Shown here: in pieces, positions 1 to 64,000 of the stretch
Layout of the letters: each line of letters starts with the position of its first letter
Position numbering within the stretch: the first letter of the stretch is position 1
Assembly (NCBI GenBank): GCA_012839895.1
Contig: DUML01000082.1
Span: 75,255 to 139,254 of the forward strand
DNA from: Peptococcaceae bacterium
Lineage (GTDB): Bacteria; Bacillota; Desulfitobacteriia; Desulfitobacteriales; Syntrophobotulaceae
DNA: 64,000 bases
Direction: 5' to 3'
Notes under the pieces: generated by a model
What the model was told of the DNA's origin: nothing
What the model saw: only the letters and a program-made list of their open reading frames with translations
Database searches by the model: none
Position numbers and translations under genes: made by a program

Positions 1-244
1 CTTCGCCGATCATTTCCAGTATTACCGGATTAATGAGCTCAATAAGTCCTTCCCCTGTATCGATTACCACTACTCTCTTGGGTACTCCAATTTGAGGAGC
101 CGCCAAACCTACTCCTTTCGCGTCATACATTGTCTCAGCCATATTATCAAGCAATTTATGGATATTCGGAGTTATTTTACTAACTTCCTGAGCTTTTTCT
201 TTTAGTATGCTGTCTCCCATCTTAACAATCTGATAGACTGCCAT
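1..244 (-). CDS. def: Peptide deformylase, N-terminal part (cut by window edge)
   Basis: Removes the N-formyl group from new proteins in the cytoplasm. The visible 81 residues begin [10 protein letters not shown] and contain motif 1, [10 protein letters not shown] (residues 44-53); the metal-binding EGC and HEFDH motifs would lie beyond the left edge. The ATG is preceded by a GAAAGGAG ribosome site. It follows priA on the same strand with a gap of 135 bases, the usual priA-def-fmt order of Firmicutes. Identification is firm although the gene is incomplete. Confidence 0.93.
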
Positions 245-379
245 TTTGTCTGCTCCTTTCTCTCTTAGCCTAAATCAAATTTTAAAAATATCTCCTGGTT
301 AAAATCCTCACTTATCATTTTATTATACCTTCCTTCCAGTTATTAAGCAAAAGAAGAACATTAATATAAAAATACAAGC

Positions 380-2647
380 TTAATTGGCAAGAGGATTGAC
401 TTCAATACTAAGATTTATACCTGAACTGGATATACCTTGAAAGAAAGCTTTGACTGCAGAATGAACTATTTGCCGCAAAATATCGGGATTCTTTCCTTTA
501 ACGGAAACTTGCCAGCGATATTGATTCTTCAACTTCGTTATTACTGCCGGAGCAGGGCCAAGAATCTGATAATCTTCCTCCTCCCTGCCTTCGATGGTTC
601 GCTTCAGGCAGTCTGCCAGGTCATTGGCAGCTCTAATAACTTTTTCTTCTTTCTCTTGAAATAATATGACCCTAAGAATATGAGCAAAAGGAGGATAATT
701 GAGTTGCTTACGGTAAGAAATCTCCTCCCAGAAAAAAGCAGGATAATCTTGACTAGCTGCCCTAATAATAGCCCTATCACCAGGGGAGTAAGTTTGAATA
801 ATCACTTCTCCTTTTTTAACCCCACGCCCGGCTCGACCAGCCACCTGGGTCAATAACTGAAAAGCTCTTTCCCGGGCGCGAAAATCCGGCCTATATAGAA
901 GTTGATCAGCGGAAATTACTCCAACCAGAGTTACATTAGGGAAATCCAAACCTTTGGCCAACATTTGAGTCCCAACGAGAATTGGCACTTCTCCACGACG
1001 GAATCTTTCTATAATTTCTTTATGTTTATTTGATCCGGCTGTAGTATCCGTATCCAGCCTTAGGACTTCCACGTCCGGAAAGAGAGCTGCCACTTCCTCT
1101 TCCACTTTTTCGGTTCCCTGTCCAAAGAAGCGAATAAACCTGCTGCCGCAATCCGGGCACCGGTCAAACACATCCTGGCTATAATCACAGTAATGGCAGC
1201 AGAGTTTTTGCTTTTGGCTGTGGTAAGTAAGCGCTATATCACAATTAGGGCAGCGGGCAACGTAACCACATTCCCGGCAAAAAACAAAGGTTGAATATCC
1301 TCTGCGGTTGAGAAACAAAATGCTCTGTTCGCCTCGCTGAATCCTTTCCCTAAGTTTCTGACGCAAAACAATGGAGAACAGGCTTTTATTACCCTTGGCC
1401 AGTTCCTTTTTCATATCAATTATTTGGACTGTAGGCAAAGCCATATTGTTATATCTTTCCTTCAGGCTGGCTATAGTAATTATACCCCTTTGGGCAGCGG
1501 CATAAGCTTCCAGGGAAGGGGTAGCACTGCCCAGGAGCACCAGTCCTTGTCTTTGTTTCATCCTGTACCGGGCAACATCACGAGCATGATACTTGGGGTT
1601 TTCATCCTGTTTATACGCAGTATCGTGCTCTTCATCAAGGATAATAAGCCGTAAATTAGGTAAAGGAGCAAAGACTGCAGAACGAGCCCCAATGACAATT
1701 CTCTTCTCCCCGGCCAAAATTTTTTCCCAAAGAGCCAGTTTTTCCCCCAGGCTGATTCCTGAATGAATAATTCCCACCAAATCGCCAAACTGTTCCAGAA
1801 AAACCCGGGCTATTTGAGAAGTCAAAGAAATCTCCGGCACTAAAACAATGGCATCTCCGCCGTCCTTTAAGACTTGAAAAACCATTTCCCTATAAATTTC
1901 AGTTTTACCGCTTCCGGTAACCCCAAAAAGAAGAACAGTTTCTTCTTTTCTCTTCCTGTAGCAATCCCAAATGGTTTGCCAAGCTTTCGCCTGGCCGGCA
2001 GTCAGTTGATGAGGGCTTTCTTGCCAAAGAAAAGAAGAGACTTTGTTTTCTTTTGTAGGTGGCAAACTTTTTTTCGTTCCCAGGGAACTTGCCTTAGTAA
2101 ATCTTAATTCTTTTTTTACCCAACCTTGTTTAAGCATTTCTTCCAGCAAACCAGGCCGGACTTTTGCCCGCTTTAAGAGCACTCCTTCCGGCAGACCTCC
2201 CCGCCGCGCCCTGTTTAATACTTTTAAAACACAAAAAGTATCAGGATCCAATAATTCCAAAACCTTAACATCCTCATCTTCCATCCCGGCCTGGGGAATA
2301 TACCATTGTTCCGCTTTGCCTTTTAGAAAAGGCCAAACGGTATGTAAAGCCTGGGCTACAGGACAAATAGTCGTTTCAGCCAGCCAAACAGCCAGTTCCA
2401 GCAGTTCCTCCGGTATTAAAGACTCTCCTTCCAAGATGGCTTCAATTGGCCTTATTTCAACATCTTCACTTATTTCGGAGAGTTCTGTGCTGATCCTGGT
2501 GACTAAACCCTGGACTCTGCGGTTTTTTAGGGGGACAATCACAATCATTCCTGCTTTTAAATCCATATTTTCCGGCACAACATAATAATAACTTTGATCC
2601 AACCGCCTATTGGCAACATTAACCAGAACTTCGGCATATTTAGGCAT
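380..2647 (-). CDS. priA: Primosomal protein N' (PriA helicase)
   Basis: 3'-to-5' superfamily 2 DNA helicase that restarts stalled replication forks by loading the replicative helicase. The 755-residue protein has the N-terminal DNA-binding region, Walker A GVTGSGKT at residues 242-249, the DEEH box at 338-341, a cluster of CxxC zinc pairs at about 455-505, and a helicase C-terminal half with the QVAGRAGRG motif. Length is normal for the family. The ATG has a very strong site (GGAGGGGG) 8 bases upstream. Transcribed ahead of def. No unusual residues noted. Confidence 0.97.
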   Translation of the reverse strand: MPKYAEVLVNVANRRLDQSYYYVVPENMDLKAGMIVIVPLKNRRVQGLVTRISTELSEISEDVEIRPIEAILEGESLIPEELLELAVWLAETTICPVAQALHTVWPFLKGKAEQWYIPQAGMEDEDVKVLELLDPDTFCVLKVLNRARRGGLPEGVLLKRAKVRPGLLEEMLKQGWVKKELRFTKASSLGTKKSLPPTKENKVSSFLWQESPHQLTAGQAKAWQTIWDCYRKRKEETVLLFGVTGSGKTEIYREMVFQVLKDGGDAIVLVPEISLTSQIARVFLEQFGDLVGIIHSGISLGEKLALWEKILAGEKRIVIGARSAVFAPLPNLRLIILDEEHDTAYKQDENPKYHARDVARYRMKQRQGLVLLGSATPSLEAYAAAQRGIITIASLKERYNNMALPTVQIIDMKKELAKGNKSLFSIVLRQKLRERIQRGEQSILFLNRRGYSTFVFCRECGYVARCPNCDIALTYHSQKQKLCCHYCDYSQDVFDRCPDCGSRFIRFFGQGTEKVEEEVAALFPDVEVLRLDTDTTAGSNKHKEIIERFRRGEVPILVGTQMLAKGLDFPNVTLVGVISADQLLYRPDFRARERAFQLLTQVAGRAGRGVKKGEVIIQTYSPGDRAIIRAASQDYPAFFWEEISYRKQLNYPPFAHILRVILFQEKEEKVIRAANDLADCLKRTIEGREEEDYQILGPAPAVITKLKNQYRWQVSVKGKNPDILRQIVHSAVKAFFQGISSSGINLSIEVNPLAN

Positions 2648-2889
2648 ATTTATACCCCCTCCTCTCCGCTTTAGCCAGTTTTATCCTCTTCTTGAGCCTA
2701 CCCTTTCTTCATCCATAACAAGGATTTATTGCTTAAATTCCGTACACGAATCCACAGGCAAGATTTAAAATATTGGCAGTTTAGGAAAGTAGATTAAATA
2801 ATTTTATTATACCAAACATTCCCTTAGGAATACTTAAACTACATTTAAATAACATTATAATCTTGAAAATTATTTTTTCTCAAAAAAAC

Positions 2890-2918
2890 TTGCTAAAAAC
2901 CACTTCTAATGGTATTCT
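2890..2918 (+). promoter_or_regulatory. Probable sigma-A promoter of the uracil permease gene
   Basis: TTGCTA at 2890-2895 and TATTCT at 2913-2918 are 17 bases apart. This would start the transcript near 2925, just before the PyrR-type leader. The boxes are imperfect; position relative to the leader is the main support. Confidence 0.5.
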
Positions 2919-2944
2919 GTTTGAAGAATTATTAATAAATACCT

Positions 2945-3036
2945 TTAATCTGGTCCCGTGAGACTGGAAAGGGATTATATGCTATTAAGGTCAGTGTACC
3001 TCTTTCTCCTCACGGGCGGAAGAGGTTTTATATTTT
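2945..3036 (+). promoter_or_regulatory. PyrR-type transcription attenuator (leader RNA)
   Basis: Bases 2947-2976 fit the PyrR-binding hairpin: lower stem AATC/GATT, upper stem GTC/GAC, loop CCGTGA, then the conserved GGAAAGGG. An intrinsic terminator follows: ACCTCTT (2998-3004) pairs with AAGAGGT (3020-3026) and is followed by TTTTATATTTT. An antiterminator can form instead: CCCGTGAG (2955-2962) pairs perfectly with CTCACGGG (3009-3016), and AAAGGG (2968-2973) pairs with CTCTTT (3000-3005), which removes the terminator's 5' arm. By the known Bacillus mechanism, PyrR with UMP would stabilise the first hairpin and stop transcription. The structures are seen by eye; PyrR control is inferred. 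Confidence 0.82.
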
Positions 3037-3049
3037 AAGGAGGTTTATC

Positions 3050-4246
3050 ATGGCTACTGAAGTACAAATCCACGAAAGATTATCTCTTAGCAAGACCATT
3101 CCGCTCGGACTACAACATGTATTCGCAATGTTTGGCGCTACTGTCTTAGTGCCCTTCCTTACCGGTCTAAGCCCGGCTGTGGCTTTGCTGTCATCCGGTA
3201 TTGGCACCATTGCTTTCTTACTTTTAACAGGCAGCAAAATTCCGGCTTATCTGGGCTCTTCCTTCGCTTACATCGGTGTCCTAACTTATTTTATTAAAGA
3301 CCAAAATAACGTTGCCGTTGCTATGGGCGGGGCTTTAGCAATCGGCATCATTTATATTCTGGTCTTTCTTTTGATGTCGGTCTTTGGGACAAGCTGGATT
3401 CACAGACTTGTTCCTCCCATTGTGGCAGGCCCCGTTGTGGCTATTATCGGCTTAAGTCTTACACCGACGGCAGCCAGTATGGCTTCCGAGGATTGGCGGG
3501 TGGCCATTTTTACCTTGGCCGTGGCAATCTTCTTTTCCATATTTGCCAAAGGTTTCTTTAAGGTAATTCCTATCTTGATGGCAATAATTTGCGGCTATGT
3601 CGTAGCCTTTGCCATGGGAATTGTTAATTACCAGCCTATTGTGGAGGCAATGCACAATTTCTTTGTTCTTCCCATTAATTTTGCTACCTATAGCATCCCG
3701 GCCTTAGATAAAACTGCAATTTTAATGTTTGCGCCGTTAGCCTTTGTCACTATTATTGAAGACTTGGGGCATATGATTGTCCTCGGCAACATAACTCACT
3801 CCGACCCCATTAAGAACCCCGGTTTCCATAGAGTTTTACTCGGTAATGGTGTCGCCACCGGAATCGGCAGCTTTCTTGGCGGTCCTCCCCTTACCACTTA
3901 TGGCGAAAACATCGGTGTTTTAGCCGTCACCCGGGTCTACAGCTCTTTTAACCTCTGGGTAGCTGCCATTATCGCCATAATTTTAAGCTGTGTCAATCCC
4001 CTCCAAGCGGCAATCATGTCTATCCCCACCGCGGTAATGGGTGGAGTCTCCATCCTGCTCTTCGGTATGATCGGCGCAGCCGGTCTCCGCAACCTGATTG
4101 AAGCCAGAGTGGACTTCTCCAAATCTAAGAATCTTATTATCGCTTCGGTCATTTTCGCCGTAGGTATTGGGGTAAGCAGTCACGGCGTAGCTTGGGCAAC
4201 CCTGGCCGGCATTGGTTTAAACCTTCTTCTGCCGGATGAAAAATAA
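3050..4246 (+). CDS. uraA: Uracil permease (NCS2 / UraA-PyrP family)
   Basis: Nucleobase:proton symporter of the cytoplasmic membrane that takes up uracil. The 398-residue protein is almost wholly hydrophobic segments, as expected for the 14-helix NCS2 fold. Family marks include LQHVFAMFGATVLVP near the N-terminus, IIEDLGHM (with the substrate-binding Glu of the UraA family) near residue 235-245, and TTYGENIGV in the following broken helix. It starts at ATG after AAGGAGG. The PyrR-type leader upstream supports uracil rather than xanthine or uric acid as substrate. It is a single-gene unit closed by its own terminator. Confidence 0.9.
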   Translation: MATEVQIHERLSLSKTIPLGLQHVFAMFGATVLVPFLTGLSPAVALLSSGIGTIAFLLLTGSKIPAYLGSSFAYIGVLTYFIKDQNNVAVAMGGALAIGIIYILVFLLMSVFGTSWIHRLVPPIVAGPVVAIIGLSLTPTAASMASEDWRVAIFTLAVAIFFSIFAKGFFKVIPILMAIICGYVVAFAMGIVNYQPIVEAMHNFFVLPINFATYSIPALDKTAILMFAPLAFVTIIEDLGHMIVLGNITHSDPIKNPGFHRVLLGNGVATGIGSFLGGPPLTTYGENIGVLAVTRVYSSFNLWVAAIIAIILSCVNPLQAAIMSIPTAVMGGVSILLFGMIGAAGLRNLIEARVDFSKSKNLIIASVIFAVGIGVSSHGVAWATLAGIGLNLLLPDEK

Positions 4247-4289
4247 GTATAAAAAGCTATAAAAACTCATCTGTAGACTAAGCATGAGG

Positions 4290-4332
4290 AGAGCTATGGG
4301 GCACATTAATGAACATCCCATAGCTCTTTTAC
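4290..4332 (+). terminator. Intrinsic terminator after the uracil permease
   Basis: AGAGCTATGGG (4290-4300) and CCCATAGCTCT (4317-4327) form a perfect 11-bp stem, followed by TTTTACATTTTT. Confidence 0.9.
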
Positions 4333-4352
4333 ATTTTTCGTTGAAATTAGCT

Positions 4353-4395
4353 AAAAAACCCTTAGGCACCAATTGGGGGGGGCAGGTACCTAAGG
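4353..4395 (-). terminator. Intrinsic terminator of the lipoprotein gene (minus strand)
   Basis: CCTTAGGTACC and GGTGCCTAAGG (minus strand) pair over 11 positions with one mismatch or wobble, around a C8-containing loop. GGTTTTTT follows on the minus strand. It lies 27 bases beyond the stop of the gene at 4422. Confidence 0.85.
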
Positions 4396-4421
4396 GGAGG
4401 GAGACTTATTAAGATGATCGG

Positions 4422-4967
4422 CTACTTTTGGATTTCATATTCAATCAAATAATGTCCTTCATAAATATCGTCAGTTTCGATTACCAGACTGGGATAAGTG
4501 ATAACGGTAGCAACAATAGCATCCTTGGCAGGTTTTTGGTAACTGGCCACCACAGTAAGAGTCCCGTCCTGAAGTTTTAATGCTTGCAGTTCAATGGCAT
4601 AGCCTGCCGTGGGTTGCTGTCCCATAGTCAGAACCAGATAAGTCCGGTTATCGATATTAAAAGCCTGCTGAGTTTCTTTTTCCTTATTGTCTTCCAAGTA
4701 TTGGGCTATTTCCGCCGGGTAATTCTCCGTGAGAATCCTGGCTTTTACCCCATCCCACTGCTGGAACTCGCCTTTTCCCGAATCCTGACCGTTCGGCATA
4801 GGATTATCACCTTCTTGACCTTCGGAACTGTCGCTTGAATTATTGCCCGCACTCTGAGAATCGGAAGTATCTTTTGTTGCTTCGCTGTTTAGGGAACAAC
4901 CAAACAAGGAAAAACACACTAAGATGCAGAAAATTACAATTAAAACAGTTTGGATTTTCTTTTTCAT
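4422..4967 (-). CDS. PrcB-like C-terminal domain lipoprotein
   Basis: 181-residue predicted lipoprotein. It has a signal peptide with lipobox (CFSLFGC), a Ser/Asp/Gly-rich low-complexity linker, then a small domain that looks like the PrcB C-terminal domain (a small beta domain known from a Treponema protease complex); the conserved-looking core contains TYLVLTMGQQPTAGYAIEL. The ATG at 4967 is chosen because GGAGGG lies just before it and a signal peptide starts there; an upstream in-frame start at 5036 would put 23 residues before the signal. It should sit outside the membrane. The biochemical role is unknown; a protease partner is not visible nearby. Confidence 0.7.
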   Translation of the reverse strand: MKKKIQTVLIVIFCILVCFSLFGCSLNSEATKDTSDSQSAGNNSSDSSEGQEGDNPMPNGQDSGKGEFQQWDGVKARILTENYPAEIAQYLEDNKEKETQQAFNIDNRTYLVLTMGQQPTAGYAIELQALKLQDGTLTVVASYQKPAKDAIVATVITYPSLVIETDDIYEGHYLIEYEIQK

Positions 4968-5079
4968 TCTTAACCCTCCAAATAGAACCCGGCTTATTCT
5001 CTTACACCTATGTTTTAGCTTTGAATCTTTATGCATTTAACCCTCTTTTAACTCTATAGACGGAAATGCCATTTTTAAT

Positions 5080-5094
5080 CTAACGGTCCGTTAG
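5080..5094. promoter_or_regulatory. 15-bp perfect palindrome, candidate operator
   Basis: CTAACGGTCCGTTAG (7-base arms, 1-base centre) lies in the 245-bp region between the divergent lipoprotein gene and the DUF401 gene. Shape and size resemble TetR-family operators. No regulator gene is adjacent. Confidence 0.35.
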
Positions 5095-5212
5095 GAAAAC
5101 TTTTTTTCCTAGTACCTATTGGGAAAGAAAACCACTATAATAATTGTTATAAAAATTATTGTTAATTGTTATGAAAAAACAATTGTCATGAAAATAGCTG
5201 TAGGAAGGTACA

Positions 5213-6478
5213 ATGCCCATGTTAATCTTAATTAAAATGATTCTGGTTTTGGCTTTGATGGTTATTTTGTTAAAAAAGAAAATACCTTTCGGCAATGCCA
5301 TGCTTATTGCGACTCTTTTTCTTTTTGTACTTACAGAGCCTACCATCGCCAATCTAACAAATGCCATTTTGCGAACTGGCTCTAAGCCAGGCACTTGGTT
5401 TATGCTGTGTACACTTTATTTTGTGATGTGCTTAGAATATCTCCTCAGAACCAGCGGCGTCCTAAAAGGCTTTACGGCTGCAGCCCGCAAACTTTTTGGC
5501 AGCGACCGTGTCCTTCTGGGTTTTATGCCGGCATTTTTGGGATTTCTCCCCTCAATGGGTGGAGCAATTTTTTCCGCACCCTTAGTTAAGGAAGCAGCTA
5601 AAAATTACCCTCTGACGCCGGAACGCTTAACCGCTATCAATTACTGGTTCCGCCATATTTGGGAGTTTAGTAACCCCATCATCCCGGCTATTTTGTTAGC
5701 CAGTGAAATAACCAAAGTTCCTGTTAGTGCCCTTAGTGGCAAAATGTTCGCTTTTACTGTGGCTTCTGCAATTATCGGAATTATCGTCCTCCTAACAGGC
5801 AAACCCTACCGCAGCTCTTCTAGCGCGGCATCAAAAGAACTTCCTAAATCTCCTGCCTTAAAAACCGACAATTCTCTCCAGACGGAGAACATTAATGTTA
5901 AAACAGCAATCCGCAATATCCTCTTGGCTGTCGGGCCGATTGCTGTCAACCTTATCTTAGTCGTATTATTTAAAATGAATACCGCCCTGGCCATGGCCCT
6001 GGTGCTAAGCGGAATGGCAGTCATCCTTAGAATGAACCTAGCTAAGTTTAAGGAGATGTTGTTTTCCGCCTTTAATTTTCAGATGCTCTGGGGAGTTTTA
6101 TCTATCATCTTTTTCCAACAAATGCTGGAAACAACAGGAACCATTGACCAAATTGTTCTTGTCTTTGAAAGTTCCGGCATTCCCCCTGCCGCCATCATCT
6201 GGATTACTGCCTTTATTGTCGGCTTGCTGGTCGGCAGCCCGCAGGGTTATGTAGCCATAGCATTACCCTTGGTTGCTCCCCTTACCTCCGGAAACATGGA
6301 TGTCATCGCCCTGACTTTTATCGCCGGTAATTTTGGCACCATGGCCTCTCCCGCCCATCTTTGCCAGGTAGTTTCTTACCAATATTTTAATGCTGACTTC
6401 CTCAAATCTCTTATGCCAATTGTGTTCATGCAAGTTATATTGGTCTTCTTTGCGGCTATTTATATTTATTTATTCTGA
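5213..6478 (+). CDS. DUF401 family integral membrane protein
   Basis: 421-residue polytopic membrane protein with about 10-12 hydrophobic helices and two long loops. The patterns FLPSMGGAIFSAPLVKEA, NYWFRHIWEFSNP and GSPQGYVAIALPL fit DUF401, a group related to ion/anion transporters (IT superfamily-like) with no agreed substrate. The start at 5213 follows TAGGAAGG; a second ATG at 5219 is equally possible. The upstream region is AT-rich, with TATAAT at 5136-5141 and the palindrome at 5080. It is transcribed alone, convergent with folD. I infer transport, but no substrate. Confidence 0.72.
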   Translation: MPMLILIKMILVLALMVILLKKKIPFGNAMLIATLFLFVLTEPTIANLTNAILRTGSKPGTWFMLCTLYFVMCLEYLLRTSGVLKGFTAAARKLFGSDRVLLGFMPAFLGFLPSMGGAIFSAPLVKEAAKNYPLTPERLTAINYWFRHIWEFSNPIIPAILLASEITKVPVSALSGKMFAFTVASAIIGIIVLLTGKPYRSSSSAASKELPKSPALKTDNSLQTENINVKTAIRNILLAVGPIAVNLILVVLFKMNTALAMALVLSGMAVILRMNLAKFKEMLFSAFNFQMLWGVLSIIFFQQMLETTGTIDQIVLVFESSGIPPAAIIWITAFIVGLLVGSPQGYVAIALPLVAPLTSGNMDVIALTFIAGNFGTMASPAHLCQVVSYQYFNADFLKSLMPIVFMQVILVFFAAIYIYLF

Positions 6479-6582
6479 GTACCGACCGTACTGGTTTTTT
6501 ATCAGCTAAGAAAAAAAAGCATTCCCAAGAGATTATTCTTAGTTGGCTCCTGGAAAGGGAAAAACTATTGGAAAGCTAGTCT

Positions 6583-7431
6583 TTAAAGCGTATTTTTACA
6601 GGCCATAATAACATGTTTAAGCAAAATAGTGGTAGTTACAGATCCTACCCCTCCCGGTACAGGGGTAATAGACAAAACTTTATCTTTAACTGCTTCATAG
6701 TCTACATCTCCGCAGATTTTACCGTCTCCCCCGTCATTAATACCAACATCTATTACAATGCTGTTTTCAGTAACATAGGTATGGTCAATAAACTTGGCTT
6801 TACCTAAAGCAGCAACCAGAATGTCAGCTTGCCGGGCTATTTGCGGCAAATTTCTTGTTTTTGAATGGCAAATGGTAACTGTAGCATTAGCCTTAAGAAG
6901 CATCATGCTTAAAGGTTTGCCTACTACCATACTCCTGCCGATAACTACAGCATTGCGCCCTTCCAGGCTTATTTGGTAATATTTGAGAATTTCCATAACA
7001 GCAGCCGGAGTGCAAGGTACAAAACCACTGGTATCCCCTTCCCAAACCTTTGCCAAGTTCAGAGAATGCAAGCAATCAATATCTTTAGCCGGTTCAATCA
7101 AATCTTTAATCCTATTTTCATCTAACTGCTCAGGAAGAGGGCGGAAGATTAAAATACCGTGGACAGAGGAATCACAATTAACAGCCCTTAAAATGTTTTC
7201 GAACTCTTTAAGACTAACGTTACGGTCCAAGGGATAAATTTGAACATTAATCCCTAACTTCTGGCATTTTTTCAGAATAGTGTTTTCATAATATAAATCA
7301 TCAGGCTTTTCGCCAACTCGAATAATCCCAAGAGTAGGTATCCGGCCCAAGGCTTGAAGGTTTTTGACTTCCTCCAGGAGGTCATTTTCTATGGCTTGCA
7401 CTACCGGCTTAGCTTCTAAAATAACACTCAT
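6583..7431 (-). CDS. folD: FolD-family methylene-THF dehydrogenase, cyclohydrolase residues replaced
   Basis: NAD(P)-dependent 5,10-methylene-THF dehydrogenase of the cytoplasm; FolD normally also hydrolyses methenyl-THF. The 282 residues cover the whole fold: the RPLP segment, the Rossmann segment VVIGRSMVVGKPLS and the closing ITPVPGGVG. Aligned without gaps to E. coli FolD from memory, the catalytic Lys54 (YVASK) is Ile52 here (YYENTI) and Gln98 (VQLPLP) is Phe96 (IFRPLP); the Asp of KDVD is kept (KDID). Loss of Lys and Gln is known to abolish cyclohydrolase activity in this family, so a dehydrogenase-only enzyme is inferred. It overlaps fchA by 4 bases, which supplies a separate cyclohydrolase. 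Confidence 0.92.
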   Translation of the reverse strand: MSVILEAKPVVQAIENDLLEEVKNLQALGRIPTLGIIRVGEKPDDLYYENTILKKCQKLGINVQIYPLDRNVSLKEFENILRAVNCDSSVHGILIFRPLPEQLDENRIKDLIEPAKDIDCLHSLNLAKVWEGDTSGFVPCTPAAVMEILKYYQISLEGRNAVVIGRSMVVGKPLSMMLLKANATVTICHSKTRNLPQIARQADILVAALGKAKFIDHTYVTENSIVIDVGINDGGDGKICGDVDYEAVKDKVLSITPVPGGVGSVTTTILLKHVIMACKNTL

Positions 7432-8066
7432 TCTTTTTTCCCTCCCGAGATAGCTTCTTCCACCTCAGCAAATACTTTGTCCGCTCTTGGCAAATAATTA
7501 TTTGTCAGCTCTTCCAGCTCAGATTCTATTTGCCCTTTCAACTCCTGATCCTTCATGATCTTAGTATTAATTAGAACATTCAGCTTGGCGCTCTCTAAAG
7601 CAGCCTTGGCCAACGCCACTCCTACTCCCACGTCACTTAAAACAAGCCGGCTGCCTTTTTTAGCCAATTCTTCCTGTAATTCAATCACTTGAGCAGAGCA
7701 GCGGGCGATTTCCAAAGGGACCAAACTGGCTCGGACCAAGGCTTGCTGTAAAGTTTGTTCTTTGAGCCGGGCTTCTTCCGGCGTGTCTTTCGGTAACGAA
7801 TAGGCCTGAGCAAGGGGATAAAAAGCTTCGGCATCTTCTTTAACCAATTCCTGCAAACGAGCCAATAATTTCTCTCCTTTTTCCAGCACAGCTCGAATGT
7901 CGGCTTCTACACTTTGATATTTCTTTTTGCCAAGGGTTAAATTGCCAACCATTAAGCCCAAGGCCATGCCCAAGGCTCCCGCAAAAGCCGCAGCCCCTCC
8001 GCCACCCGGGACAGGCTCCTTGGAAGAAAGAGCTTTTAAAAAATCTCGAGAACTTAATTCCAACAT
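7428..8066 (-). CDS. fchA: Methenyl-THF cyclohydrolase / cyclodeaminase-family protein
   Basis: Member of the cyclodeaminase/cyclohydrolase (FTCD C-terminal) family. In acetogens and purinolytic clostridia the stand-alone form, FchA, converts methenyl-THF to 10-formyl-THF. The 212-residue all-helical protein has the glycine-rich folate loop PVPGGGGAAAFAGALG at residues 19-34 and the expected length. It starts at ATG after AGGAGGA. Its stop overlaps folD (ATGA), so the two are translationally coupled. Given the altered FolD next door, this is the likely cyclohydrolase of the pair. Formiminotransferase and glutamate-degradation genes are absent, arguing against a histidine-catabolic role. Confidence 0.88.
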   Translation of the reverse strand: MLELSSRDFLKALSSKEPVPGGGGAAAFAGALGMALGLMVGNLTLGKKKYQSVEADIRAVLEKGEKLLARLQELVKEDAEAFYPLAQAYSLPKDTPEEARLKEQTLQQALVRASLVPLEIARCSAQVIELQEELAKKGSRLVLSDVGVGVALAKAALESAKLNVLINTKIMKDQELKGQIESELEELTNNYLPRADKVFAEVEEAISGGKKE

Positions 8067-8126
8067 ATTTATCCTCCTGTTCTTTGGGGTTAAAGATAGA
8101 TATTAGCCTGAGAATTAGCCCAAGTA

Positions 8127-10085
8127 TCAGTCGGCCTGAACAAAAAACCTTATGTATTTTTTCTCTTCAGAAGTAAAACCGAATTGGTCCAAAATATAAT
8201 CATCCAATGCCGGAAACCGATCGTTTCCTTGCAAGATTTGGTCTACTAAACTGGCAATCTGCTCTAAAACTTCTTTGTCCCATAGAGGAAGCGGAAGTTG
8301 TTCCAAATCTCCCCGTAAGATCTTTAAGGTGTGAAACTTTTTCCGATAAATAAAAGCATAAAGACTGCTGTTAAATAAACCTAAGATAACCTTTAAGGGA
8401 TAATCCAGCTTAGGTATCAAGATATTGGCACTGTTTAAAGTCAGGCTCCCCCGGTCATCATAGGCAAAAACCGGTCTCTTGGAGATAAACTTATAAATAA
8501 GTTTTTCTTTTGCTCGGTATCTTTCCAAAGGCGCAACTTGCTGCATAAGTTCCGGTTCAAATCTAATATAGGCACTGGGTTTTTTCAGTTTAAAAGCCGT
8601 TACATCCAACCCTCTGTAAATGGGTTCGTAACCTTCTAAAGGTTTAGCCTGTAAAAATTTCCTGTTATCACCGGTAACAATCCCTAAAGCCCAATCCGCG
8701 TTATCCTTTAAGGTAAGATGTTTGACCTGATAAACTTTATTAAGAATTCTTTCGTCCTGTTCGTTTAAGTAAACATCAAACACATACCATTTGTTATTCA
8801 GAAACCTTTGCTGGGCAATTTGGTATTCTTGCCCATTCCTTTTTATTAAAACCAACTGTCCGGCACAAGGCTTGGCTTTTTCCAGCTCCAAGCGAATGGC
8901 AGAAGAAAAAACGTTCTTAAACCTTTTTCCCAGGCATTCTATTTTCCTAATTCGCCAGTTTTCCACGAGATGCTTGCGTAAAGCTGCATACTTGCGGATA
9001 TTGAGAATTGCCTCAGGCAGAACAAAACTTAACCTGCCCCCATCCCTTAAAAGCTCAAGGCTAACTAACAGAAAAGCGGCAAAAGACTCACTAGAAATAA
9101 TCCCTGGAAACTCAGCGTTGAGCTTAACGGCCACATCCTTTTCCAGCCCTGCCCCCCAGGGAGGATTAGTGATTACCAAATCAAAAGAACCGTAAAACTT
9201 CCCGTGCTCCCCTTGGTCCCTAGCCAAATCCTTTAAAGGATTAAGCACAAGAATATTGGGACTGAAATCCTGGGGAAATTTAAGCAGGAGATTAATTCTG
9301 GCTATCCAAACGGCAATCCAATCAATATCCAGCCCAAAAAGCCCTTCCGGTTCTTGCAAATAATCGGCACAAGCTAAAAGAAACTGTCCTGTCCCGCAAC
9401 AGGGATCAAGCACTTTCTGCCCGGGCGCAAAGTTTTCCCTAACCATCCTGTCAACAATAGCAGGAGGAGTAAAATAAGAACCAAGGCTGGCCTTCCTGCC
9501 TTCCCGCATTAGAGATTGATATATTAGACCCAAAACATCCCTTTCCTGAGGCAATGGATATTTAAAGATAACATCCAGGGCTTCCTGGCTGGTCAACCTT
9601 TTTACCTCTTCAGGGATCTCCTTCCATAATTTCTGCAATTCAGCATAAACCGCTTTGCGGGAAAAATCTTGCGAGCGTAAAAGGATAATCTCTGTCAATT
9701 CGGACTTTTGGAGATCGCCATTGCGGGAAAAAAGATTTAGAGCCAAGACCAAAAGTGCCATTCGGACATCAATACCTTCACTATTAATGAACTCGCTCAG
9801 CCGGCTAAGCTGGAAAAGGTTCTTTTCATCCCTCAAGTACTCGACAGGGAGAAACTTCTTTTCGGCCCGAGCCTTATTGGCCCTGCTCCGTAAACGGTCA
9901 ATTTTGCCGGAGGAAAGATCAGCTTTAAGCTTTAAGACCTCAGCCCGCAGAAAGTGCTTTCCTTCCCTATCTACGGGCTGCAAATAACCATGCCTCAGCC
10001 AATTGCGAATACTGGCTTGGGAAATACCGAGGATTTCGGCAGTTTTAAAGCTATTAATTATTTCTTCTGACATTTCCTTACCCAA
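8127..10085 (-). CDS. Orphan N6-adenine DNA methyltransferase with N-terminal HTH
   Basis: 652 residues. The N-terminal 50 residues look like a MerR/excisionase-type helix-turn-helix (TAEILGISQASIRNWLRHGYL). The methyltransferase core follows, with AdoMet motif DPCCGTGQFLLA and catalytic NPPW, the mark of amino (N6-adenine) methyltransferases. The C-terminal third resembles the TaqI/type I specificity-like target recognition region. No endonuclease, helicase or specificity gene lies nearby, so it may be solitary or regulatory. The start is uncertain: TTG at 10085 lacks a good site, and ATG at 10073 has AAGGA very close. It sits between purD and fchA on the same strand. Methylation target unknown. 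Confidence 0.82.
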   Translation of the reverse strand: MGKEMSEEIINSFKTAEILGISQASIRNWLRHGYLQPVDREGKHFLRAEVLKLKADLSSGKIDRLRSRANKARAEKKFLPVEYLRDEKNLFQLSRLSEFINSEGIDVRMALLVLALNLFSRNGDLQKSELTEIILLRSQDFSRKAVYAELQKLWKEIPEEVKRLTSQEALDVIFKYPLPQERDVLGLIYQSLMREGRKASLGSYFTPPAIVDRMVRENFAPGQKVLDPCCGTGQFLLACADYLQEPEGLFGLDIDWIAVWIARINLLLKFPQDFSPNILVLNPLKDLARDQGEHGKFYGSFDLVITNPPWGAGLEKDVAVKLNAEFPGIISSESFAAFLLVSLELLRDGGRLSFVLPEAILNIRKYAALRKHLVENWRIRKIECLGKRFKNVFSSAIRLELEKAKPCAGQLVLIKRNGQEYQIAQQRFLNNKWYVFDVYLNEQDERILNKVYQVKHLTLKDNADWALGIVTGDNRKFLQAKPLEGYEPIYRGLDVTAFKLKKPSAYIRFEPELMQQVAPLERYRAKEKLIYKFISKRPVFAYDDRGSLTLNSANILIPKLDYPLKVILGLFNSSLYAFIYRKKFHTLKILRGDLEQLPLPLWDKEVLEQIASLVDQILQGNDRFPALDDYILDQFGFTSEEKKYIRFFVQAD

Positions 10086-10196
10086 ATAAATTAACTAAAG
10101 TTACTCTTACCCAAAATAATTATTTAAAATTACTTTATTAGCTAAATTTTCTTCGGACTTTCAAACTTAAAATAACCCAGAATTGTAGATTCAATT

Positions 10197-11468
10197 TTAA
10201 GTTATAGTCCTACCTTCCTGAAGGCCTTTTAGTCCTATATCTGTCCGGTAGTGAGCCTCCGGAAAATTAATTTGGGAAATCAACCTGTATACTTTCTCTC
10301 TGGCTTGAGATAAATTTTCTCCCCGGACGGTAACGCCTAGCACTCTACCACCAGCGCTACAAAGCTTGTTTCCTTCTATTTTAGTACCGGCATGAAAAAT
10401 TACCTCATCCTTAGTCTTAACATCAGGAAGAGTAATAGGAATCCCTTGCCGATAATTTCCAGGGTAACCCGGAGAAGCCATCACAACACAAACAGCGGCA
10501 TCGTTAAACCATTCAATGCTTGTTGAATTTAAAGAACCGGTTAGACAGGCCTCAAGGATAGGAACAAGATCAGATTTGAGCAAAACCATAACAGTTTGAG
10601 CCTCCGGGTCGCCAAAACGAACATTGTATTCCAGAACTTTCGGGCCTTCCGAAGTAATCATTAACCCCAGAAACAGCACTCCTACAAAAGGTGTTCCCCT
10701 TTTTCTCATTATTTCTAAGGTAGGTAAGGCTATTGTCTCTATTACTTCTTTTTCCAATTCCTTAGTCCAGAAAGGCGGTGGGCTATAAGTGCCCATTCCC
10801 CCCGTGTTTAAACCTAAATCGCCATTTAGGGCTCTTTTATGATCCTGAACAGCAACCATGGGAATTGCCGTTTTCCCATCACAAAAACAGAGAAGGCTTA
10901 CTTCCTGGCCCTCCAGGTATTCTTCGATAACTACCTGATCGCCGGCTGAACCAAAGGCTCCGCCCATAATCTTTTCTAATCCCTCGACAGCTTCTTCCCA
11001 AAGATTAGCGACAATAACCCCTTTGCCTGCCGCCAGTCCATCGGCTTTAATTACCACAGGTGCGCCTATTTGGCCTATATAAGCCCGGGCTTCCTCCTTG
11101 GAAGTAAAGGTCCGGTACTCGGCTGTTGGCACTCCGGCTTCAACCATAATAGTTTTAGCAAAGGCTTTACTGCTTTCCAGTTGGGCTGCTGCTTTGCTTG
11201 GGCCGAAGATTTTAAGGCCTGCAGCCTGAAAGCGGTCAACTATCCCTAAGCTTAAAGGCTCTTCCGGACCGACTACAGTTAAATCAATGTTTTTTTCTTG
11301 CGCAAATTTAACTAAACCATCGATATCATTTGCTTTTATTGGTACATTCCATTTTGCCGTTCCGGCATTACCGGTTGCGACAAATAATTCCGCACAAAGG
11401 GGACTCTGGGCTATCTTCCAAGCTAAAGCATGTTCCCTTCCCCCTGAGCCAACCACTAATATTTTCAT
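10197..11468 (-). CDS. purD: Phosphoribosylamine--glycine ligase (GARS)
   Basis: ATP-grasp enzyme for step 2 of purine synthesis: phosphoribosylamine + glycine + ATP to GAR. About 423 residues, normal for the family. Marks: N-terminal MKILVVGSGGREHALAWK, the ATP-grasp segment KADGLAAGKGVIVA, and the GGMGTYSP and EYNVRFGDPE motifs. I take ATG at 11468 as the start, because the protein normally begins MKILVVG and GGAG lies 8 bases upstream; an upstream start at 11507 would add 13 unlike residues. It is the last purine gene of the purE-purD run. Confidence 0.96.
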   Translation of the reverse strand: MKILVVGSGGREHALAWKIAQSPLCAELFVATGNAGTAKWNVPIKANDIDGLVKFAQEKNIDLTVVGPEEPLSLGIVDRFQAAGLKIFGPSKAAAQLESSKAFAKTIMVEAGVPTAEYRTFTSKEEARAYIGQIGAPVVIKADGLAAGKGVIVANLWEEAVEGLEKIMGGAFGSAGDQVVIEEYLEGQEVSLLCFCDGKTAIPMVAVQDHKRALNGDLGLNTGGMGTYSPPPFWTKELEKEVIETIALPTLEIMRKRGTPFVGVLFLGLMITSEGPKVLEYNVRFGDPEAQTVMVLLKSDLVPILEACLTGSLNSTSIEWFNDAAVCVVMASPGYPGNYRQGIPITLPDVKTKDEVIFHAGTKIEGNKLCSAGGRVLGVTVRGENLSQAREKVYRLISQINFPEAHYRTDIGLKGLQEGRTIT

Positions 11469-11585
11469 TTTCTTCTCCACCGCTTTTTCCCAAGGATACC
11501 CGGACATGGGCTAACCACCTCATATAATTCTCTTACTTAGAATTTTTCTTAATCAGCATTTCTCCTTTAACCAGGCAGAAAACAC

Positions 11586-13127
11586 TTAATGTTTAAAATG
11601 CCTTCTTCCTGTGAAGACCAAGATAAGGCCTAAACGGTCTGCAGCCTCAATAACTTCCTGGTCTTTGACTGAGCCCCCCGGTTGGACAATAGCTTTAATT
11701 CCATATTGGGCAGCCAGTTCAACAGAATCCGGGAAGGGGAAGAAAGCATCTGACGCAAGGTAGGCTCCGCTGGCTTTGTCGCCTGCTTGCGTCAAGGCAA
11801 TCCGAGCTGAGCCGACTCTATTCATTTGCCCTGCTCCGACCCCGAGAACCTGTTTTTGGCTGGCAACCACAATAGCGTTGGACTTGACATGTTTAACTAC
11901 TTTCCAGGCAAACTCCATTTCTGCCAAATCATCCTCGGTGGGTTTGAGTTTGGAGACAGTTCGCCATTCCCTTGCCGGGGTAATCCCTTGGTCCTCTTCC
12001 TGCAGTAGAAAACCGCCACCCACCGTCCTCAGCTTCCAGCCGCGGGTCTTAGAACATTCTTCTCGATTAACAGTAAAGAGCCGCAGGTTGGTTTTTTGAG
12101 CCAGAATGTTTTTAGCTTGGACAGTAAAATCAGGAGCAACAATAACTTCATAAAATCTATTTTTGATGGCCTCAGCAGTTATCTCATCTACTACCTGGTT
12201 AAAAGCAATAATACCCCCGAATGCCGAAACCGGGTCAGCATCTAATGCCCGCTCATAGGCTTCCAGAACAGATTGTCCCAAAGCAACCCCGCAAGGATTG
12301 GTATGTTTAATAATGGCGCAGGCCGTGTCCTCAAACTCGGAGACAATTTCCCAAGCTGAATCCATATCCATCCAGTTATTATAAGACAATTCTTTGCCCT
12401 GGAGCTGCCGCCCATAAGCCAAAGTCCCCTTTCCGGCCTCAGAGTCGGCATAAAAAGCCGCTTTTTGCCCTGGATTTTCACCATACCGTAAATCCTGTAC
12501 TTTAATAGCCGTTAACCTTAAATTTTTGGGGAAAGCCGCTTCCGTTTCCAGCAAGCCTTCCAAATAATCGGCAATTAAGCGATCATACTCGGCGGTATGA
12601 GCAAAAGCCTCCGCTGCCAGTCTTTTTCGCAAGGCTAAAGGCACTGTCCCGCTTTCCTCCAGGTTTTGCAAAATTTCATTATATTTAAGAGGATTAACAA
12701 CAACAGTAACCCTGGCATGGTTTTTGGCTGCTGCTCTAACCATTGTCGGGCCGCCAATATCAATATTTTCAATTGCTTCCTCTAAAGTAACATTTTCCTT
12801 GGCGATTGTTTCCCGAAAAGGATAAAGGTTAACACAAACTAAATCAATTAATTCAATCCCATTCTCTTTACACTGGGCTATATGTTCGGCAGTATCCCTA
12901 GCCAAGATTCCTCCGTGGATTTTGGGGTGTAAAGTTTTGACCCTGCCTTCGAGGATTTCGGGGAAACCTGTAACCTCACTGACATAAGTCACCGGGATGC
13001 CCGCTTCAGCCAAAACTTTAAAAGTCCCACCGGTAGATATGAGCTCATATCCCACTTGAACCAAACCCTTGGCAAATTCCACCAAACCTGTTTTATCCGA
13101 AACACTAAGAATAGCTTTTTTCCCCAT
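11586..13127 (-). CDS. purH: Bifunctional AICAR transformylase / IMP cyclohydrolase
   Basis: Last two steps of IMP synthesis: formyl transfer from 10-formyl-THF to AICAR, then ring closure. The 513 residues have the IMP cyclohydrolase domain first (VSDKTGLVEFAKGL, STGGT, GGILAR) and the transformylase domain after about residue 200, with the catalytic Lys-His pair in IIKHTNPCG and a C-terminal DAFFPFPD segment. The ATG is 6 bases after GGAGGG. Its formyl donor is made by FolD/FchA, encoded farther along the same strand. Length and motifs are normal. Confidence 0.97.
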   Translation of the reverse strand: MGKKAILSVSDKTGLVEFAKGLVQVGYELISTGGTFKVLAEAGIPVTYVSEVTGFPEILEGRVKTLHPKIHGGILARDTAEHIAQCKENGIELIDLVCVNLYPFRETIAKENVTLEEAIENIDIGGPTMVRAAAKNHARVTVVVNPLKYNEILQNLEESGTVPLALRKRLAAEAFAHTAEYDRLIADYLEGLLETEAAFPKNLRLTAIKVQDLRYGENPGQKAAFYADSEAGKGTLAYGRQLQGKELSYNNWMDMDSAWEIVSEFEDTACAIIKHTNPCGVALGQSVLEAYERALDADPVSAFGGIIAFNQVVDEITAEAIKNRFYEVIVAPDFTVQAKNILAQKTNLRLFTVNREECSKTRGWKLRTVGGGFLLQEEDQGITPAREWRTVSKLKPTEDDLAEMEFAWKVVKHVKSNAIVVASQKQVLGVGAGQMNRVGSARIALTQAGDKASGAYLASDAFFPFPDSVELAAQYGIKAIVQPGGSVKDQEVIEAADRLGLILVFTGRRHFKH

Positions 13128-13213
13128 TCATTATCCCTCCAAAAATCCTATAAAAAATCTACCGTCGTGTCATCTAACCGCCGGCCAAAGTATCTTCTGC
13201 CCTTGTTTATTGT

Positions 13214-13822
13214 TTAGGAGTGCCTTTTGATGGTCACTTTGCGCCCCTGGCACTCAACTTTGCCCAAAGCAATCAGTCTAATTGCTTCCGGATAAATCTT
13301 ATGTTCAACCTGTAAAATCCGCTGGGAAAGTGTTTCCACAGTGTCTTCTTCATAGACCGGTACCGCTTCCTGCATAATAATTGGTCCGGTATCCATACCT
13401 TCATCCACAAAATGTACTGTACAGCCGCTAACTTTCACTCCGTATTCCAAAGCCTGCCGTTGAGCGTTTAAACCCGGAAAAGCAGGTAAAAGGGAAGGAT
13501 GGATATTTACGATTAAGCATTCCGCCCGGCGGATAAAATATGGGCTTAAAATCCTCATATATCCTGCTAAAACTAAGAGTTCCACGCCCAGTTCTTCCAG
13601 CCAATTAAGGATGTCATCCTCTTGTGCCTGTTTATCGGGATAATTCTCCCTTGGAAAAGCTCTAGTGGGAATCCCGACTTTTTCCGCTCGAAGAAGTGCC
13701 TGGGCTTTGATCTGATCAGAGCCGACACCCATAAATTCCACTGGCAAAGAACCTTCCAACCATTCATCAATTAATGCCTGTAAATTGCTGCCACGCCCGG
13801 AAGCAAGCACTGCTATCTTCAT
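13214..13822 (-). CDS. purN: GAR transformylase (folate-dependent)
   Basis: Transfers the formyl group of 10-formyl-THF to GAR (step 3). The 202-residue protein has the N-terminal [15 protein letters not shown] nucleotide loop and the catalytic set: Asn and His in [13 protein letters not shown], and Asp in [10 protein letters not shown]. The start codon overlaps the purM stop by 4 bases (ATGA), so translation is coupled. No formate-dependent PurT is seen in the window, so this is presumably the working enzyme. Confidence 0.97.
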
Positions 13823-14835
13823 AAGTATTTCACTCCTTGCCCAGGGATTACTGTGCCAATTTTTACAACCTGTTCCTTGTTGGCCAGCAAAAACCCCATA
13901 ACCCGCTCTTCATCAGCAGGATGAACAATAATAATGAAACCTATCCCCATATTAAAAGTGCGGTACATCTCTTCGTCCGCAATGGAACCAATTCTTTGCA
14001 GCAGGCTAAAAACCTGAGGAACTTGCCAACTTGCCGTTTCAATAGCAACACCTAAACCGGGGGGTAAGACGCGGGGGATATTCTCAGTGAGACCTCCACC
14101 TGTAATATGCACCATTCCAGCTATATTAACTCTTGCCAATAGCGGGAGAATTGTCCGGACATAGATTCTGGTAGGCGTGAGCAATACTTCACCTAAAGTG
14201 CCGCCGAGTTCAGGCCAAAATTCATCTAAAGGATAGCCCTCAAACACTTTCCGCACCAAAGAATAACCGTTGCTATGCAAGCCGCTGGAGGGCAATCCTA
14301 GCAGGATATCCCCTTCCCGGATTTGCGAACCGTCAATCAAATTATCCCTGTTTACTACTCCCACCGCAAAACCGGCAAGATCATACTCGTCCTGAGGATA
14401 AAAGCCGGGCATCTCCGCAGTTTCTCCTCCAATTAAAGCACAGCCCGCCTGCCGACAGCCTTCGGCCACTCCTTCCACAATAGCAGCTACTCTCTCCGGA
14501 ATTAACTTCCCTACGGCCAAATAATCCAGAAAAAACAAAGGTTCCGCCCCGTGAACCAAAATATCGTTGACACACATGGCAACGGCATCTTGGCCGATTG
14601 TATTATGTTTATTCAGTTGAAAAGCCAAACGCAGTTTGGTCCCGACCCCGTCAGTCCCGGAAACCAGGACGGGATCAGGGTACTTGTCCAGGTCAAGGCT
14701 GAACAAACCGCCAAATCCCCCCAGCCCTCCCAGAACTCCGGGCCGCAAGGTACTCAAAACGGCAGGTTTGATTCGTTCTACTGCTTCATTGCCCGCCTGG
14801 ATATCAACACCAGCCTCTTTATAGGTATATCCCAT
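13819..14835 (-). CDS. purM: AIR synthetase
   Basis: ATP-dependent ring closure of FGAM to AIR (step 5). The 338-residue protein belongs to the PurM/PurL fold family: [15 protein letters not shown] at the N-terminus, [11 protein letters not shown], the [18 protein letters not shown] block and the [13 protein letters not shown] glycine-rich motif near residue 245. It starts at ATG after GGAGGATG. Coupled to purN by overlap. Normal length. Confidence 0.97.
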
Positions 14836-14969
14836 TATCCATCCTCCTTGGCATAGCCTGATTTAACTTGCTCCTTACACTGGCTCCAATGCCCTCCAAC
14901 TTAAATGCCGTGCATAAGGCCTGCCACAGTTAAATCTCGAATTTATTTTTGAATTTATTTAATCCTTCT

Positions 14970-16385
14970 TTAACATGAACTTGGCTTAATGTCCAGATCT
15001 TCTTTAGTTATTTTTTGAGAGACTGTGATTGGATATTTGCCGTTAAAACAAGCTAAACAAACAGGAAGGTTACCTAAAGCTCTTCTTAAACCTTCTTCGG
15101 ATAAATAATAAAGAGTATCTGCGCCAACAAACTTGCGAATCTCTTCAATGCTCATTTTATTGGCAACTAAAGTTTCTCGCTCCGCCGTATCTATTCCATA
15201 ATAGCAAGAATAGCAAACCGGCGGTGAGCTAATTAGCAAATGCACTTCCTTCGCTCCGCAGTTTTTCACCATTTCCACTAACTTTGAGCTGGTAGTCCCT
15301 CTAACGATAGAATCGTCAACCATGGCTATTTTGCGGCCCCGAATAACCCTGGAGTTAGTATTCAGTTTTATCCTGACACCAATTTCCCGCATTTTTTGGG
15401 TAGGTTGGATAAAAGTCCTGCCCACATATCTATTTTTCAGAAGACCCTCTTCAAAAGGCAAACCAAGAGCTTTGGCATAGCCAATTGCCGCCGGCGTCCC
15501 GGAGTCCGGTACAGCCAAAACAACGTCAACATCCAACGGGCATTCCCTGGCTAATTCCACACCCATTTGTCTGCGGCTTTCCCAGACATTAAGATTATCC
15601 AGGGTGCTGTCCGGTCGGGCAAAGTAAATATATTCAAAAGAACAAAAAGCGGGATTCTCTTTCAATGTTCCCCGGTGGGAATGCAAGCCTTCCTCATCAA
15701 TTGTTACCACTTCACCTGGTTCCACGTCGCGCAAGAATTCGGCACCGATAGTATCAAGCGCAGCACTCTCAGAGGCCAAACAATAACGATTGCCAAGGCG
15801 GCCGATACATAGAGGCCTGATTCCAAAAGGATCGCGAACACCGATAATTTTGTCCTCAGCCATGATAAGAAGGGCATAAGCGCCTTTGAGGTCAATCATG
15901 GTCTTAATAATGGCATCTTCCAGACTATACCTCCGATAGCGGGCAATCATGTTCAAGATTACCTCACTGTCAATGGTTGTTTGAAAAACTGTACCTTGAC
16001 TGCCAAGTTCAGCTCTTAATTCCAGCGCATTGGTGAGATTGCCGTTATGGGCCAAGGCAATCATGCCCTTTTGAAAGTATACAACCAAAGGCTGGGCATT
16101 GCTTAAATGAGAAGAACCGGTTGTAGAATACCGGACATGACCAATGGCCATTTTGCCTTTTAGTCCGCTTAAAACTTCTGCAGTAAAAACTTCGGAAACT
16201 AAGCCCATGCCTTTATAATGCTGGATTCTACGCCCATCGGAAACAGCAATCCCGGCACTTTCCTGGCCTCTATGCTGCAAAGCGTAAAGGCCATAATAAG
16301 TTAGCTGGGCAACCTCTTGTTCAGGAGCATAAATCCCGAAGACTCCGCATTCCTCTTTAGGTTTATCAGCCGAGAGTATATCCAT
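14970..16385 (-). CDS. purF: Amidophosphoribosyltransferase
   Basis: First committed step of purine synthesis: PRPP + glutamine to phosphoribosylamine. Class II amidotransferase of the Bacillus type: a short propeptide is followed by the catalytic Cys of ECGVFGI. The PRTase domain has the PRPP loop VDDSIVRGTTS. Cysteines of a [4Fe-4S] cluster are present (CYSCYYG and CLACFNG near the C-terminus), so oxygen-labile regulation is likely. I prefer ATG at 16385; a GTG at 16397 is possible but sits almost on top of its ribosome site. About 471 residues. Confidence 0.95.
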   Translation of the reverse strand: MDILSADKPKEECGVFGIYAPEQEVAQLTYYGLYALQHRGQESAGIAVSDGRRIQHYKGMGLVSEVFTAEVLSGLKGKMAIGHVRYSTTGSSHLSNAQPLVVYFQKGMIALAHNGNLTNALELRAELGSQGTVFQTTIDSEVILNMIARYRRYSLEDAIIKTMIDLKGAYALLIMAEDKIIGVRDPFGIRPLCIGRLGNRYCLASESAALDTIGAEFLRDVEPGEVVTIDEEGLHSHRGTLKENPAFCSFEYIYFARPDSTLDNLNVWESRRQMGVELARECPLDVDVVLAVPDSGTPAAIGYAKALGLPFEEGLLKNRYVGRTFIQPTQKMREIGVRIKLNTNSRVIRGRKIAMVDDSIVRGTTSSKLVEMVKNCGAKEVHLLISSPPVCYSCYYGIDTAERETLVANKMSIEEIRKFVGADTLYYLSEEGLRRALGNLPVCLACFNGKYPITVSQKITKEDLDIKPSSC

Positions 16386-16465
16386 CCCAAAGCTCACCCC
16401 TTAAACTCTAGTATCGACCATTCATCTCTGGACAACAGGACAAAATTTCCAGGTTAGACCAATAA

Positions 16466-18664
16466 CTAGGCCTTGGAATTCATCCTATTAGCAATAGCCT
16501 GTTCAAACAAAGGACGATAGGTCGCCAACGGAACATTAAGACAGCAAGTTTCATTAAACATAACCTTAAGGGTATTACCTCCGCTTTCCCCAAGATGCAC
16601 CAAAGGAATTCCGGCATCTTTAGCTGAAGCTTCCAGTTTTGGGGCATTTTGAGCAGAGATAGAGATAATAATTCTACCCAGCCGTTCCCCGAAAAGTTTC
16701 TTAAGTTGATTACTACCTTTAATATTAACAGTCGCTCCATATTTTACAGTCATCTCGGCTAAGGCCACAGCCAAGCCACCCTCGCTGACATCATGAGCAG
16801 AGAGGAGTATTCCCTGTTTATTAAGTTCTAACAAAAAATCGATTCTTCGTTTGATTTCCTGCAAATCCAGCTCCGGCAGTTTCCCTGCTTCCATGTTTTC
16901 CAACTGAGCCAGGTACTCAGAACCGCTAAGCTCACCTTCTAACTCCCCAAGAAGGTAAATCTGCTCACCCTCAGACCGGAAAGTATTCCCAAGAATTTGA
17001 CTGAGGTCTTCAATTAAACCGACCATGCCGATCATAGGCGTTGGATAAATAGCTGCCCCTGAAGTTTCATTGTAGAAGCTGACATTTCCTCCCGTTACGG
17101 GTGTGCCAAGTACTCGACAAGCCTCGGCCACACCTGCGCAAGCCTGTTCAAACTGCCAAAAAATCTCGGGTTTTTCAGGATTGCCAAAATTCAAGCAATC
17201 CGTAATAGCTAAGGGCTTAGCACCTACACAGGCAATATTTTGGGCCGCTTCCACCACGGCAAGGGCTCCTCCCAAATAAGGGTCGAGATAAACATAACGG
17301 GAATTACAATCCGTCGTCAGGGCAATTCCTTTCTTCGTACCCCTGATCCTTAGGACTGCGGCATCCCCTCCTGGCAAAACTACCGTATTGGTACCAACCT
17401 GATGGTCATACTGCCGGTAAATCCACTCTTTACTGGCGATAGTTGGGTTACTAATTAAAGCCAAAAAAACCTCTTCGGCTGTACCCTTTAATTCCAGTGA
17501 ATCGAAACACTTACTCTTGAGCTCTTGATAATAAGCGGGTTCAGCCGCAGGCCTATAATAGACCGGCGCCTCTTCAGTCAAAGCTTTGACCGGGATTTCA
17601 GCAACCAGCTTACCATCCTCCAAAACCCGCAGCAACCCATCATTCGTTACTCTGCCGATAACGGCAGCTTCAAGCCCCCAGCGATTAAGGACTTCCTCTA
17701 CTTCTTTCTCCCGCCCGGCTTTAGGTACTACCAGCATCCGTTCCTGAGATTCAGAAAGCATGATTTCATAGGGAGTCATCCCTGTTTCCCGCCGAGGGAC
17801 AAGGCTTAATTCCAATTCAATCCCGCTGTTTCCCCTACCGGCCATTTCCACCGCTGAGCTGGTTAACCCTGCAGCCCCCATATCCTGGATGCCAACCAAA
17901 GCATCGGCTTCGATTAATTCCAAACAAGCCTCCATTAAAAGTTTTTCCATAAAGGGGTCGCCAACCTGAACAGCAGAACGCTTAGCTTCCGATTCTTCAC
18001 TTAATTCCACGGATGCAAAAGTAGCCCCGTGAATACCATCTCTTCCGGTTCTGGCCCCGATTACCATCACCGGATTACCTTCACCTTTAGCTACTCCTTT
18101 AGCGATATTCTCATGCCTTAAGAGCCCAACCGCCATGGCATTAACAAGAGGATTGCCGCTGTAAGATTTATGAAAATAGACATCTCCACCTACGGTGGGG
18201 ATCCCTATTGAATTGCCATAACCACCAATGCCTGCTACTACGCCGCTTAAAAGGTATTTATTGTGTTCTTCTTCCAAAGGACCAAAACGTAAAGCGTCAA
18301 GAACTGCAATAGGGCGAGCCCCCATAGTGAAAATATCCCGTAGAATGCCGCCCACACCGGTAGCAGCCCCTTGATAAGGTTCAATAGCCGAGGGGTGGTT
18401 ATGGGATTCCATTTTAAAAACAACAGCCAAGTTATCGCCTATATCTACAATCCCGGCATTTTCGCCAGGCCCTTGCAAGACCTGCGGTCCTTCCGTAGGG
18501 AACTTCTTTAAAATCGGTTTGGAAGTTTTATAGGAACAATGCTCAGACCACATCACAGCAAAAATGCCTACTTCCAAAATGTTAGGCTCCCGGCCCAAAA
18601 GCTCAAGGATACGGTTATATTCTTCGTCTGTTAAACCCATTTCCCGCCATACACGAGGTTCCAT
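16466..18664 (-). CDS. purL: FGAM synthase, large subunit (small-type PurL)
   Basis: Converts FGAR to FGAM with ammonia from PurQ; works as a PurL-PurQ-PurS complex. 732 residues, the small PurL of Gram-positives lacking a fused glutaminase. Marks: [32 protein letters not shown] and [18 protein letters not shown] at 18664 has GGGAGGG in front and begins [16 protein letters not shown], matching the family; a start at 18727 would overlap purQ by about 60 bases and add unlike sequence. One base separates it from the purQ stop, so coupling is expected. Confidence 0.97.
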
Positions 18665-18665
18665 T

Positions 18666-19361
18666 TTAAACCCTCCCTTCCCAAGCTTTAAGAATGGAAA
18701 GAAACATCCCTTTGCCATCCACTCCACCGGTTATTTCTTCCACAACACGTTCCGGATGAGGCATCATCCCTAAAACATTGCCTTTTTTATTCACAATTCC
18801 GGCAATATTATCCCGGGAACCATTGGGGTTGCCTTCTGCACTGGCTTCCCCTTCAGGGGTAACATACCTGAAAACAATTTGCCCATTATCCTGGAGCGCC
18901 TTAAGGCCATCATCATCAATTGTATAATTCCCTTCACCATGACTGATGGGAATTTGAATTACTTGCCCTTGCTCATAACAATTGGTAAAAGCCAATTTAT
19001 TATTTTCTACTCTTAAATACTGGGGACTGCATATAAAATGCAACCCGGCATTGCGCAGTAAGGCTCCCGGCAAAAGCCCGCATTCGGTCAAAATTTGGAA
19101 ACCATTGCAAATTCCCCAAACCAAACCGCCCTCTTTGGCAAAACGGATCACATCATTCATTATGGGAGAAAAACGAGCAATTGCGCCGGTCCGCAAATAA
19201 TCGCCATAAGAAAAACCGCCTGGCAAAACGATAAGGTCAAACCCTTGAACTGAAGTCTCCTGATGCCAAATAAGCTTGGGTTCTTCCCCCATTACCCGCC
19301 AGGCTTCCAGGCAGTCAATATCACAATTGGAACCTGGGAAACGTACTATGCCTATTTTCAA
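18666..19361 (-). CDS. purQ: FGAM synthase, glutaminase subunit
   Basis: Triad class I glutamine amidotransferase that feeds ammonia to PurL. The 231-residue protein has the nucleophile Cys in [12 protein letters not shown] and the His/Glu pair near the C-terminus (PHPE). It starts at TTG (19361), six bases after GGAGGG, and begins [14 protein letters not shown] as in homologues. Lies two bases after purS and one before purL. Confidence 0.96.
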
Positions 19362-19363
19362 GT

Positions 19364-19603
19364 TCAGCCCTCCAGTTCAAAAAAATAATCTTCAATAACG
19401 GGATTGGCCAAAAGTTTGCGGCAGATTTCATCCATTACTTCTTCAGCTTTGGCCTTATTGGCTTCAGCTAAGGTGACTTCCATAAACTTACCTATCCGGA
19501 CTGAATCTACAGGATAACCCATAGTTTTTAAAGACCTTTCCACAGCGCTGCCCTGAGGATCAAGAATACTTTTTTTCAGAGTTACAATTACCTTAGCTTT
19601 CAC
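19364..19603 (-). CDS. purS: FGAM synthase, PurS subunit
   Basis: Small scaffold subunit that joins PurQ to PurL in Gram-positives. 79 residues, with the family pattern [22 protein letters not shown] at 19603 is preferred over TTG at 19609, because the site AGGGAGG is 9 bases before the GTG but only 3 before the TTG, and the protein then begins MKAKV as in relatives. The gene overlaps the 3' end of purC by about 11 bases. Confidence 0.92.
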
Positions 19604-20315
19604 TGGCAATAACCTCCCTTAAACGTTTGTATACTTCGCTATAAGCTTCCTCCACTTGGCCTAAATCTCTGCGGAAGCGGTCTTTATCTAATTTTTTCCC
19701 GGTAGCTTTATCCCAAAAGCGGCATGTATCAGGAGAAATCTCATCACCCAAGAACACTTGCCCGTCACAAAGGCCAAATTCCAGTTTAAAATCAACCAGA
19801 TCTATTCCGGCCTTAGCAGCCAGTTCGATCATTAATTCATTCACCCTTATGGCCATTTGTTTCATAGTCTTTAACTGGTCAGCAGTTGCCCACCCCAAAG
19901 CCAGGGCATGGGTATCGTTCACCAGGGGATCGCCAAGGCTGTCATTCTTGTAATATAGTTCCAAAACTGGAGATGTTAAAGCGTAGCCCTCTTCTTTGCC
20001 AACCCTTTTGGCTAAACTGCCGGCAACAATATTTCGAACAACAATTTCTAAAGGAATCATCTTAAGACGCCTAACAATTTGTTCCCTGTCACTGATAATT
20101 TCAACAAAATGATTAGCCACGCCGTTTTTTTGCAGATAGGTAAACATCATGGCTGACATTTTATTATTAATAATTCCTTTATCCACGATAGTACCTTTCT
20201 TGAGGCCGTTAAAAGCAGTGGCATCATCCTTGTACTCCACCAAGTAGATGTCTTGCTCAGCGGTCTCATAGATTTTCTTGGCTTTGCCCTCATACAGCAG
20301 CTTTAGTTTTTCCAT
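19593..20315 (-). CDS. purC: SAICAR synthase
   Basis: Joins CAIR and aspartate with ATP (step 8). The 240-residue protein starts [18 protein letters not shown], the typical opening, and carries [12 protein letters not shown] and LVDFKLEFG. The ATG follows AAGGGGG. Normal length; its end overlaps the start of purS. Confidence 0.96.
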
Positions 20316-20463
20316 GGCAATATCCCCCTTTTTTTACTTAAGAATAATGACTTTTTTATAATTCTAAATTTAATGTTGTCGGTCAGAAGTGATAACGTAA
20401 TAAAATACCTAATTTTTGCAACTTTATTACCCGAGAAAGCCTACTTAAATTGCTATAGTAACA

Positions 20464-21762
20464 TTACTTGAGTAAGCCTACCCTGCGGAAAATATAATCG
20501 ACATTCTTGGTGTGATAACTATAATCAAATAATTCTTCAACTTCCTCTTCAGTCAAGACTTTCCTAATGTCTTTATCTTTAAGAACATATTCTTTAAAAG
20601 ATGATTTTGTATCCCAGGCCTTGAGAGCATTACGCTGTACCCAGGCATAAGCAGTCTCCCTGCTGACTTTTTTCTCGACCAAGGCCAGGAGCACTCTCTG
20701 GGAAAAAATTAAGCCATAGACCTTCTCCATATTCTCCAGCATTTGTTCAGGGAAGACTCGTAAACCTTCCAACATTTGGATAGTTTTGTGGAGCATGTAA
20801 TCCAAGGCAATTGTACTGTCCGGTATAATAACCCGCTCCGCCGAAGAATGAGAAATATCCCTTTCATGCCAAAGTGCCACGTTTTCCAAGGCCACAAGAG
20901 CATTAGCCCTGAGCAGCCTGGCCATTCCACAGATTCTTTCGGCAATAACGGGATTCTTTTTATGGGGCATAGCTGAAGAACCTTTTTGTCCTTGGCCAAA
21001 GGGTTCTTCCACTTCATGGACATCTGTACGCTGCAAGTTGCGGATCTCGGTAGCGATTTTTTCCAAGGAAGCGGCAATACCGGCCAGTATGGAAACATAA
21101 AAAGCATGCCTGTCTCTTTGGATAATCTGGGTTGAAACCGGAGCATATTTAAGCCCGAGGCTTTGACAAACCCATTCTTCCACTTGCGGATCAACATTAG
21201 CAAAGGTACCTACCGCACCGGAGATCTTGCCCACGCGAATTTCTTCCTTAGCACAAAGGAGCCTCTCTTTTTGACGGCAAATTTCATCATACCAAAGAGC
21301 AAATTTTAACCCGAAGGTAGTAGGTTCGGCATGAATACCATGGGAACGCCCCATTTGGATGGTATCTTTATATTGGAGGGCCTTCTCAGCCAATACTTCC
21401 TTAAGCCGATCGATTTTAGCTAAAAGTAAATCCGAGGCTTCTACTAATTGCAGGGAGAGAGCGGTATCTAAAATATCTGAAGAAGTCAGCCCCAAATGAA
21501 TATACTTGGCTTCTTCCCCAACGTTCTCGGCAACATTGGTTAAAAAAGCAATTACATCATGCTGGACGACCTCTTCAATTTCTTTAACCCTCTCCCAGGA
21601 AAAAGCCGCCTTTTTCTTTATTTGCTCCACAGCTTCCTGAGGGATTTTCCCAATTCTGGCCCAACCTTCGCAAGCAGCGATTTCAATTTTCAGCCAAAGG
21701 TTAAGCCTGTTTTCATCTGTCCAGATTTTTCCCATTTCCGGCAATGTATAGCGTTCAATCAT
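20464..21762 (-). CDS. purB: Adenylosuccinate lyase
   Basis: Removes fumarate from SAICAR and adenylosuccinate; homotetramer of the fumarase/aspartase superfamily. 432 residues. Signature GSSAMPHKKNP near residue 262-272; catalytic His in GRSHGIHAEPTTFG and HDVIAFL. The ATG follows AGAGGAG. A 148-base AT-rich gap separates it from purC, so an internal processing site or promoter is possible, though none is clear. Confidence 0.97.
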   Translation of the reverse strand: MIERYTLPEMGKIWTDENRLNLWLKIEIAACEGWARIGKIPQEAVEQIKKKAAFSWERVKEIEEVVQHDVIAFLTNVAENVGEEAKYIHLGLTSSDILDTALSLQLVEASDLLLAKIDRLKEVLAEKALQYKDTIQMGRSHGIHAEPTTFGLKFALWYDEICRQKERLLCAKEEIRVGKISGAVGTFANVDPQVEEWVCQSLGLKYAPVSTQIIQRDRHAFYVSILAGIAASLEKIATEIRNLQRTDVHEVEEPFGQGQKGSSAMPHKKNPVIAERICGMARLLRANALVALENVALWHERDISHSSAERVIIPDSTIALDYMLHKTIQMLEGLRVFPEQMLENMEKVYGLIFSQRVLLALVEKKVSRETAYAWVQRNALKAWDTKSSFKEYVLKDKDIRKVLTEEEVEELFDYSYHTKNVDYIFRRVGLLK

Positions 21763-21815
21763 AGGTATTCTCCTCTTTAATTTATCGGATTAAAGCTTTC
21801 TAAAGAATTTAGCTT

Positions 21816-22310
21816 TTAAGAATTAAGCCTTTTTTGAAGTTCTTGATCTTTAGTAACAACCTCAGCCTGCATTTTTTCCCTATAAGCGAGCAAGTCGCTT
21901 TTCAGAGCCGGGTCATTTAAACTCAGCATCTCAACGGCCAGCAAAGCGGCATTTTTAGCGCCATTAATGCCAACCGTTGCTACCGGAATACCGGGTGGCA
22001 TTTGGACAATAGCATAGAGAGCGTCAACTCCTCCTAAAGCCCCGCTTTTAATCGGCACCCCGATTACCGGCAAAGTAGTTGCAGCCGCAATTACTCCCGG
22101 CAAATGAGCGGCTAAACCGGCACCGGCAATAATTATCTTTCCTCCTTGTTTCTCAAAGTTCTCCACCCATTCGATGGTTCTTTTCAGGGTACGGTGAGCG
22201 GAGGACACTTTAACTTCCAGAGCTACCCCAAATTGCTTTAAAACCTTCACAGCCTCTTCCATAACCGGAAAATCGGAATCACTTCCCATAACAATGCCAA
22301 CTTTATTCAC
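21816..22310 (-). CDS. purE: N5-CAIR mutase-type PurE (class I)
   Basis: Carboxylation step giving CAIR. About 164 residues with GSDSDFPVMEEA, SSAHRT (catalytic His), AGAGLAAHLPG and the IVQMPPGIPVATV block typical of class I. GTG at 22310 is preferred: AAGGGGGA is 7 bases before it but touches the alternative TTG at 22316. First gene of the operon. The expected partner purK (N5-CAIR synthetase) is missing between purE and purB; in a CO2-rich anaerobe direct carboxylation of AIR may suffice, or purK lies elsewhere. Confidence 0.94.
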   Translation of the reverse strand: MNKVGIVMGSDSDFPVMEEAVKVLKQFGVALEVKVSSAHRTLKRTIEWVENFEKQGGKIIIAGAGLAAHLPGVIAAATTLPVIGVPIKSGALGGVDALYAIVQMPPGIPVATVGINGAKNAALLAVEMLSLNDPALKSDLLAYREKMQAEVVTKDQELQKRLNS

Positions 22311-22424
22311 GAACAATCCCCCTTAGCCGTTTTTTTGTAATAGAATTATTTTTTGTGCTTTGTTGCTTCTTATACATTTAATTCCTTGATTAATACTCGA
22401 TTTTAGGCTCTTGTCTTTAAAGTT

Positions 22425-22453
22425 ATTTTAACCGACATTAAAAAGGCGGTCAA
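22425..22453 (-). promoter_or_regulatory. Sigma-A promoter of the purine operon
   Basis: On the minus strand TTGACC (22453-22448) and TAAAAT (22430-22425) are exactly 17 bases apart. Transcription would begin near 22418, giving a leader of about 100 bases. I see no purine riboswitch in that leader. Confidence 0.85.
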
Positions 22454-22460
22454 TAATATT

Positions 22461-22498
22461 TCCGAACATTTTTATTAAAGGTTTTAATAATGTTCGAT
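22461..22498. promoter_or_regulatory. PurR-box pair upstream of purE
   Basis: CCGAACATT (22462-22470) and its inverted copy AATGTTCG (22489-22496), 18 bases apart, match the paired PurBoxes of the Bacillus PurR repressor. They lie just upstream of the -35 box, as in the B. subtilis pur operon. Repression relieved by PRPP is inferred from that system; purR itself is not in the window. Confidence 0.82.
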
Positions 22499-22587
22499 TT
22501 TTTCTGCCGCTTTCTATCCTTTTATCTTTCTGGAACTGAAGGAAATATTCCGCCGTTTTTCAAAGCTCCCAAAACAAAAAAGACTGT

Positions 22588-22631
22588 TAAAAAAACTGCT
22601 GCCAATACCTATTTCCTTTGGCATTGGCAGC
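22588..22631 (-). terminator. Intrinsic terminator after the HD-GYP gene
   Basis: On the minus strand GCTGCCAAT (22631-22623) pairs with ATTGGCAGC (22606-22598), and AGTTTTTTT follows. It isolates the HD-GYP gene from the pur operon promoter. Confidence 0.9.
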
Positions 22632-22665
22632 TGATACAATATTTAATTGCTTAAAAGTGTTTTAT

Positions 22666-23733
22666 CTAAAAGTTTTCCACTTTGACAATCACAAGGTTTA
22701 AATGGTTTGCCAGGTCTATATCAATAGGTTTAGACAAAGGTCTATCACCATTGTAAATAACCCGCACTACCGGCCTGTTTGGCAGCCCTGGATTTTGCCG
22801 AATCACATTGCCCCGCATACCATTACTCAAGAGAACACCTAATCCATTGGGATAGGCGGCAATATTTTTAACAAAAAGCCGCACAATCTGGGGATCAAAT
22901 TGAAAGCCCGACTGTGCCATTACATACTCATAAGCCTGATTCGGTTCCAGAGCATCGCGATAAGGCCTTTTACTCGTTAAAGCATCATAGACATCTGCAA
23001 TGGCGGCAATTCTGCCATACTCGTGGATGGCATTACCTTTTATTCCCCGGGGATAGCCGCCGCCTATCCATTTTTCATGGTGCTGATAAGCCACATGAGC
23101 GGAATTAATGCTGAAATCACGATATCTGCGGACAAAATCAAAGCCAAAAGACGGATGTTTCTTTATCTCTTCAAAATCCTCTTTACTGAGAGAACCTTTC
23201 TTGTTGACAATTTGTTTAGGGACATTTGTTTTACCTATATCATGCAATAAAACACCCATTCCCATCTCAAGGAGTTTGTTTTGATTATAACCCTTAGCCA
23301 TACCTAAAACTAAGGACAAAACAGTTGTATTCACGGAATGATGATATGTATATTCATCATAACCGTGAATATCAGTTAAACTGTTCAAGACATCACAACT
23401 ACAAAGTAAATCTTCAATTATCATGGAGACTGCATTGCGAACAGAATCAGTATCAATATCGGTTTTGCTGTTGTTGCCCAATGCTTTAGTCACGCCATGA
23501 ACAGCTTGGTAGGCTACTTCCTTAGTCTTATCTGAAATGGCATGTTTAACGTCTACATCTTCAAAACGTTCATCTTTGATGAACAGCATATCAAAGCCTA
23601 ACTGCTTTAACCTGTTCAAATATTTCGACGTTAGAGCCACACCTTCCGCCAACAGAACCCTTCCGTTGGCATCGCGGACAGCTTTGGCCAACACTGAACC
23701 CTCTGGAATAAAATTAATATTAACAAGTCTCAT
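22666..23733 (-). CDS. HD-GYP domain protein, probable c-di-GMP phosphodiesterase
   Basis: 355 residues. An N-terminal region of about 110 residues without a clear sensor or membrane helix precedes an HD-GYP domain at about residues 115-285. Key motifs: HDIGK at 164-168, HHE at 218-220, the GGGYPRG (GYP) signature, and IADVYDALTSKRPYR. The metal ligands for c-di-GMP hydrolysis appear intact. ATG at 23733 has a GGGGAA site; a TTG at 23775 is possible but weaker. Predicted to be cytoplasmic. It stands alone, with its own promoter and terminator. The C-terminal 80 residues after the domain are not assigned. Confidence 0.88.
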   Translation of the reverse strand: MRLVNINFIPEGSVLAKAVRDANGRVLLAEGVALTSKYLNRLKQLGFDMLFIKDERFEDVDVKHAISDKTKEVAYQAVHGVTKALGNNSKTDIDTDSVRNAVSMIIEDLLCSCDVLNSLTDIHGYDEYTYHHSVNTTVLSLVLGMAKGYNQNKLLEMGMGVLLHDIGKTNVPKQIVNKKGSLSKEDFEEIKKHPSFGFDFVRRYRDFSINSAHVAYQHHEKWIGGGYPRGIKGNAIHEYGRIAAIADVYDALTSKRPYRDALEPNQAYEYVMAQSGFQFDPQIVRLFVKNIAAYPNGLGVLLSNGMRGNVIRQNPGLPNRPVVRVIYNGDRPLSKPIDIDLANHLNLVIVKVENF

Positions 23734-23780
23734 GCGTTTTCGTTCCCCATGAATATTTCCCACATCGTTTACCAAAATAA

Positions 23781-23809
23781 ATTATAGACGGGCATACTAC
23801 TAAGAGCAA
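23781..23809 (-). promoter_or_regulatory. Promoter of the HD-GYP gene
   Basis: Minus strand TTGCTC (23809-23804), a 17-base spacer, then TATAAT (23786-23781). About 45 bases before the chosen ATG. Confidence 0.7.
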
Positions 23810-23899
23810 GTAAAATGGAAAAATAATCTAAGTTTATTTTTTTACCGGGAAATATGTCAAAATGCAGCCTCGTATTTCTTAATAAAGTGTTATACCACC

Positions 23900-23928
23900 T
23901 TGAATCGCCAATATTTTTATGATATAAA
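23900..23928 (+). promoter_or_regulatory. Promoter of the marR gene
   Basis: TTGAAT (23900-23905), a 17-base spacer, TATAAA (23923-23928). Divergent from the HD-GYP promoter about 90 bases away. Confidence 0.6.
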
Positions 23929-24006
23929 AGGTGAAGACAAAGGTAGACCGGGGCCAAAATTTACCCGGCTAAGCTAATAATTATTATTTTTAATAAGAGG
24001 TATATT

Positions 24007-24459
24007 ATGGATAATACAGCCGATCAATCCCTACTTTCTCTTTTCAAAGAGATAAGAACCCTGATTGATAAATATCTCAAGACTAAATTAAACTTGGGCA
24101 ACTTCACTATGCCGCAAACTATGATTATGTATTACTTAGGACAGTCCGGAAAAATGAAAATCAGTGAACTTAGCGAGAAAATGGGACTTACTAACAGCAC
24201 TGTTTCCGGAATAGTGGACAGGCTTGAAGACCAAGGAGTTGTAAGCCGAACCAGAAGCACCTCGGACAGAAGAGTAGTATATGTGGAACTGAACCCTGAA
24301 TACGCAAAGAAACTGCAGGATATTCATGATAATCTGGATAAATATTTTGAGGAAATCCTTGCTGCTCTCCCCCCCGAGCAGGTTACTAGCATTTATCAAA
24401 CCCTGGCGGCCTTAAGAAATACAATCTTAGACCATTTGAATTATTCTTCCCAAGATTAA
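24007..24459 (+). CDS. MarR-family transcriptional regulator
   Basis: 150-residue winged-helix regulator. The recognition helix region ISELSEKMGLTNSTVSGIVDRLEDQG (residues 56-81) and the wing with SDRRVVYVELN are typical. It presumably acts as a dimer on DNA; the ligand is unknown. It starts at ATG after AGAGG. The gene is followed by its own terminator and then a peptidase gene, so regulation of the peptidase is possible but unproven. Confidence 0.87.
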   Translation: MDNTADQSLLSLFKEIRTLIDKYLKTKLNLGNFTMPQTMIMYYLGQSGKMKISELSEKMGLTNSTVSGIVDRLEDQGVVSRTRSTSDRRVVYVELNPEYAKKLQDIHDNLDKYFEEILAALPPEQVTSIYQTLAALRNTILDHLNYSSQD

Positions 24460-24474
24460 ATACCAAAAAATAGA

Positions 24475-24504
24475 AAAGGGCGGTACAGCAATCCGCTCTT
24501 TTTT
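24475..24504 (+). terminator. Intrinsic terminator between marR and pepV
   Basis: AGGGCGG and CCGCTCT pair with one G-U, followed by TTTTTT. Short but well formed; readthrough into the peptidase gene is possible. Confidence 0.7.
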
Positions 24505-24520
24505 AAGTTTAGGAGGTCTT

Positions 24521-25963
24521 ATGTCCAAGCCGTTCAATATTAAAAATTATCAAGAAGAAATAATTCAAGCCCTTCAGGAATGCCTAAAGATCAAGAGTAT
24601 TTCCGGCCAAGAAGAGGGTATTCGCCAGGCCTTGGATTACTACCTTAACCTGGGGAAAAAATTGGGCTTTAAAGCTACTAATGTCGATAATCTCGGTGGA
24701 ATCATCGAATTTGGCGAAGGGCAGAAAACAATTGGTATTATTGTTCACTTGGACACTGTACCGGAGGGCCAAGGCTGGAATTATCCCCCTTTTGCCGGCC
24801 AGATCCAAGAGGGCAAAATTTACGGTCGGGGGGCAATCGATGACAAGGGGCCGGCCATCGCAGTTCTTTATGCTCTTAAAGCAATTAAGGATGCCGGAAT
24901 AAAGCCACAATGTAAAGTACAGATCATTATCGGTATTGATGAGGAAAGCGTTTGGAATACCACTCCTCAACTTTTAAATAAAATTAGAGAACCAGACTTT
25001 TCTTTTGTGCCTGATTCTAAGTTTCCTCTGGTTATTGCCGAAAAAGGGTTAATTTGGCTGGAAATAAAGAAGAATTTTCCTTCCATCTCCACAAATAATA
25101 CTTCAAGTTATCATCCAAATCCAAAATCCCACATTGTTATCAAACACCTACAGGGCGGGAGCGAGTCAATAAATATTGTTCCGGATTATTGTGAAGCTAT
25201 CTTAGAGATAACCAACCCTTTGCCCCAAGATATTAACGCCAAATTAAAGGAATATCTGCGAGAAGAGAAAGCAATTAATCCTGAGAAATCTCCCCGGATT
25301 GAACTTCATAAAAACGGCCAAGAATTAAAAATAGTCGCCCATGGCAAATCCGCTCATGCCTTCAATTGCCAAGAAGGCTATAATGCCATCTCCAGCTTAA
25401 TCCGTTTCTTAAGCCAACTGGATATAAGCAGTGAACAAAAAAAATTTTTGGATACCTATAATTCTAAAATTGGCCTGGATTGTCACGGTAAAGCGCTGGG
25501 GCTTGAGCTGGAGGATAAGCTAACAGGTAAGCTCACCCAAAGTCCAGGGTATATTCAGTTAGATGAAAAATCAGTTATTTTAAGAGTGGATATCCGCTTT
25601 CCGGCCAGCGTAAATCTAGCTTCGGTTCAAGCCAAAGTCCTGTCGGCTTATCAATGCTTTGAAGGCCATCTGGCAATAATCGATTCTCTGGAATCCCTCA
25701 ATTTTCCGGAAGACGAGCCTCATATCCAAACTCTGCTTAAAGTCTATAAGGATTATACCGGAGACCTGGAAGCCAAGCCTCTGGGGATGGGCGGGACAAC
25801 CTTCGCTAAAGCTTTTCAACGGGCAGTCGCTTTTGGGCCCACTTTCCCAGGAATGCCCAAAGTTGAACACCAGCCCGATGAATATATTGAAATAGAACAT
25901 CTTCTGAAGTGTACTGAAATTTACGCTCAAGCTATTCTGGAATTAGTATCCCCTCCAGAATAA
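24521..25963 (+). CDS. M20-family metallopeptidase, PepV/Sapep-like dipeptidase
   Basis: 480 residues. Zinc-dependent exopeptidase, probably cytoplasmic. Ligands: HLDTVPEG (His76, Asp78 region), GAIDDKGP (bridging Asp107) and DEES (Glu141-Glu142), followed by PDSKFP and the insert of the PepV group. The C-terminal GGTTFAKA and the final VEHQPDEYIEIEHL also fit. It starts at ATG after GGAGG. The 3' end overlaps the convergent membrane protein gene by 32 bases. The exact substrate (beta-Ala or other dipeptides) cannot be told from sequence. Confidence 0.85.
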   Translation: MSKPFNIKNYQEEIIQALQECLKIKSISGQEEGIRQALDYYLNLGKKLGFKATNVDNLGGIIEFGEGQKTIGIIVHLDTVPEGQGWNYPPFAGQIQEGKIYGRGAIDDKGPAIAVLYALKAIKDAGIKPQCKVQIIIGIDEESVWNTTPQLLNKIREPDFSFVPDSKFPLVIAEKGLIWLEIKKNFPSISTNNTSSYHPNPKSHIVIKHLQGGSESINIVPDYCEAILEITNPLPQDINAKLKEYLREEKAINPEKSPRIELHKNGQELKIVAHGKSAHAFNCQEGYNAISSLIRFLSQLDISSEQKKFLDTYNSKIGLDCHGKALGLELEDKLTGKLTQSPGYIQLDEKSVILRVDIRFPASVNLASVQAKVLSAYQCFEGHLAIIDSLESLNFPEDEPHIQTLLKVYKDYTGDLEAKPLGMGGTTFAKAFQRAVAFGPTFPGMPKVEHQPDEYIEIEHLLKCTEIYAQAILELVSPPE

Positions 25964-27029
25964 TATCGCCGCTCCCTGTTTGGAGATTAATATTGGGTAC
26001 GTTACTGCCAATAACCCCCTCAAGATATTGCTTGGTTTCCTCCCTGCTTATCTCTAATTCAGAGGCAAAACCTTCCATACTAATTTCCCCATATTCTGCC
26101 GAAGCTCGGAAGTAACCCTGTTGGTCACCAGGCAACTCGACCCTAATACTGCCGCCTTGGTTAGCACATAAAATTATATCTTCTTCCGCTACCTGCCTAT
26201 TACTTAGAAAGATTTCTCCATTTTTATTATAAACTTCAATTTTCCCGCTGATATCTTGCAGCTTGATTTCTCCGAATAAATTCTCAAGCTGGACATCACC
26301 TTGAATATTTTCCGCTTCAATACGGCCATACTTGGCCCAAGCCTGGACATTCCCCCCCAGGTTTTTTAATATAATTTCACCATTTTTATTATTAATTGTG
26401 AATTCCAGTCCCTTGGGGACCTTAATCGCATAGTTTACAGTTACTTGATAATTAGCTGTACCCTGCAAAAGTCCGATATCCCGTGTGAAAATTGACAGCG
26501 TCGGACCTTCATTAATCTCAATCAAATCCTTAGCAATTTGCTGGGCTGCTTCTTCGTCATTATTCTTAATAAGTACGCCGGCATCCACCTTAATAGTTTG
26601 ACCGTCATATTTTTCCACCCGGATTTGGCCGTTGCTGTTCTCAATTTGCAATTTATTTACTTGCCCGGCATCTATTGCATAGCTCCTGTTAATAATAGTT
26701 TGGTTTTTATAATAACCTATTTCCCCTAAGAAAACAGTGGCAAAATCGCTCTTTAAAAAACTATTTACACCATAAACTCCAGCGCTAATAAGTATTATTA
26801 GAATAGTTAATAAAATACTTAAGCCGTCAAGTCTGATTCTAGGCTGATCTTCCTTGGAAAAAGCAAGATAAGCTAGGATTTCTAACCCTAAGATTATCAG
26901 GATAACCGGCCACCAACGCAGGATTAAAACTGCTCCGTTATAGCCCCTAAGTTCACTTAAGATAAGTAAAAAACCGGTCGCAATTAAAAGAATGCCCATG
27001 GAAATGGTACCAACTCGCCACTTTCTCAT
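25932..27029 (-). CDS. Membrane-anchored DUF4097-type beta-repeat protein
   Basis: 365 residues. About four hydrophobic segments in the first 95 residues (LiaF/DUF5668-like membrane part), then a long region of short beta repeats with the recurring pattern NGEI/L-x-N-x-G (residues 130-350), as in DUF4097 'adhesin' domains. The repeat domain would form a beta helix outside or inside the membrane; topology is not certain. Last gene of the ECF-sigma operon, overlapping the upstream gene by one base (TAATG). Relation to LiaF-type envelope stress sensing is an inference. Confidence 0.75.
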   Translation of the reverse strand: MRKWRVGTISMGILLIATGFLLILSELRGYNGAVLILRWWPVILIILGLEILAYLAFSKEDQPRIRLDGLSILLTILIILISAGVYGVNSFLKSDFATVFLGEIGYYKNQTIINRSYAIDAGQVNKLQIENSNGQIRVEKYDGQTIKVDAGVLIKNNDEEAAQQIAKDLIEINEGPTLSIFTRDIGLLQGTANYQVTVNYAIKVPKGLEFTINNKNGEIILKNLGGNVQAWAKYGRIEAENIQGDVQLENLFGEIKLQDISGKIEVYNKNGEIFLSNRQVAEEDIILCANQGGSIRVELPGDQQGYFRASAEYGEISMEGFASELEISREETKQYLEGVIGSNVPNINLQTGSGDIILEGILIPE

Positions 27030-27901
27030 TATTCCTCTTCTCCTTTATTTGGGTTAGCAGAGGAATGCCCAGGGCCTTCTTCCCCTTCTGGAACCTTTTG
27101 GACCGGCAGTGGCGCTGGCTTCTCTTTATCTTTGCTCCCCAACATTAGTTTAATTCCGCCACCGATAAAAAGCAGGGCAATAATGCCGGTCCGGAAGTAT
27201 TCTCTTATCTGTCCATCGAAGAAAAAGGCAATTTGAGGTAACACTATTTTCTCCATGATCATAATTATCCCTACAGCAATCAGCCCGATGCCCAAATACT
27301 TCCCTGCTTTACCGCTAAATTGATTTTCCCGGAAAAAATCCCCCAAAAAAGTTGTTTCCGGCCTTTTCTCCGGATTGGAGACCAGGTGTAAAATATCGAA
27401 TATACTATAAAACCAAAGAACCGGCGTAAACATTAAGAGCAAAGAAAGATTAAGAAAATCACTTAAATAGAGAGTTAAAAGGAAAGCTAACATTAACTGA
27501 ATACCTTTTTCCATCTGCCCTACGTACATATGCCCAGCTCCGGGAATGATAGAAAAAGTCAAGGCAAGGATTTTCCCGTTTTGACCCTTTAACTCCTCTT
27601 CAAAAAGCTGCCAAGTCTCACTACCATTAGCACCCATTGTTTGCACTTCATCAAGCCTACGGTTCATGCGGTCAGCAAGTATCAAGCTGTCCACTAAAGC
27701 CACAAGAATAATAAAAGGCAAAATCACAAACGGTATTGGGTCATAGAAAACACCCCACATCACAAAAAACAATCCACCTAAAATTACAAAGGCAGTAGCT
27801 AAGAGGAACACTATACCCCTTTGCAAAAGTCCCAAATAAATATGACCGAGACCCGGAATCAAGGATAAAATAATGGTTAAAAATTTACTCTTTTTTTTCA
27901 T
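27029..27901 (-). CDS. Multi-pass membrane protein with duplicated TM2-like motif
   Basis: 290 residues with about seven hydrophobic helices. The sequence SLIPGLGHIYLGLLQRGI near the N-terminus is echoed by SIIPGAGHMYVGQMEKGI near residue 118, so the protein contains two copies of the TM2-type helix-loop-helix. The C-terminal 40 residues are charged and Pro/Gly-rich. ATG after AAGGAG. Third gene of the sigma operon. Function unknown. Confidence 0.65.
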   Translation of the reverse strand: MKKKSKFLTIILSLIPGLGHIYLGLLQRGIVFLLATAFVILGGLFFVMWGVFYDPIPFVILPFIILVALVDSLILADRMNRRLDEVQTMGANGSETWQLFEEELKGQNGKILALTFSIIPGAGHMYVGQMEKGIQLMLAFLLTLYLSDFLNLSLLLMFTPVLWFYSIFDILHLVSNPEKRPETTFLGDFFRENQFSGKAGKYLGIGLIAVGIIMIMEKIVLPQIAFFFDGQIREYFRTGIIALLFIGGGIKLMLGSKDKEKPAPLPVQKVPEGEEGPGHSSANPNKGEEE

Positions 27902-27905
27902 AAAT

Positions 27906-28517
27906 CTACTCCTTTTTAAGCTTAATAAAATAATCTAGAATAACTGGGCGTTTTGTTTCCAGTACTTTTTGGGTCCACCCGGTTTGAATTAAGCCTTGGG
28001 AAGATGAAGCTTTTTCCGCTACCCGTTCCCTTGCATGCAGATAGTCTGCGCTCTTGCTTAAACTGCCGGATAAATCGGCAAAGAAACCGCTCACCCAGAA
28101 AAACATGGCAATACCGGCTGCCGCACAGTAATAGATTAATAGGTTTACTTTCCGGTTGGGGTGTGCTTCTTTTTCCTCTCTTGCCTCTTTAATCCCAGAA
28201 CTATTAACCTCAGCCGAAATTCCCGAAGTTTGAATATTATCGCCAACCAATTTTGGAGGAGTTTTATTTAAATTATAATTTAAATTTTGTTCTTCAATAG
28301 CTTTCAGGACTTTAGCGGTGAAATCCTCTCCCAGCTTCGGAATGCCTTCTACGGCCAATCTATCTTCAATAATGCCAAGGTAAGTATCAAGACAAGTGGA
28401 GCACTCCAGAAGATGTTCTTCCATTCTGAGAGTTTGAGCTGCAGGCAAAGAACCGTCGGCATAAGCCAGCCATAAGTTATGCTCGTAGCATTGCAAGCCG
28501 ATATTATTCTTACTCAT
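27906..28517 (-). CDS. Anti-sigma factor with zinc-finger head and one TM helix
   Basis: 203 residues. N-terminal zinc-binding anti-sigma motif: His in the CYEHNLWLAYADG region, then HLLECSTC (HxxxCxxC). A low-complexity linker, one membrane helix at about residues 127-150 (IYYCAAAGIAMFFWV) and an outer C-terminal tail follow. By family knowledge it holds the ECF sigma factor at the membrane until a signal arrives. It overlaps the sigma gene by 4 bases (ATGA), the usual sigma/anti-sigma coupling. Confidence 0.83.
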   Translation of the reverse strand: MSKNNIGLQCYEHNLWLAYADGSLPAAQTLRMEEHLLECSTCLDTYLGIIEDRLAVEGIPKLGEDFTAKVLKAIEEQNLNYNLNKTPPKLVGDNIQTSGISAEVNSSGIKEAREEKEAHPNRKVNLLIYYCAAAGIAMFFWVSGFFADLSGSLSKSADYLHARERVAEKASSSQGLIQTGWTQKVLETKRPVILDYFIKLKKE

Positions 28518-29065
28518 GTTTTGCTCAACTCCTCAAAGTATTGTCTGAGAATCTTCTTCCCCCGATAAAGCCGTGTTTCCACAGTCCTCACACTGATATT
28601 TTCTTCCTTGGCAATTTGTTTGCAGCTTTTGTTTTCTGCATAGCTTTTGCGAAGCACTGTTTGATAGTGTTCTGGGATCCGCTTTAAACATTCCTCTAAC
28701 AATGCTTTCTCTTCTTCCTGAATAACAAAGTCTTGAACAGAAGCGCTTACATCCGCCAGCTTATCGGCCACCTCAGTTAAGCTAAGGCTCTCTCTCCCGA
28801 CTTTGTTAGCGGCCTTCCGTTTGAAATCGATGGCTTTATTTAGAGCAATTTTGGATAGCCAGGTTTTAAAGCCTCGGAATTGATACTGGGAGAGGGATTT
28901 ATAGACCTGTAAGAAAGTTTCTTGGGTCAGATTTTCAGCTTCAAAAGGATCATGTACAACATTAAGACAAATTACATAAACTAAGTTTTTATACTCTTCG
29001 ACTATTAAACGGAAGGCATCTTGATCGCCATTTAATGCCTTTTGGACAATTGCCTCCTGGTCTAT
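28514..29065 (-). CDS. ECF-type RNA polymerase sigma factor, AUA start
   Basis: 183 residues if started at ATA (29065-29063). Region 2 (about residues 12-78) reads AFRLIVEEYKNLVYVI, ENLTQETFLQVYKSL and FKTWLSKIALNKAIDFKRK; region 4 (about 115-175) reads IPEHYQTVLRKSY and ISVRTVETRLYRGKKILR. No ATG, GTG or TTG is in frame upstream of region 2; the first one (GTG, 28771) would delete the whole of region 2. GGAGGGG lies 6 bases before the ATA, and the sequence that follows (DQEAIVQKALNGDQDAF) is the normal opening of such sigma factors. Either a rare AUA start or a point change of ATG. Confidence 0.85.
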   Translation of the reverse strand: MDQEAIVQKALNGDQDAFRLIVEEYKNLVYVICLNVVHDPFEAENLTQETFLQVYKSLSQYQFRGFKTWLSKIALNKAIDFKRKAANKVGRESLSLTEVADKLADVSASVQDFVIQEEEKALLEECLKRIPEHYQTVLRKSYAENKSCKQIAKEENISVRTVETRLYRGKKILRQYFEELSKT

Positions 29066-29177
29066 CTTTTTCCCCTCCCTTCCTTCATAAACATTGACGG
29101 GGATAAGAAGTGTTTTTACTTCATAATTCTAATAACTCTACAAAAAATTAATTAAGCTCATCCCAAACCCTAATAAT

Positions 29178-29215
29178 AAACCAGCCGTAACTTTTAAGTC
29201 CAATACGGCTGGTTT
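29178..29215 (-). terminator. Intrinsic terminator of the ferredoxin gene
   Basis: AAACCAGCCGTA (29178-29189) and TACGGCTGGTTT (29204-29215) form a perfect 12-bp stem, AT-rich on both sides, so it could work in both directions. The T-run is better on the plus strand, but the only adjacent 3' end is the minus-strand ferredoxin. Confidence 0.8.
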
Positions 29216-29257
29216 AAATTTTTTATTAGAGCAAAGTTCAAAAAATCAAAACGATAT

Positions 29258-29446
29258 CTATTCGATTGTAATGGCTTCTACCGGGCACTGCTCCTTGGCT
29301 TCTTGAGCCTTTTCCAATACCTCTTCGGTCAACTCTCCTTCTATTGCCTCAGCTAAACCGTCGTCAGCGATCCGGAATACTTCCGGGCATTCCGCTTCAC
29401 ATACTCCGCAACCGATGCAAAGCTCCTTATCAACAGACGCTCTCAT
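29258..29446 (-). CDS. Single [4Fe-4S] ferredoxin
   Basis: 62-residue soluble electron carrier. Cysteine pattern CIGCGVCEAECPEVF near the N-terminus and CPVEAITIE at the end, as in the one-cluster clostridial/Moorella-type ferredoxins (three Cys of the first group plus the last Cys bind the cluster). Acidic overall. ATG after AAGGGGGAT. Own terminator; partner enzyme unknown. Confidence 0.93.
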   Translation of the reverse strand: MRASVDKELCIGCGVCEAECPEVFRIADDGLAEAIEGELTEEVLEKAQEAKEQCPVEAITIE

Positions 29447-29690
29447 TTCTTTATCCCCCTTTGATAATCCTCTTTTTTGAGTTTGAATAGCGCTTTCTTA
29501 ATCTTAATAATAATTAGCATTTTTTACTTTTTAAATTCAATAATTAGCACCTTTATAAGCCTAATAAATAGAACCTTGTCAGATATCCCTGTAAGAGTAA
29601 CTCTTTTGCAAGTAATAAATTATATTAACATATTTTCCTTAAAATTTACCAGTTTTCTTCGAAAATTACCAGAGGTATTATAAAAAAATT
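29447..29690. other. AT-rich intergenic stretch without a gene
   Basis: Separates the two ferredoxin-type genes. An open frame on the plus strand (29477-29683) encodes only an Ile/Phe/Ser-rich peptide with no ribosome site, so I do not call it. Confidence 0.6.
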
Positions 29691-30470
29691 TTAGATTTCC
29701 TTGATGATCTGCCCCTGGGCGTTAATAATTATTTCACTGTAAGGAACAACGGTTTGCGCCAACAGCATAGCATCTTTTACAGCTCTCGCAATCCCCGTGC
29801 AGCAAGGCACTTCCATTCTAACCACTTTTACGCTGGTTGGATTATTGAACTTAATGATTTCAGCAATTTTTTCTGTATAGTACTCAAGATCGTCCAGTTT
29901 AGGGCAACCAATCAAGGTTATCCTGTCTTTCATAAACTTTTCATGGAAAGAGGCATAGGCATAAGCAGTGCAATCCGCAGCTATAAGCAAATCGGCATTT
30001 TGCAAATATGAAGCCTGAGGATTGATTAAAGTCAACTGAACCGGCCATTGCCTAAGCTCTGAAGGCCGTTCAACCTCTTTGGCGCTTTCCTTTTGAGGAG
30101 TAGCAGGCATTTGTTTAAGCATTGCCGCTCTTGTGCCCGGGCAAGCACAGCCGGAAGAGTGCGCAGCGCCTCCTGTAATTGTCCGAACCTTGTTAACGGG
30201 CTGCTCATCTTTAGGTTCATTTGCCTTATTCAAAGACTTAAGTCTAGCTTGAACCAGCTCATCGTTGTAGGCAGCGGCTTCCCTTTCGATAATTTTAATA
30301 GCCCCTGTGGGACACTCCGGCAGACAATTTCCTAAACCATCGCAGTATTCGTCACTTACAAGTTTAGCTTTACCGTTGACAAGCTCTAAAGCTCCTTCGT
30401 GACAAGCGTTAACACACAGCCCGCAACCGTTGCATTTTTCTTCATTAATCTCGATTATTTTTCTCCGCAT
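29691..30470 (-). CDS. Two-cluster 4Fe-4S protein with C-terminal Cys-rich domain
   Basis: 259 residues. The N-terminus holds two ferredoxin motifs (CNGCGLCVNACHEGAL and CDGLGNCLPECPTGAI). A linker with CACPG follows, then a domain with LIAADCTAYAYASFHEKF, IGCPKLDD and VPCCTGIARAV. Similar dicluster proteins are common in anaerobic Firmicutes and archaea but have no fixed role; redox scaffolding or sensing is a guess. ATG at 30470 is taken because AGG lies 8 bases before it; in-frame starts at 30476 and 30479 also exist. Stands alone between the small ferredoxin and the dms-type operon. Confidence 0.72.
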   Translation of the reverse strand: MRRKIIEINEEKCNGCGLCVNACHEGALELVNGKAKLVSDEYCDGLGNCLPECPTGAIKIIEREAAAYNDELVQARLKSLNKANEPKDEQPVNKVRTITGGAAHSSGCACPGTRAAMLKQMPATPQKESAKEVERPSELRQWPVQLTLINPQASYLQNADLLIAADCTAYAYASFHEKFMKDRITLIGCPKLDDLEYYTEKIAEIIKFNNPTSVKVVRMEVPCCTGIARAVKDAMLLAQTVVPYSEIIINAQGQIIKEI

Positions 30471-30631
30471 TTCCATCACCTTTTCTAAAATATTTATTTT
30501 ATTTAGTAATTACTTATTTGCTTTGTCATTACTATAAAGCATTTAGATCTAAAAAGGCGGTAACTTAGGTTACCCTTTTTATAATTCTTTAATAATCTGG
30601 CTTATTTCGGCAATAATAGTTTCTATAGCAA

Positions 30632-30676
30632 AAGGACTGTTGCCGGCAAACTTCTTGTGTGCCGGCAACAGTCCTT
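30632..30676 (-). terminator. 17-bp perfect hairpin, probable terminator of the dmsABC-like operon
   Basis: AAGGACTGTTGCCGGCA (30632-30648) and TGCCGGCAACAGTCCTT (30660-30676) pair completely around an 11-base loop. It begins 14 bases past the dmsC stop. On the minus strand only TTTT follows, so termination may rely on stem strength. Confidence 0.72.
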
Positions 30677-30690
30677 CAACTAATTAAATT

Positions 30691-31518
30691 TTAAAGAATC
30701 CCGAAACCAATTGGTATGCCCGAAGCATAGAAAAGATAACGTCCCAGGAATTCGCCTACCACCAAGACTAAAGCAGCCACATACAAGAAATTAGCCTGGC
30801 TTGCCAATCGGCCTGTTCGGGAAAGAACCAAAATAAGAATACCCCCCAGCAGACAAAGCCAGCGGAAGAATACGGTCAGGCTCAAACTGCCGGCGAGGAG
30901 AGCAATACTTTCCTGACCGGCACCGGCAAGAGACCCTAAGCCTGCCACATAACCGGGCAGAAAAGCTGTCTGCAGAAGCACCACACCTAAAACAACTAAA
31001 TCCAAACGGGGAAGTGTTTCTAATTTTTCTCGACCGAAAGTAACAAAGTAAACTATAGCTCCGAGAACTAAAGTTGTAGCGTAGAAATCGACTATAGTAT
31101 GCACGCTCTGCCAAGCAGGGATTATGGTTTGCCTATAAAGCTGAGCCATAGCAAAGACAGCAGCCAGTCCTGTTAGGGATAAAAGTATGCTAAGACCTTT
31201 CTGCAGGGATTGGGCTTTCCCGGTCCTTTCCAACCAGCAGAAAACAAGAAGCAAGACAAAGAATCCTCCGCTCAAGAAGATCTCCCTGCTTAACCAGGAA
31301 CTGGCCAGATTGGACATGCTGGTAAGAGCTAAGTGGGGCTTGCCTAAATGCACCAGGGAAGCAACCATACCGATGGCACTGAGAAGCAAAGCAACTAAAG
31401 TATTGGTTTTAAATTCCAAGTTTTCTTTATTTTTAAAGCTAAGAATAGTGACCCAAACAATAGTCCCTATAGCCGCCTGCATTGTTAGAGTAAAAATGAT
31501 TAACGGCAATTCTTTCAT
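30691..31518 (-). CDS. dmsC: DmsC-type membrane anchor subunit
   Basis: 275 residues, eight predicted helices, matching the DmsC anchor that passes electrons from menaquinol to the Fe-S subunit (DMSO reductase type). Opening segment MKELPLIIFTLTMQAAIGTIVW and SLVHLGKPHLALTSMSNLASSWLSREIF are characteristic. ATG after GGAGG. Third gene of the A-B-C set, 14 bases after the B gene. It has no haem ligands expected for NarI-type anchors. Confidence 0.9.
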   Translation of the reverse strand: MKELPLIIFTLTMQAAIGTIVWVTILSFKNKENLEFKTNTLVALLLSAIGMVASLVHLGKPHLALTSMSNLASSWLSREIFLSGGFFVLLLVFCWLERTGKAQSLQKGLSILLSLTGLAAVFAMAQLYRQTIIPAWQSVHTIVDFYATTLVLGAIVYFVTFGREKLETLPRLDLVVLGVVLLQTAFLPGYVAGLGSLAGAGQESIALLAGSLSLTVFFRWLCLLGGILILVLSRTGRLASQANFLYVAALVLVVGEFLGRYLFYASGIPIGFGIL

Positions 31519-31532
31519 AATGAACCTCCTTC

Positions 31533-32105
31533 CTATTTGATAGCTTTTTGGTGGGGGGTAAGAACCAAAGAAGGTAAGGTTATGTCAGCGCTCGGAAGCC
31601 CTTTGATTTCATTCACTTTTCCGTATTTCTGCCGTAACTCTTCCAAAGGGCCAAATTCAATAACACGCATAATACAGGCATCAACACAAGCTGGATTTTT
31701 TCCTTGCTGCTGCAAATCAATGCAAAAATTGCATTTGCTGACGGTTTTGCCTGCTAATTGCGGAGCTTCGTAGGGGCAAGACCAGGTGCAATAACCGCAC
31801 CCAATACATTTATCCTGGTCAACTAAAACAATACCGTCTTCTGTCCTTTTATACATCGCTCCGGTGGGGCAGTTTTCTACACATTTAGGTTTTTCGCAGT
31901 GGTTACAGGATAACGACAGCCAATAAGCGAAAACATTGCTTCTAAAAACACCTTTGTCCTCCAGGGAGTCTCCGCCTTGAAATTCCCGCACTTTGCGCCA
32001 GAGCTGACCTGGTTGTAAATCGTTTTTGTCCTTGCAGGCGATCTGACAAGTAAAACACCCTATACAACATTGTTGATCAACGTAAAACCCCAATTGCTTG
32101 GCCAT
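31533..32105 (-). CDS. dmsB: DmsB-type Fe-S electron-transfer subunit
   Basis: 190 residues with four [4Fe-4S] motifs in the usual order: CCIGCFTCQIACK, CNHCEKPKCVENCPTGAMY, CIGCGYCTWSCPYEAP and CNFCIDLQQQGKNPACVDAC. Carries electrons between the anchor and the molybdopterin subunit. No signal peptide of its own, as expected: it should be exported together with the Tat-bearing A subunit. ATG after GGAGGTG. Located 12 bases after the A subunit gene. Confidence 0.93.
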   Translation of the reverse strand: MAKQLGFYVDQQCCIGCFTCQIACKDKNDLQPGQLWRKVREFQGGDSLEDKGVFRSNVFAYWLSLSCNHCEKPKCVENCPTGAMYKRTEDGIVLVDQDKCIGCGYCTWSCPYEAPQLAGKTVSKCNFCIDLQQQGKNPACVDACIMRVIEFGPLEELRQKYGKVNEIKGLPSADITLPSLVLTPHQKAIK

Positions 32106-32117
32106 TCAAATCACCTC

Positions 32118-34517
32118 CTAAACCTTTTCCACTTGAACCAGATTTGTATGCTGCGGATTGCCCCAAGCTAAAGCAGTTGGTTTCCAGGTGGTGAGAGTAT
32201 TAATGCAGCCTCTTTGATCCACTCCCTTGGCATCAGGGCTATACCAAGCGCCTTGCGGCAGATCACATACCCCTGGAATAACCCGCGGTGTCACCTTCAC
32301 TCTGACCAGGACAGTGCCACGGTCATTAAACACTTTGACCAGATCTCCATCCTTGATTCCCCTGGCGGAAGCGTCTTGGGGGTTCAACCATAATCTTTGC
32401 GGTTCGACTTCTTCTAACCAAGGCATATTGTCAAAAGTGGAGTGTACCCGCCGTTTAGTGTGATGGCCGATACATTGCAAGGGATACTTTTCTCTTAAGG
32501 GATCATGCGGGCCTTCGGCCACCGGAATATATTTAGGTATAGCCGGAATATCATGGGGCCTGTTCATATCGTATAGAGTTTTGGAGAAAATTTCGACTTT
32601 GCCGGAAGGAGTCGGTAAGGGATTGGCTTCCGGATCTTTCACAAAATCCTCGTAAGCCACAATTTTGTTAGCTTTGGTTTTATAAATACCCTTGGCTCTG
32701 AATTCTTCAAAGGAGGGAAAATCAGGATGGGCAGCCTGGGCTACGGCGACAAATTCTCGTAAGTATTGCTGCTGTGTTTTCCCTTCATTAAACTTGTCTT
32801 CAACGCCGAGCCGTTTAGCCAGTTCCAGACATATTTCGTAAACGCTTTTGCATTCATACATGGGTTCCACCAGCTTTTGCCCATACAATGCCAGCCCTTG
32901 CCCCAAGGCACGGGTAATAATATCCTCTTGTTCAAACTGGGTGATATCCGGCATGATTATATCAGCATATTCCATGCTGGGAGTCATAAAAGTATCGATC
33001 CCCAGAATGAATTCACACTTGCTGGTATCTTTCAGGAGAGCCGTGGTGCGCCCGGTATCGGCATGCTGGTTGACCAAAGCGTTGCCACCGTAATTCCAAA
33101 TAAACTTAATCCCTGATTTTAGACGCTCCGCGCCTTGCAATCCGCCGTTTTCCTTGGTATGGTTGCCGCCCTTTTCAATTGCATCGGTAAACATGAAGAA
33201 AGATATTTTAGCCTGAACAGGGTTTACTCCTGCGGGAAAAGCCCCCATTTTCACCGAATTAAAACCTTCATACAAACCTGGGTTGGAACCAAGAACACCC
33301 ATATTTCCTGTCATTAAAGCCAAAATTGGTACAGAGAGAGCTTGAAATTCGCCGTTGGCGTGGCGTTGCATCCCCCTGCCTTGAAGGAAAAAGCAAGGTT
33401 TGGTTGTGGCCATTTCTCTGGCTAATTGTTTGATAATCTGAACCGGAACACCGGTAATTTGGGAAGCCCACTCAGGTGTTTTCGGTTGTCCGTCCGCTAA
33501 ACCCAGAACATAACTCTTATAAGAATTTCCGGGGGGAATTCCTTCCGGTAAATGCTCATCATCAAAACCTACACAGTATTTATCCAAAAAAGCCTGGTCA
33601 TGCAGTCCTTCAGTCAGCATTACATAAGCCAGACCGGCTACCAAAGCGCTGTCCGTAGTCGGGCGAATGGGAACCCACTGGTCGGCAAAGGTGCCCACTG
33701 TATCACTGAACCTGGGATCAATGACGATAATCTTTGTTCCCTTCTTTTTGGCTAATTTAAGGTAATAAGTGGTATTAAGACCGCCAACTCTGGTGCTGGC
33801 CGGATTGTCCCCAAACATCACAATTAGCTTGGCATCGGGGAATGTATTGGGAGAGCTACCACCGTAAGGGGAACCAAACATATAAGGAATTGCATACATG
33901 TAGTTGGCTTGACTATAGTTGCCGTAGAATCCCAGATATCCTCCGAGAGCGTTGAGGAGGCGTGCGGTCGGCCCACCCATATAACTTTGGTTAAAAGCTC
34001 CGCCCACCCCTGAAGCATAGATGAAATAGACAGACTCATTGCCATATTGATCAATAATCCGCTTTAATTCCCGGGCCGTAGTATCAAAGGCTTCTTCCCA
34101 AGTGATTTTTTCCCATTTGCCTTCTCCCCGTTCGCCAACCCTTTTCATGGGGTATTTCAAGCGATCCGGATGATATAAGCGTTGCCTCTGCGATCTTCCT
34201 TTCAAACATGCTCTGGCTTGGAGATCGTCCTCGGTATCCGGGCCTTCGTTATCCGTGGTAAAACTCATTACCACCCCATCTTTGACCTGCCCTTTAATCT
34301 GGCAGCGCCCACCGCAGTTATGCCAGCAAATCGATGGTAAGGTTTCCACACCGGCTTGCCTTTGTCCCGCCTGAGCAACAGCAGGCTCTGAAGCGCCGCC
34401 CTGCCCAAAGGGCACACAACCCACCAGGGTTGCTGAGCCTGCCATGGCAGCACTCCATTTAAGGAATGAGCGACGGCTTAAGGTGTAATTTCTCTTAACC
34501 TTAGTTTCGTTTTCCAT
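32118..34517 (-). CDS. dmsA: DmsA-like molybdopterin oxidoreductase, Tat-exported
   Basis: 799-residue catalytic subunit binding Mo-bisPGD and one [4Fe-4S]. A Tat signal with SRRSFLKW (residues 14-21) precedes LVGC, so it may also be lipid-anchored. Cluster ligands Cys64, Cys68, Cys72 and Cys104; the putative Mo ligand is Ser202 in YGNYS, the DMSO-reductase pattern. ATG at 34517 has GGGAGG upstream and starts just before the Tat motif; an in-frame start at 34703 would put 62 extra residues before it. The substrate (DMSO, TMAO, another S- or N-oxide) cannot be fixed from sequence. The TorD-like chaperone diverges from it. Confidence 0.9.
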   Translation of the reverse strand: MENETKVKRNYTLSRRSFLKWSAAMAGSATLVGCVPFGQGGASEPAVAQAGQRQAGVETLPSICWHNCGGRCQIKGQVKDGVVMSFTTDNEGPDTEDDLQARACLKGRSQRQRLYHPDRLKYPMKRVGERGEGKWEKITWEEAFDTTARELKRIIDQYGNESVYFIYASGVGGAFNQSYMGGPTARLLNALGGYLGFYGNYSQANYMYAIPYMFGSPYGGSSPNTFPDAKLIVMFGDNPASTRVGGLNTTYYLKLAKKKGTKIIVIDPRFSDTVGTFADQWVPIRPTTDSALVAGLAYVMLTEGLHDQAFLDKYCVGFDDEHLPEGIPPGNSYKSYVLGLADGQPKTPEWASQITGVPVQIIKQLAREMATTKPCFFLQGRGMQRHANGEFQALSVPILALMTGNMGVLGSNPGLYEGFNSVKMGAFPAGVNPVQAKISFFMFTDAIEKGGNHTKENGGLQGAERLKSGIKFIWNYGGNALVNQHADTGRTTALLKDTSKCEFILGIDTFMTPSMEYADIIMPDITQFEQEDIITRALGQGLALYGQKLVEPMYECKSVYEICLELAKRLGVEDKFNEGKTQQQYLREFVAVAQAAHPDFPSFEEFRAKGIYKTKANKIVAYEDFVKDPEANPLPTPSGKVEIFSKTLYDMNRPHDIPAIPKYIPVAEGPHDPLREKYPLQCIGHHTKRRVHSTFDNMPWLEEVEPQRLWLNPQDASARGIKDGDLVKVFNDRGTVLVRVKVTPRVIPGVCDLPQGAWYSPDAKGVDQRGCINTLTTWKPTALAWGNPQHTNLVQVEKV

Positions 34518-34825
34518 GCCTTTGTCAACCTCCCTCTTCTTAATCCCTTTTCTTGCTCTTGTTTGCAATGCTATTTTCTCATAAAGGTTTTTGTAAGCCT
34601 GAACAAAGATAGACCTTAAATTTTGTAAAAAATAACAAATATCTTTACGGGTAAGGATTAGGGAGTCTTCCGGCACAGTTTTCAACAAATCCTTCTTTGG
34701 CAAATTGCAGATATTGCGGTTAAATGTTTCTTTCCTTTTCGGACTAAGGAAGGTAATATAAGACTATATCGATGATCAGTTTTCGCCTGCAAAAATTTTT
34801 AGGTTTTAGAAAAGGGAGGATTTAG
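34518..34825. other. Divergent intergenic region dmsA-like / torD-like
   Basis: 308 bases, AT-rich, holding both divergent promoters. The ribosome site GGGAGGA of the chaperone gene is at about 34815. I find no convincing FNR, Rex or CRP palindrome and no clear -35/-10 pair. Confidence 0.5.
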
Positions 34826-35515
34826 ATGATAGCCAACGAAAATTCGCTAAACAACGAGACCTTATTATTGGAAATAAGAAAATTCCTTTATTTTTTCCTA
34901 AGCAATTCTTTCTTTCATATTCCCAATGAAGAAACCATAAGAATGATAATTGAGCACAAGCTTTTTGCAGAATTCCCTCTCGTAATAGACAACCCCGAAT
35001 TCCAAGAAGCCTTGTCCCTCCTCAATATCTGGTCCCAGGATTTCAGCGAAGATAATTTGCCAGAGGTTTTAAGTGTTTTGCGCCAAGACTACACCCATCT
35101 CTTCCTTGGGCCCGGCCATCTGCCAGCGCCACCCTGGGAATCAGTCTATTTAACTGAAGAAAAGCTGACTTTTGGGGAACCGACTTTGCAAGTCAGAGCC
35201 TTCTACCGGCGTTTTGGAGTCGCGTTTGAACGCCAAAATACGGAACCGGATGACCATTTCGGTCTGGAAATGGAGTTCATGGCCCAATTAATCGCCAAAC
35301 AAATTGCTGCAATCGCTGCCGGTCAAGAACAGGAAGCCAACCTGCTCCAACAAACCCAGCTCACTTTTTTGCAGGAACACCCGCTAAGATGGCTGGAGGA
35401 CTTTACCGCCAACATCATCTCAGCCGCCCAAACTCCCTATTACCGAGGCTTAGCCCTTTTGGCCCGCAACTACCTGACCTGGGATTATGCTACCCTGCAA
35501 GAACAAGCCGATTAA
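34826..35515 (+). CDS. TorD/DmsD-family redox enzyme maturation chaperone
   Basis: 229-residue all-helical cytoplasmic chaperone that by family knowledge guards the Tat signal of a molybdoenzyme during cofactor insertion. Marks: LRQDYTHLFLGPGHLPAPPWESVYL and EPDDHFGLEMEFMAQLI (the conserved E-PDH-x8-F-M motif). ATG after GGGAGGA. Faces the dmsA-like gene and lies upstream of the regulator and second molybdoenzyme. Its client is presumably the Tat-bearing DmsA, since the second enzyme has no signal. Confidence 0.9.
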   Translation: MIANENSLNNETLLLEIRKFLYFFLSNSFFHIPNEETIRMIIEHKLFAEFPLVIDNPEFQEALSLLNIWSQDFSEDNLPEVLSVLRQDYTHLFLGPGHLPAPPWESVYLTEEKLTFGEPTLQVRAFYRRFGVAFERQNTEPDDHFGLEMEFMAQLIAKQIAAIAAGQEQEANLLQQTQLTFLQEHPLRWLEDFTANIISAAQTPYYRGLALLARNYLTWDYATLQEQAD

Positions 35516-35639
35516 CCGCTCTCTACTTTGTTTCAAATGCCTACTTAGAAGGAAAATTTCAGCTAAAAGTATAATTATTAATGCCTAAAGAAGCAGCCTG
35601 GTTAAGTACAAAGTTTGGCACTGGTTTTCTCTAAAGAAG

Positions 35640-36864
35640 ATGAAAATGTTAGCGACAGACCTTCTCAATTTTCAAAACGAGTTATTGGCAGAATTAACTT
35701 CAGAAAACTGCGTGCACAGATTATGCCAAAGGATCAGCCAGCAAACGGCCAGTTCCGTCCTTATTACCAACCCATCTTACAGGGTTATTGCTTGCGCCGC
35801 TCTGCCGGAAGAGACTGAAGAACTAAGTCAAAAGTATTTAAAAGTTTCACCTTTAGCGGTTAAGGACTATTACCGGATTACGGCAGGCGAAGGCCAAGCC
35901 AAAACCGGTTTTATCTTTCCTCTGCGCAGAAACCATGAAATATGTGGCTATCTTATAGTAGTACATAAGAACCCTCAAGCCGAGGAAATCCGTCAAATGG
36001 CTGAGCAGGCCGGCAAAATATGCACCCTTGCCCTACTGACGCAAGAACAGTATTTAAAAGTAGAACGCCGGTATCAGGATGCTTTTATCTTTGACTTATT
36101 ATATGGAAATATCGATTCTAATGAAGATATTATTGCTTGGGGAGAAATCTGGGGATGGAACTTTCGTCTCCCGCATTGTGTTCTGGTTTTTGAATTGGAT
36201 GATTATGAACAATACTCTGCCGATAAAGAGCTTGTTCTTACCCTTCAGGATATTATCACCGCTGAAATAACCAAATTGCCCCAAGCACCAATTGTTTTTC
36301 GCAAAAAAGGGGAAGTGGCGGTTATCCTTGTCGCAGATAAAAGCAATGCCCACGAACGTATTGCCTATCTCGATCTCTTGGTCAAAAAAAATAATGGCTC
36401 TGGCCGAAGAAAGACTTAGCCCCAGGATTGTGCGGGTAGGCTCAGGGCGAACTTATCAAACAGCTAACGAAATATTTCGCAGCTACCAGGAAGCTAAAGT
36501 TGCTCTGGAATTGGGCCGCATCATGAATATCAGATCAAAGACACCGTTTTTCCGCGAGCTGGGTCTCGCCCGCATTCTTTATAATCACGACCAACAGGAA
36601 TTAGAGGAATTCTATTGGGATACTATAGGAGATTTGGTCCGCTATGATACGGAGCAAAACGGGGATTTAATCAAAACTTTAGAAAAGTTTCTCCTAAACA
36701 GCTGTGATCTCAAAGCTGCGGCCGACGCTCTTTTTCTCCATCCTAATACTTTAAGATACCGCTTAAAGAAAATTGAAGAGATTCTTGAGATCAACCTTAA
36801 CGATTTCGATACCAAATTAGACCTGATGACGGCGCTCAAGATTAAACATATCAAAAAAGTCTAG
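35640..36864 (+). pseudogene. PucR/CdaR-type regulator, frameshifted at an 8-A run
   Basis: Two overlapping frames make up one regulator. Frame 1 (35640-36419, 259 residues) holds a GAF-like N-terminal part and stops soon after LLVKKNN. The second frame (to 36864) resumes with MALAEERLSPRIVRVG and ends in the PucR C-terminal HTH (KAAADALFLHPNTLRYRLKKIEE). The break is at A8 (36384-36391); with seven A the frame is continuous, giving about 407 residues. So it is a one-base insertion, a sequencing error, or a slippage site. The start is weak (no good ribosome site). The intact form would be a transcription regulator of the nearby molybdoenzyme genes, by position only. Confidence 0.8.
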
Positions 36865-36946
36865 CCTCGGCTAAAGATCGGCTAAAGATATGAAGTAAAA
36901 GGGTAAGCAAAATATAGGCTGAGCAAAAAGAGCGAGGAGGAAGAGC

Positions 36947-39004
36947 GTGAGCAAGGCTAAAATAGTAATTTTTCGCAATGTCTGTCCCCGCAATTGTTAT
37001 AATACCTGTTCGCTCCTTTCTTACGTTCAGGAAGGAAAGCTGCTGAAAGTGGCGGGCGATCCGCAAAACGGCTATACCCAGGGTAAACTCTGCGCCAAAG
37101 GCTATGCCTCGACCGAATTTGTCTACAGTCCGGAACGCCTTCGCTTCCCTTTAAGACAATATCCCAGGGGTTCAGGAAAGTGGCAAAGGATTAGCTGGGA
37201 AGAAGCCCTCACAGAGATAGCCGAAAAAATTCTGGAATTAAACCAATTATACGGCTCTAACCTGGCTATAGCTTATAATAAATGTTCCGGCAATATCGGG
37301 TTGCTGCATTACGCAGTGGAAGGAATGTTCAACAGCCTGGGGGCTCATACCAAACCCCGAGGCAATCCCTGCTTGGCGGCCGGTCAAGATGCCTTTATTT
37401 ATGACTTTGGAAAAGCCCTAAATCCTGACCCGGAAAAAATGGCTGATTCCAAACTAATTATTCTTTGGGGCGTGAATCCGGCCTATACAGCTATTCAGCA
37501 AATAAAATTTATAAATAAGGCTCGTCAAAAGGGAGCAAAAATGGTGGTCATCGATCCGATCTTTACGGTCACAGCCGCCAAAGCCGATCTCTATATCCAA
37601 ATCCGTCCGGGAACCGACGGCCTCCTGGCCCTGCTGCTGGCCAAAATTCTAGTCGAAGAAGGCAACTATGATCAGAGCTTTGTATTAAAACACACTTGGG
37701 GGTTTGAACCCTTTTTAAACTATCTCCGGAGTAATAACCTGCAGGACTTCTTGTCGCAGGTGAGCCATGTAACCGGAGTCCGACCGGAAGCCATTTGGGA
37801 ACTTGCTTCCCTTCTAGCCGATTCTAAGCCTTGCTCCCTCTGGGTCGGTTTTGGTCTGCAGCGTAATACCAACGGAGGCCAAAATATCCGCGCTATTAAT
37901 GCCCTAATGGCTCTGACCGGCAACATTTGCCTACCCGGCGGAGGGGCATATTATCTTAACTCCAACCTGGATTATTTTCCTCAAAACTTGTTGAACCACC
38001 AAGGTCCAGGCGGTAGCCATAAGCAAAGCCGCCAGGTTGATTTGAATAATTTTGCCTCCGATCTTCTTAACTTAAAGGATCCTCCCGTTAGGCTTCTGTG
38101 GATAGCCAATCGCAATCCATTATCCCAGGATCAGAACTTAAATAAATGGAGATCCCTTCTCTCCAAGTTAGACCTAATCGTAACAGTTGACTTATATATG
38201 ACCAAAACCGCCGCTATGTCCGATTTAGTGCTGCCGGCAGCCAGTCATTTTGAAGAAGATGACTTAAATCTCAGCTATTGGCATCACTGGTTGACCCTGA
38301 ACCAAAAAGCCCTGCCTCCTTTTTTTGAAGCCAAAAGTGACTTGCAAATTGCCCGGGAACTAACGGCTAAATTGAATAAACTCTCTCCGGGTTTCTCCAA
38401 TTTCCCTTTTGAGCTTACTGCCGAAGATTGGTTGGCTAAAGAATTCACCCCTCAAGTCTTGAAACTGTACGGACTGCAAAACTGGGAAGAATTAAAAGAC
38501 GGTCCCCGCAAACTCTTGCAAGCGGACCCCCCCTGGGCAGGAAGGACTTTTCTCACCCCTAGCGGCAAGTTTGAATTTTACTCAGCACATGCCAAAAAAA
38601 ATAACTTGCCGGCCATAGCCAAATTCAAATGGCCTCAAACAAGTTCTTATCCGCTACGCTTGCTTTCCCCCCAATATCTCCTCAGTATTCATTCCCAGTC
38701 CGGATGGCTGAGTTGGTTTGAACATGATAACCTTGGCATAGTCAAAATGCATCCTGCCGATGCCGCCAAGCGAGGCTTATTGGACGGAAATCAAGTTAAA
38801 ATATTTAATGCCTACGGAAGTATTGTGCGAAAAATCCAGATCACAGCAAGTGTACCTCCGGGGGTAGTGGTAGCCTATCAGGGAGGAGAAGACCCCCTTA
38901 ACACTCTGATCGTCAACGCTTTTACAGATATGGGCGCCAATCAAAACGGGACTAATAACATCGCTTTCTATGATGTTTATGTAGAATGTGCTAAAGGCAG
39001 GTAA
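36947..39004 (+). CDS. Second molybdopterin oxidoreductase, cytoplasmic
   Basis: 685-residue Mo/W-bisPGD enzyme, shorter than the DmsA-like one. Fe-S ligands Cys13, Cys17, Cys21 and Cys49 (NVCPRNCYNTC, GKLCAKG). The Mo-ligand position reads RGNPCLAAG, so Cys142 is the likely ligand rather than Ser. No Tat or Sec signal, so it is predicted to stay in the cytoplasm. GTG start at 36947 after GAGGAGGAA. The C-terminal region (HPADAAKRGLLDGNQVKIFN) is the usual dinucleotide-binding domain. Paired with an Fe-S subunit by a one-base overlap. Substrate unknown. Confidence 0.87.
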   Translation: MSKAKIVIFRNVCPRNCYNTCSLLSYVQEGKLLKVAGDPQNGYTQGKLCAKGYASTEFVYSPERLRFPLRQYPRGSGKWQRISWEEALTEIAEKILELNQLYGSNLAIAYNKCSGNIGLLHYAVEGMFNSLGAHTKPRGNPCLAAGQDAFIYDFGKALNPDPEKMADSKLIILWGVNPAYTAIQQIKFINKARQKGAKMVVIDPIFTVTAAKADLYIQIRPGTDGLLALLLAKILVEEGNYDQSFVLKHTWGFEPFLNYLRSNNLQDFLSQVSHVTGVRPEAIWELASLLADSKPCSLWVGFGLQRNTNGGQNIRAINALMALTGNICLPGGGAYYLNSNLDYFPQNLLNHQGPGGSHKQSRQVDLNNFASDLLNLKDPPVRLLWIANRNPLSQDQNLNKWRSLLSKLDLIVTVDLYMTKTAAMSDLVLPAASHFEEDDLNLSYWHHWLTLNQKALPPFFEAKSDLQIARELTAKLNKLSPGFSNFPFELTAEDWLAKEFTPQVLKLYGLQNWEELKDGPRKLLQADPPWAGRTFLTPSGKFEFYSAHAKKNNLPAIAKFKWPQTSSYPLRLLSPQYLLSIHSQSGWLSWFEHDNLGIVKMHPADAAKRGLLDGNQVKIFNAYGSIVRKIQITASVPPGVVVAYQGGEDPLNTLIVNAFTDMGANQNGTNNIAFYDVYVECAKGR

Positions 39005-39552
39005 TGTTGATGCTTAAACAATTGGGTTTTTTATTTAACGCCGACCTGTGCATCGGTTGCCGGAGCTGTGAGGCAGCCTGCATAAATGAAAATAAAACCC
39101 CAGCCGGTGTCCGCTGGCGCCGAGTTACACCAACTTCTGAAAATAGTTTTTTATCAATCTCTTGCAATCATTGTGACAGCCCGGAATGTTTCCGCATCTG
39201 TCCCCAAAAAGCCTTTAGCAAACAGCGTGACGGAATTGTGATGATCGATAACGGCCTCTGTGACGGTTGTATGAAGTGTCTACCTGTCTGCCCTTTTGAG
39301 GCTCCCCAATTTGACCTAAGGCAACGCAAAGCCAGCAAATGTATTTTCTGCCATGAGCGGTTAAAGCAGAACTTGCTTCCCGCCTGCATCGAAGCCTGTC
39401 CTACTGAAGCACTGCAGATGATTGATCTAAACAAGGAAATTCCGGAAGGCAGTGTACGGACAATACCAGGTTTTCCGGATATTCTTCTAACCAAGCCATC
39501 CATCAGGTTTTATCCGTCCCAAGCCGGTAAAAGGTATTTCATCCAAGATTAG
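39004..39552 (+). CDS. Fe-S subunit of the second molybdoenzyme
   Basis: 182 residues, DmsB-like, with four cluster motifs: CIGCRSCEAACIN, CNHCDSPECFRICPQKAF, CDGCMKCLPVCPFEAP and CIFCHERLKQNLLPACIEACP. Begins at the last base of the catalytic gene (TAATG); an ATG six bases on (39010) has better spacing from AGGCAGG and may be the real start. No membrane anchor gene follows, so the A-B pair probably uses a soluble electron partner. Confidence 0.9.
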   Translation: MLMLKQLGFLFNADLCIGCRSCEAACINENKTPAGVRWRRVTPTSENSFLSISCNHCDSPECFRICPQKAFSKQRDGIVMIDNGLCDGCMKCLPVCPFEAPQFDLRQRKASKCIFCHERLKQNLLPACIEACPTEALQMIDLNKEIPEGSVRTIPGFPDILLTKPSIRFYPSQAGKRYFIQD

Positions 39553-39597
39553 AGAATTTAAGACCCTTATTACTCGGCGGCACAAGCAGGCCCTTTC

Positions 39598-40917
39598 TTA
39601 TAAATCCCGGAGGTTGAAATCATCCGGCTGGATAACATCCACTTTCAGTTCCCGCAAAACCACACCGTCAGAACGTTCTTCCAGGATAGCCGAAGAAATG
39701 CCAACCTCAAGATCAAGGCCCTTTAAATGCCTTATATTTTTAACATTAAATTCCAAAAATTGGTATTCATTGTTTTGTTTATATTTTAAAACATTTTTTT
39801 GCTTAAATCTTTGCAAGACAAGAGGAATATCATCGCCAAAAACTTTGGCTGTTTTCAGGAAATAATCTTGAGGTGAGAAATACAATAAATCTGATTTAGG
39901 GTGTTTGAAATTCTGCTGGTAAACCTGGCCGGTATGTTTATTCTCCAGTGAACAATAGTGGATGCCAATTTTCAATTGTTCAGCCAGAGCAAAATCCAAA
40001 AGCTCCAAACATTCCAACTCACTTTTCGATACCGGTAATCCTCCGGCATACCAGTAATTGTACAAAATCAAAAAAGGAGGATTCTTTATTTTAAAGCCTC
40101 GCTTTTGGAAGCTTTCTCTATTGTGAAAAGGAAAACAAAATTCCAAAAGATTAATACCCTTTATCCCCATGGTATTTAAAGTAAGCAAAAGTTCCTTCAT
40201 TTCCTGAAGAGTACCGGGAATTACCGGCATCTCTACCATGACATCCCGGATGTATTCCTGGGCCAGAGCCATCCGTTCATAAACCTTTTGTTTGGAGGAA
40301 AAATCATCTTCCAGTTTGACACTGAAACGTATTTCAGTCAGCCCTGCCTTCTGCAGCTGCTGCAGGAGCTCTGCATCAAGCAAATCACCGGAGGTATAGA
40401 GCCTGGTATGGGCACGGGGGAACTTTTCCTTGGCCAAACTAAAAAAATCCACTGTCTCCCGCCGATGCAAAAGGGGCTCTCCTCCTGTCAAAGCGATATA
40501 GGAAACTTTCTGCCCGGATTTAGCCAATTGGTCCAATTCAACCCGGTAATCCCTGAGGTGCCGGCGATAATAAGCATAGCCCTCTTGATTGGGATTAAAA
40601 CAATAATAACAACGACGGTGACACATTAATGAAAGAAAAAAAGTAACACTGCCTACACCTTGCCGGCAAGCCTCACAAGCCGGGGAAAGCCAGTTAAGGT
40701 AAATGCTTTTTCCTGCATTACGGAAGCTAACCCCCTTCAAGCGAAGCTTGGCAAGCAGGGTATTCCGTTCCTCATTGAGATCCCGATCAAGTGAGAGCCC
40801 CTGGGCTTGAACCTGTTCCAAGTAGTCCATATAGACATTTTCATATATACTAACATACTTTTTTAAGAGAGGGTTTTTAATCCTCGCTAAAGAATTACCT
40901 CCACCGGCTAAATTCAT
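39598..40917 (-). CDS. Radical SAM protein of unassigned function
   Basis: About 439 residues. The radical SAM cluster motif is CHRRCYYCF (CxxxCxxC), followed by LTGGEPLLH, and SVKLEDDF later in the barrel. Before the barrel there are about 90 residues with CEACRQG. The C-terminal half shows no SPASM-type Cys cluster. ATG at 40917 is 11 bases after AAGGGG; TTG at 40923 is 5 bases after it and also possible. It converges on the second molybdoenzyme pair with a 45-base gap. No peptide substrate or partner enzyme is seen. Maturation of a nearby enzyme is a guess from position. Confidence 0.8.
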   Translation of the reverse strand: MNLAGGGNSLARIKNPLLKKYVSIYENVYMDYLEQVQAQGLSLDRDLNEERNTLLAKLRLKGVSFRNAGKSIYLNWLSPACEACRQGVGSVTFFLSLMCHRRCYYCFNPNQEGYAYYRRHLRDYRVELDQLAKSGQKVSYIALTGGEPLLHRRETVDFFSLAKEKFPRAHTRLYTSGDLLDAELLQQLQKAGLTEIRFSVKLEDDFSSKQKVYERMALAQEYIRDVMVEMPVIPGTLQEMKELLLTLNTMGIKGINLLEFCFPFHNRESFQKRGFKIKNPPFLILYNYWYAGGLPVSKSELECLELLDFALAEQLKIGIHYCSLENKHTGQVYQQNFKHPKSDLLYFSPQDYFLKTAKVFGDDIPLVLQRFKQKNVLKYKQNNEYQFLEFNVKNIRHLKGLDLEVGISSAILEERSDGVVLRELKVDVIQPDDFNLRDL

Positions 40918-41139
40918 AAACAACTTCGCCCCTTAATTACATTTTCAATTCAAACTATTTCCTGCCAATAAACTTCTTTGTTCAATAAAGCTCTTTATTC
41001 CGGTTAATAGCTTCATTTGCTTTATCTTTAAGCTTTATTCTTAACTATTGCTTTTATCTTATTAACTTTTTCTTCAAGTCAATTGCAGTAAACAGTCTCT
41101 ACTTAATAAACCGATTATACTTGATAAGAAGAGAAATTT

Positions 41140-41184
41140 AAATAAAAAACCTCGTACCACTTGCGAAATTCAAGTGATACAAGG
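41140..41184 (-). terminator. Intrinsic terminator of small membrane protein A
   Basis: On the minus strand CCTTGTATCACTTG pairs with CAAGTGGTACGAGG over 14 positions (two G-U), followed by TTTTTTATTT. Confidence 0.92.
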
Positions 41185-41215
41185 TAAATTTTCTAATAAA
41201 AATCACGCCAAATTT

Positions 41216-41542
41216 TTAATAATACACGATAAACACATAATTCAAAAATGCCCCCATCAAGGCCAAAATTAGCCCACCATATCTTATTGCGGCTTTAATC
41301 AGAGGGATCTTTTTTTGATTTCTGACCAGGTAATCCTCATTCTCCTTCTTCAGGACTTCAAAGAAAATCCTAGGTCTAAAAAAAGCTAGCAACCCCAAAA
41401 TAACATAAGTGCCAAACCCGGCGTAAACCAAAATATCCAAGTTCAAATTACAAGCAACAATAAACGCAATTAAATAACAAAAAATTAGGCTAAAGAAAAT
41501 TTTCTCAAAAGTTGTCCAGGATTTATCAAAAATACGTTTCAT
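41216..41542 (-). CDS. Small three-helix membrane protein A
   Basis: 108 residues from ATG 41542, chosen because AGAAAGG lies 8 bases before it; an ATG two codons earlier is closer to the site. Predicted helices at about 12-36, 40-60 and 86-106. The middle reads TYVILGLLAFFRPRIFFEVLKK and aligns with NYLIIGLAITIRPAFVVDIMRK of the protein at 41899, so the two are paralogues. A 20-bp duplication covers its ribosome site. Function unknown; own terminator. Confidence 0.65.
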   Translation of the reverse strand: MKRIFDKSWTTFEKIFFSLIFCYLIAFIVACNLNLDILVYAGFGTYVILGLLAFFRPRIFFEVLKKENEDYLVRNQKKIPLIKAAIRYGGLILALMGAFLNYVFIVYY

Positions 41543-41582
41543 GCTCATTACCTTTCTAAATAGCTCATTACCTTTCCAAATA
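41543..41582. repeat. 20-bp tandem duplication of a ribosome site and start codon
   Basis: GCTCATTACCTTTCTAAATA (41543-41562) is repeated at 41563-41582 with one change (T to C). On the minus strand each unit carries GAAAGG and an ATG, directly before the coding start of small membrane protein A. Confidence 0.9.
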
Positions 41583-41764
41583 TTTAGAATGTAAGCCCAT
41601 ACAAAAGTAAAAAACAATTATTGACGGATATAGGAATTCCAGTTTCGGAATCACCCTTTAAAATCACGCTTTAGATGTTGGGTGATGAATGACGAACAAA
41701 CCGTAAGCAGTAATTATTATAAAGGATTAGGCCATAAAATTGTGCAAGTAAATCTTCCCAACGG

Positions 41765-41796
41765 AAAAAGACAGGGTTGTTCTTTAACCTGTCTTT
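41765..41796 (-). terminator. Intrinsic terminator of small membrane protein B
   Basis: On the minus strand AAAGACAGG (41796-41788) pairs with CCTGTCTTT (41775-41767), followed by TT. About 100 bases past the stop at 41899. Confidence 0.75.
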
Positions 41797-41898
41797 ATCG
41801 GTTTAAACAGCTTGAGATAACAATTCTTCACTTAACCCTTAAGGTTCTGGAAAAAGCAAGCAGCTAAAAATAATTAGTCAAAGGTTAAAAATTACCGG

Positions 41899-42291
41899 TT
41901 ATTGGATTGTAAGATAATAATAAATAACAAGGCCTACCACTATAAACACCAGGCCAAAACCCCTAATCACCAGATGAAGTTTCTTCAATTTATCTCCGTA
42001 TATTTCTTCGAATCTATAATTTCGCTTCCTCATAATATCAACAACAAAAGCCGGCCGGATAGTAATGGCTAAGCCGATAATCAAGTAATTAATAAGAACG
42101 ACGTAAATCATGATATCCTGTTCCAGTAAAAAATCCAAAGGTATGGCCGCTAAAATAATAAGAAACAGAAAAATTAAAAGTCTTTCTAATGAACCCAGTT
42201 TTTTATCTCCGGGAACATTCCTGACTCTGTCACGAGACTTTGCGGTAATGCCTTTCTGGGCTAAATACTGTTCTTTCCTGGATGAGTACAT
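41899..42291 (-). CDS. Small three-helix membrane protein B
   Basis: 130 residues. A basic, soluble N-terminal 35 residues (SSRKEQYLAQKGITAKSRD) precede three helices at about 36-56, 60-80 and 106-127. It shares the 'IG-helix, R-P, short charged loop, R-G helix' pattern with protein A at 41216. ATG after GGGAGG. It lies 85 bases after pheA with no terminator between, so it may be partly co-transcribed with the aro operon. Function unknown. Confidence 0.65.
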   Translation of the reverse strand: MYSSRKEQYLAQKGITAKSRDRVRNVPGDKKLGSLERLLIFLFLIILAAIPLDFLLEQDIMIYVVLINYLIIGLAITIRPAFVVDIMRKRNYRFEEIYGDKLKKLHLVIRGFGLVFIVVGLVIYYYLTIQ

Positions 42292-42376
42292 TTAACTACC
42301 TCCCTGGGGAATAAAGTATATTCCTAATTATCAGTATTATAAGCTAAATCTTACCAAGAAAACAGATCTTCCCAAA

Positions 42377-43597
42377 CTAAGAATCCGAACAATAATTACC
42401 TAAAAGCTGGAAAAAGGTGCTGGCCCTTTTAATCTCGGCAACTGCTTTTTGAACCTCAGGTCTGGCTAAATTGCCTTCAAAATCAATATAAAAAAGGTAT
42501 TCCCAAGTCTTCTGGGGTAAGGGCCGGGATTCAATCTTAAGCATGTTTAATCCGTTTAGTGCAAAATGGCTTAGAGTCCTGTACAAGGAGCCAGGTTGAT
42601 GGGCAAGCGCCACCGCCAAGCTTATTTTATTGTTTAACTCTGAAACCAGAAGTTCCCTGCCGATAATAATAAACCTGGTATAATTCTCAGGAGAATTGTT
42701 AATCCCTTTTGCCAAAATAGCCAGGTTATATAACTCGGCGGCCCGTCGGCTGGCTATTGCCGCTTTGTCACCTGAAAGGCTCTCCGCCACCAGTTTGGCG
42801 CTCACTGCCGTATTACTGCAGGCGGCCTGCCTCCAGTGAGGATATTTTTGCAGGAAATCACTGCATTGCAAAAAAGCTTGAGGATGGGAATAAACCTCCC
42901 GGATATCTTCTAACTTAGTCCCAGCCAGAGCAAGCAAGTTATGGTCAACCTGCAGACACTTTTCGCCTACAATGTAAAAACCATAACGGCAAAGGAGATC
43001 ATAAACTTCGGCAATTCCCCCGGTAGAAGAGTTTTCCAGCGGCAATATTCCGTAATCGATCTCTCCCGCTTGCAGGGCTTTACAAACGTCAGCAAAACCG
43101 GGGTAATTTATGGAACGGGTTAAAAACTCCTCGCCCCCTGGAGCAAAATACTCCCTTAAAGCCTGTTCACTAAAAGAGCCGGGAACTCCCTGGAACCCTA
43201 CGGTTACTTTTTTGGCCTTTAAAATTATTGTTTCTGTACTCCAAATTTCCGGCTCGGCAATTTTTATCTTTTCGGCTTTGCCCTCATTTGCAGAAGCAGC
43301 CTCTTGAACGTAATTATCCAGCTTTTCAAAGTACTCCGCTTGATACTTTTTACTAATATCCATAATGGTTTGAAAAAATCTGACCGCTTGTTCCCGTACG
43401 AAAGCGTCAGGGATTTCCCTTGTTTTGGCCAATACTTCCTGTTCCCTGCCTTGATCCAAAATCGGAATGTTGTTGGCTTTTTTGTAATCTGCTATTTGCA
43501 GAACAGTTTTCATCCTTAGGCTGAAAAGTTGCAAGAGTTCTTGGTCAAGACGGTCTATTTCTTGCCTAAGCTTATTGAGGTTTTCTATCCTATCCAC
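42377..43597 (-). CDS. pheA: Chorismate mutase / prephenate dehydratase (P-protein)
   Basis: Makes phenylpyruvate from chorismate, the committed route to phenylalanine. 406 residues: an N-terminal AroQ-type chorismate mutase helix set (residues 1-90, LRQEIDRLDQELLQLFSLR), then prephenate dehydratase (about 130-310: GVPGSFSEQAL, LPLENSSTGG, and NYTRFIII with the catalytic Thr), then an ACT domain with the Phe-binding ESRP (KIESRP). Feedback inhibition by Phe is expected. GTG start after GGAGGGG, overlapping the aroC 3' end by 13 bases. Last gene of the aro operon. Confidence 0.96.
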   Translation of the reverse strand: MDRIENLNKLRQEIDRLDQELLQLFSLRMKTVLQIADYKKANNIPILDQGREQEVLAKTREIPDAFVREQAVRFFQTIMDISKKYQAEYFEKLDNYVQEAASANEGKAEKIKIAEPEIWSTETIILKAKKVTVGFQGVPGSFSEQALREYFAPGGEEFLTRSINYPGFADVCKALQAGEIDYGILPLENSSTGGIAEVYDLLCRYGFYIVGEKCLQVDHNLLALAGTKLEDIREVYSHPQAFLQCSDFLQKYPHWRQAACSNTAVSAKLVAESLSGDKAAIASRRAAELYNLAILAKGINNSPENYTRFIIIGRELLVSELNNKISLAVALAHQPGSLYRTLSHFALNGLNMLKIESRPLPQKTWEYLFYIDFEGNLARPEVQKAVAEIKRASTFFQLLGNYCSDS

Positions 43598-44685
43598 CCT
43601 GTCCCCTCCTTTTCGATTATTAGATCTAAAAGCGCCAGTGCTGCCACACCCTCTACCACAGGGACTGCTCTGGGGACAATACAGGGGTCGTGCCTACCTT
43701 TTATCTTAATTTCTACTTCTTCTTTTTTTACCAAGTGGACCGTCCTTTGGGCTAACCCGATGGAGGGGGTAGGTTTGAAAGCGGTGCGGAAGATTAAAGG
43801 CATTCCATTGGTAAGCCCTCCCTGAATCCCGCCGCTATGGTTAGTAGTAGTTGTTACTTGGCCATTCTGCATGCTAAATTGGTCATTAGCCTGAGAACCG
43901 CGCATCTTCGTAAGCTCAAAACCCGAGCCGAATTCCACTCCTTTAACTGCCGGTATGGCAAAAAGAAGATGGGCCAGTTTACTTTCTACGGAATCAAAAA
44001 AAGGTGAACCCACTCCTACCGGCAAACCGAGGACAGCAGTCTCCAGGATTCCCCCAAGGGAATCTTTCTCCTCTTTAACTTGCAGTATTTTTTCTTGCAT
44101 CAAAAGCCCCTTGGCCTCATCAAGAACCGGAAATTTACTGGCCTTAAGTCCCTTTATTGTTGCCTGGTTAATCCGGACAGGATCGAATTTTTCTTCCCTA
44201 ATCTCCCCTATACCTAAGATATGGCTGCCAATTACTATTTGGCGTTGAGCAAGAATTTGCTGGGCAATTGCTCCCGCCAGTACCAGCGGTGCTGTCAACC
44301 TGCCCGAAAAATGCCCTCCTCCCCGATAATCATTAAAACCGGAATATTTAACCCAAGCAGGGTAATCGGCATGCCCGGGACGAGGGGTCTCTTTTAGTTC
44401 CTCATAATCTCCGCTTTTTTGGTCCTTGTTTTCAATAAGAAAGCTCAAAGGGGATCCGTTTGTCTTTCCGTTAAAATAACCGCTTAAAATTATAAACTCA
44501 TCCTCTTCATTCCTGGCTGTGGAGAGCATCGAACTACCCGGTTTTCTCCTGCTTAATTCTTTTTTGAGAAAATCCAAGTCCAATTCGAGACCTGCAGGAA
44601 GGCCGCTTATGATAATACCGATACCCCTTCCATGAGATTCTCCGAAAATGGATAATTTAATATTTTCACCCCAAACTCCGCTCAT
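43585..44685 (-). CDS. aroC: Chorismate synthase
   Basis: Uses reduced FMN to make chorismate from EPSP. 366 residues with IFGESHGRGIGIIISGLPAG, RRKPGSSMLSTARNEEDE, GHADYP and GGGHFSGR, and the C-terminal RHDPCIVPRAVPVVE. ATG at 44685 is preferred (GGGAGG 8 bases upstream; proteins of the family begin near SGVWGENIKLSIFGESHG). It overlaps the aroA end by 20 bases. Confidence 0.97.
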   Translation of the reverse strand: MSGVWGENIKLSIFGESHGRGIGIIISGLPAGLELDLDFLKKELSRRKPGSSMLSTARNEEDEFIILSGYFNGKTNGSPLSFLIENKDQKSGDYEELKETPRPGHADYPAWVKYSGFNDYRGGGHFSGRLTAPLVLAGAIAQQILAQRQIVIGSHILGIGEIREEKFDPVRINQATIKGLKASKFPVLDEAKGLLMQEKILQVKEEKDSLGGILETAVLGLPVGVGSPFFDSVESKLAHLLFAIPAVKGVEFGSGFELTKMRGSQANDQFSMQNGQVTTTTNHSGGIQGGLTNGMPLIFRTAFKPTPSIGLAQRTVHLVKKEEVEIKIKGRHDPCIVPRAVPVVEGVAALALLDLIIEKEGTGWIG

Positions 44686-45991
44686 AGCATTTTCCTCCCA
44701 ATTTCTCGTAATCTTGCCAGAAGTGAGGATATGACTTCCTAACGGCCTCATAGCCGGTGATTTTAAGGGGTTTAAGGCATTTAACCGCTGCTATTGCCAG
44801 GGCCATTGCTATCCTGTGGTCATTCCAACTGTTCACTGTTCCTCCTTGTAAATTCTTGACACCTTCGATTAACAAGCCGTCATTTGTTTCCTGGACTTGG
44901 CCGCCAATTTTATTAAGCTCGGTAGCTATGGCTTTCAACCTGTCGGATTCCTTCATTCTAAGCCTCCCGGCATTTACGATCCTGGTAGTACCCTGGCTTA
45001 AAGCCCCTAAAACCGCTAAGATCGGGACTAAATCCGGGCAGTGCTCGGCATTAATCACCGTCCCTTGGGTCGGTCCGGCTAAAACACTAAGTTTGCCGTC
45101 TTGCCAATTTAATCTAGCTCCCATCTGCCGGGCAATATCCAGGATAGCTTTATCCCCTTGGAGGGAATCCGGTTGCAAAGCAAGGCAGTCTATTCTCTTG
45201 CCTAAAATGCCGGCCACAATCCAAAAAGCAGCTTGGGAATAATCACCTTCAACCCGATAGTGGCAAGGTTGATACTTTTGCAGGCCCTTAATTAAGAATT
45301 CCCTATATTCCCTATTCTCCACCTGAATACCAAATTCTCGCAGGACAGCTAAAGTTAGATCCACGTAACCCCGAGACTCCAAAGCGGTTGTAAGAATGAC
45401 TTTGGAATCACCTTCTAAGCATGGGAGCAAAAACAAAAGACCGGAAATGAATTGGGAACTAACGTTGCCTTGAAGACGGAAAGTCCCCGGTTTAATGCTG
45501 CCGTGAACTGTCAAGGGAAGAAAACCTTTATTCCCTGTTTCGTATCTAACCCCCTGTTCGGCAAAGAGCTGCAGGTAGATATCTAAAGGGCGTTCCCCCA
45601 ATTTACCCCGGCCTAGAAAAATAACTTTTTTCCCGCCGCAGGTGGCAAGGGGCAACAGGAAGCGTAAAGTCGAACCGGACTCTCGGCAATCTATAGTATC
45701 CTTAAGCATCTTAGGAGGATAACTGCCTTGAATACTAATTGTTAAAGGCTTGCCAATTATATTCTCCTTATCCTTATCTTTCCCCATGAATTGCACTTCT
45801 TTAACTACTGCTCCCATTGCTTCCATCCCTTCCAAAGTGGCCGCGATATCTTCAGAAAGCACCACATTCTCTATCTTGCTCACTCCATCGGCCAAACCGG
45901 CACAAATGATAGCGCGATGGCTAAGACTCTTGGAAGGGGGTATGCTGATTTCTCCTTTAAGAATTGTCGGTTCAATTACTAAAACCTTCAA
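44666..45991 (-). CDS. aroA: EPSP synthase (3-phosphoshikimate 1-carboxyvinyltransferase)
   Basis: Transfers enolpyruvyl from PEP to shikimate-3-phosphate. 441 residues. Marks: PPSKSLSHRAIICAGLADG, CRESGSTLRFLLPL, GRLRMKESDRL and WNDHRIAMALAI. TTG start after TAGGAGG, first residues MKVLVIEPTILKG. The GSTLRFL region differs from the classic GTT of class I, so it is probably a class II type; glyphosate behaviour cannot be read reliably. Confidence 0.96.
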   Translation of the reverse strand: MKVLVIEPTILKGEISIPPSKSLSHRAIICAGLADGVSKIENVVLSEDIAATLEGMEAMGAVVKEVQFMGKDKDKENIIGKPLTISIQGSYPPKMLKDTIDCRESGSTLRFLLPLATCGGKKVIFLGRGKLGERPLDIYLQLFAEQGVRYETGNKGFLPLTVHGSIKPGTFRLQGNVSSQFISGLLFLLPCLEGDSKVILTTALESRGYVDLTLAVLREFGIQVENREYREFLIKGLQKYQPCHYRVEGDYSQAAFWIVAGILGKRIDCLALQPDSLQGDKAILDIARQMGARLNWQDGKLSVLAGPTQGTVINAEHCPDLVPILAVLGALSQGTTRIVNAGRLRMKESDRLKAIATELNKIGGQVQETNDGLLIEGVKNLQGGTVNSWNDHRIAMALAIAAVKCLKPLKITGYEAVRKSYPHFWQDYEKLGGKCYERSLG

Positions 45992-46151
45992 AAATAAACC
46001 TCCTAAACTTTACTTTTTAAATTTTTCAAAATTGGTAAAAAGTATTAGTATTAATTTCTTCCTATAAATACGATCTTCCTTAACGTGATCACTTCCCTAA
46101 AGCCTAGAATTTGCGTTTCAATCCTATTTCGATCAAGATCAGATTGGTAAC

Positions 46152-47012
46152 CTATCTAATAGTAGCGGACATTATACTCGCCGATTTCCGCAGGAGGCTC
46201 TCCAACTCCCCCTTGTTATCATTCTTCAGGGCTGATTGAAACTTGGCTATATTATCCCTAAAAATATCCAACTCTGTCAAAATATTTTCTTTGTTATCCA
46301 ATAGCAGCTCGGCCCAAAGGGTTGCGTTCATCCGAGCAACTCTGGTTGCATCCCGAAAACTGCCGCCAATGAATTTTCCTAATTCGGAAATTTGGCAACT
46401 ATTCGCTAAAGCCGCAGCCATAACATGGGGCAATTGACTGGTAAAAGCAATAATCTTATCGTGTTCCTCAGGGGAAAGATAAATTGGCTCTCGGCAACCC
46501 AAACCTCTGACCAGCTTTTCCAGGATTGACAGGCTCTCAGCTTTATTACCCTGAACAGGAGTCAGCAAATAATTGGCTCCTCGAAATATTTCCGCCGAAG
46601 CATGGACAAAACCGCTTACTTCTTTACCGGCTAAAGGATGCCCTCCTATAAAGTCCAGGTCTGCTCTTAAGAAAGATCTGATTTCCTGAATTACTTTCTG
46701 TTTATTCCCAACGGCATCGGTCAGGATTGCCCCCGTTTTAAAATGGGGCATATTATCCTGGACAAACCTGACCGCTGCACTTGGATAAACACAAATTATC
46801 ACCAAATCGGATTGGGCTAAAGGGATTCTCCCTTCCCGAAACCCCCCGTCAATAGCGCCTAGCCTTTCAGCTTCTCTTAAGACATGCTCATCAATGTCTA
46901 CTGCCCAGATTTTCTTGGGCTTTAAATTTTTTAAAGCCCAGGCATAAGAACCGCCGATCAAGCCTAAACCCACAATTGTTATTTCCTTTTCCCTAAAATC
47001 GCTTTCCTCCAT
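46152..47012 (-). CDS. tyrA: Prephenate dehydrogenase
   Basis: NAD-dependent oxidation of prephenate to 4-hydroxyphenylpyruvate, the tyrosine branch. 286 residues with the Rossmann loop VGLGLIGGSYAWALK and active-site segments GGHPLAGKEVSGF and TSQLPHVMAAAL (catalytic His). It lacks a C-terminal ACT domain, so Tyr control may lie mainly in transcription. ATG after GGGGGAAA. Confidence 0.95.
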   Translation of the reverse strand: MEESDFREKEITIVGLGLIGGSYAWALKNLKPKKIWAVDIDEHVLREAERLGAIDGGFREGRIPLAQSDLVIICVYPSAAVRFVQDNMPHFKTGAILTDAVGNKQKVIQEIRSFLRADLDFIGGHPLAGKEVSGFVHASAEIFRGANYLLTPVQGNKAESLSILEKLVRGLGCREPIYLSPEEHDKIIAFTSQLPHVMAAALANSCQISELGKFIGGSFRDATRVARMNATLWAELLLDNKENILTELDIFRDNIAKFQSALKNDNKGELESLLRKSASIMSATIR

Positions 47013-47083
47013 AACTTTCCCCCACTTTTAGTTTTTTCCTCTAAAGCTTTGCTCAGCAAGGCAATACTTTTCTTATGATTTTC

Positions 47084-48097
47084 CTAGATGATTTTCTTTT
47101 GGATTTTAGCCAGTTCGCGCAAAGATTCCATCATACTGCTGAATCTTTCCGGCTTAATAGACTGCTGTCCGTCGCATTTAGCGTTAGCCGGGTCATTGTG
47201 AACTTCCACCATAACCCCGTCTGCCCCAACAACCATCGCTGCCTTGGCCATGGGCTCAACAAGCCACCAAATCCCTCCGGCATGGCTGGGATCAACAATA
47301 ACAGGCAAATGGCTTAATTTCTTTATTACCGGGACCGAACTAAGGTCAAGAGTATTACGGGTATATTTTTCAAAAGTCCTTATTCCTCTTTCACAAAGAA
47401 TAACCTGGTCGTTGCCTTGGGCTAAAATATATTCGGCGGCGAGAAGCAGTTCCTCAATAGTTGCAGATAAACCCCGTTTAAGAATAATTGGTTTGCAAGT
47501 TTTTCCGACTTCTTTTAAGAGTTCAAAATTTTGCATATTACGGGCGCCGATTTGAATCACATCTACGTTTTCAATGAACAACTCCAAGTGTTCAAGGGAC
47601 ATTAATTCGGAGACAATCGGCAGTCCGGTCTTTTCTCTGGCAAGCTTCAAGAGTTCCAGGCCGTTCTCCCTTAAGCCTTGGAAACTATAAGGCGAAGACC
47701 TGGGTTTGAAAGCGCCTCCCCTCAGGAATCCCGCTCCGGCTTTCTGGACATCTTCAGCAATGGATATGATTTGATCTTCACTCTCAACCGAACAGGGGCC
47801 GGCAATCACCGCAAAATGATCCCCGCCAATCTTCTTATTTCCAATCTGAACAATTGTATCCTCGGGATGGAATAATCTATTGGCAATTTTATAGGGTTCT
47901 TGAACCCGGATTACCTTTTCTACTCCATCCAAAGCTCTCAACCGGTCGGCATCAACTGAACTGGTGTTACCAATCAGGCCAAAAATACGGTAATTAACCC
48001 CCTGGGATTCATGAATTTCACATCCTAAATCCAGCAATCTTTCTCTTAGCTTATTAATGACTTCATCAGGTGTTTTGGGTTCCATAACAATAATCAT
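47084..48097 (-). CDS. aroF: DAHP synthase (type I-beta, regulatory head)
   Basis: First step of the shikimate pathway: PEP + erythrose 4-phosphate. 337 residues. An N-terminal ferredoxin-like regulatory domain (1-68, MIIVMEPKTPDEVINKLRE) is typical of the Thermotoga-type feedback-controlled enzymes. The barrel has AGPCSVES, RGGAFKPRSSPYSFQG and DPSHAGG. ATG after GGAGGTC. First structural gene after the attenuator. Confidence 0.96.
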   Translation of the reverse strand: MIIVMEPKTPDEVINKLRERLLDLGCEIHESQGVNYRIFGLIGNTSSVDADRLRALDGVEKVIRVQEPYKIANRLFHPEDTIVQIGNKKIGGDHFAVIAGPCSVESEDQIISIAEDVQKAGAGFLRGGAFKPRSSPYSFQGLRENGLELLKLAREKTGLPIVSELMSLEHLELFIENVDVIQIGARNMQNFELLKEVGKTCKPIILKRGLSATIEELLLAAEYILAQGNDQVILCERGIRTFEKYTRNTLDLSSVPVIKKLSHLPVIVDPSHAGGIWWLVEPMAKAAMVVGADGVMVEVHNDPANAKCDGQQSIKPERFSSMMESLRELAKIQKKII

Positions 48098-48205
48098 AGT
48101 AATGACCTCCGTTTCCTCATTTTCGCTACTTAGGCTGTTTAATGACTTGTTTAAAACTAATTGTTTAAATTTTTGAGAACTATTTGCTTGAAATTAAGGT
48201 TGTTT

Positions 48206-48277
48206 ATCTCGTCCTGCCGGAAACGTCTTTCCGGCTGAAACGAGATTGAAGAATTTGCCCGGCGCCGGCGGCAAATT
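48206..48277 (-). promoter_or_regulatory. Two strong hairpins in the aroF 5' region
   Basis: Hairpin 1: ATCTCGT/ACGAGAT (48206-48212 and 48240-48246) outside GCCGGAAA/TTTCCGGC (48216-48223 and 48228-48235). Hairpin 2: AATTTGCC/GGCAAATT (48252-48259 and 48270-48277) with a GC-only centre. Neither has a U-run, so they are not plain terminators. They lie between the attenuator and aroF. Confidence 0.6.
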
Positions 48278-48309
48278 TTAGAAAGCTAATGAGTAAAAGA
48301 TAATGAAAT

Positions 48310-48343
48310 AAAAAAAGAAGGCCCATTTTTCTAATGAGCCTTC
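48310..48343 (-). terminator. Attenuator terminator before aroF
   Basis: On the minus strand GAAGGCTCATT (48343-48333) pairs with AATGGGCCTTC (48327-48317), 11 bp with one U-G, loop AGAAA, then TTTTTTTATTT. Its 5' arm contains GCTCATTAG, complementary to the antiterminator at 48470-48462. Confidence 0.93.
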
Positions 48344-48423
48344 CTTAACATTTACTGATTAAACTTGTGCCTGGATTTTAATTTGTCCTAAGATTTGGAC
48401 TTAATCCCTGCTTTAATCTTTGC

Positions 48424-48612
48424 TTAAGCTATTCCAGGTAGGAGATTAATCCCTCCTCGCAGCTCATTAGATAAGAGCTTCCGTATTTTTTTGTAAAACA
48501 AGCAAAAATAGCCGGTGCTAAAGTAATAATAAAAGCACAGGCTAAAGTAATAGATATAATTAACTTGTTTTACTTGTTCTACGGATCTCTTCCTAGTGAG
48601 CACTTCCATCAT
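48424..48612 (-). CDS. Tyr/Phe-rich leader peptide of the aro operon
   Basis: 62 codons starting ATG ATG, after GGGGAG. Between residues 19 and 40 there are 8 Tyr and 5 Phe codons in 22 (YIYYFSLCFYYYF, then GYFCLFY). This is the pattern of a ribosome-stalling leader such as the pheA leader peptide of enteric bacteria. The peptide itself needs no function; scarcity of charged tRNA-Tyr or tRNA-Phe would stall the ribosome. It is located 28 bases after the predicted transcript start and upstream of aroF-tyrA-aroA-aroC-pheA. It could be misread as a small membrane protein, since the stretch is hydrophobic. Confidence 0.85.
   Translation of the reverse strand: MMEVLTRKRSVEQVKQVNYIYYFSLCFYYYFSTGYFCLFYKKIRKLLSNELRGGINLLPGIA
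48457..48485 (-). promoter_or_regulatory. Protector hairpin and antiterminator strand of the aro attenuator
   Basis: AGCTC (48479-48475) pairs with GAGCT (48465-48461), extended by CG/CG. The 3' side includes CTAATGAGC (48470-48462), a perfect 9-nt complement of GCTCATTAG in the terminator (48339-48331). A ribosome stalled on the last Tyr/Phe codons (codon 40 ends at 48493) would cover the AGCTC strand and free CTAATGAGC. Confidence 0.8.
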
Positions 48613-48645
48613 AATTCTCCCCGGAAAATTGAAATATTTTCATCA

Positions 48646-48675
48646 ATTATACTTAAGCATTTACCTTAATGTCAA
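48646..48675 (-). promoter_or_regulatory. Strong sigma-A promoter of the aro operon
   Basis: Minus strand TTGACA (48675-48670), 18-base spacer, TATAAT (48651-48646): both boxes are perfect consensus. Start near 48640. Confidence 0.93.
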
Positions 48676-48753
48676 TAATTTTTTTGTGTTCTAACCCACT
48701 GCGATGTTACTATTTTTTCTTTCTTAAATACCTTCATAATTTTTATCCTAAAG

Positions 48754-48791
48754 TATATTCATATTGATTAAATATATTCATACTGGTCAAA
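48754..48791. repeat. 19-bp imperfect tandem repeat
   Basis: TATATTCATATTGATTAAA (48754-48772) is followed directly by TATATTCATACTGGTCAAA (48773-48791), 3 differences. It lies between the stop of the gene at 48796 and the aro promoter. Confidence 0.75.
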
Positions 48792-48795
48792 AATG

Positions 48796-49875
48796 TTACC
48801 CGACTATAATTCCTAACTCAGGCAAAAAACAATGGATTATTAAAAAACGATGTTCAGCCGCAGCTTGCATAAACTTTACCCAATGAGAATCAGCAAAATT
48901 CTTCTTCCGGTGATAAGTATAATCATCAGCCCGCTGAGGAGAAAGGTTTTTGGTTCTGGGAACTCTAATGACTTCTACAGCCTGTTCAAACCATGCTTGC
49001 TCATTATAAACAAGAGAGCGATCAATCTCGTTAAAATCCGGAAATTCGAAACGGTTCTCTCTGATATTCTGCAGCCAATTTTCATGTCTTTCTTCCTTGG
49101 TGCCCTGATAAGAAAGCAGCTCGCGAAAAATATCCAAATAAGCTTCAAAGGGTCTGTGCTGACAACCGGAAGTATATTGAGGATTTCTTCCTAAAAAATA
49201 AACAAGGTAATCATAGATATTTTTTACCCCCGGCAGATACCTTTCTTCCAGATTATTAACTTTAAAAGTCTTACCCTGGCGAGAATATTCCCAAATAGCA
49301 TAAGGAATATCGGGATTAGCAAAAGCTTCAGCGTGGCCAATAGAAGGAGAGCTCAGGCCCCTTCGGTCAAAAAGCTTTAATCCTAAACGCCCCGAATATT
49401 CCATAGCTCCTTTTTTTTCCACACCGGCAAGAAGCCTGACGTTATTATGGGTATCGTACAAACCTTTAAAGTCCTGGTGGGCATAAGCATCAGCAAAACA
49501 ATGGAGTCCTATTCCCAACCTGTAGAGAACATTCTCAGAGGAAGAACAACGAATATCTTCAAGAAGGAGAGCCAGGACTTTAGAATTGGGAGCGGTAAGG
49601 AAAGGATCAGAACTATCCAGTTCACCATTGGGCAAAAAATGGAAAGGAAGCCAAACATCCAAAGCTTCATTAACATTTATTTCCTTGGGGTTTAAGAAGC
49701 GATGCCCGGTTTGTATTTGCTTAAAAACCCCCCCATTTTTAAAAATTAAAGCCTCCTGATGGACAGCATCATCAACATACTGGGAAGCAAAGGCTACAAT
49801 CTCGGCATAATGGCTGCTCATACCTGAAATCCGGCAAAGGGCATAAACTGCAGCGTGATGTAAGTCAATTTGCAT
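48796..49875 (-). CDS. DUF6765-type protein, His-rich, zinc phospholipase-like pattern
   Basis: 359 residues, no signal peptide or membrane helix seen. HHAAVYALCRISGM, FASQYVDDA and HCFADAYAHQDFKG resemble the His/Asp pattern of the zinc-dependent phospholipase C / S1-P1 fold, as described for DUF6765; metal binding is inferred. Predicted cytoplasmic, which is odd for that fold. ATG after GGGAGG. Alone, on the strand opposite the methyltransferase genes. Function unknown. Confidence 0.65.
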   Translation of the reverse strand: MQIDLHHAAVYALCRISGMSSHYAEIVAFASQYVDDAVHQEALIFKNGGVFKQIQTGHRFLNPKEINVNEALDVWLPFHFLPNGELDSSDPFLTAPNSKVLALLLEDIRCSSSENVLYRLGIGLHCFADAYAHQDFKGLYDTHNNVRLLAGVEKKGAMEYSGRLGLKLFDRRGLSSPSIGHAEAFANPDIPYAIWEYSRQGKTFKVNNLEERYLPGVKNIYDYLVYFLGRNPQYTSGCQHRPFEAYLDIFRELLSYQGTKEERHENWLQNIRENRFEFPDFNEIDRSLVYNEQAWFEQAVEVIRVPRTKNLSPQRADDYTYHRKKNFADSHWVKFMQAAAEHRFLIIHCFLPELGIIVG

Positions 49876-50234
49876 ATTAGACCTCCCGGGGAATAGCTTT
49901 AGTTTTTCTACTTAAAACATATTCCCTCCCGGGGCAAAATAGGACAAGAATTCAAAAGGTGACGATTTTTCCTTTCTATACTCATTATTGTCTTGTAAGA
50001 AAGAAGGAGATAATGTTAAGATGTAAATACAACTATATACATACATATATTTTAGTTTGCTAAATTTTTTATTTTTCGTTTTTAATATATTTTAGCTTTT
50101 ATTAAACTTCTAAACACCTATTACCGGATTACTTAATTATTTAAAGTCTCCTAATTTAAAGGCTCCGACCTGGCCGGCACACTGTTCTAGGCATTTTTCA
50201 AGTATTAAAATATATTACAAATGAGGTGGTATTC
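49876..50234. other. AT-rich divergent promoter region
   Basis: 359 bases between the DUF6765 gene and the UroD-type gene. Two CTCCCGGGG copies (about 49884 and 49927) lie near the left end. The middle is very AT-rich (many TATA/TTTA runs). I see no riboswitch, no sigma-54 site and no convincing operator. Confidence 0.5.
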
Positions 50235-51578
50235 TTGTCAGATCCGAAATCCTTACAACAAGAAAGGATCAGCCTTTTCCAAAATGTTCAGGACAGCATA
50301 ATTCCTCGCAGGGTTCCTATTCACGTCAGGTTTTCCATCGGGTATGTTGCCCAGTTTGGCGAATTGGATATGGCTGAAGCTCAATGGAATCCTCAATTGG
50401 TTGAAGAAGCTGCAGACAAACTTTGTAGGACAATTTACTCCGATACCTGCCCTTATGACGGCTCTCTCAGATATCCATCCTTTTACCGTTCCTTAGAATC
50501 CCAATCCTTTGTCATGAGTTCCAGTGGGTTTATTCAGCACCCTGAAGTTGTGGGGATGTTTCCCGAAGACTATGATTACCTGATCGAAAATCCATTCGAT
50601 TGTTTAGTTGAAAGGGTATTACCCAGGCAATATAAAGCTCTTGATCCCTCCGATCCGGTTAAAATGGCCTTGAGACTAGCCATTAGCCTCCTTGGGTATG
50701 AAAATGACTTCCAAACAACAGGTAATATCATCAGAAAACTCACTGAAAAATACGGTTATGGCCCTGGAGTACCTCCCACAGCTAACGGTTTCACTGAAGC
50801 TCCTTTTGATTTTATAGCTGATCAACTCCGCGGCTTTAAAGAGATAAGCTTGGATATCAGGCGTTGTCCGGAAAAGCTGATAGAAGTCTGTGAAGCCCTT
50901 TATCCGATCCTTTTCAAAAAAGGCCTGCCCGTAAGCCCTACACCTTATTCTACAGTCTTCATCCCCCTGCATATGCCAACATTTATGCGGGAAAAAGACT
51001 TTGCCCGCTTGTGGTGGCCTACCTTTAAACGCATGGTAGATGAATATGCTTCCTTAGGCATCCACTGCAGGCTCTTCTGTGAAGACGACTGGACCCGTTA
51101 CTTGGATTACCTCTACGAATTACCGACCAACACAATCCTCATGTTCGAATATGGGGATCCTAAACTAATTAAAGAAAAACTGGGCAAAAAACACATTATT
51201 ACCGGCCTGTACCCCGTAACTATGCTCAAAAGCTCTTCCAAAGAACAGTGTTTGCAAAAGGCACAGGAAATGCTCGATATCCTGGCTCCAGGCGGGAAGT
51301 TTATCTTTGCTTTAGATAAACCTGCTTTATCTATTAACGATATCAACCTGGAGACCTATTGCGCCGTTACAGAATTCGTCCGTGATAATGGCGTATATCA
51401 GAATGCCGGCGAAATTTCCGGCTTAGAGTTTAAACAAGAGGATTATCAAACCGCTCCCACAACCAGCCGTAAAATAGAGAGCAAATACCTTAATGCCTGG
51501 GCTGAAAGTCCGGAATTAGCCAAATTGCAAGTCTTTGAAGATAAACTATTCCAATATTTAATCTTTTTGCTCTTATAA
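50235..51578 (+). CDS. UroD-family methyltransferase (corrinoid-dependent, substrate unknown)
   Basis: 447 residues of the uroporphyrinogen decarboxylase superfamily. It is longer than true HemE (about 350), and no other haem genes are nearby. A HCRLFCEDD cluster near residue 275 could hold the zinc site used by MtaA/MtbA or O-demethylase type methyltransferases, but the usual HxCG is not obvious. TTG start at 50235, five bases after AGGTGG. Followed by a corrinoid protein and a reductive activator gene, which indicates a methyl donor:corrinoid methyltransferase (MT I). The methyl donor (methoxy-aromatic, methylamine or other) cannot be told. Confidence 0.78.
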   Translation: MSDPKSLQQERISLFQNVQDSIIPRRVPIHVRFSIGYVAQFGELDMAEAQWNPQLVEEAADKLCRTIYSDTCPYDGSLRYPSFYRSLESQSFVMSSSGFIQHPEVVGMFPEDYDYLIENPFDCLVERVLPRQYKALDPSDPVKMALRLAISLLGYENDFQTTGNIIRKLTEKYGYGPGVPPTANGFTEAPFDFIADQLRGFKEISLDIRRCPEKLIEVCEALYPILFKKGLPVSPTPYSTVFIPLHMPTFMREKDFARLWWPTFKRMVDEYASLGIHCRLFCEDDWTRYLDYLYELPTNTILMFEYGDPKLIKEKLGKKHIITGLYPVTMLKSSSKEQCLQKAQEMLDILAPGGKFIFALDKPALSINDINLETYCAVTEFVRDNGVYQNAGEISGLEFKQEDYQTAPTTSRKIESKYLNAWAESPELAKLQVFEDKLFQYLIFLLL

Positions 51579-51724
51579 CTATAAAAAAAGCTTTGTTCTC
51601 CTGATAGTTTTGTTCATTTGAATAATTCTCAAAAGTCTCTCAAGATCCGCCCCTTTTATATATACTGACTACTATATCAGGTTACCATAATAAAAATGAT
51701 CTATATTTTAAGAGGAGGATAAAC

Positions 51725-52363
51725 ATGATTGATTTAGAAGCTTTGACCGCAGCTGTTGGCGATTTAAACGAGGACGAATTGCTAAGAATGTTAAATGAAT
51801 TCGTCGCCACGAACCCTTCGCCGGAAGAAGCCCAAGCAGTTGTCACCGCTTGCCAGCGGGGAATGGCCATCGTTGGTGATTTATTTGAAAACGGGGAATA
51901 CTTTGTTGGTGATTTAATATTTGCCGGCGAACTGCTCACCCAATCCATAGACATTCTCAAGCCTGTTATTGGTAGCAGTAATTCCACTACCATCGGTAAA
52001 ATTGTCCTTGGCACCGTTGAAGGAGATTTGCATGACATTGGTAAAAATATTTTCCGCAGCATGGCTGAAGCAGCAGGCTTTATAGTCTATGACTTGGGGA
52101 TTGATGTTAAGCCCCAGGCATTTGTGGAGAAAGTTCAAGAGGTCCAACCCGATATTGTCGGAATGAGCGGTGTACTTACCCTGGCCTTGGAATCCATGAA
52201 AAACACTGTGGAAGCACTTAAGAAAGCCGAATTGAAAAAAGACGTAAAAATCATTATTGGTGGTAACCCGGTCACCTCAGACTTTGCCCAGATGATTGGA
52301 GCTGATGCCGCTACAAATAATGCCGCCGAAGGGGTCAAAATTTGCCAGAATTGGGTTAACTAG
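51725..52363 (+). CDS. Corrinoid (B12-binding) methyl-carrier protein
   Basis: 212 residues: a helical N-terminal cap (1-85), then a B12-binding Rossmann domain. The cobalt-ligand motif DLHDIGKN is at residues 101-108 (His103), with VGMSGVLTLALESM and IIIGGNPV later. It carries the methyl group on Co(III) between methyltransferases, as MtbC/MttC/MtvC do. ATG after AGAGGAGGA. 146 bases after the UroD-type gene. Confidence 0.92.
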   Translation: MIDLEALTAAVGDLNEDELLRMLNEFVATNPSPEEAQAVVTACQRGMAIVGDLFENGEYFVGDLIFAGELLTQSIDILKPVIGSSNSTTIGKIVLGTVEGDLHDIGKNIFRSMAEAAGFIVYDLGIDVKPQAFVEKVQEVQPDIVGMSGVLTLALESMKNTVEALKKAELKKDVKIIIGGNPVTSDFAQMIGADAATNNAAEGVKICQNWVN

Positions 52364-52377
52364 CGACCGTTTCATAA

Positions 52378-52446
52378 AGAGGCGACCGTCAGCCTGCGGC
52401 TAAACTCAACAACCTTGAAGCCTAAAGCCCGACGGTCTCTTTTTTT
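52378..52446 (+). terminator. Terminator or attenuator between corrinoid protein and activator
   Basis: AGAG-(GCG)-ACCGTC (52378-52390) pairs with GACGGTCTCT (52431-52440), then TTTTTTATT. The 40-base loop carries its own small AGCC/GGCT hairpin. It would lower activator expression relative to the carrier. Confidence 0.72.
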
Positions 52447-52473
52447 ATTACCAAAAGGAGTGCCTGCCTAAAA

Positions 52474-54276
52474 ATGCCCAAAAAAATAAATGTCTTTTTC
52501 CCTGCTGAAAACATCCATATCCAAGTTCAGACCGGAGTAACTGTGTCTGAAGCCTGTACTTTGGCCGGAAAACCTCTTAACCTGGTCTGCGGTGGTAAGG
52601 GAAAATGCGGCAAGTGCAAGCTGGAAATTGAAATAAACGGCCTGCACAAAGAAGTCCTGGCTTGCCAAGAAATTATCACCAGGGATATAAATATTTTTTT
52701 ACCGTTAGAAGAAGAATGGAATTCAACCCAGATTCTTACTGCTAATAATACCAATTTGCGAAAATTAAAGCCCCTGGTCCAAAAAATATTTCTCCCCAAA
52801 ACAGTTCTCCAAACCCCCCCTTACCAGGGAGATTGGGAACACATTCAAAAACAAGCCGCTATTAATCTCCCTAATCCACCTTTATCCCAGCTGCAAAAAT
52901 TATCCACTATTTGTCATCGGGATGATCTAACAGGAATCACATTGGTCACCGCCCAAAACACCCTGCTGGCCATCGAAGAAAATGACACGACTCAGGACAA
53001 TTACGGCTTGGCAATTGACCTAGGCACAACATCCATCGTCGCTTATTGTTATAATCTTCATACCGGGGAAAAAGTGGGTACCTACACAGCTCTAAACAGC
53101 CAAGTATCAGAAGGCGCCGATGTTATCACCAGGATCAGCGCTGCTGCGGAAAAACCGGAAGGCAGCAAGCTTTTGCAAGCTAAAGTTGTGCAAACAATAA
53201 ACGGCCTAATAGAAAAAGCTGTCCATCAAAACAACCTTAATCCTAACACAATTTATTCTCTGGTCCTCGCCGGCAACAGCGCCATGCAAAACCTCTTCTT
53301 CGGTTTTTATCCCAAATTCCTGGGCAGAGCACCGTATACCAACACTATTCTCAGCGGCCTTCAAGTTAAAGCTGCGGAACTGGGCATTAACATCAACCCC
53401 CAGGGAATTGTGACCTTTTTGCCACTTATAGCCGGGTTTGTTGGAGCGGATACTACAGCCGTTCTCCTTTCCTTATTGGAAAAAGACACTGCTAATTACA
53501 GGCTAATTATCGACCTAGGAACTAACGGCGAAATACTGCTTGGTAATAAACACCGCTGGCTGACAACTTCCACTGCCGCCGGGCCCGCCCTGGAAGGCGC
53601 CAACATTACTTTTGGAATGCGTGCTGCCGACGGAGCCATTGCCAAAGTAAAATTAACACAGGGCAAAATTGAACTCACTGTCATCGGGGGAGGAAAACCC
53701 AAGGGTATCTGCGGCTCAGGCCTTGTGGACGCTGTTGCCGAAATGCTGAAGGTCGGCTTGATTAATGCAAGCGGCGCCCTGCTTACCGCCGAAAAATACC
53801 TTGCTGTCTGCCGTCCGGAATACCGGCAATTTGCCAACAATTTGCAAAAAATTAATAACACAAACGTTTTTCTCCTGACCCCAGAGGAGCAAGGAAATAA
53901 CGGCAATAAAATCTACATTTCTCAAAAGGATATCCGGGCTTTGCAGCTGGCTAAAAGTGCCATTTTTACCGGCTGTCAGCTCTTATTAAAAGCATCCGGC
54001 CTTAAGGAAAATGAGCTGACTGAAATACTGCTTGCCGGCGCTTTTGGGAATTATATTGACATCCACAATGCCCAATTAATCGGCCTTATTCCGTCTTGGG
54101 GCATCCCGGTTCACTCCATAGGCAATGCAGCCGGGGCAGGAGCGATTAGCTTTCTTCTCTCCCAAGAAGTACGCGACCAGATATCCCCTATTTTAGAGAA
54201 AATAACCCATCTTGATTTGGCCGCCCAGGCAGATTTCCAAAAGGAATTTATAAAAAATACCAATTTCCCTATTTAA
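52474..54276 (+). CDS. RACo-like reductive activator of corrinoid proteins
   Basis: 600 residues. ATP-dependent reactivation of Co(II) to Co(I) in corrinoid proteins. The N-terminal ferredoxin domain binds a [2Fe-2S] cluster through Cys39, Cys45, Cys48 and Cys64. A linker follows, then a DUF4445/ASKHA ATPase core from about residue 170: AIDLGTTSIVAY, LAGNSAMQNLFFG, IIDLGTNGEILLG and LLAGAFGNYID. ATG at 52474; the GGAG site is 13 bases away, rather far. Last gene of the methyltransferase trio. Confidence 0.9.
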   Translation: MPKKINVFFPAENIHIQVQTGVTVSEACTLAGKPLNLVCGGKGKCGKCKLEIEINGLHKEVLACQEIITRDINIFLPLEEEWNSTQILTANNTNLRKLKPLVQKIFLPKTVLQTPPYQGDWEHIQKQAAINLPNPPLSQLQKLSTICHRDDLTGITLVTAQNTLLAIEENDTTQDNYGLAIDLGTTSIVAYCYNLHTGEKVGTYTALNSQVSEGADVITRISAAAEKPEGSKLLQAKVVQTINGLIEKAVHQNNLNPNTIYSLVLAGNSAMQNLFFGFYPKFLGRAPYTNTILSGLQVKAAELGININPQGIVTFLPLIAGFVGADTTAVLLSLLEKDTANYRLIIDLGTNGEILLGNKHRWLTTSTAAGPALEGANITFGMRAADGAIAKVKLTQGKIELTVIGGGKPKGICGSGLVDAVAEMLKVGLINASGALLTAEKYLAVCRPEYRQFANNLQKINNTNVFLLTPEEQGNNGNKIYISQKDIRALQLAKSAIFTGCQLLLKASGLKENELTEILLAGAFGNYIDIHNAQLIGLIPSWGIPVHSIGNAAGAGAISFLLSQEVRDQISPILEKITHLDLAAQADFQKEFIKNTNFPI

Positions 54277-54292
54277 AATTTCCCTATTTAAA
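54263..54292. repeat. 15-bp perfect tandem repeat across the activator stop codon
   Basis: ATTTCCCTATTTAAA occurs at 54263-54277 and again at 54278-54292. The first copy contains the last codons and TAA stop of the activator gene. Confidence 0.92.
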
Positions 54293-54504
54293 ATAGTAAA
54301 GATTAAATAAAATTTAAATAAATTATAGTAATAATAAATTATACAGCTTTAAATTATACAAACTTAACTAACGAAGCTTTAATAATTAGAAGCATATAGG
54401 AACATAATGAACATACACATTAATATTGTTTTAATTCCTTTCTAAGCAACTATCATTATTAGTATCATTAATCTAGCAGTATTTGCCGGAGGGTAGGGGT
54501 TTTT

Positions 54505-55413
54505 ATGTCAGTCATCCTTTCCATCAAGGATATAACTAAAAGTTTTGGCCAAGCTACAGTTGTTGATCGTATCTCTTTTGAAGTTCAGAAAGGAGAAATC
54601 TTAGGGCTGGTGGGTCCCAACGGCGCCGGCAAATCCACAATCATCCGTTGCATCCTGGGAATTATTCATCCCGATTCCGGGACAATAAATTATCATCTGG
54701 ATGGAACCCAAAAATTAAATACCTCCAAAGTGGGCTATCTCCCCGAGGAAAGGGGTCTCTACAGAGATGCCAAAATAATGGACATACTCCTTTATATAGC
54801 CAGTTTAAAAAATTACCCTCTGGATAAAGCCCGCCAAACTGCTATGGCCTATTTTGAAAAATTGGACCTCAAAGGCAGGGAAAAAGCTAAGATTGAGGAA
54901 TTGTCCAAGGGGATGGCTCAGAAAGTCCAATTTATTGCCTCTATTATTCACGAACCGCAATTACTGGTTTTGGACGAACCCCTTTCCGGCTTTGACCCCG
55001 TTAGCCAAAACCTTTTCATGGAAGAAATCAAAAATCTGGCAACAAAAGGTACAACCATCCTCCTTTCTTCCCATCAAATGAACATGGTCGAATCTCTTTG
55101 CAACAGGATTTTTATGATTAACAAAGGCCGCCGGGTCCTCTACGGCGACTTGGATACAATCAAAGACCGCTATGCCAATTACAGGTGTGAAATCCTTGGT
55201 AATAACGACCCATCCCGTTTAAGCAAACTGCCTTTTGTCCAAAAAGTGGAACAAGACGGTCAGAAGCACATTATCCACTTACAAAACGGTATCTCTCCAT
55301 CAGCATTTTTAAGGGAATTACCTCCGGACATAGAAATTAAAGAGATGAACTTAACCCGCATCTCTCTTCACGATATTTTTGTTAAGACCGTAACAGGAGG
55401 TATTGAGCAATGA
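54505..55413 (+). CDS. ABC transporter ATPase, NatA-like
   Basis: 302 residues. Walker A GPNGAGKST (about residue 38), signature LSKGMAQK, Walker B LLVLDEPLSGFDP, and a C-terminal extension (DUF4162 type) from about residue 215. Partner of the ABC-2 permease that follows, overlapping it by 4 bases. Family members export sodium, drugs or lipids; the substrate is unknown. ATG after GGAGGGTAGGGG. Confidence 0.9.
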   Translation: MSVILSIKDITKSFGQATVVDRISFEVQKGEILGLVGPNGAGKSTIIRCILGIIHPDSGTINYHLDGTQKLNTSKVGYLPEERGLYRDAKIMDILLYIASLKNYPLDKARQTAMAYFEKLDLKGREKAKIEELSKGMAQKVQFIASIIHEPQLLVLDEPLSGFDPVSQNLFMEEIKNLATKGTTILLSSHQMNMVESLCNRIFMINKGRRVLYGDLDTIKDRYANYRCEILGNNDPSRLSKLPFVQKVEQDGQKHIIHLQNGISPSAFLRELPPDIEIKEMNLTRISLHDIFVKTVTGGIEQ

Positions 55414-56606
55414 AAAACACCCTTAAAGTTGCCAAATGGGAAATCAAACGCAATGTGACAAATAAAGCCTTCCTAATATCTATCCTTATAACCCCTTTGC
55501 TCATGCTCCTGTTCGGGTTTGTTCCGTCTCTTTTGGCTAAATTTGAAACTGACCAACCCTTTACTCTTTATGTAGTTGATAAATTAGGAATTTATGAACG
55601 TATCAGTCAAGCTTCTTCCGAGAAATTAATTATTACTTTAGCCGAAGATAATCTCCAGGCTTTAAAAGAGAAAACCCGGGGACGAAAAGACCAAGGGTAT
55701 GTTGTCCTGGATGAAAATGCATTAGCCACAGGACTGGTCACAGTTTATACCGATAATGAAGGGAAAGGCGCCATTGCCCCCATAACCGGAGTGCTGCAAA
55801 CGGCTTTTAATGATTATAAAATGGAAAAACTGGGACTCAGCAAAAGCCAAATTGACTATCTTAAACAGCCTTATCAAGTTAATGTTGCCCCTTTGACCAA
55901 AAAAGAGGCTGAACGCTCCTTGCCCCAAAAAATTATTCCGGCTGTTTTTGCCGGAATCCTCTTCCTGACAGTCTTTACTTCCGGCACAATGACTTTTCAA
56001 AGTGCCCTGCAAGAAAAGAAAGATAAGATGGTGGAAATTATCCTCTCCTCAGTCCAAGCTACAGACCTGATGCAAGGTAAGATTTTAGGATATTTCGTCT
56101 TAGGTTTAATCCAAGTAGGCGTTTGGCTTTTATTCGGTATCCCGGCAGCCCAGTTTTTCTTTAAAATACCGATTCTGGAATACCTTTTCGTGCCTGAACT
56201 TTTACCGATGGTCTTTTTCGCCTTGGCCGGCTACCTACTTTACTCGGCAATTTTCGTTGCTATTGGGGCCACAATGGAAGATGCCCAATCCGGCAGCAGC
56301 TTTCAAGGCATGATCTTTTTAATCCCCATGCTGCCCCTCTTCGTGATTGGCCCGATTATTGCCAACCCCTCCGGGGTAATCGCCCGGATCGGGACCTTCT
56401 TTCCATTAACAACACCCGGGGTCATGCTTGCCCGCCTAAGCATCTCCACCCAAACACCTTTGTGGGAAATCTTAGCAAGCGGAACGATCCTCTTGCTGAC
56501 TACTTTGCTGGTCATGCGCTTAGCCGGGAAACTGTTTAAAACTGCAATTCTAATGTACGGTAAAAATGCCACCTTGGCTGAAATTATTAAATGGTTAAGA
56601 TATTAG
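55410..56606 (+). CDS. ABC-2 type permease, NatB-like
   Basis: 398 residues. One N-terminal helix (LISILITPLLMLLFGFVPSLL), a large outer domain to about residue 170, then five or six helices, with QEKKDKMVEIILSSVQATDLMQGKILG in the first cytoplasmic loop, the hallmark of NatB/YhaP-type exporters. Coupled to the ATPase by ATGA. Ends 27 bases from the convergent cobQ-like gene. Confidence 0.88.
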   Translation: MKNTLKVAKWEIKRNVTNKAFLISILITPLLMLLFGFVPSLLAKFETDQPFTLYVVDKLGIYERISQASSEKLIITLAEDNLQALKEKTRGRKDQGYVVLDENALATGLVTVYTDNEGKGAIAPITGVLQTAFNDYKMEKLGLSKSQIDYLKQPYQVNVAPLTKKEAERSLPQKIIPAVFAGILFLTVFTSGTMTFQSALQEKKDKMVEIILSSVQATDLMQGKILGYFVLGLIQVGVWLLFGIPAAQFFFKIPILEYLFVPELLPMVFFALAGYLLYSAIFVAIGATMEDAQSGSSFQGMIFLIPMLPLFVIGPIIANPSGVIARIGTFFPLTTPGVMLARLSISTQTPLWEILASGTILLLTTLLVMRLAGKLFKTAILMYGKNATLAEIIKWLRY

Positions 56607-56633
56607 GATTCTTTAACCTCCATATATATACAT

Positions 56634-57482
56634 CTAATTTTCCTGTAAAATTCTGTAGATAGCATCCATATCTACAGAATTTCTTATTTCAGCAGCCAAT
56701 AAATTATATTGCTTTTCTTTATACTCCTTATCAGCCTTTTCCACTGTTTTTCTTTCTTTGGTCCGTTCCCCAAGACTGTCTTCCTCTTCGATATCGACAG
56801 ACAGATAAGGCACTACTCCCAGGACAGGCACCCCTGTCTTTTCTTCAATCATTTGCAACCCTGAAAGCAAAGAGTTAATATGCCCTCGGAATTTGTTAAT
56901 AATTGTACCTTTGATTAGCTTTCTTTCTTCAATTTCAAGGAGCATGATTGTACCGTAGATAGAAGCAAACACTCCGCCCCGGTCAATATCCGCAACCAAT
57001 AGAACCGGAGCCCCTACTCTCCTGGCCATCCCCATGTTTACCAAATCATTATCTTTCAAGTTGATCTCTGCAGGACTGCCGGCCCCTTCGATTACCACAA
57101 TATCGTACTGGGATGCTAAAGTATGATAAGCACTCATAATGTGAGAAAAGAGCTTTGGTTTTTGCTTGGCATACTCTGCCGCATCCATGCTGTCATACAC
57201 TTCTCCATCGATAATTACCTGCGAACCTTTTTCGCTCGTCGGTTTGAGCAAAATGGGATTCATCAAAACATTGGGCTCAATCCCGGCTGCTTCGGCCTGA
57301 ATAGCCTGAGCCCTGGCCATTTCCAAGCCTTCTCTTGTAATATAAGTATTGAGAGTCATGTTCTGAGCCTTAAACGGAGCAACGCTATAACCGTCTTGGT
57401 TAAATATCCGGCAAAGCGCAGTTGTGAAAAGGCTTTTCCCAACATTGGACATGGTTCCCTGAATCATTATTGTTCTTGCCAT
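56634..57482 (-). CDS. Cobyric acid synthase-like protein lacking the amidotransferase domain
   Basis: 282 residues; normal CobQ/CbiP is about 490-510. The ATP-binding half is complete: [46 protein letters not shown] and [11 protein letters not shown]. After about residue 235 the glutaminase (GATase, catalytic Cys and His) is missing, and the protein ends in [23 protein letters not shown], which resembles the far C-terminal tail of full CobQ. So it looks like an internal in-frame loss of the GATase. It may use free ammonia, have a separate glutaminase, or be inactive. ATG after GGAGGAG. Last gene of the corrinoid cluster. Confidence 0.82.
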
Positions 57483-57533
57483 ATACTCCTCCTGTTAATT
57501 CTCGGCTAATGTCATAAAAACAACCTTGCTGCC

Positions 57534-58373
57534 TTATTCAGAGAAACAAGGAAGGAATTGCGGCACCCCGGAAACAGGATGTCTTATCATGGAAAAACTG
57601 GCTTTATAGGTCTTGGCGATTAGTTCCTCACAAAGTACTTCATCTTTATTGCCGGCTTGAATAAACCTGCCGTCATTGAGGACAATCAAATGGTCGCAAT
57701 ACTGGCTGGAGAGATTCAGATCATGAATAACCATGATAATAGTTGTAGCTGACTCTTTATGCCATTTGCGCAAGTATTCCATGACCATGCTTTGATGGCC
57801 AATGTCTAGGTAAGTGGTCGGCTCATCCAAGATTAAAATTTTTGGTTCTTGAGCCATAGCTCTCGCCAAAGAAACTAGTTGCCTTTCCCCGCCGCTTAAG
57901 GTTTCCACCACCCGATCCTGTTTAGCGGTTAAATCGAAACATTCCAGAGCAGAAGCTATTACTTCTTTGTCTTTTAAAGTCAGCGGGGCTAAAGGTTTCA
58001 GCCAAGGGTAACGCCCCATCTCCACTACTTCCCGTACTGTAAAAGGCAAAGAACCGTTATTATTTTGTTCTAAAAAAGCAATCTGCCTGGCAATTTCCTG
58101 GCGGGAATAATCTTGCAAAGGCCGTTTATTAAGCAGCACCTGTCCCGCACAGGGTTTATTGGCCCCACTTAACACTTTAAGTAAAGTCGTTTTGCCGCTG
58201 CCGTTTGGCCCGATAATGCCTGTTATTTGGCCCTTGGGTATTTGCAGGGAAATGTCACGCAACACTATTTTTTCCTTATACTTATAAAACACCTTGCAAA
58301 GCTCAAAAACATAGTCTTGATATTTGTCTGTTACCTGATTTTTGTTCTTACACACTTCACCTGGGTTTAACAT
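57534..58373 (-). CDS. btuD: ABC importer ATPase for cobamide or siderophore (BtuD/FecE type)
   Basis: 279 residues from ATG 58373, which has GGGTG in front; an upstream frame start at 58520 lies inside the permease gene. Walker A GPNGSGKTT, signature LSGGERQL, Walker B ILILDEPTTYLD. It forms an importer with the permease five bases upstream and the binding protein before that. Corrinoid as cargo is inferred from the cobamide genes on both sides; sequence alone does not exclude iron chelates. Confidence 0.87.
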   Translation of the reverse strand: MLNPGEVCKNKNQVTDKYQDYVFELCKVFYKYKEKIVLRDISLQIPKGQITGIIGPNGSGKTTLLKVLSGANKPCAGQVLLNKRPLQDYSRQEIARQIAFLEQNNNGSLPFTVREVVEMGRYPWLKPLAPLTLKDKEVIASALECFDLTAKQDRVVETLSGGERQLVSLARAMAQEPKILILDEPTTYLDIGHQSMVMEYLRKWHKESATTIIMVIHDLNLSSQYCDHLIVLNDGRFIQAGNKDEVLCEELIAKTYKASFSMIRHPVSGVPQFLPCFSE

Positions 58374-58378
58374 TTTTT

Positions 58379-59392
58379 TCACACCCTTTTCTTCAAGAGA
58401 TAGCCAAAAAACGGCGCTCCGGCCAAGGCTGTGATTACTCCGATAGGGATTTCCATAGCCGGAATGATTGTTCTGGCCAAAGTATCCGACCACAGGAGGA
58501 AAACCGCTCCGGCGAGACAAGAAGCCGGTATCAGGATCTTATGGTCAGGACCGATGATTATCCTAATCATATGGGGAACGATTAAACCCACAAAGCCGAT
58601 TATCCCTACAACGGAAACCGCCGAAGCCGTCAAGAGTGAAGCGGCCGCCAAGACAAGAACCTTTATCCTCTCTACATTCATTCCTAAATGTTCCGCTGCC
58701 TGTTCACCCAAAGACAAAATATTTAAATTGCGATAAAACCCCATGATTAACAGAAATCCTATTAAGAAGTACGGCAGGAGAAAAATGAAATCGGACCAGC
58801 CGGTAGAAACCAAACTACCCATCATCCAAAAAACTATTGATCTTAGCTTATCTCCGGAAATTGTCACTGCGAAAGAGAGTATAGCTCCCAGAAAAGATTG
58901 GATCACTACCCCGGCTAAGATCATTGTTACCGGATCCCGTTTTCTCCTCCAGGCTAAGGCAAATACCAGGAGCAAAGAGAGAATCGCCCCGGTAAAGGCA
59001 AACAGAGGGACAGCAATTCTTGCCAGGAAAGTACCCGCCGTAGTAACCAGGAGAATTGCCGCGGCAGCGCCTACAGCCGCCCCGGAAGAAATGCCCAGAA
59101 TATATGGATCTGCCAAAGGATTGCGCAATACTCCCTGAAAAGCAACACCTGCAGTGGCTAACATCCCACCGATTATTACCGCCACAAAAACCCTAGGCAG
59201 ACGTAGATCCACCACAATAGACTCTTGGGTGTCAAGCCAAACCTGCTCAAATTCCAAAAAAGGCAATTGGTTTAAAATAATTTTAAAGGTCAAGCCAAAT
59301 GGCACTCGGACCGAGCCTAGGCTTAAAGTAACCAATATAGATATAAGTAAGAAGAATCCAATTAAAAGCAAAAAGTATTTTTTCTTCTTCAT
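58379..59392 (-). CDS. btuC: ABC importer permease (BtuC/FecCD family)
   Basis: 337 residues, about ten helices. FecCD family marks: VRLPRVFVAVIIGGMLATAGVAFQ, NPLADPYILGISSGAAVGA and GFVGLIVPHMIRIIIGPDH. Spans the cytoplasmic membrane as a dimer. ATG start MKKKKYF. Between the binding protein and ATPase genes. Confidence 0.9.
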   Translation of the reverse strand: MKKKKYFLLLIGFFLLISILVTLSLGSVRVPFGLTFKIILNQLPFLEFEQVWLDTQESIVVDLRLPRVFVAVIIGGMLATAGVAFQGVLRNPLADPYILGISSGAAVGAAAAILLVTTAGTFLARIAVPLFAFTGAILSLLLVFALAWRRKRDPVTMILAGVVIQSFLGAILSFAVTISGDKLRSIVFWMMGSLVSTGWSDFIFLLPYFLIGFLLIMGFYRNLNILSLGEQAAEHLGMNVERIKVLVLAAASLLTASAVSVVGIIGFVGLIVPHMIRIIIGPDHKILIPASCLAGAVFLLWSDTLARTIIPAMEIPIGVITALAGAPFFGYLLKKRV

Positions 59393-59533
59393 TGACCCAT
59401 CCAGATTTCATCCAAATTTCCTTCAAATTTGATTCAAAATTCGTTCATACTTACTGAAATTACATTCTGCTTACATCATTTTATTCAATATTTTTTACAT
59501 CACTTTTTTTGGTTAGCTTCATAATCAAAGCTT

Positions 59534-60505
59534 CTAAAATAATTCCGGGTATATAGCCTTGGCGGTTAGCTCCAAAGCATCTATAATTCTAGGACCCTGC
59601 CTGCTTATGATATTGTTATCCAAACTAATAATCCTGTTATTTTTGACTGCTTCGATGTTCTCCCATCCTTTGCGGTCTTTGATAATTTTGGCGGCATTTG
59701 GATTGGAATAGCTATAGTTCTCAAAAATAACATCCGGATTGCGCGCAATTACTTGTTCACTGTTGAATTGGACCCATCCCTGAACATCTTCGGCAATATT
59801 TATCCCGCCGGCTTTTGTAATAACTTCATGGAGAAAAGTCCCTTTTCCGGCGGTGAATAACTTACTGTCTACTTCCATCCAAACTTTACGTTTTTCCTGA
59901 ACGGGAAGCTGGGCCAGCTTTTCTGTAATCCGCTTTTCCTTAGCTTTCATTTCTTCGATAATTAAAGCCGCTTGCTCCTGCTTATCCGTTATTTGACCGG
60001 CCGTAGCAATACTTTTGTAAACATCATCAATGCTTTTGGCTTCAAATACTACAACCGGTATCCCCAGGCTTTTGATCTTCTTGGTATCTTCCGCAGATGC
60101 CAGCCAATACATTATTAAATCGGGCTCAAGATTAAGAATTTGCTCCAAATTGGGGTTTAAGGCATCCTCAAAAACATACTCAGCTTTTTCTTTAACATCA
60201 GCGGGATAATCATCCCACTTGGTTACCGCTACAGGATACTCTCCAAGGGCACAGAGAATTTCAGTGGAACTTGGCAACAAGGATACAATTCTTGTCGGTT
60301 TAGCCGGGATGGTTACGGTCGCCCCGATATCATCCACGATTGTCAGCGGATACTTGGTTTTAAGACCTTGCTCACCATCCGGCACTTCTTCCTGGGATGC
60401 CTGTGGTTGATTCTGTGGCTGTCCTTGGTTGGTAGTGCTACAGCCGGAAAGGATTAAAGTAAAAAGAACAATAACAATTAAGAAAACAGCTGTAAAACGA
60501 CGCAT
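59534..60505 (-). CDS. btuF: Cobamide-type ABC substrate-binding lipoprotein (BtuF-like)
   Basis: 323 residues. Lipoprotein signal with LILSGC, a Gln/Glu-rich linker, then the two-lobed helical-backbone binding fold: PTRIVSLLPSSTEILCALG, YPADVK, NLEQILNLEPDLIMYW. This pattern is the BtuF/cobalamin group. Anchored on the outer face of the membrane. ATG after GGGAGGAAAGG. Confidence 0.88.
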   Translation of the reverse strand: MRRFTAVFLIVIVLFTLILSGCSTTNQGQPQNQPQASQEEVPDGEQGLKTKYPLTIVDDIGATVTIPAKPTRIVSLLPSSTEILCALGEYPVAVTKWDDYPADVKEKAEYVFEDALNPNLEQILNLEPDLIMYWLASAEDTKKIKSLGIPVVVFEAKSIDDVYKSIATAGQITDKQEQAALIIEEMKAKEKRITEKLAQLPVQEKRKVWMEVDSKLFTAGKGTFLHEVITKAGGINIAEDVQGWVQFNSEQVIARNPDVIFENYSYSNPNAAKIIKDRKGWENIEAVKNNRIISLDNNIISRQGPRIIDALELTAKAIYPELF

Positions 60506-60554
60506 TAGACCTTTCCTCCCAAATGATTATAGTCTAAATTCATTTGTTTGAACG

Positions 60555-61166
60555 CTACCTAGCCGTAAAGGGCTGATATGTGCTAATGATTTTTTCTCTT
60601 TGCCAATGTTCATCCTCAAGAAAAAGCTTATAGCCTTGGGTGTTAGGAACCTGCCAATCATAGAATTTTTTCTCGTCGTGGATATATCTCTCCAGGATAG
60701 CCATTATTGTACCCCCATGGACTACCAAAGCAGTATCCTTAAATCCCTCCTGCCTTATTTCTTCTACCACTTCGGCAAAAGCTCGGCAACAGCGTAGCTT
60801 ATAAGTTTCAATGTCTTCGCCTCCGGGGGCTCTCTCTTTACCGCCACTGGCAATCCATTTGCGGTAAGCGGGATTATTTTTTAACTCCTCATAACTTTTC
60901 CCTTCGAAAATCCCGAAGTTATACTCATCGAAGCCAGGAACAACCTTCAAAGGAAGGCCTGGATAAATAATCTGCGCTGTTTGTAAACATCTCTGCCTTG
61001 GACTTACATAGACTTGGTCAACCTTCGGATAATAACCTAAACGGATTCGCTTCTTTAGTTCCTGTAAACCCGCTGCGCTTAACGGCTCATCACTTGCGCC
61101 CCTATAACGTCCTTCCAAATTGGCCTGGGTTTTAGCATGCCTTATCAGATAGAGATTATAAATCAT
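60555..61166 (-). CDS. cobC: Histidine phosphatase, probable alpha-ribazole phosphatase
   Basis: 203 residues. Catalytic LIRHAKTQANLEGRYRG near the N-terminus and the second His in VVHGGTIMAI, the phosphoglycerate-mutase-like fold. Among cobamide genes it is expected to remove the phosphate from alpha-ribazole 5'-phosphate or adenosylcobalamin 5'-phosphate. ATG at 61166 starts just before the fold and one base from the cobO stop; an upstream start at 61208 would overlap cobO. Confidence 0.83.
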   Translation of the reverse strand: MIYNLYLIRHAKTQANLEGRYRGASDEPLSAAGLQELKKRIRLGYYPKVDQVYVSPRQRCLQTAQIIYPGLPLKVVPGFDEYNFGIFEGKSYEELKNNPAYRKWIASGGKERAPGGEDIETYKLRCCRAFAEVVEEIRQEGFKDTALVVHGGTIMAILERYIHDEKKFYDWQVPNTQGYKLFLEDEHWQREKIISTYQPFTAR

Positions 61167-61167
61167 C

Positions 61168-61695
61168 TTAATACTCAATACCCTTACGCATTTTAATACC
61201 CCGGTCATAGGGGTGTTTAACCTTCACTATCTCGGATACATAGTCAGCCAAAGCGATCAAATGCTCTGAAGCTCCCCGGCCGGTAAAAACCAATTCCAAT
61301 TTTTCAGGACGTCCTTTAATAAAATCCTCCACTTCCTGAGCCCTGAGGATTCCCAGATTATAAGCAACAACCGCTTCATCCATGACTAGCAGGTCATACT
61401 CACCGGTCATTGCCAGTTCGGTAACTTCCGTGAATAGCCTTCTCTGCTCAGCGCATACTCGCTCCCGCTCCTCCGCTTCCAGTTTACTAAAGAATCCTTT
61501 TAACGGCGGGGCTTTCACAACTTGCACTAAATCTTGGAGCCGGGCTAAAGCTTGGTGCTCGCCTGAGTCACCGGATTTTAAAAACTGGCAATACAGAATC
61601 TTTAGCCCTCGGCCATAAGCCCTTAAAACCAGCCCCAAAGCCGCTGTGGTCTTACCTTTCCCCTCGCCGGTATAAATATGAAACAGGCCTCTCAT
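61168..61695 (-). CDS. cobO: Cob(I)alamin adenosyltransferase, CobA/CobO type
   Basis: 175 residues. ATP:corrinoid adenosyltransferase with the modified P-loop GEGKGKTTAALG at the N-terminus, QFLKSGDSGE and DLLVMDEAVVAYNLG (Walker B). Adds the upper ligand to the cobamide. ATG after AAGGGAGG. First gene of the downstream block after a 174-base gap. Confidence 0.94.
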   Translation of the reverse strand: MRGLFHIYTGEGKGKTTAALGLVLRAYGRGLKILYCQFLKSGDSGEHQALARLQDLVQVVKAPPLKGFFSKLEAEERERVCAEQRRLFTEVTELAMTGEYDLLVMDEAVVAYNLGILRAQEVEDFIKGRPEKLELVFTGRGASEHLIALADYVSEIVKVKHPYDRGIKMRKGIEY

Positions 61696-61869
61696 AGGAA
61701 CACCTCCCTTGCAGCTTTTCTTTAAAACCAGTATTCATTTATTGTAAAAATTGCTAAGTATCTGGACAGCATTTAATAACATAGTTTCTGTACAGCATTC
61801 AATAATAGAATTTTCAATAGGGCAATCATTCTGATTGAAACGAAGATTCTTTTAGTTATGAGGAATCTT
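61696..61869. other. Gap between the CobU-like gene and cobO
   Basis: 174 AT-rich bases. A near-repeat, ACAGCATTTAATAA and ACAGCATTCAATAA, sits about 25 bases apart (about 61766 and 61791). No cobalamin riboswitch (no B12 box) and no terminator with a U-run. Confidence 0.5.
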
Positions 61870-62262
61870 TTATCTATCTTCTTTGATAATAACCGGGATT
61901 CCGGCCCAAACCCGCACAACTTTTTGGGCTCGATCCGCCAAGAGCTGGTATACCCTGCCCGTTTCATCCCGCCAGCGTCTTTCTTCCTCCAGCATTGGCA
62001 CAATGCCACAGCCAATTTCCGTACCAAGCAATATCTTTGGTAAGAGATAGGGCAGATTTTCCTCAAAATAGGCTAAGGGGCAAATTCCCTCCGCCAACAG
62101 TTTCCGGACCCCTTCTTGGACATTCTTAATTAAATCAGCCTCATACATACTAGCGATACTGTCTTTGGCCAAATCACAAATCTTAAGCTTCTTGTCCTTA
62201 TCGTATAAAGAGAGGGCATAAGCGGTTTTGCCTTGATATTTGCCTCCGATGATAAAAATCAT
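61870..62262 (-). CDS. Short CobU-like nucleotide-binding protein
   Basis: 130 residues from ATG 62262 (AAGGGGG 6 bases upstream). The P-loop GGKYQGKT is at residues 6-13, and the later block GTEIGCGIVPMLEEERRWRDETGRVYQ matches the CobU segment that follows its Walker B. It lacks the middle part with the GTP-accepting His (the HQQNR type region of the full CobU at 63062). Possibly a kinase-only or degenerate paralogue. It sits between cobS and cobO, so a corrinoid role is likely. Confidence 0.72.
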   Translation of the reverse strand: MIFIIGGKYQGKTAYALSLYDKDKKLKICDLAKDSIASMYEADLIKNVQEGVRKLLAEGICPLAYFEENLPYLLPKILLGTEIGCGIVPMLEEERRWRDETGRVYQLLADRAQKVVRVWAGIPVIIKEDR

Positions 62263-62291
62263 TAATATCCCCCTTATCCCTAAAGTCCTCA

Positions 62292-63065
62292 TTAGACTTC
62301 AATCTGCAAAATCGTTACTAAGATACCCAACAGCAAAAGTTCCGCCAATTCCACATAAGCCCCGACAATATCCCCAGTTATCCCGCCAAAATTCTTTCTT
62401 GCAAAGAAATAATAAAAGCCGGTAAAGAGTATCAACCCTAGGGGGAGGAGCAAACTGTAAAAACCATCCAGTAAATAGATAAACCCCGCAGTTATAGCCA
62501 AAAAAAGCGAGAGTGTATAAATGACACCTTTTCTTTGATTTTTACCAAACATAACGGCTAAACCGTCTTCTTTAGCATAGGGAAAGGAACATAACATTAC
62601 GGCTTGGACTATCCGAGATGATACCGGAATGAAAAGCAGGAGGTAAGCCCTTTCCCTTCCTGCTAAGAAGAGTTCGGAAAAGAAAGCAACTTTAAGCAAA
62701 AGCAGGCTGATCAGGGTTATTACGGCAAAAGCGCCCACCCTGGAATCTTTCATTATTTTCAGCTTTTGTTCTATGCTCTGCCTGGAAAAATAGGCATCGG
62801 CAGTATCCATTAAGCCGTCTAAATGCAGGCCACCGGTAATAAAAGGATAGAATAAAGCCATTATTACCGCCTTGCTAAAGACGGAGAAAGCAAAATTATC
62901 CAGCAAGCAAAATAAACAATAGCCTAAAGAACCGATCCCTAAGCCCACCAGCGGCATCAGCACCGGCAAAAACTTAATCCTTTGCTCTTTCCATTCCAGC
63001 ATCGGCAGCGGAATGGCAGTTAAAAAAGAGAAAGCTATTACGATTGCACTCAGAAAGTCTTTCAT
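62292..63065 (-). CDS. cobS: Cobalamin 5'-phosphate synthase
   Basis: 257-residue membrane enzyme that joins AdoCbi-GDP with alpha-ribazole (phosphate). Marks: FLTAIPLP near residue 15-22 and GGLHLDGLMDTADAYFS with the metal-binding Asp residues, several helices, and GGITGDIVGAYVELAEL near the end. ATG overlaps the cobU stop by 4 bases. Confidence 0.95.
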   Translation of the reverse strand: MKDFLSAIVIAFSFLTAIPLPMLEWKEQRIKFLPVLMPLVGLGIGSLGYCLFCLLDNFAFSVFSKAVIMALFYPFITGGLHLDGLMDTADAYFSRQSIEQKLKIMKDSRVGAFAVITLISLLLLKVAFFSELFLAGRERAYLLLFIPVSSRIVQAVMLCSFPYAKEDGLAVMFGKNQRKGVIYTLSLFLAITAGFIYLLDGFYSLLLPLGLILFTGFYYFFARKNFGGITGDIVGAYVELAELLLLGILVTILQIEV

Positions 63066-63643
63066 GGTTTTTTACCCAATATTTCGGTAAGACACCCTTT
63101 ATGGCAGTGATAGCCGCCGTAAACACACTCTATGGCAACATCACTTTTTGCAGCCAGGATAATATGCAACTCGGCCAAAGCCTTAATATAGGCTTCGACG
63201 GTTGGGGCATAGATTATCCCGTCACTGAAAATCTCGTTGGAAATAACAATCAGGTTGGCCACTCTATTTTGTAGTTGGGCAAGATCGTTAGCAATTTTTT
63301 TGCAGATTTTGGGATAGTTTAACACAGCATAGCTTGGTTCACTCTGGCCTGATTCTTCAAACATCTCATTAGCCAGGAGAGTGCCTAAACAATCCAAAAG
63401 CACGGTGTCAGAAGCAACTAATAAAGATTCAATTTCCACTAGGGAAGAGCTTTTATCGATAGTTAGAAAACCCTTATCCGCCCTGTTTTGTTGGTGGATT
63501 TTAATCCGTTCCCTAATTTCTTGGTCATAGTAGCGAGCTGTCGCCAGATATACTTTTCTCTTCTCCCCGGCCAAAACTGCAGCCAGCTTTTCTCCTAAAG
63601 AACTCTTGCCACTGCGGACGCTGCCTGAAATAAAAATTAGCAC
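63062..63643 (-). CDS. cobU: Adenosylcobinamide kinase / guanylyltransferase
   Basis: 193 residues. P-loop SGSVRSGKS, the TARYYDQEIRERIKIHQQNR segment with the His that takes GMP, and the LLDCLGTLLANEMFE Walker B. Phosphorylates cobinamide, then attaches GMP, ahead of CobS. GTG start after GAGGGAG. Unlike most CobU, the C-terminal part (about 155-193) carries an extra CVYGGYHCHKGCL Cys/His stretch of unknown meaning. Confidence 0.93.
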   Translation of the reverse strand: MLIFISGSVRSGKSSLGEKLAAVLAGEKRKVYLATARYYDQEIRERIKIHQQNRADKGFLTIDKSSSLVEIESLLVASDTVLLDCLGTLLANEMFEESGQSEPSYAVLNYPKICKKIANDLAQLQNRVANLIVISNEIFSDGIIYAPTVEAYIKALAELHIILAAKSDVAIECVYGGYHCHKGCLTEILGKKP

Positions 63644-63654
63644 TAAACTCCCTC

Positions 63655-63750
63655 ATCTCTGCCTTTTTACCTTTTAGCCTTTTAATCTTTTGCCTTACAC
63701 CTTTTTGGCTTTTTGCCTTTTGGTTTTTGCTTTTTAACTTTAATTTTTTT
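63655..63750. repeat. Low-complexity (GCC)TTTT repeats between cobT and cobU
   Basis: Degenerate units of about 8-12 bases built on GCCTTTT / ACCTTTT / GGCTTTTT run from about 63660 to 63745. The minus strand is therefore almost all A and G with spaced C. No gene in it. Confidence 0.8.
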
Positions 63751-63813
63751 TAGTTATTTGCTTTTCTCCTTTTTCTGGAAACATCTTAGAGAAGCCTCGT
63801 TTTACGGTCTTGG

Positions 63814-64000
63814 CTAATCTTCCCGGATATCCACCAGGACGCTGCCGTCAATATCCCCCTGGGCAAAAGTTCCCATCTCCCGCCCAATAGCCAAGGCACA
63901 GTCAATTAAGAAAAAAGCCAGAGGGCACCCGGAACCTTCACCTAAGCGCATTTTAAGCTGCAAATAAGCATCTAATCCCAGTTCCTTCAACACTGTAGCA
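63814..64000 (-). CDS. cobT: Nicotinate-nucleotide:DMB phosphoribosyltransferase, C-terminal end
   Basis: The last 61 codons, running off the right edge, read LQLKMRLGEGSGCPLAFFLID, then MGTFAQGDIDGS. The RLGEGSG motif and following MGTF are the CobT C-terminus. The enzyme makes alpha-ribazole 5'-phosphate from nicotinate mononucleotide and the lower-ligand base. First gene of this corrinoid run as seen here; the 5' part and any riboswitch are outside the window. Confidence 0.88.
   Translation of the reverse strand, partial: ATVLKELGLDAYLQLKMRLGEGSGCPLAFFLIDCALAIGREMGTFAQGDIDGSVLVDIRED

Follow-up and report, generated by a model that had tools for sequence, protein, structure and literature searches.

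What decides whether the aromatic amino acid operon aroF-tyrA-aroA-aroC-pheA is read in this bacterium? The operon lies on the minus strand of the window, the 64-kb stretch of DNA that was analysed, and the first-pass annotation had proposed that its transcription is attenuated through a leader peptide rich in tyrosine and phenylalanine codons. Comparative genomics strongly supports this reading. Judged from the sequence and its conservation, the leader would be a ribosome-mediated transcription attenuator of the operon, with a probability of roughly 0.88.

Organization of the operon and its leader

The five genes of the operon were assigned as follows.

47084–48097, minus strand: aroF, DAHP synthase of the AroF/PRK08673 type (NCBIfam NF006421)
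46152–47012, minus strand: tyrA, prephenate dehydrogenase (best NCBIfam family, below its curated cut-off)
44666–45991, minus strand: aroA, EPSP synthase (TIGR01356)
43585–44751, minus strand: aroC, chorismate synthase (TIGR00033)
42377–43597, minus strand: pheA, chorismate mutase/prephenate dehydratase (NF008865, just above cut-off)

The N-terminus of PheA also matches TIGR01805, slightly below cut-off. On its 3' side, pheA is followed by genes for two small hydrophobic proteins that are alike in size and have no NCBIfam family (41216–41617 and 41899–42291, minus strand). A radical SAM protein at 39598–40923 (minus strand) is of ambiguous subfamily, with every NCBIfam match far under the cut-off.

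The basic parts of the leader upstream of aroF are listed below.

48646–48675, minus strand: promoter TTGACA-18-TATAAT (12/12 consensus matches)
48617–48622, minus strand: Shine-Dalgarno sequence GGGGAG, read directly from the sequence
48424–48612, minus strand: leader ORF of 62 codons (61 from the second ATG), with orthologues in relatives
48493–48558, minus strand: Tyr/Phe codon cluster, codons 19–40, with 8 Tyr and 5 Phe
48509–48544, minus strand: hairpin P1 inside the ORF, with Tyr/Phe codons in its loop
48310–48346, minus strand: intrinsic terminator of 14 pairs with a loop of 5 and seven T at 48316–48310

The promoter, the 62-codon leader with its GGGGAG site, the 8 Tyr and 5 Phe in residues 19–40 and a terminator with seven U had all been named in the first-pass annotation, and each was recovered. 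The in-frame second ATG, at 48609, has a better Shine-Dalgarno spacing than the first. Eight aromatic residues within 12 are reached in 3 of 1000 dinucleotide shuffles of the upstream region. The terminator hairpin (48346–48314) has a predicted stability of −17.8 kcal/mol, equalled by none of 200 shuffles, and the fold of the whole leader RNA has a z-score of −5.5. The locus contains what generally marks an attenuator: a translatable ORF with a Shine-Dalgarno sequence between promoter and first gene, a cluster of codons for the end products (the operon makes both Tyr and Phe), and an intrinsic terminator between ORF and gene.

Other features of this region were also observed. GC-rich inverted repeats occupy 48180–48280, between the terminator and aroF, and the distance from the leader start to aroF is 515 nt in the window, compared to about 280–450 nt in family relatives.

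Distribution of the leader

Of the 25 genomes in the window's family, 17 carry an orthologous leader, as do 59 of the 117 sampled around genome G429 from a second, Clostridium-rich family; a comparison with related genomes had been proposed in the first-pass annotation. The second family we take to be Clostridiaceae or near, from its likeness to named Clostridium loci. The remaining 8 of the 25 family genomes, from two genera whose DAHP synthases are more distant, had no match to the leader profile. The resulting set comprises 89 distinct leader sequences, from which one match (L182) was excluded as spurious. They start with ATG in 87 of 89 cases and have a median length of 51 aa; the F/Y character of their aromatic positions is kept. 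TTGAC-TATAAT-like promoters, recognised by eye, precede the leaders of relatives as well, and a terminator is again present between ORF and gene.

Where the flank extends to it, the next gene is aroF, except for four leaders in two large Clostridium-like genomes. These duplicates (L226, L227, L228 and L197, in G572 and G469) precede aroE-aroK, an AroG-type second DAHP synthase and shikimate-kinase-like genes, as read from sequence. The attenuator is duplicated onto other genes of the aromatic pathway in these genomes.

Across a wider set of loci, an ORF with an aromatic run lies at most 400 nt 5' of aroF in 43 of 78, compared to 1.5 expected from shuffles. None was found at 39 DAHP synthase loci of order-, class- and phylum-mates, eight of which carry a T-box signature. 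Shorter aromatic-run ORFs (18–31 codons; L049, L050, L059, L079, L088 and others) that lack the S-x-G motif occur 5' of aroF in Oscillospiraceae-like genomes and in Brachyspira, and are perhaps a simpler form of the same control. A genome labelled Lentisphaerae has a longer ORF with a similar aromatic run in the same position.

Alternative pairings of the leader RNA

The strands involved in the alternative folds are as follows.

48587–48601, minus strand: region 1, GCUCACUAGGAAGAG, whose core GCUCACUAG (48601–48593) pairs with region 2
48580–48585, minus strand: 5' strand UCCGUA of the 1:2 helix (partner UACGGA, 48485–48480)
48563–48573, minus strand: inner 5' strand GUAAAACAAGU of the 1:2 helix (partner GCUUGUUUUAC, 48503–48493)
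48493–48503, minus strand: inner 3' strand GCUUGUUUUAC of the 1:2 helix
48473–48485, minus strand: outer 3' strands of the 1:2 helix, UACGGA (48485–48480) and CUCUU (48477–48473)
48462–48470, minus strand: region 2, CUAAUGAGC, partner of region 1 (off) or of region 3 (antiterminator, on)
48461–48479, minus strand: local AGCUC/GAGCU hairpin, weak and, by eye, not consistently kept in relatives
48331–48339, minus strand: region 3, GCUCAUUAG, in the 5' arm and loop of the terminator

The complementarity claimed between region 2 and the terminator arm is perfect: CTAATGAGC (48470–48462) against GCTCATTAG (48339–48331). The claim that a local AGCTC/GAGCT hairpin (48479–48461) protects region 2 stood only in part. 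The hairpin is present but weak (−7.3 kcal/mol, z-score −1.3, equalled by 26 of 200 shuffles) and was rejected as the protector; region 2 in fact pairs with the 5' end of the ORF. In the whole-leader fold, GCUCACUAGGAAGAG, made up of the first codons, pairs with CUCUUAUCUAAUGAGC, a stretch that contains region 2; the part that meets region 2 is GCTCACTAG (48601–48593). Inner helices join codons 5' of the aromatic run to codons 3' of it, and the 1:2 pairing is part of a fold of ∼35 bp that spans the entire ORF and encloses the Tyr/Phe codons in its loop, around P1. Regions 1 (GCTCACTAG) and 3 (GCTCATTAG) are near-copies, and the pattern GCTCAYTAG has only three matches in the 64 kb: region 1, the complement of region 2, and region 3. 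An additional CTCATTAG, also complementary to region 2, is located immediately 3' of the terminator (48286–48293, minus strand).

The 1:2 pairing was assessed across leaders with an alignment-free permutation test. Own pairs average −22.4 kcal/mol, compared to −13.4 kcal/mol for swapped ones, and none of 5000 permutations did as well. Region 1 recoded synonymously pairs worse (−14.8 vs −21.7), an average cost of ∼7 kcal/mol. Within the window's family, the inner helix shows compensatory G-C/A-U changes, and one 1:2 pair varies between G-C, A-U and G-U, with 98% of cells paired. RNAalifold found P1 alone in the Clostridium codon alignment, because regions 1 and 2 are out of register there. The protecting 1:2 pairing excludes the antiterminator, another general mark of attenuators.

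Region 2 lies 41–48 nt 3' of the second AGC codon in nearly all leaders, and in nearly all it is complementary to the 5' arm and loop of the terminator. Its reading frame differs between species, indicating that it is conserved as RNA. When region 3 was exchanged between leaders, own 2:3 pairs (−11.3 kcal/mol) proved more stable than swapped ones (−9.4 kcal/mol), and better than in all 5000 permutations; the terminator of one leader (L018) was assigned by hand for these tests. The 29 leaders without the canonical core show the same (−11.7 own vs −7.9 kcal/mol swapped; 0/5000), while the 57 with the canonical core are not significant when taken alone (378/5000). In single leaders the support is moderate, with 48 of 88 reaching p 0.05 against shuffles and 31 of 88 against synonymous recoding, a consequence of AU-rich sequence and a nearly invariant core. 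Sequence solutions for the antiterminator are highly diverse. The proposed search for covariation in related leaders thus gave a positive answer: the putative 2:3 antiterminator, which excludes the terminator, is a pairing that covaries across lineages, as expected of attenuators in general.

Two Provencibacterium leaders (L110 and L105) have a nearly perfect antiterminator of 19–20 bp (−32 and −27 kcal/mol).

A conserved hairpin around the control codons

Hairpin P1, which like region 1 had not been named in the first-pass annotation, has a predicted stability of −13.7 kcal/mol in the window (z-score −4.9). In 83 of 89 leaders it surpasses 95% of synonymous recodings in stability. Of 153 codons at its two Ser positions, 151 are AGC, compared to 16% AGC among the Ser codons of aroF genes. 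RNAalifold detects the hairpin with 84% of cells paired, vs 17–49% for slid partners, and no shuffle matches its pairing or covariation score. Compensatory changes include C-G to G-C and G-C to A-U; in L004 and L005 the former occurs together with Cys to Trp and Ser to Thr replacements. By these sequence comparisons, P1 appears to be under selection at synonymous sites.

A second hairpin 3' of P1 (P2, UAUUUUU/AAAAAUA) was rejected, as it beats synonymous recodings in just 4 of 89 leaders (p 0.05). The Lys-Lys-Ile codons 3' of the aromatic run (48492–48484 in the window) are almost always AAA AAA ATA, with ATA accounting for 50 of 52 Ile codons, compared to 39% in aroF genes. A local hairpin does not account for this constraint, which perhaps reflects pairing with the U-rich aromatic codons.

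Alternative explanations

Conservation of the leader could also arise if the peptide itself were the signal, with S-x-G-[YF]-F stalling the ribosome on free Phe/Tyr or another ligand in the manner of TnaC. The strong conservation of S-x-G and GYF over the 89 leaders, as well as the length of the leaders, would fit such an arrest peptide. However, the conservation is at the RNA level, as seen in the AGC bias of the P1 Ser codons; the P1 base pair outlasts Gly/Cys/Ser exchanges and the Cys-Ser to Trp-Thr change, and F and Y interchange freely at the aromatic positions. With the constraint lying at synonymous sites, a nascent-chain origin of S-x-G was rejected as its main cause, and we regard control by an arrest peptide as quite improbable. 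It is likewise improbable that the 5' fold mainly governs how the leader or aroF is translated, or how stable either is, with a constitutive terminator. The location of region 1 at the leader start codon, which 1:2 could hide, is what such a role would use, but the covariation of region 2 with terminator region 3 across lineages is needed for antitermination only.

A T-box, or another riboswitch that senses a small molecule or tRNA, would be the usual device, and some order- and phylum-mates do have the signature 5' of DAHP synthase genes. The genome of the window itself has nine T-boxes by the T-box covariance model, located at tyrS, pheS, trpB and a Trp transporter gene and, by reading, at ileS, thrS, serC, glyQ and valS. 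None is at the leader, where the T-box model (RF00230) has no match; nor did the window or 20 relatives give any Rfam match at the gathering threshold. A T-box or any other Rfam family in the leader was rejected on these grounds, and this explanation has hardly any probability left.

Proposed mechanism and the role of ribosomes

The sequence itself shows the three mutually exclusive pairings on which the attenuator would rest: 1:2, the antiterminator 2:3 and the terminator 3:4. When the leader is not translated, 1:2 would form, followed by the terminator. With ample Tyr-tRNA and Phe-tRNA, the ribosome would run onto region 2 and mask it, and the terminator would form again. If charged Tyr- or Phe-tRNA runs low, translation would stall on the aromatic codons; during the stall, upstream ribosomes would cover region 1, leaving region 2 free to form the antiterminator, and the operon would be read. 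P1 probably makes RNA polymerase pause and so couples it to the ribosome. We infer a response to Tyr/Phe starvation, with transcription of the operon very probably proceeding only when Tyr or Phe is short.

The effect of ribosomes was modelled by folding leaders with assumed footprints, at equilibrium and before region 4 is made, and averaging the probability of 2:3 over 79 leaders. This probability is 0.31 without a ribosome and 0.32–0.37 with a single ribosome stalled at the second AGC or the next codons (0.31 to 0.37 on aromatic codons). It rises to 0.75–0.88 when a queue reaches back from the stalled ribosome to the start (0.80–0.88 for a stall at the last aromatic codons), and to 0.82 with an initiating ribosome alone; a ribosome sitting on region 2 reduces it to 0.00–0.01. 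In this model, readthrough is expected from a stalled ribosome that has another upstream of it, and termination from one that reaches region 2. Since a single stalled ribosome fails to free region 2, either a second ribosome or kinetic or steric effects would be needed; pairing of regions 1 and 2 across a bound ribosome is permitted in the model and may meet steric hindrance. For the leader of the window, 2:3 already reaches a probability of 0.77 in ribosome-free RNA that ends short of region 4, so that its off state is less clear and kinetics must matter.

The geometry of the leaders is regular. Region 1 is centred +11.5 nt from the start codon (quartiles 11–12) and codon 12 (quartiles 12–15) is the first of the aromatic run, so that region 1 would be masked by an initiating or queued ribosome rather than by the one that stalls. 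We tentatively suggest, at less than even odds, that antitermination requires two ribosomes packed on the leader, one stalled and one initiating or queued. Region 1 may lie under the initiating ribosome, with the first control codon one ribosome length 3' of it, an arrangement that we hold as no firmer than the two-ribosome requirement. If so, the switch would sense the rate of initiation as well as aminoacyl-tRNA supply. With a ribosome length separating the control codons from region 1 at the start codon, two-ribosome attenuation is directly testable.

Comparison with known systems

The ribosome-mediated attenuators of enteric bacteria are exemplified by trpL, pheL and hisL of E. coli and Salmonella. 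The clostridial leaders share with them an ORF rich in cognate codons, mutually exclusive 1:2, 2:3 and 3:4 pairings, and a terminator before the first gene. They differ in phylum and sequence, in their longer ORF (median 51 codons), in the location of region 1 at the start codon, 5' of the control codons, and in having these codons in the 1:2 loop, around an extra conserved hairpin. In the enteric trp/phe subtype, the control codons lie in region 1, and a stalled ribosome blocks 1:2. The clostridial leaders do not belong to this subtype, given the positions of region 1 and the aromatic run and the nearly unchanged 2:3 probability modelled for a single stalled ribosome.

In clostridia, leader-peptide attenuation appears to be a widespread gate at the start of aromatic amino acid synthesis, and in the window's genome it sits beside the tyrS and pheS T-boxes in one cell; the element is also relevant to clostridial metabolic engineering. 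Searches of Rfam 15, Pfam and NCBIfam gave no match to the leader. The open-access literature yielded no description of it for Clostridia aro operons, with related predictions possible in Panina 2003 and Lopatovskaya 2010. The view that the device is unusual and may be undescribed in the group needs to be qualified, as it recurs across Clostridia and as His, Leu and Ile attenuators are known in Firmicutes.

In the B. cereus group, a T-box precedes tyrosine biosynthesis genes (PMC2494555). It controls the same pathway and also senses tRNA charging, but it binds tRNA directly and involves no leader peptide; the aro locus of the window has no T-box. A parallel in layout is uORFC-13-1, a Phe-containing uORF with a terminator 5' of aroF in Acholeplasma, for which attenuation was proposed (PMC8632094). 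Its 24 examples come from Acholeplasma and environmental sequences only (PMC8632094), it was not among the Rfam matches, and, compared by description, its published account contains neither a Tyr cluster nor a 1:2/2:3 scheme. The known leader attenuators of Firmicutes comprise His leaders of the Bacillus cereus group and Peptostreptococcaceae (PMC2965389, PMC9413887), the Leu leader of S. aureus ilvD (PMC5794164) and the Ile attenuator of Listeria (PMC5864092). Again compared by description, these serve other amino acids and other operons, and they have in common with the aro leaders the use of ribosome-mediated attenuation where T-boxes are the usual device.
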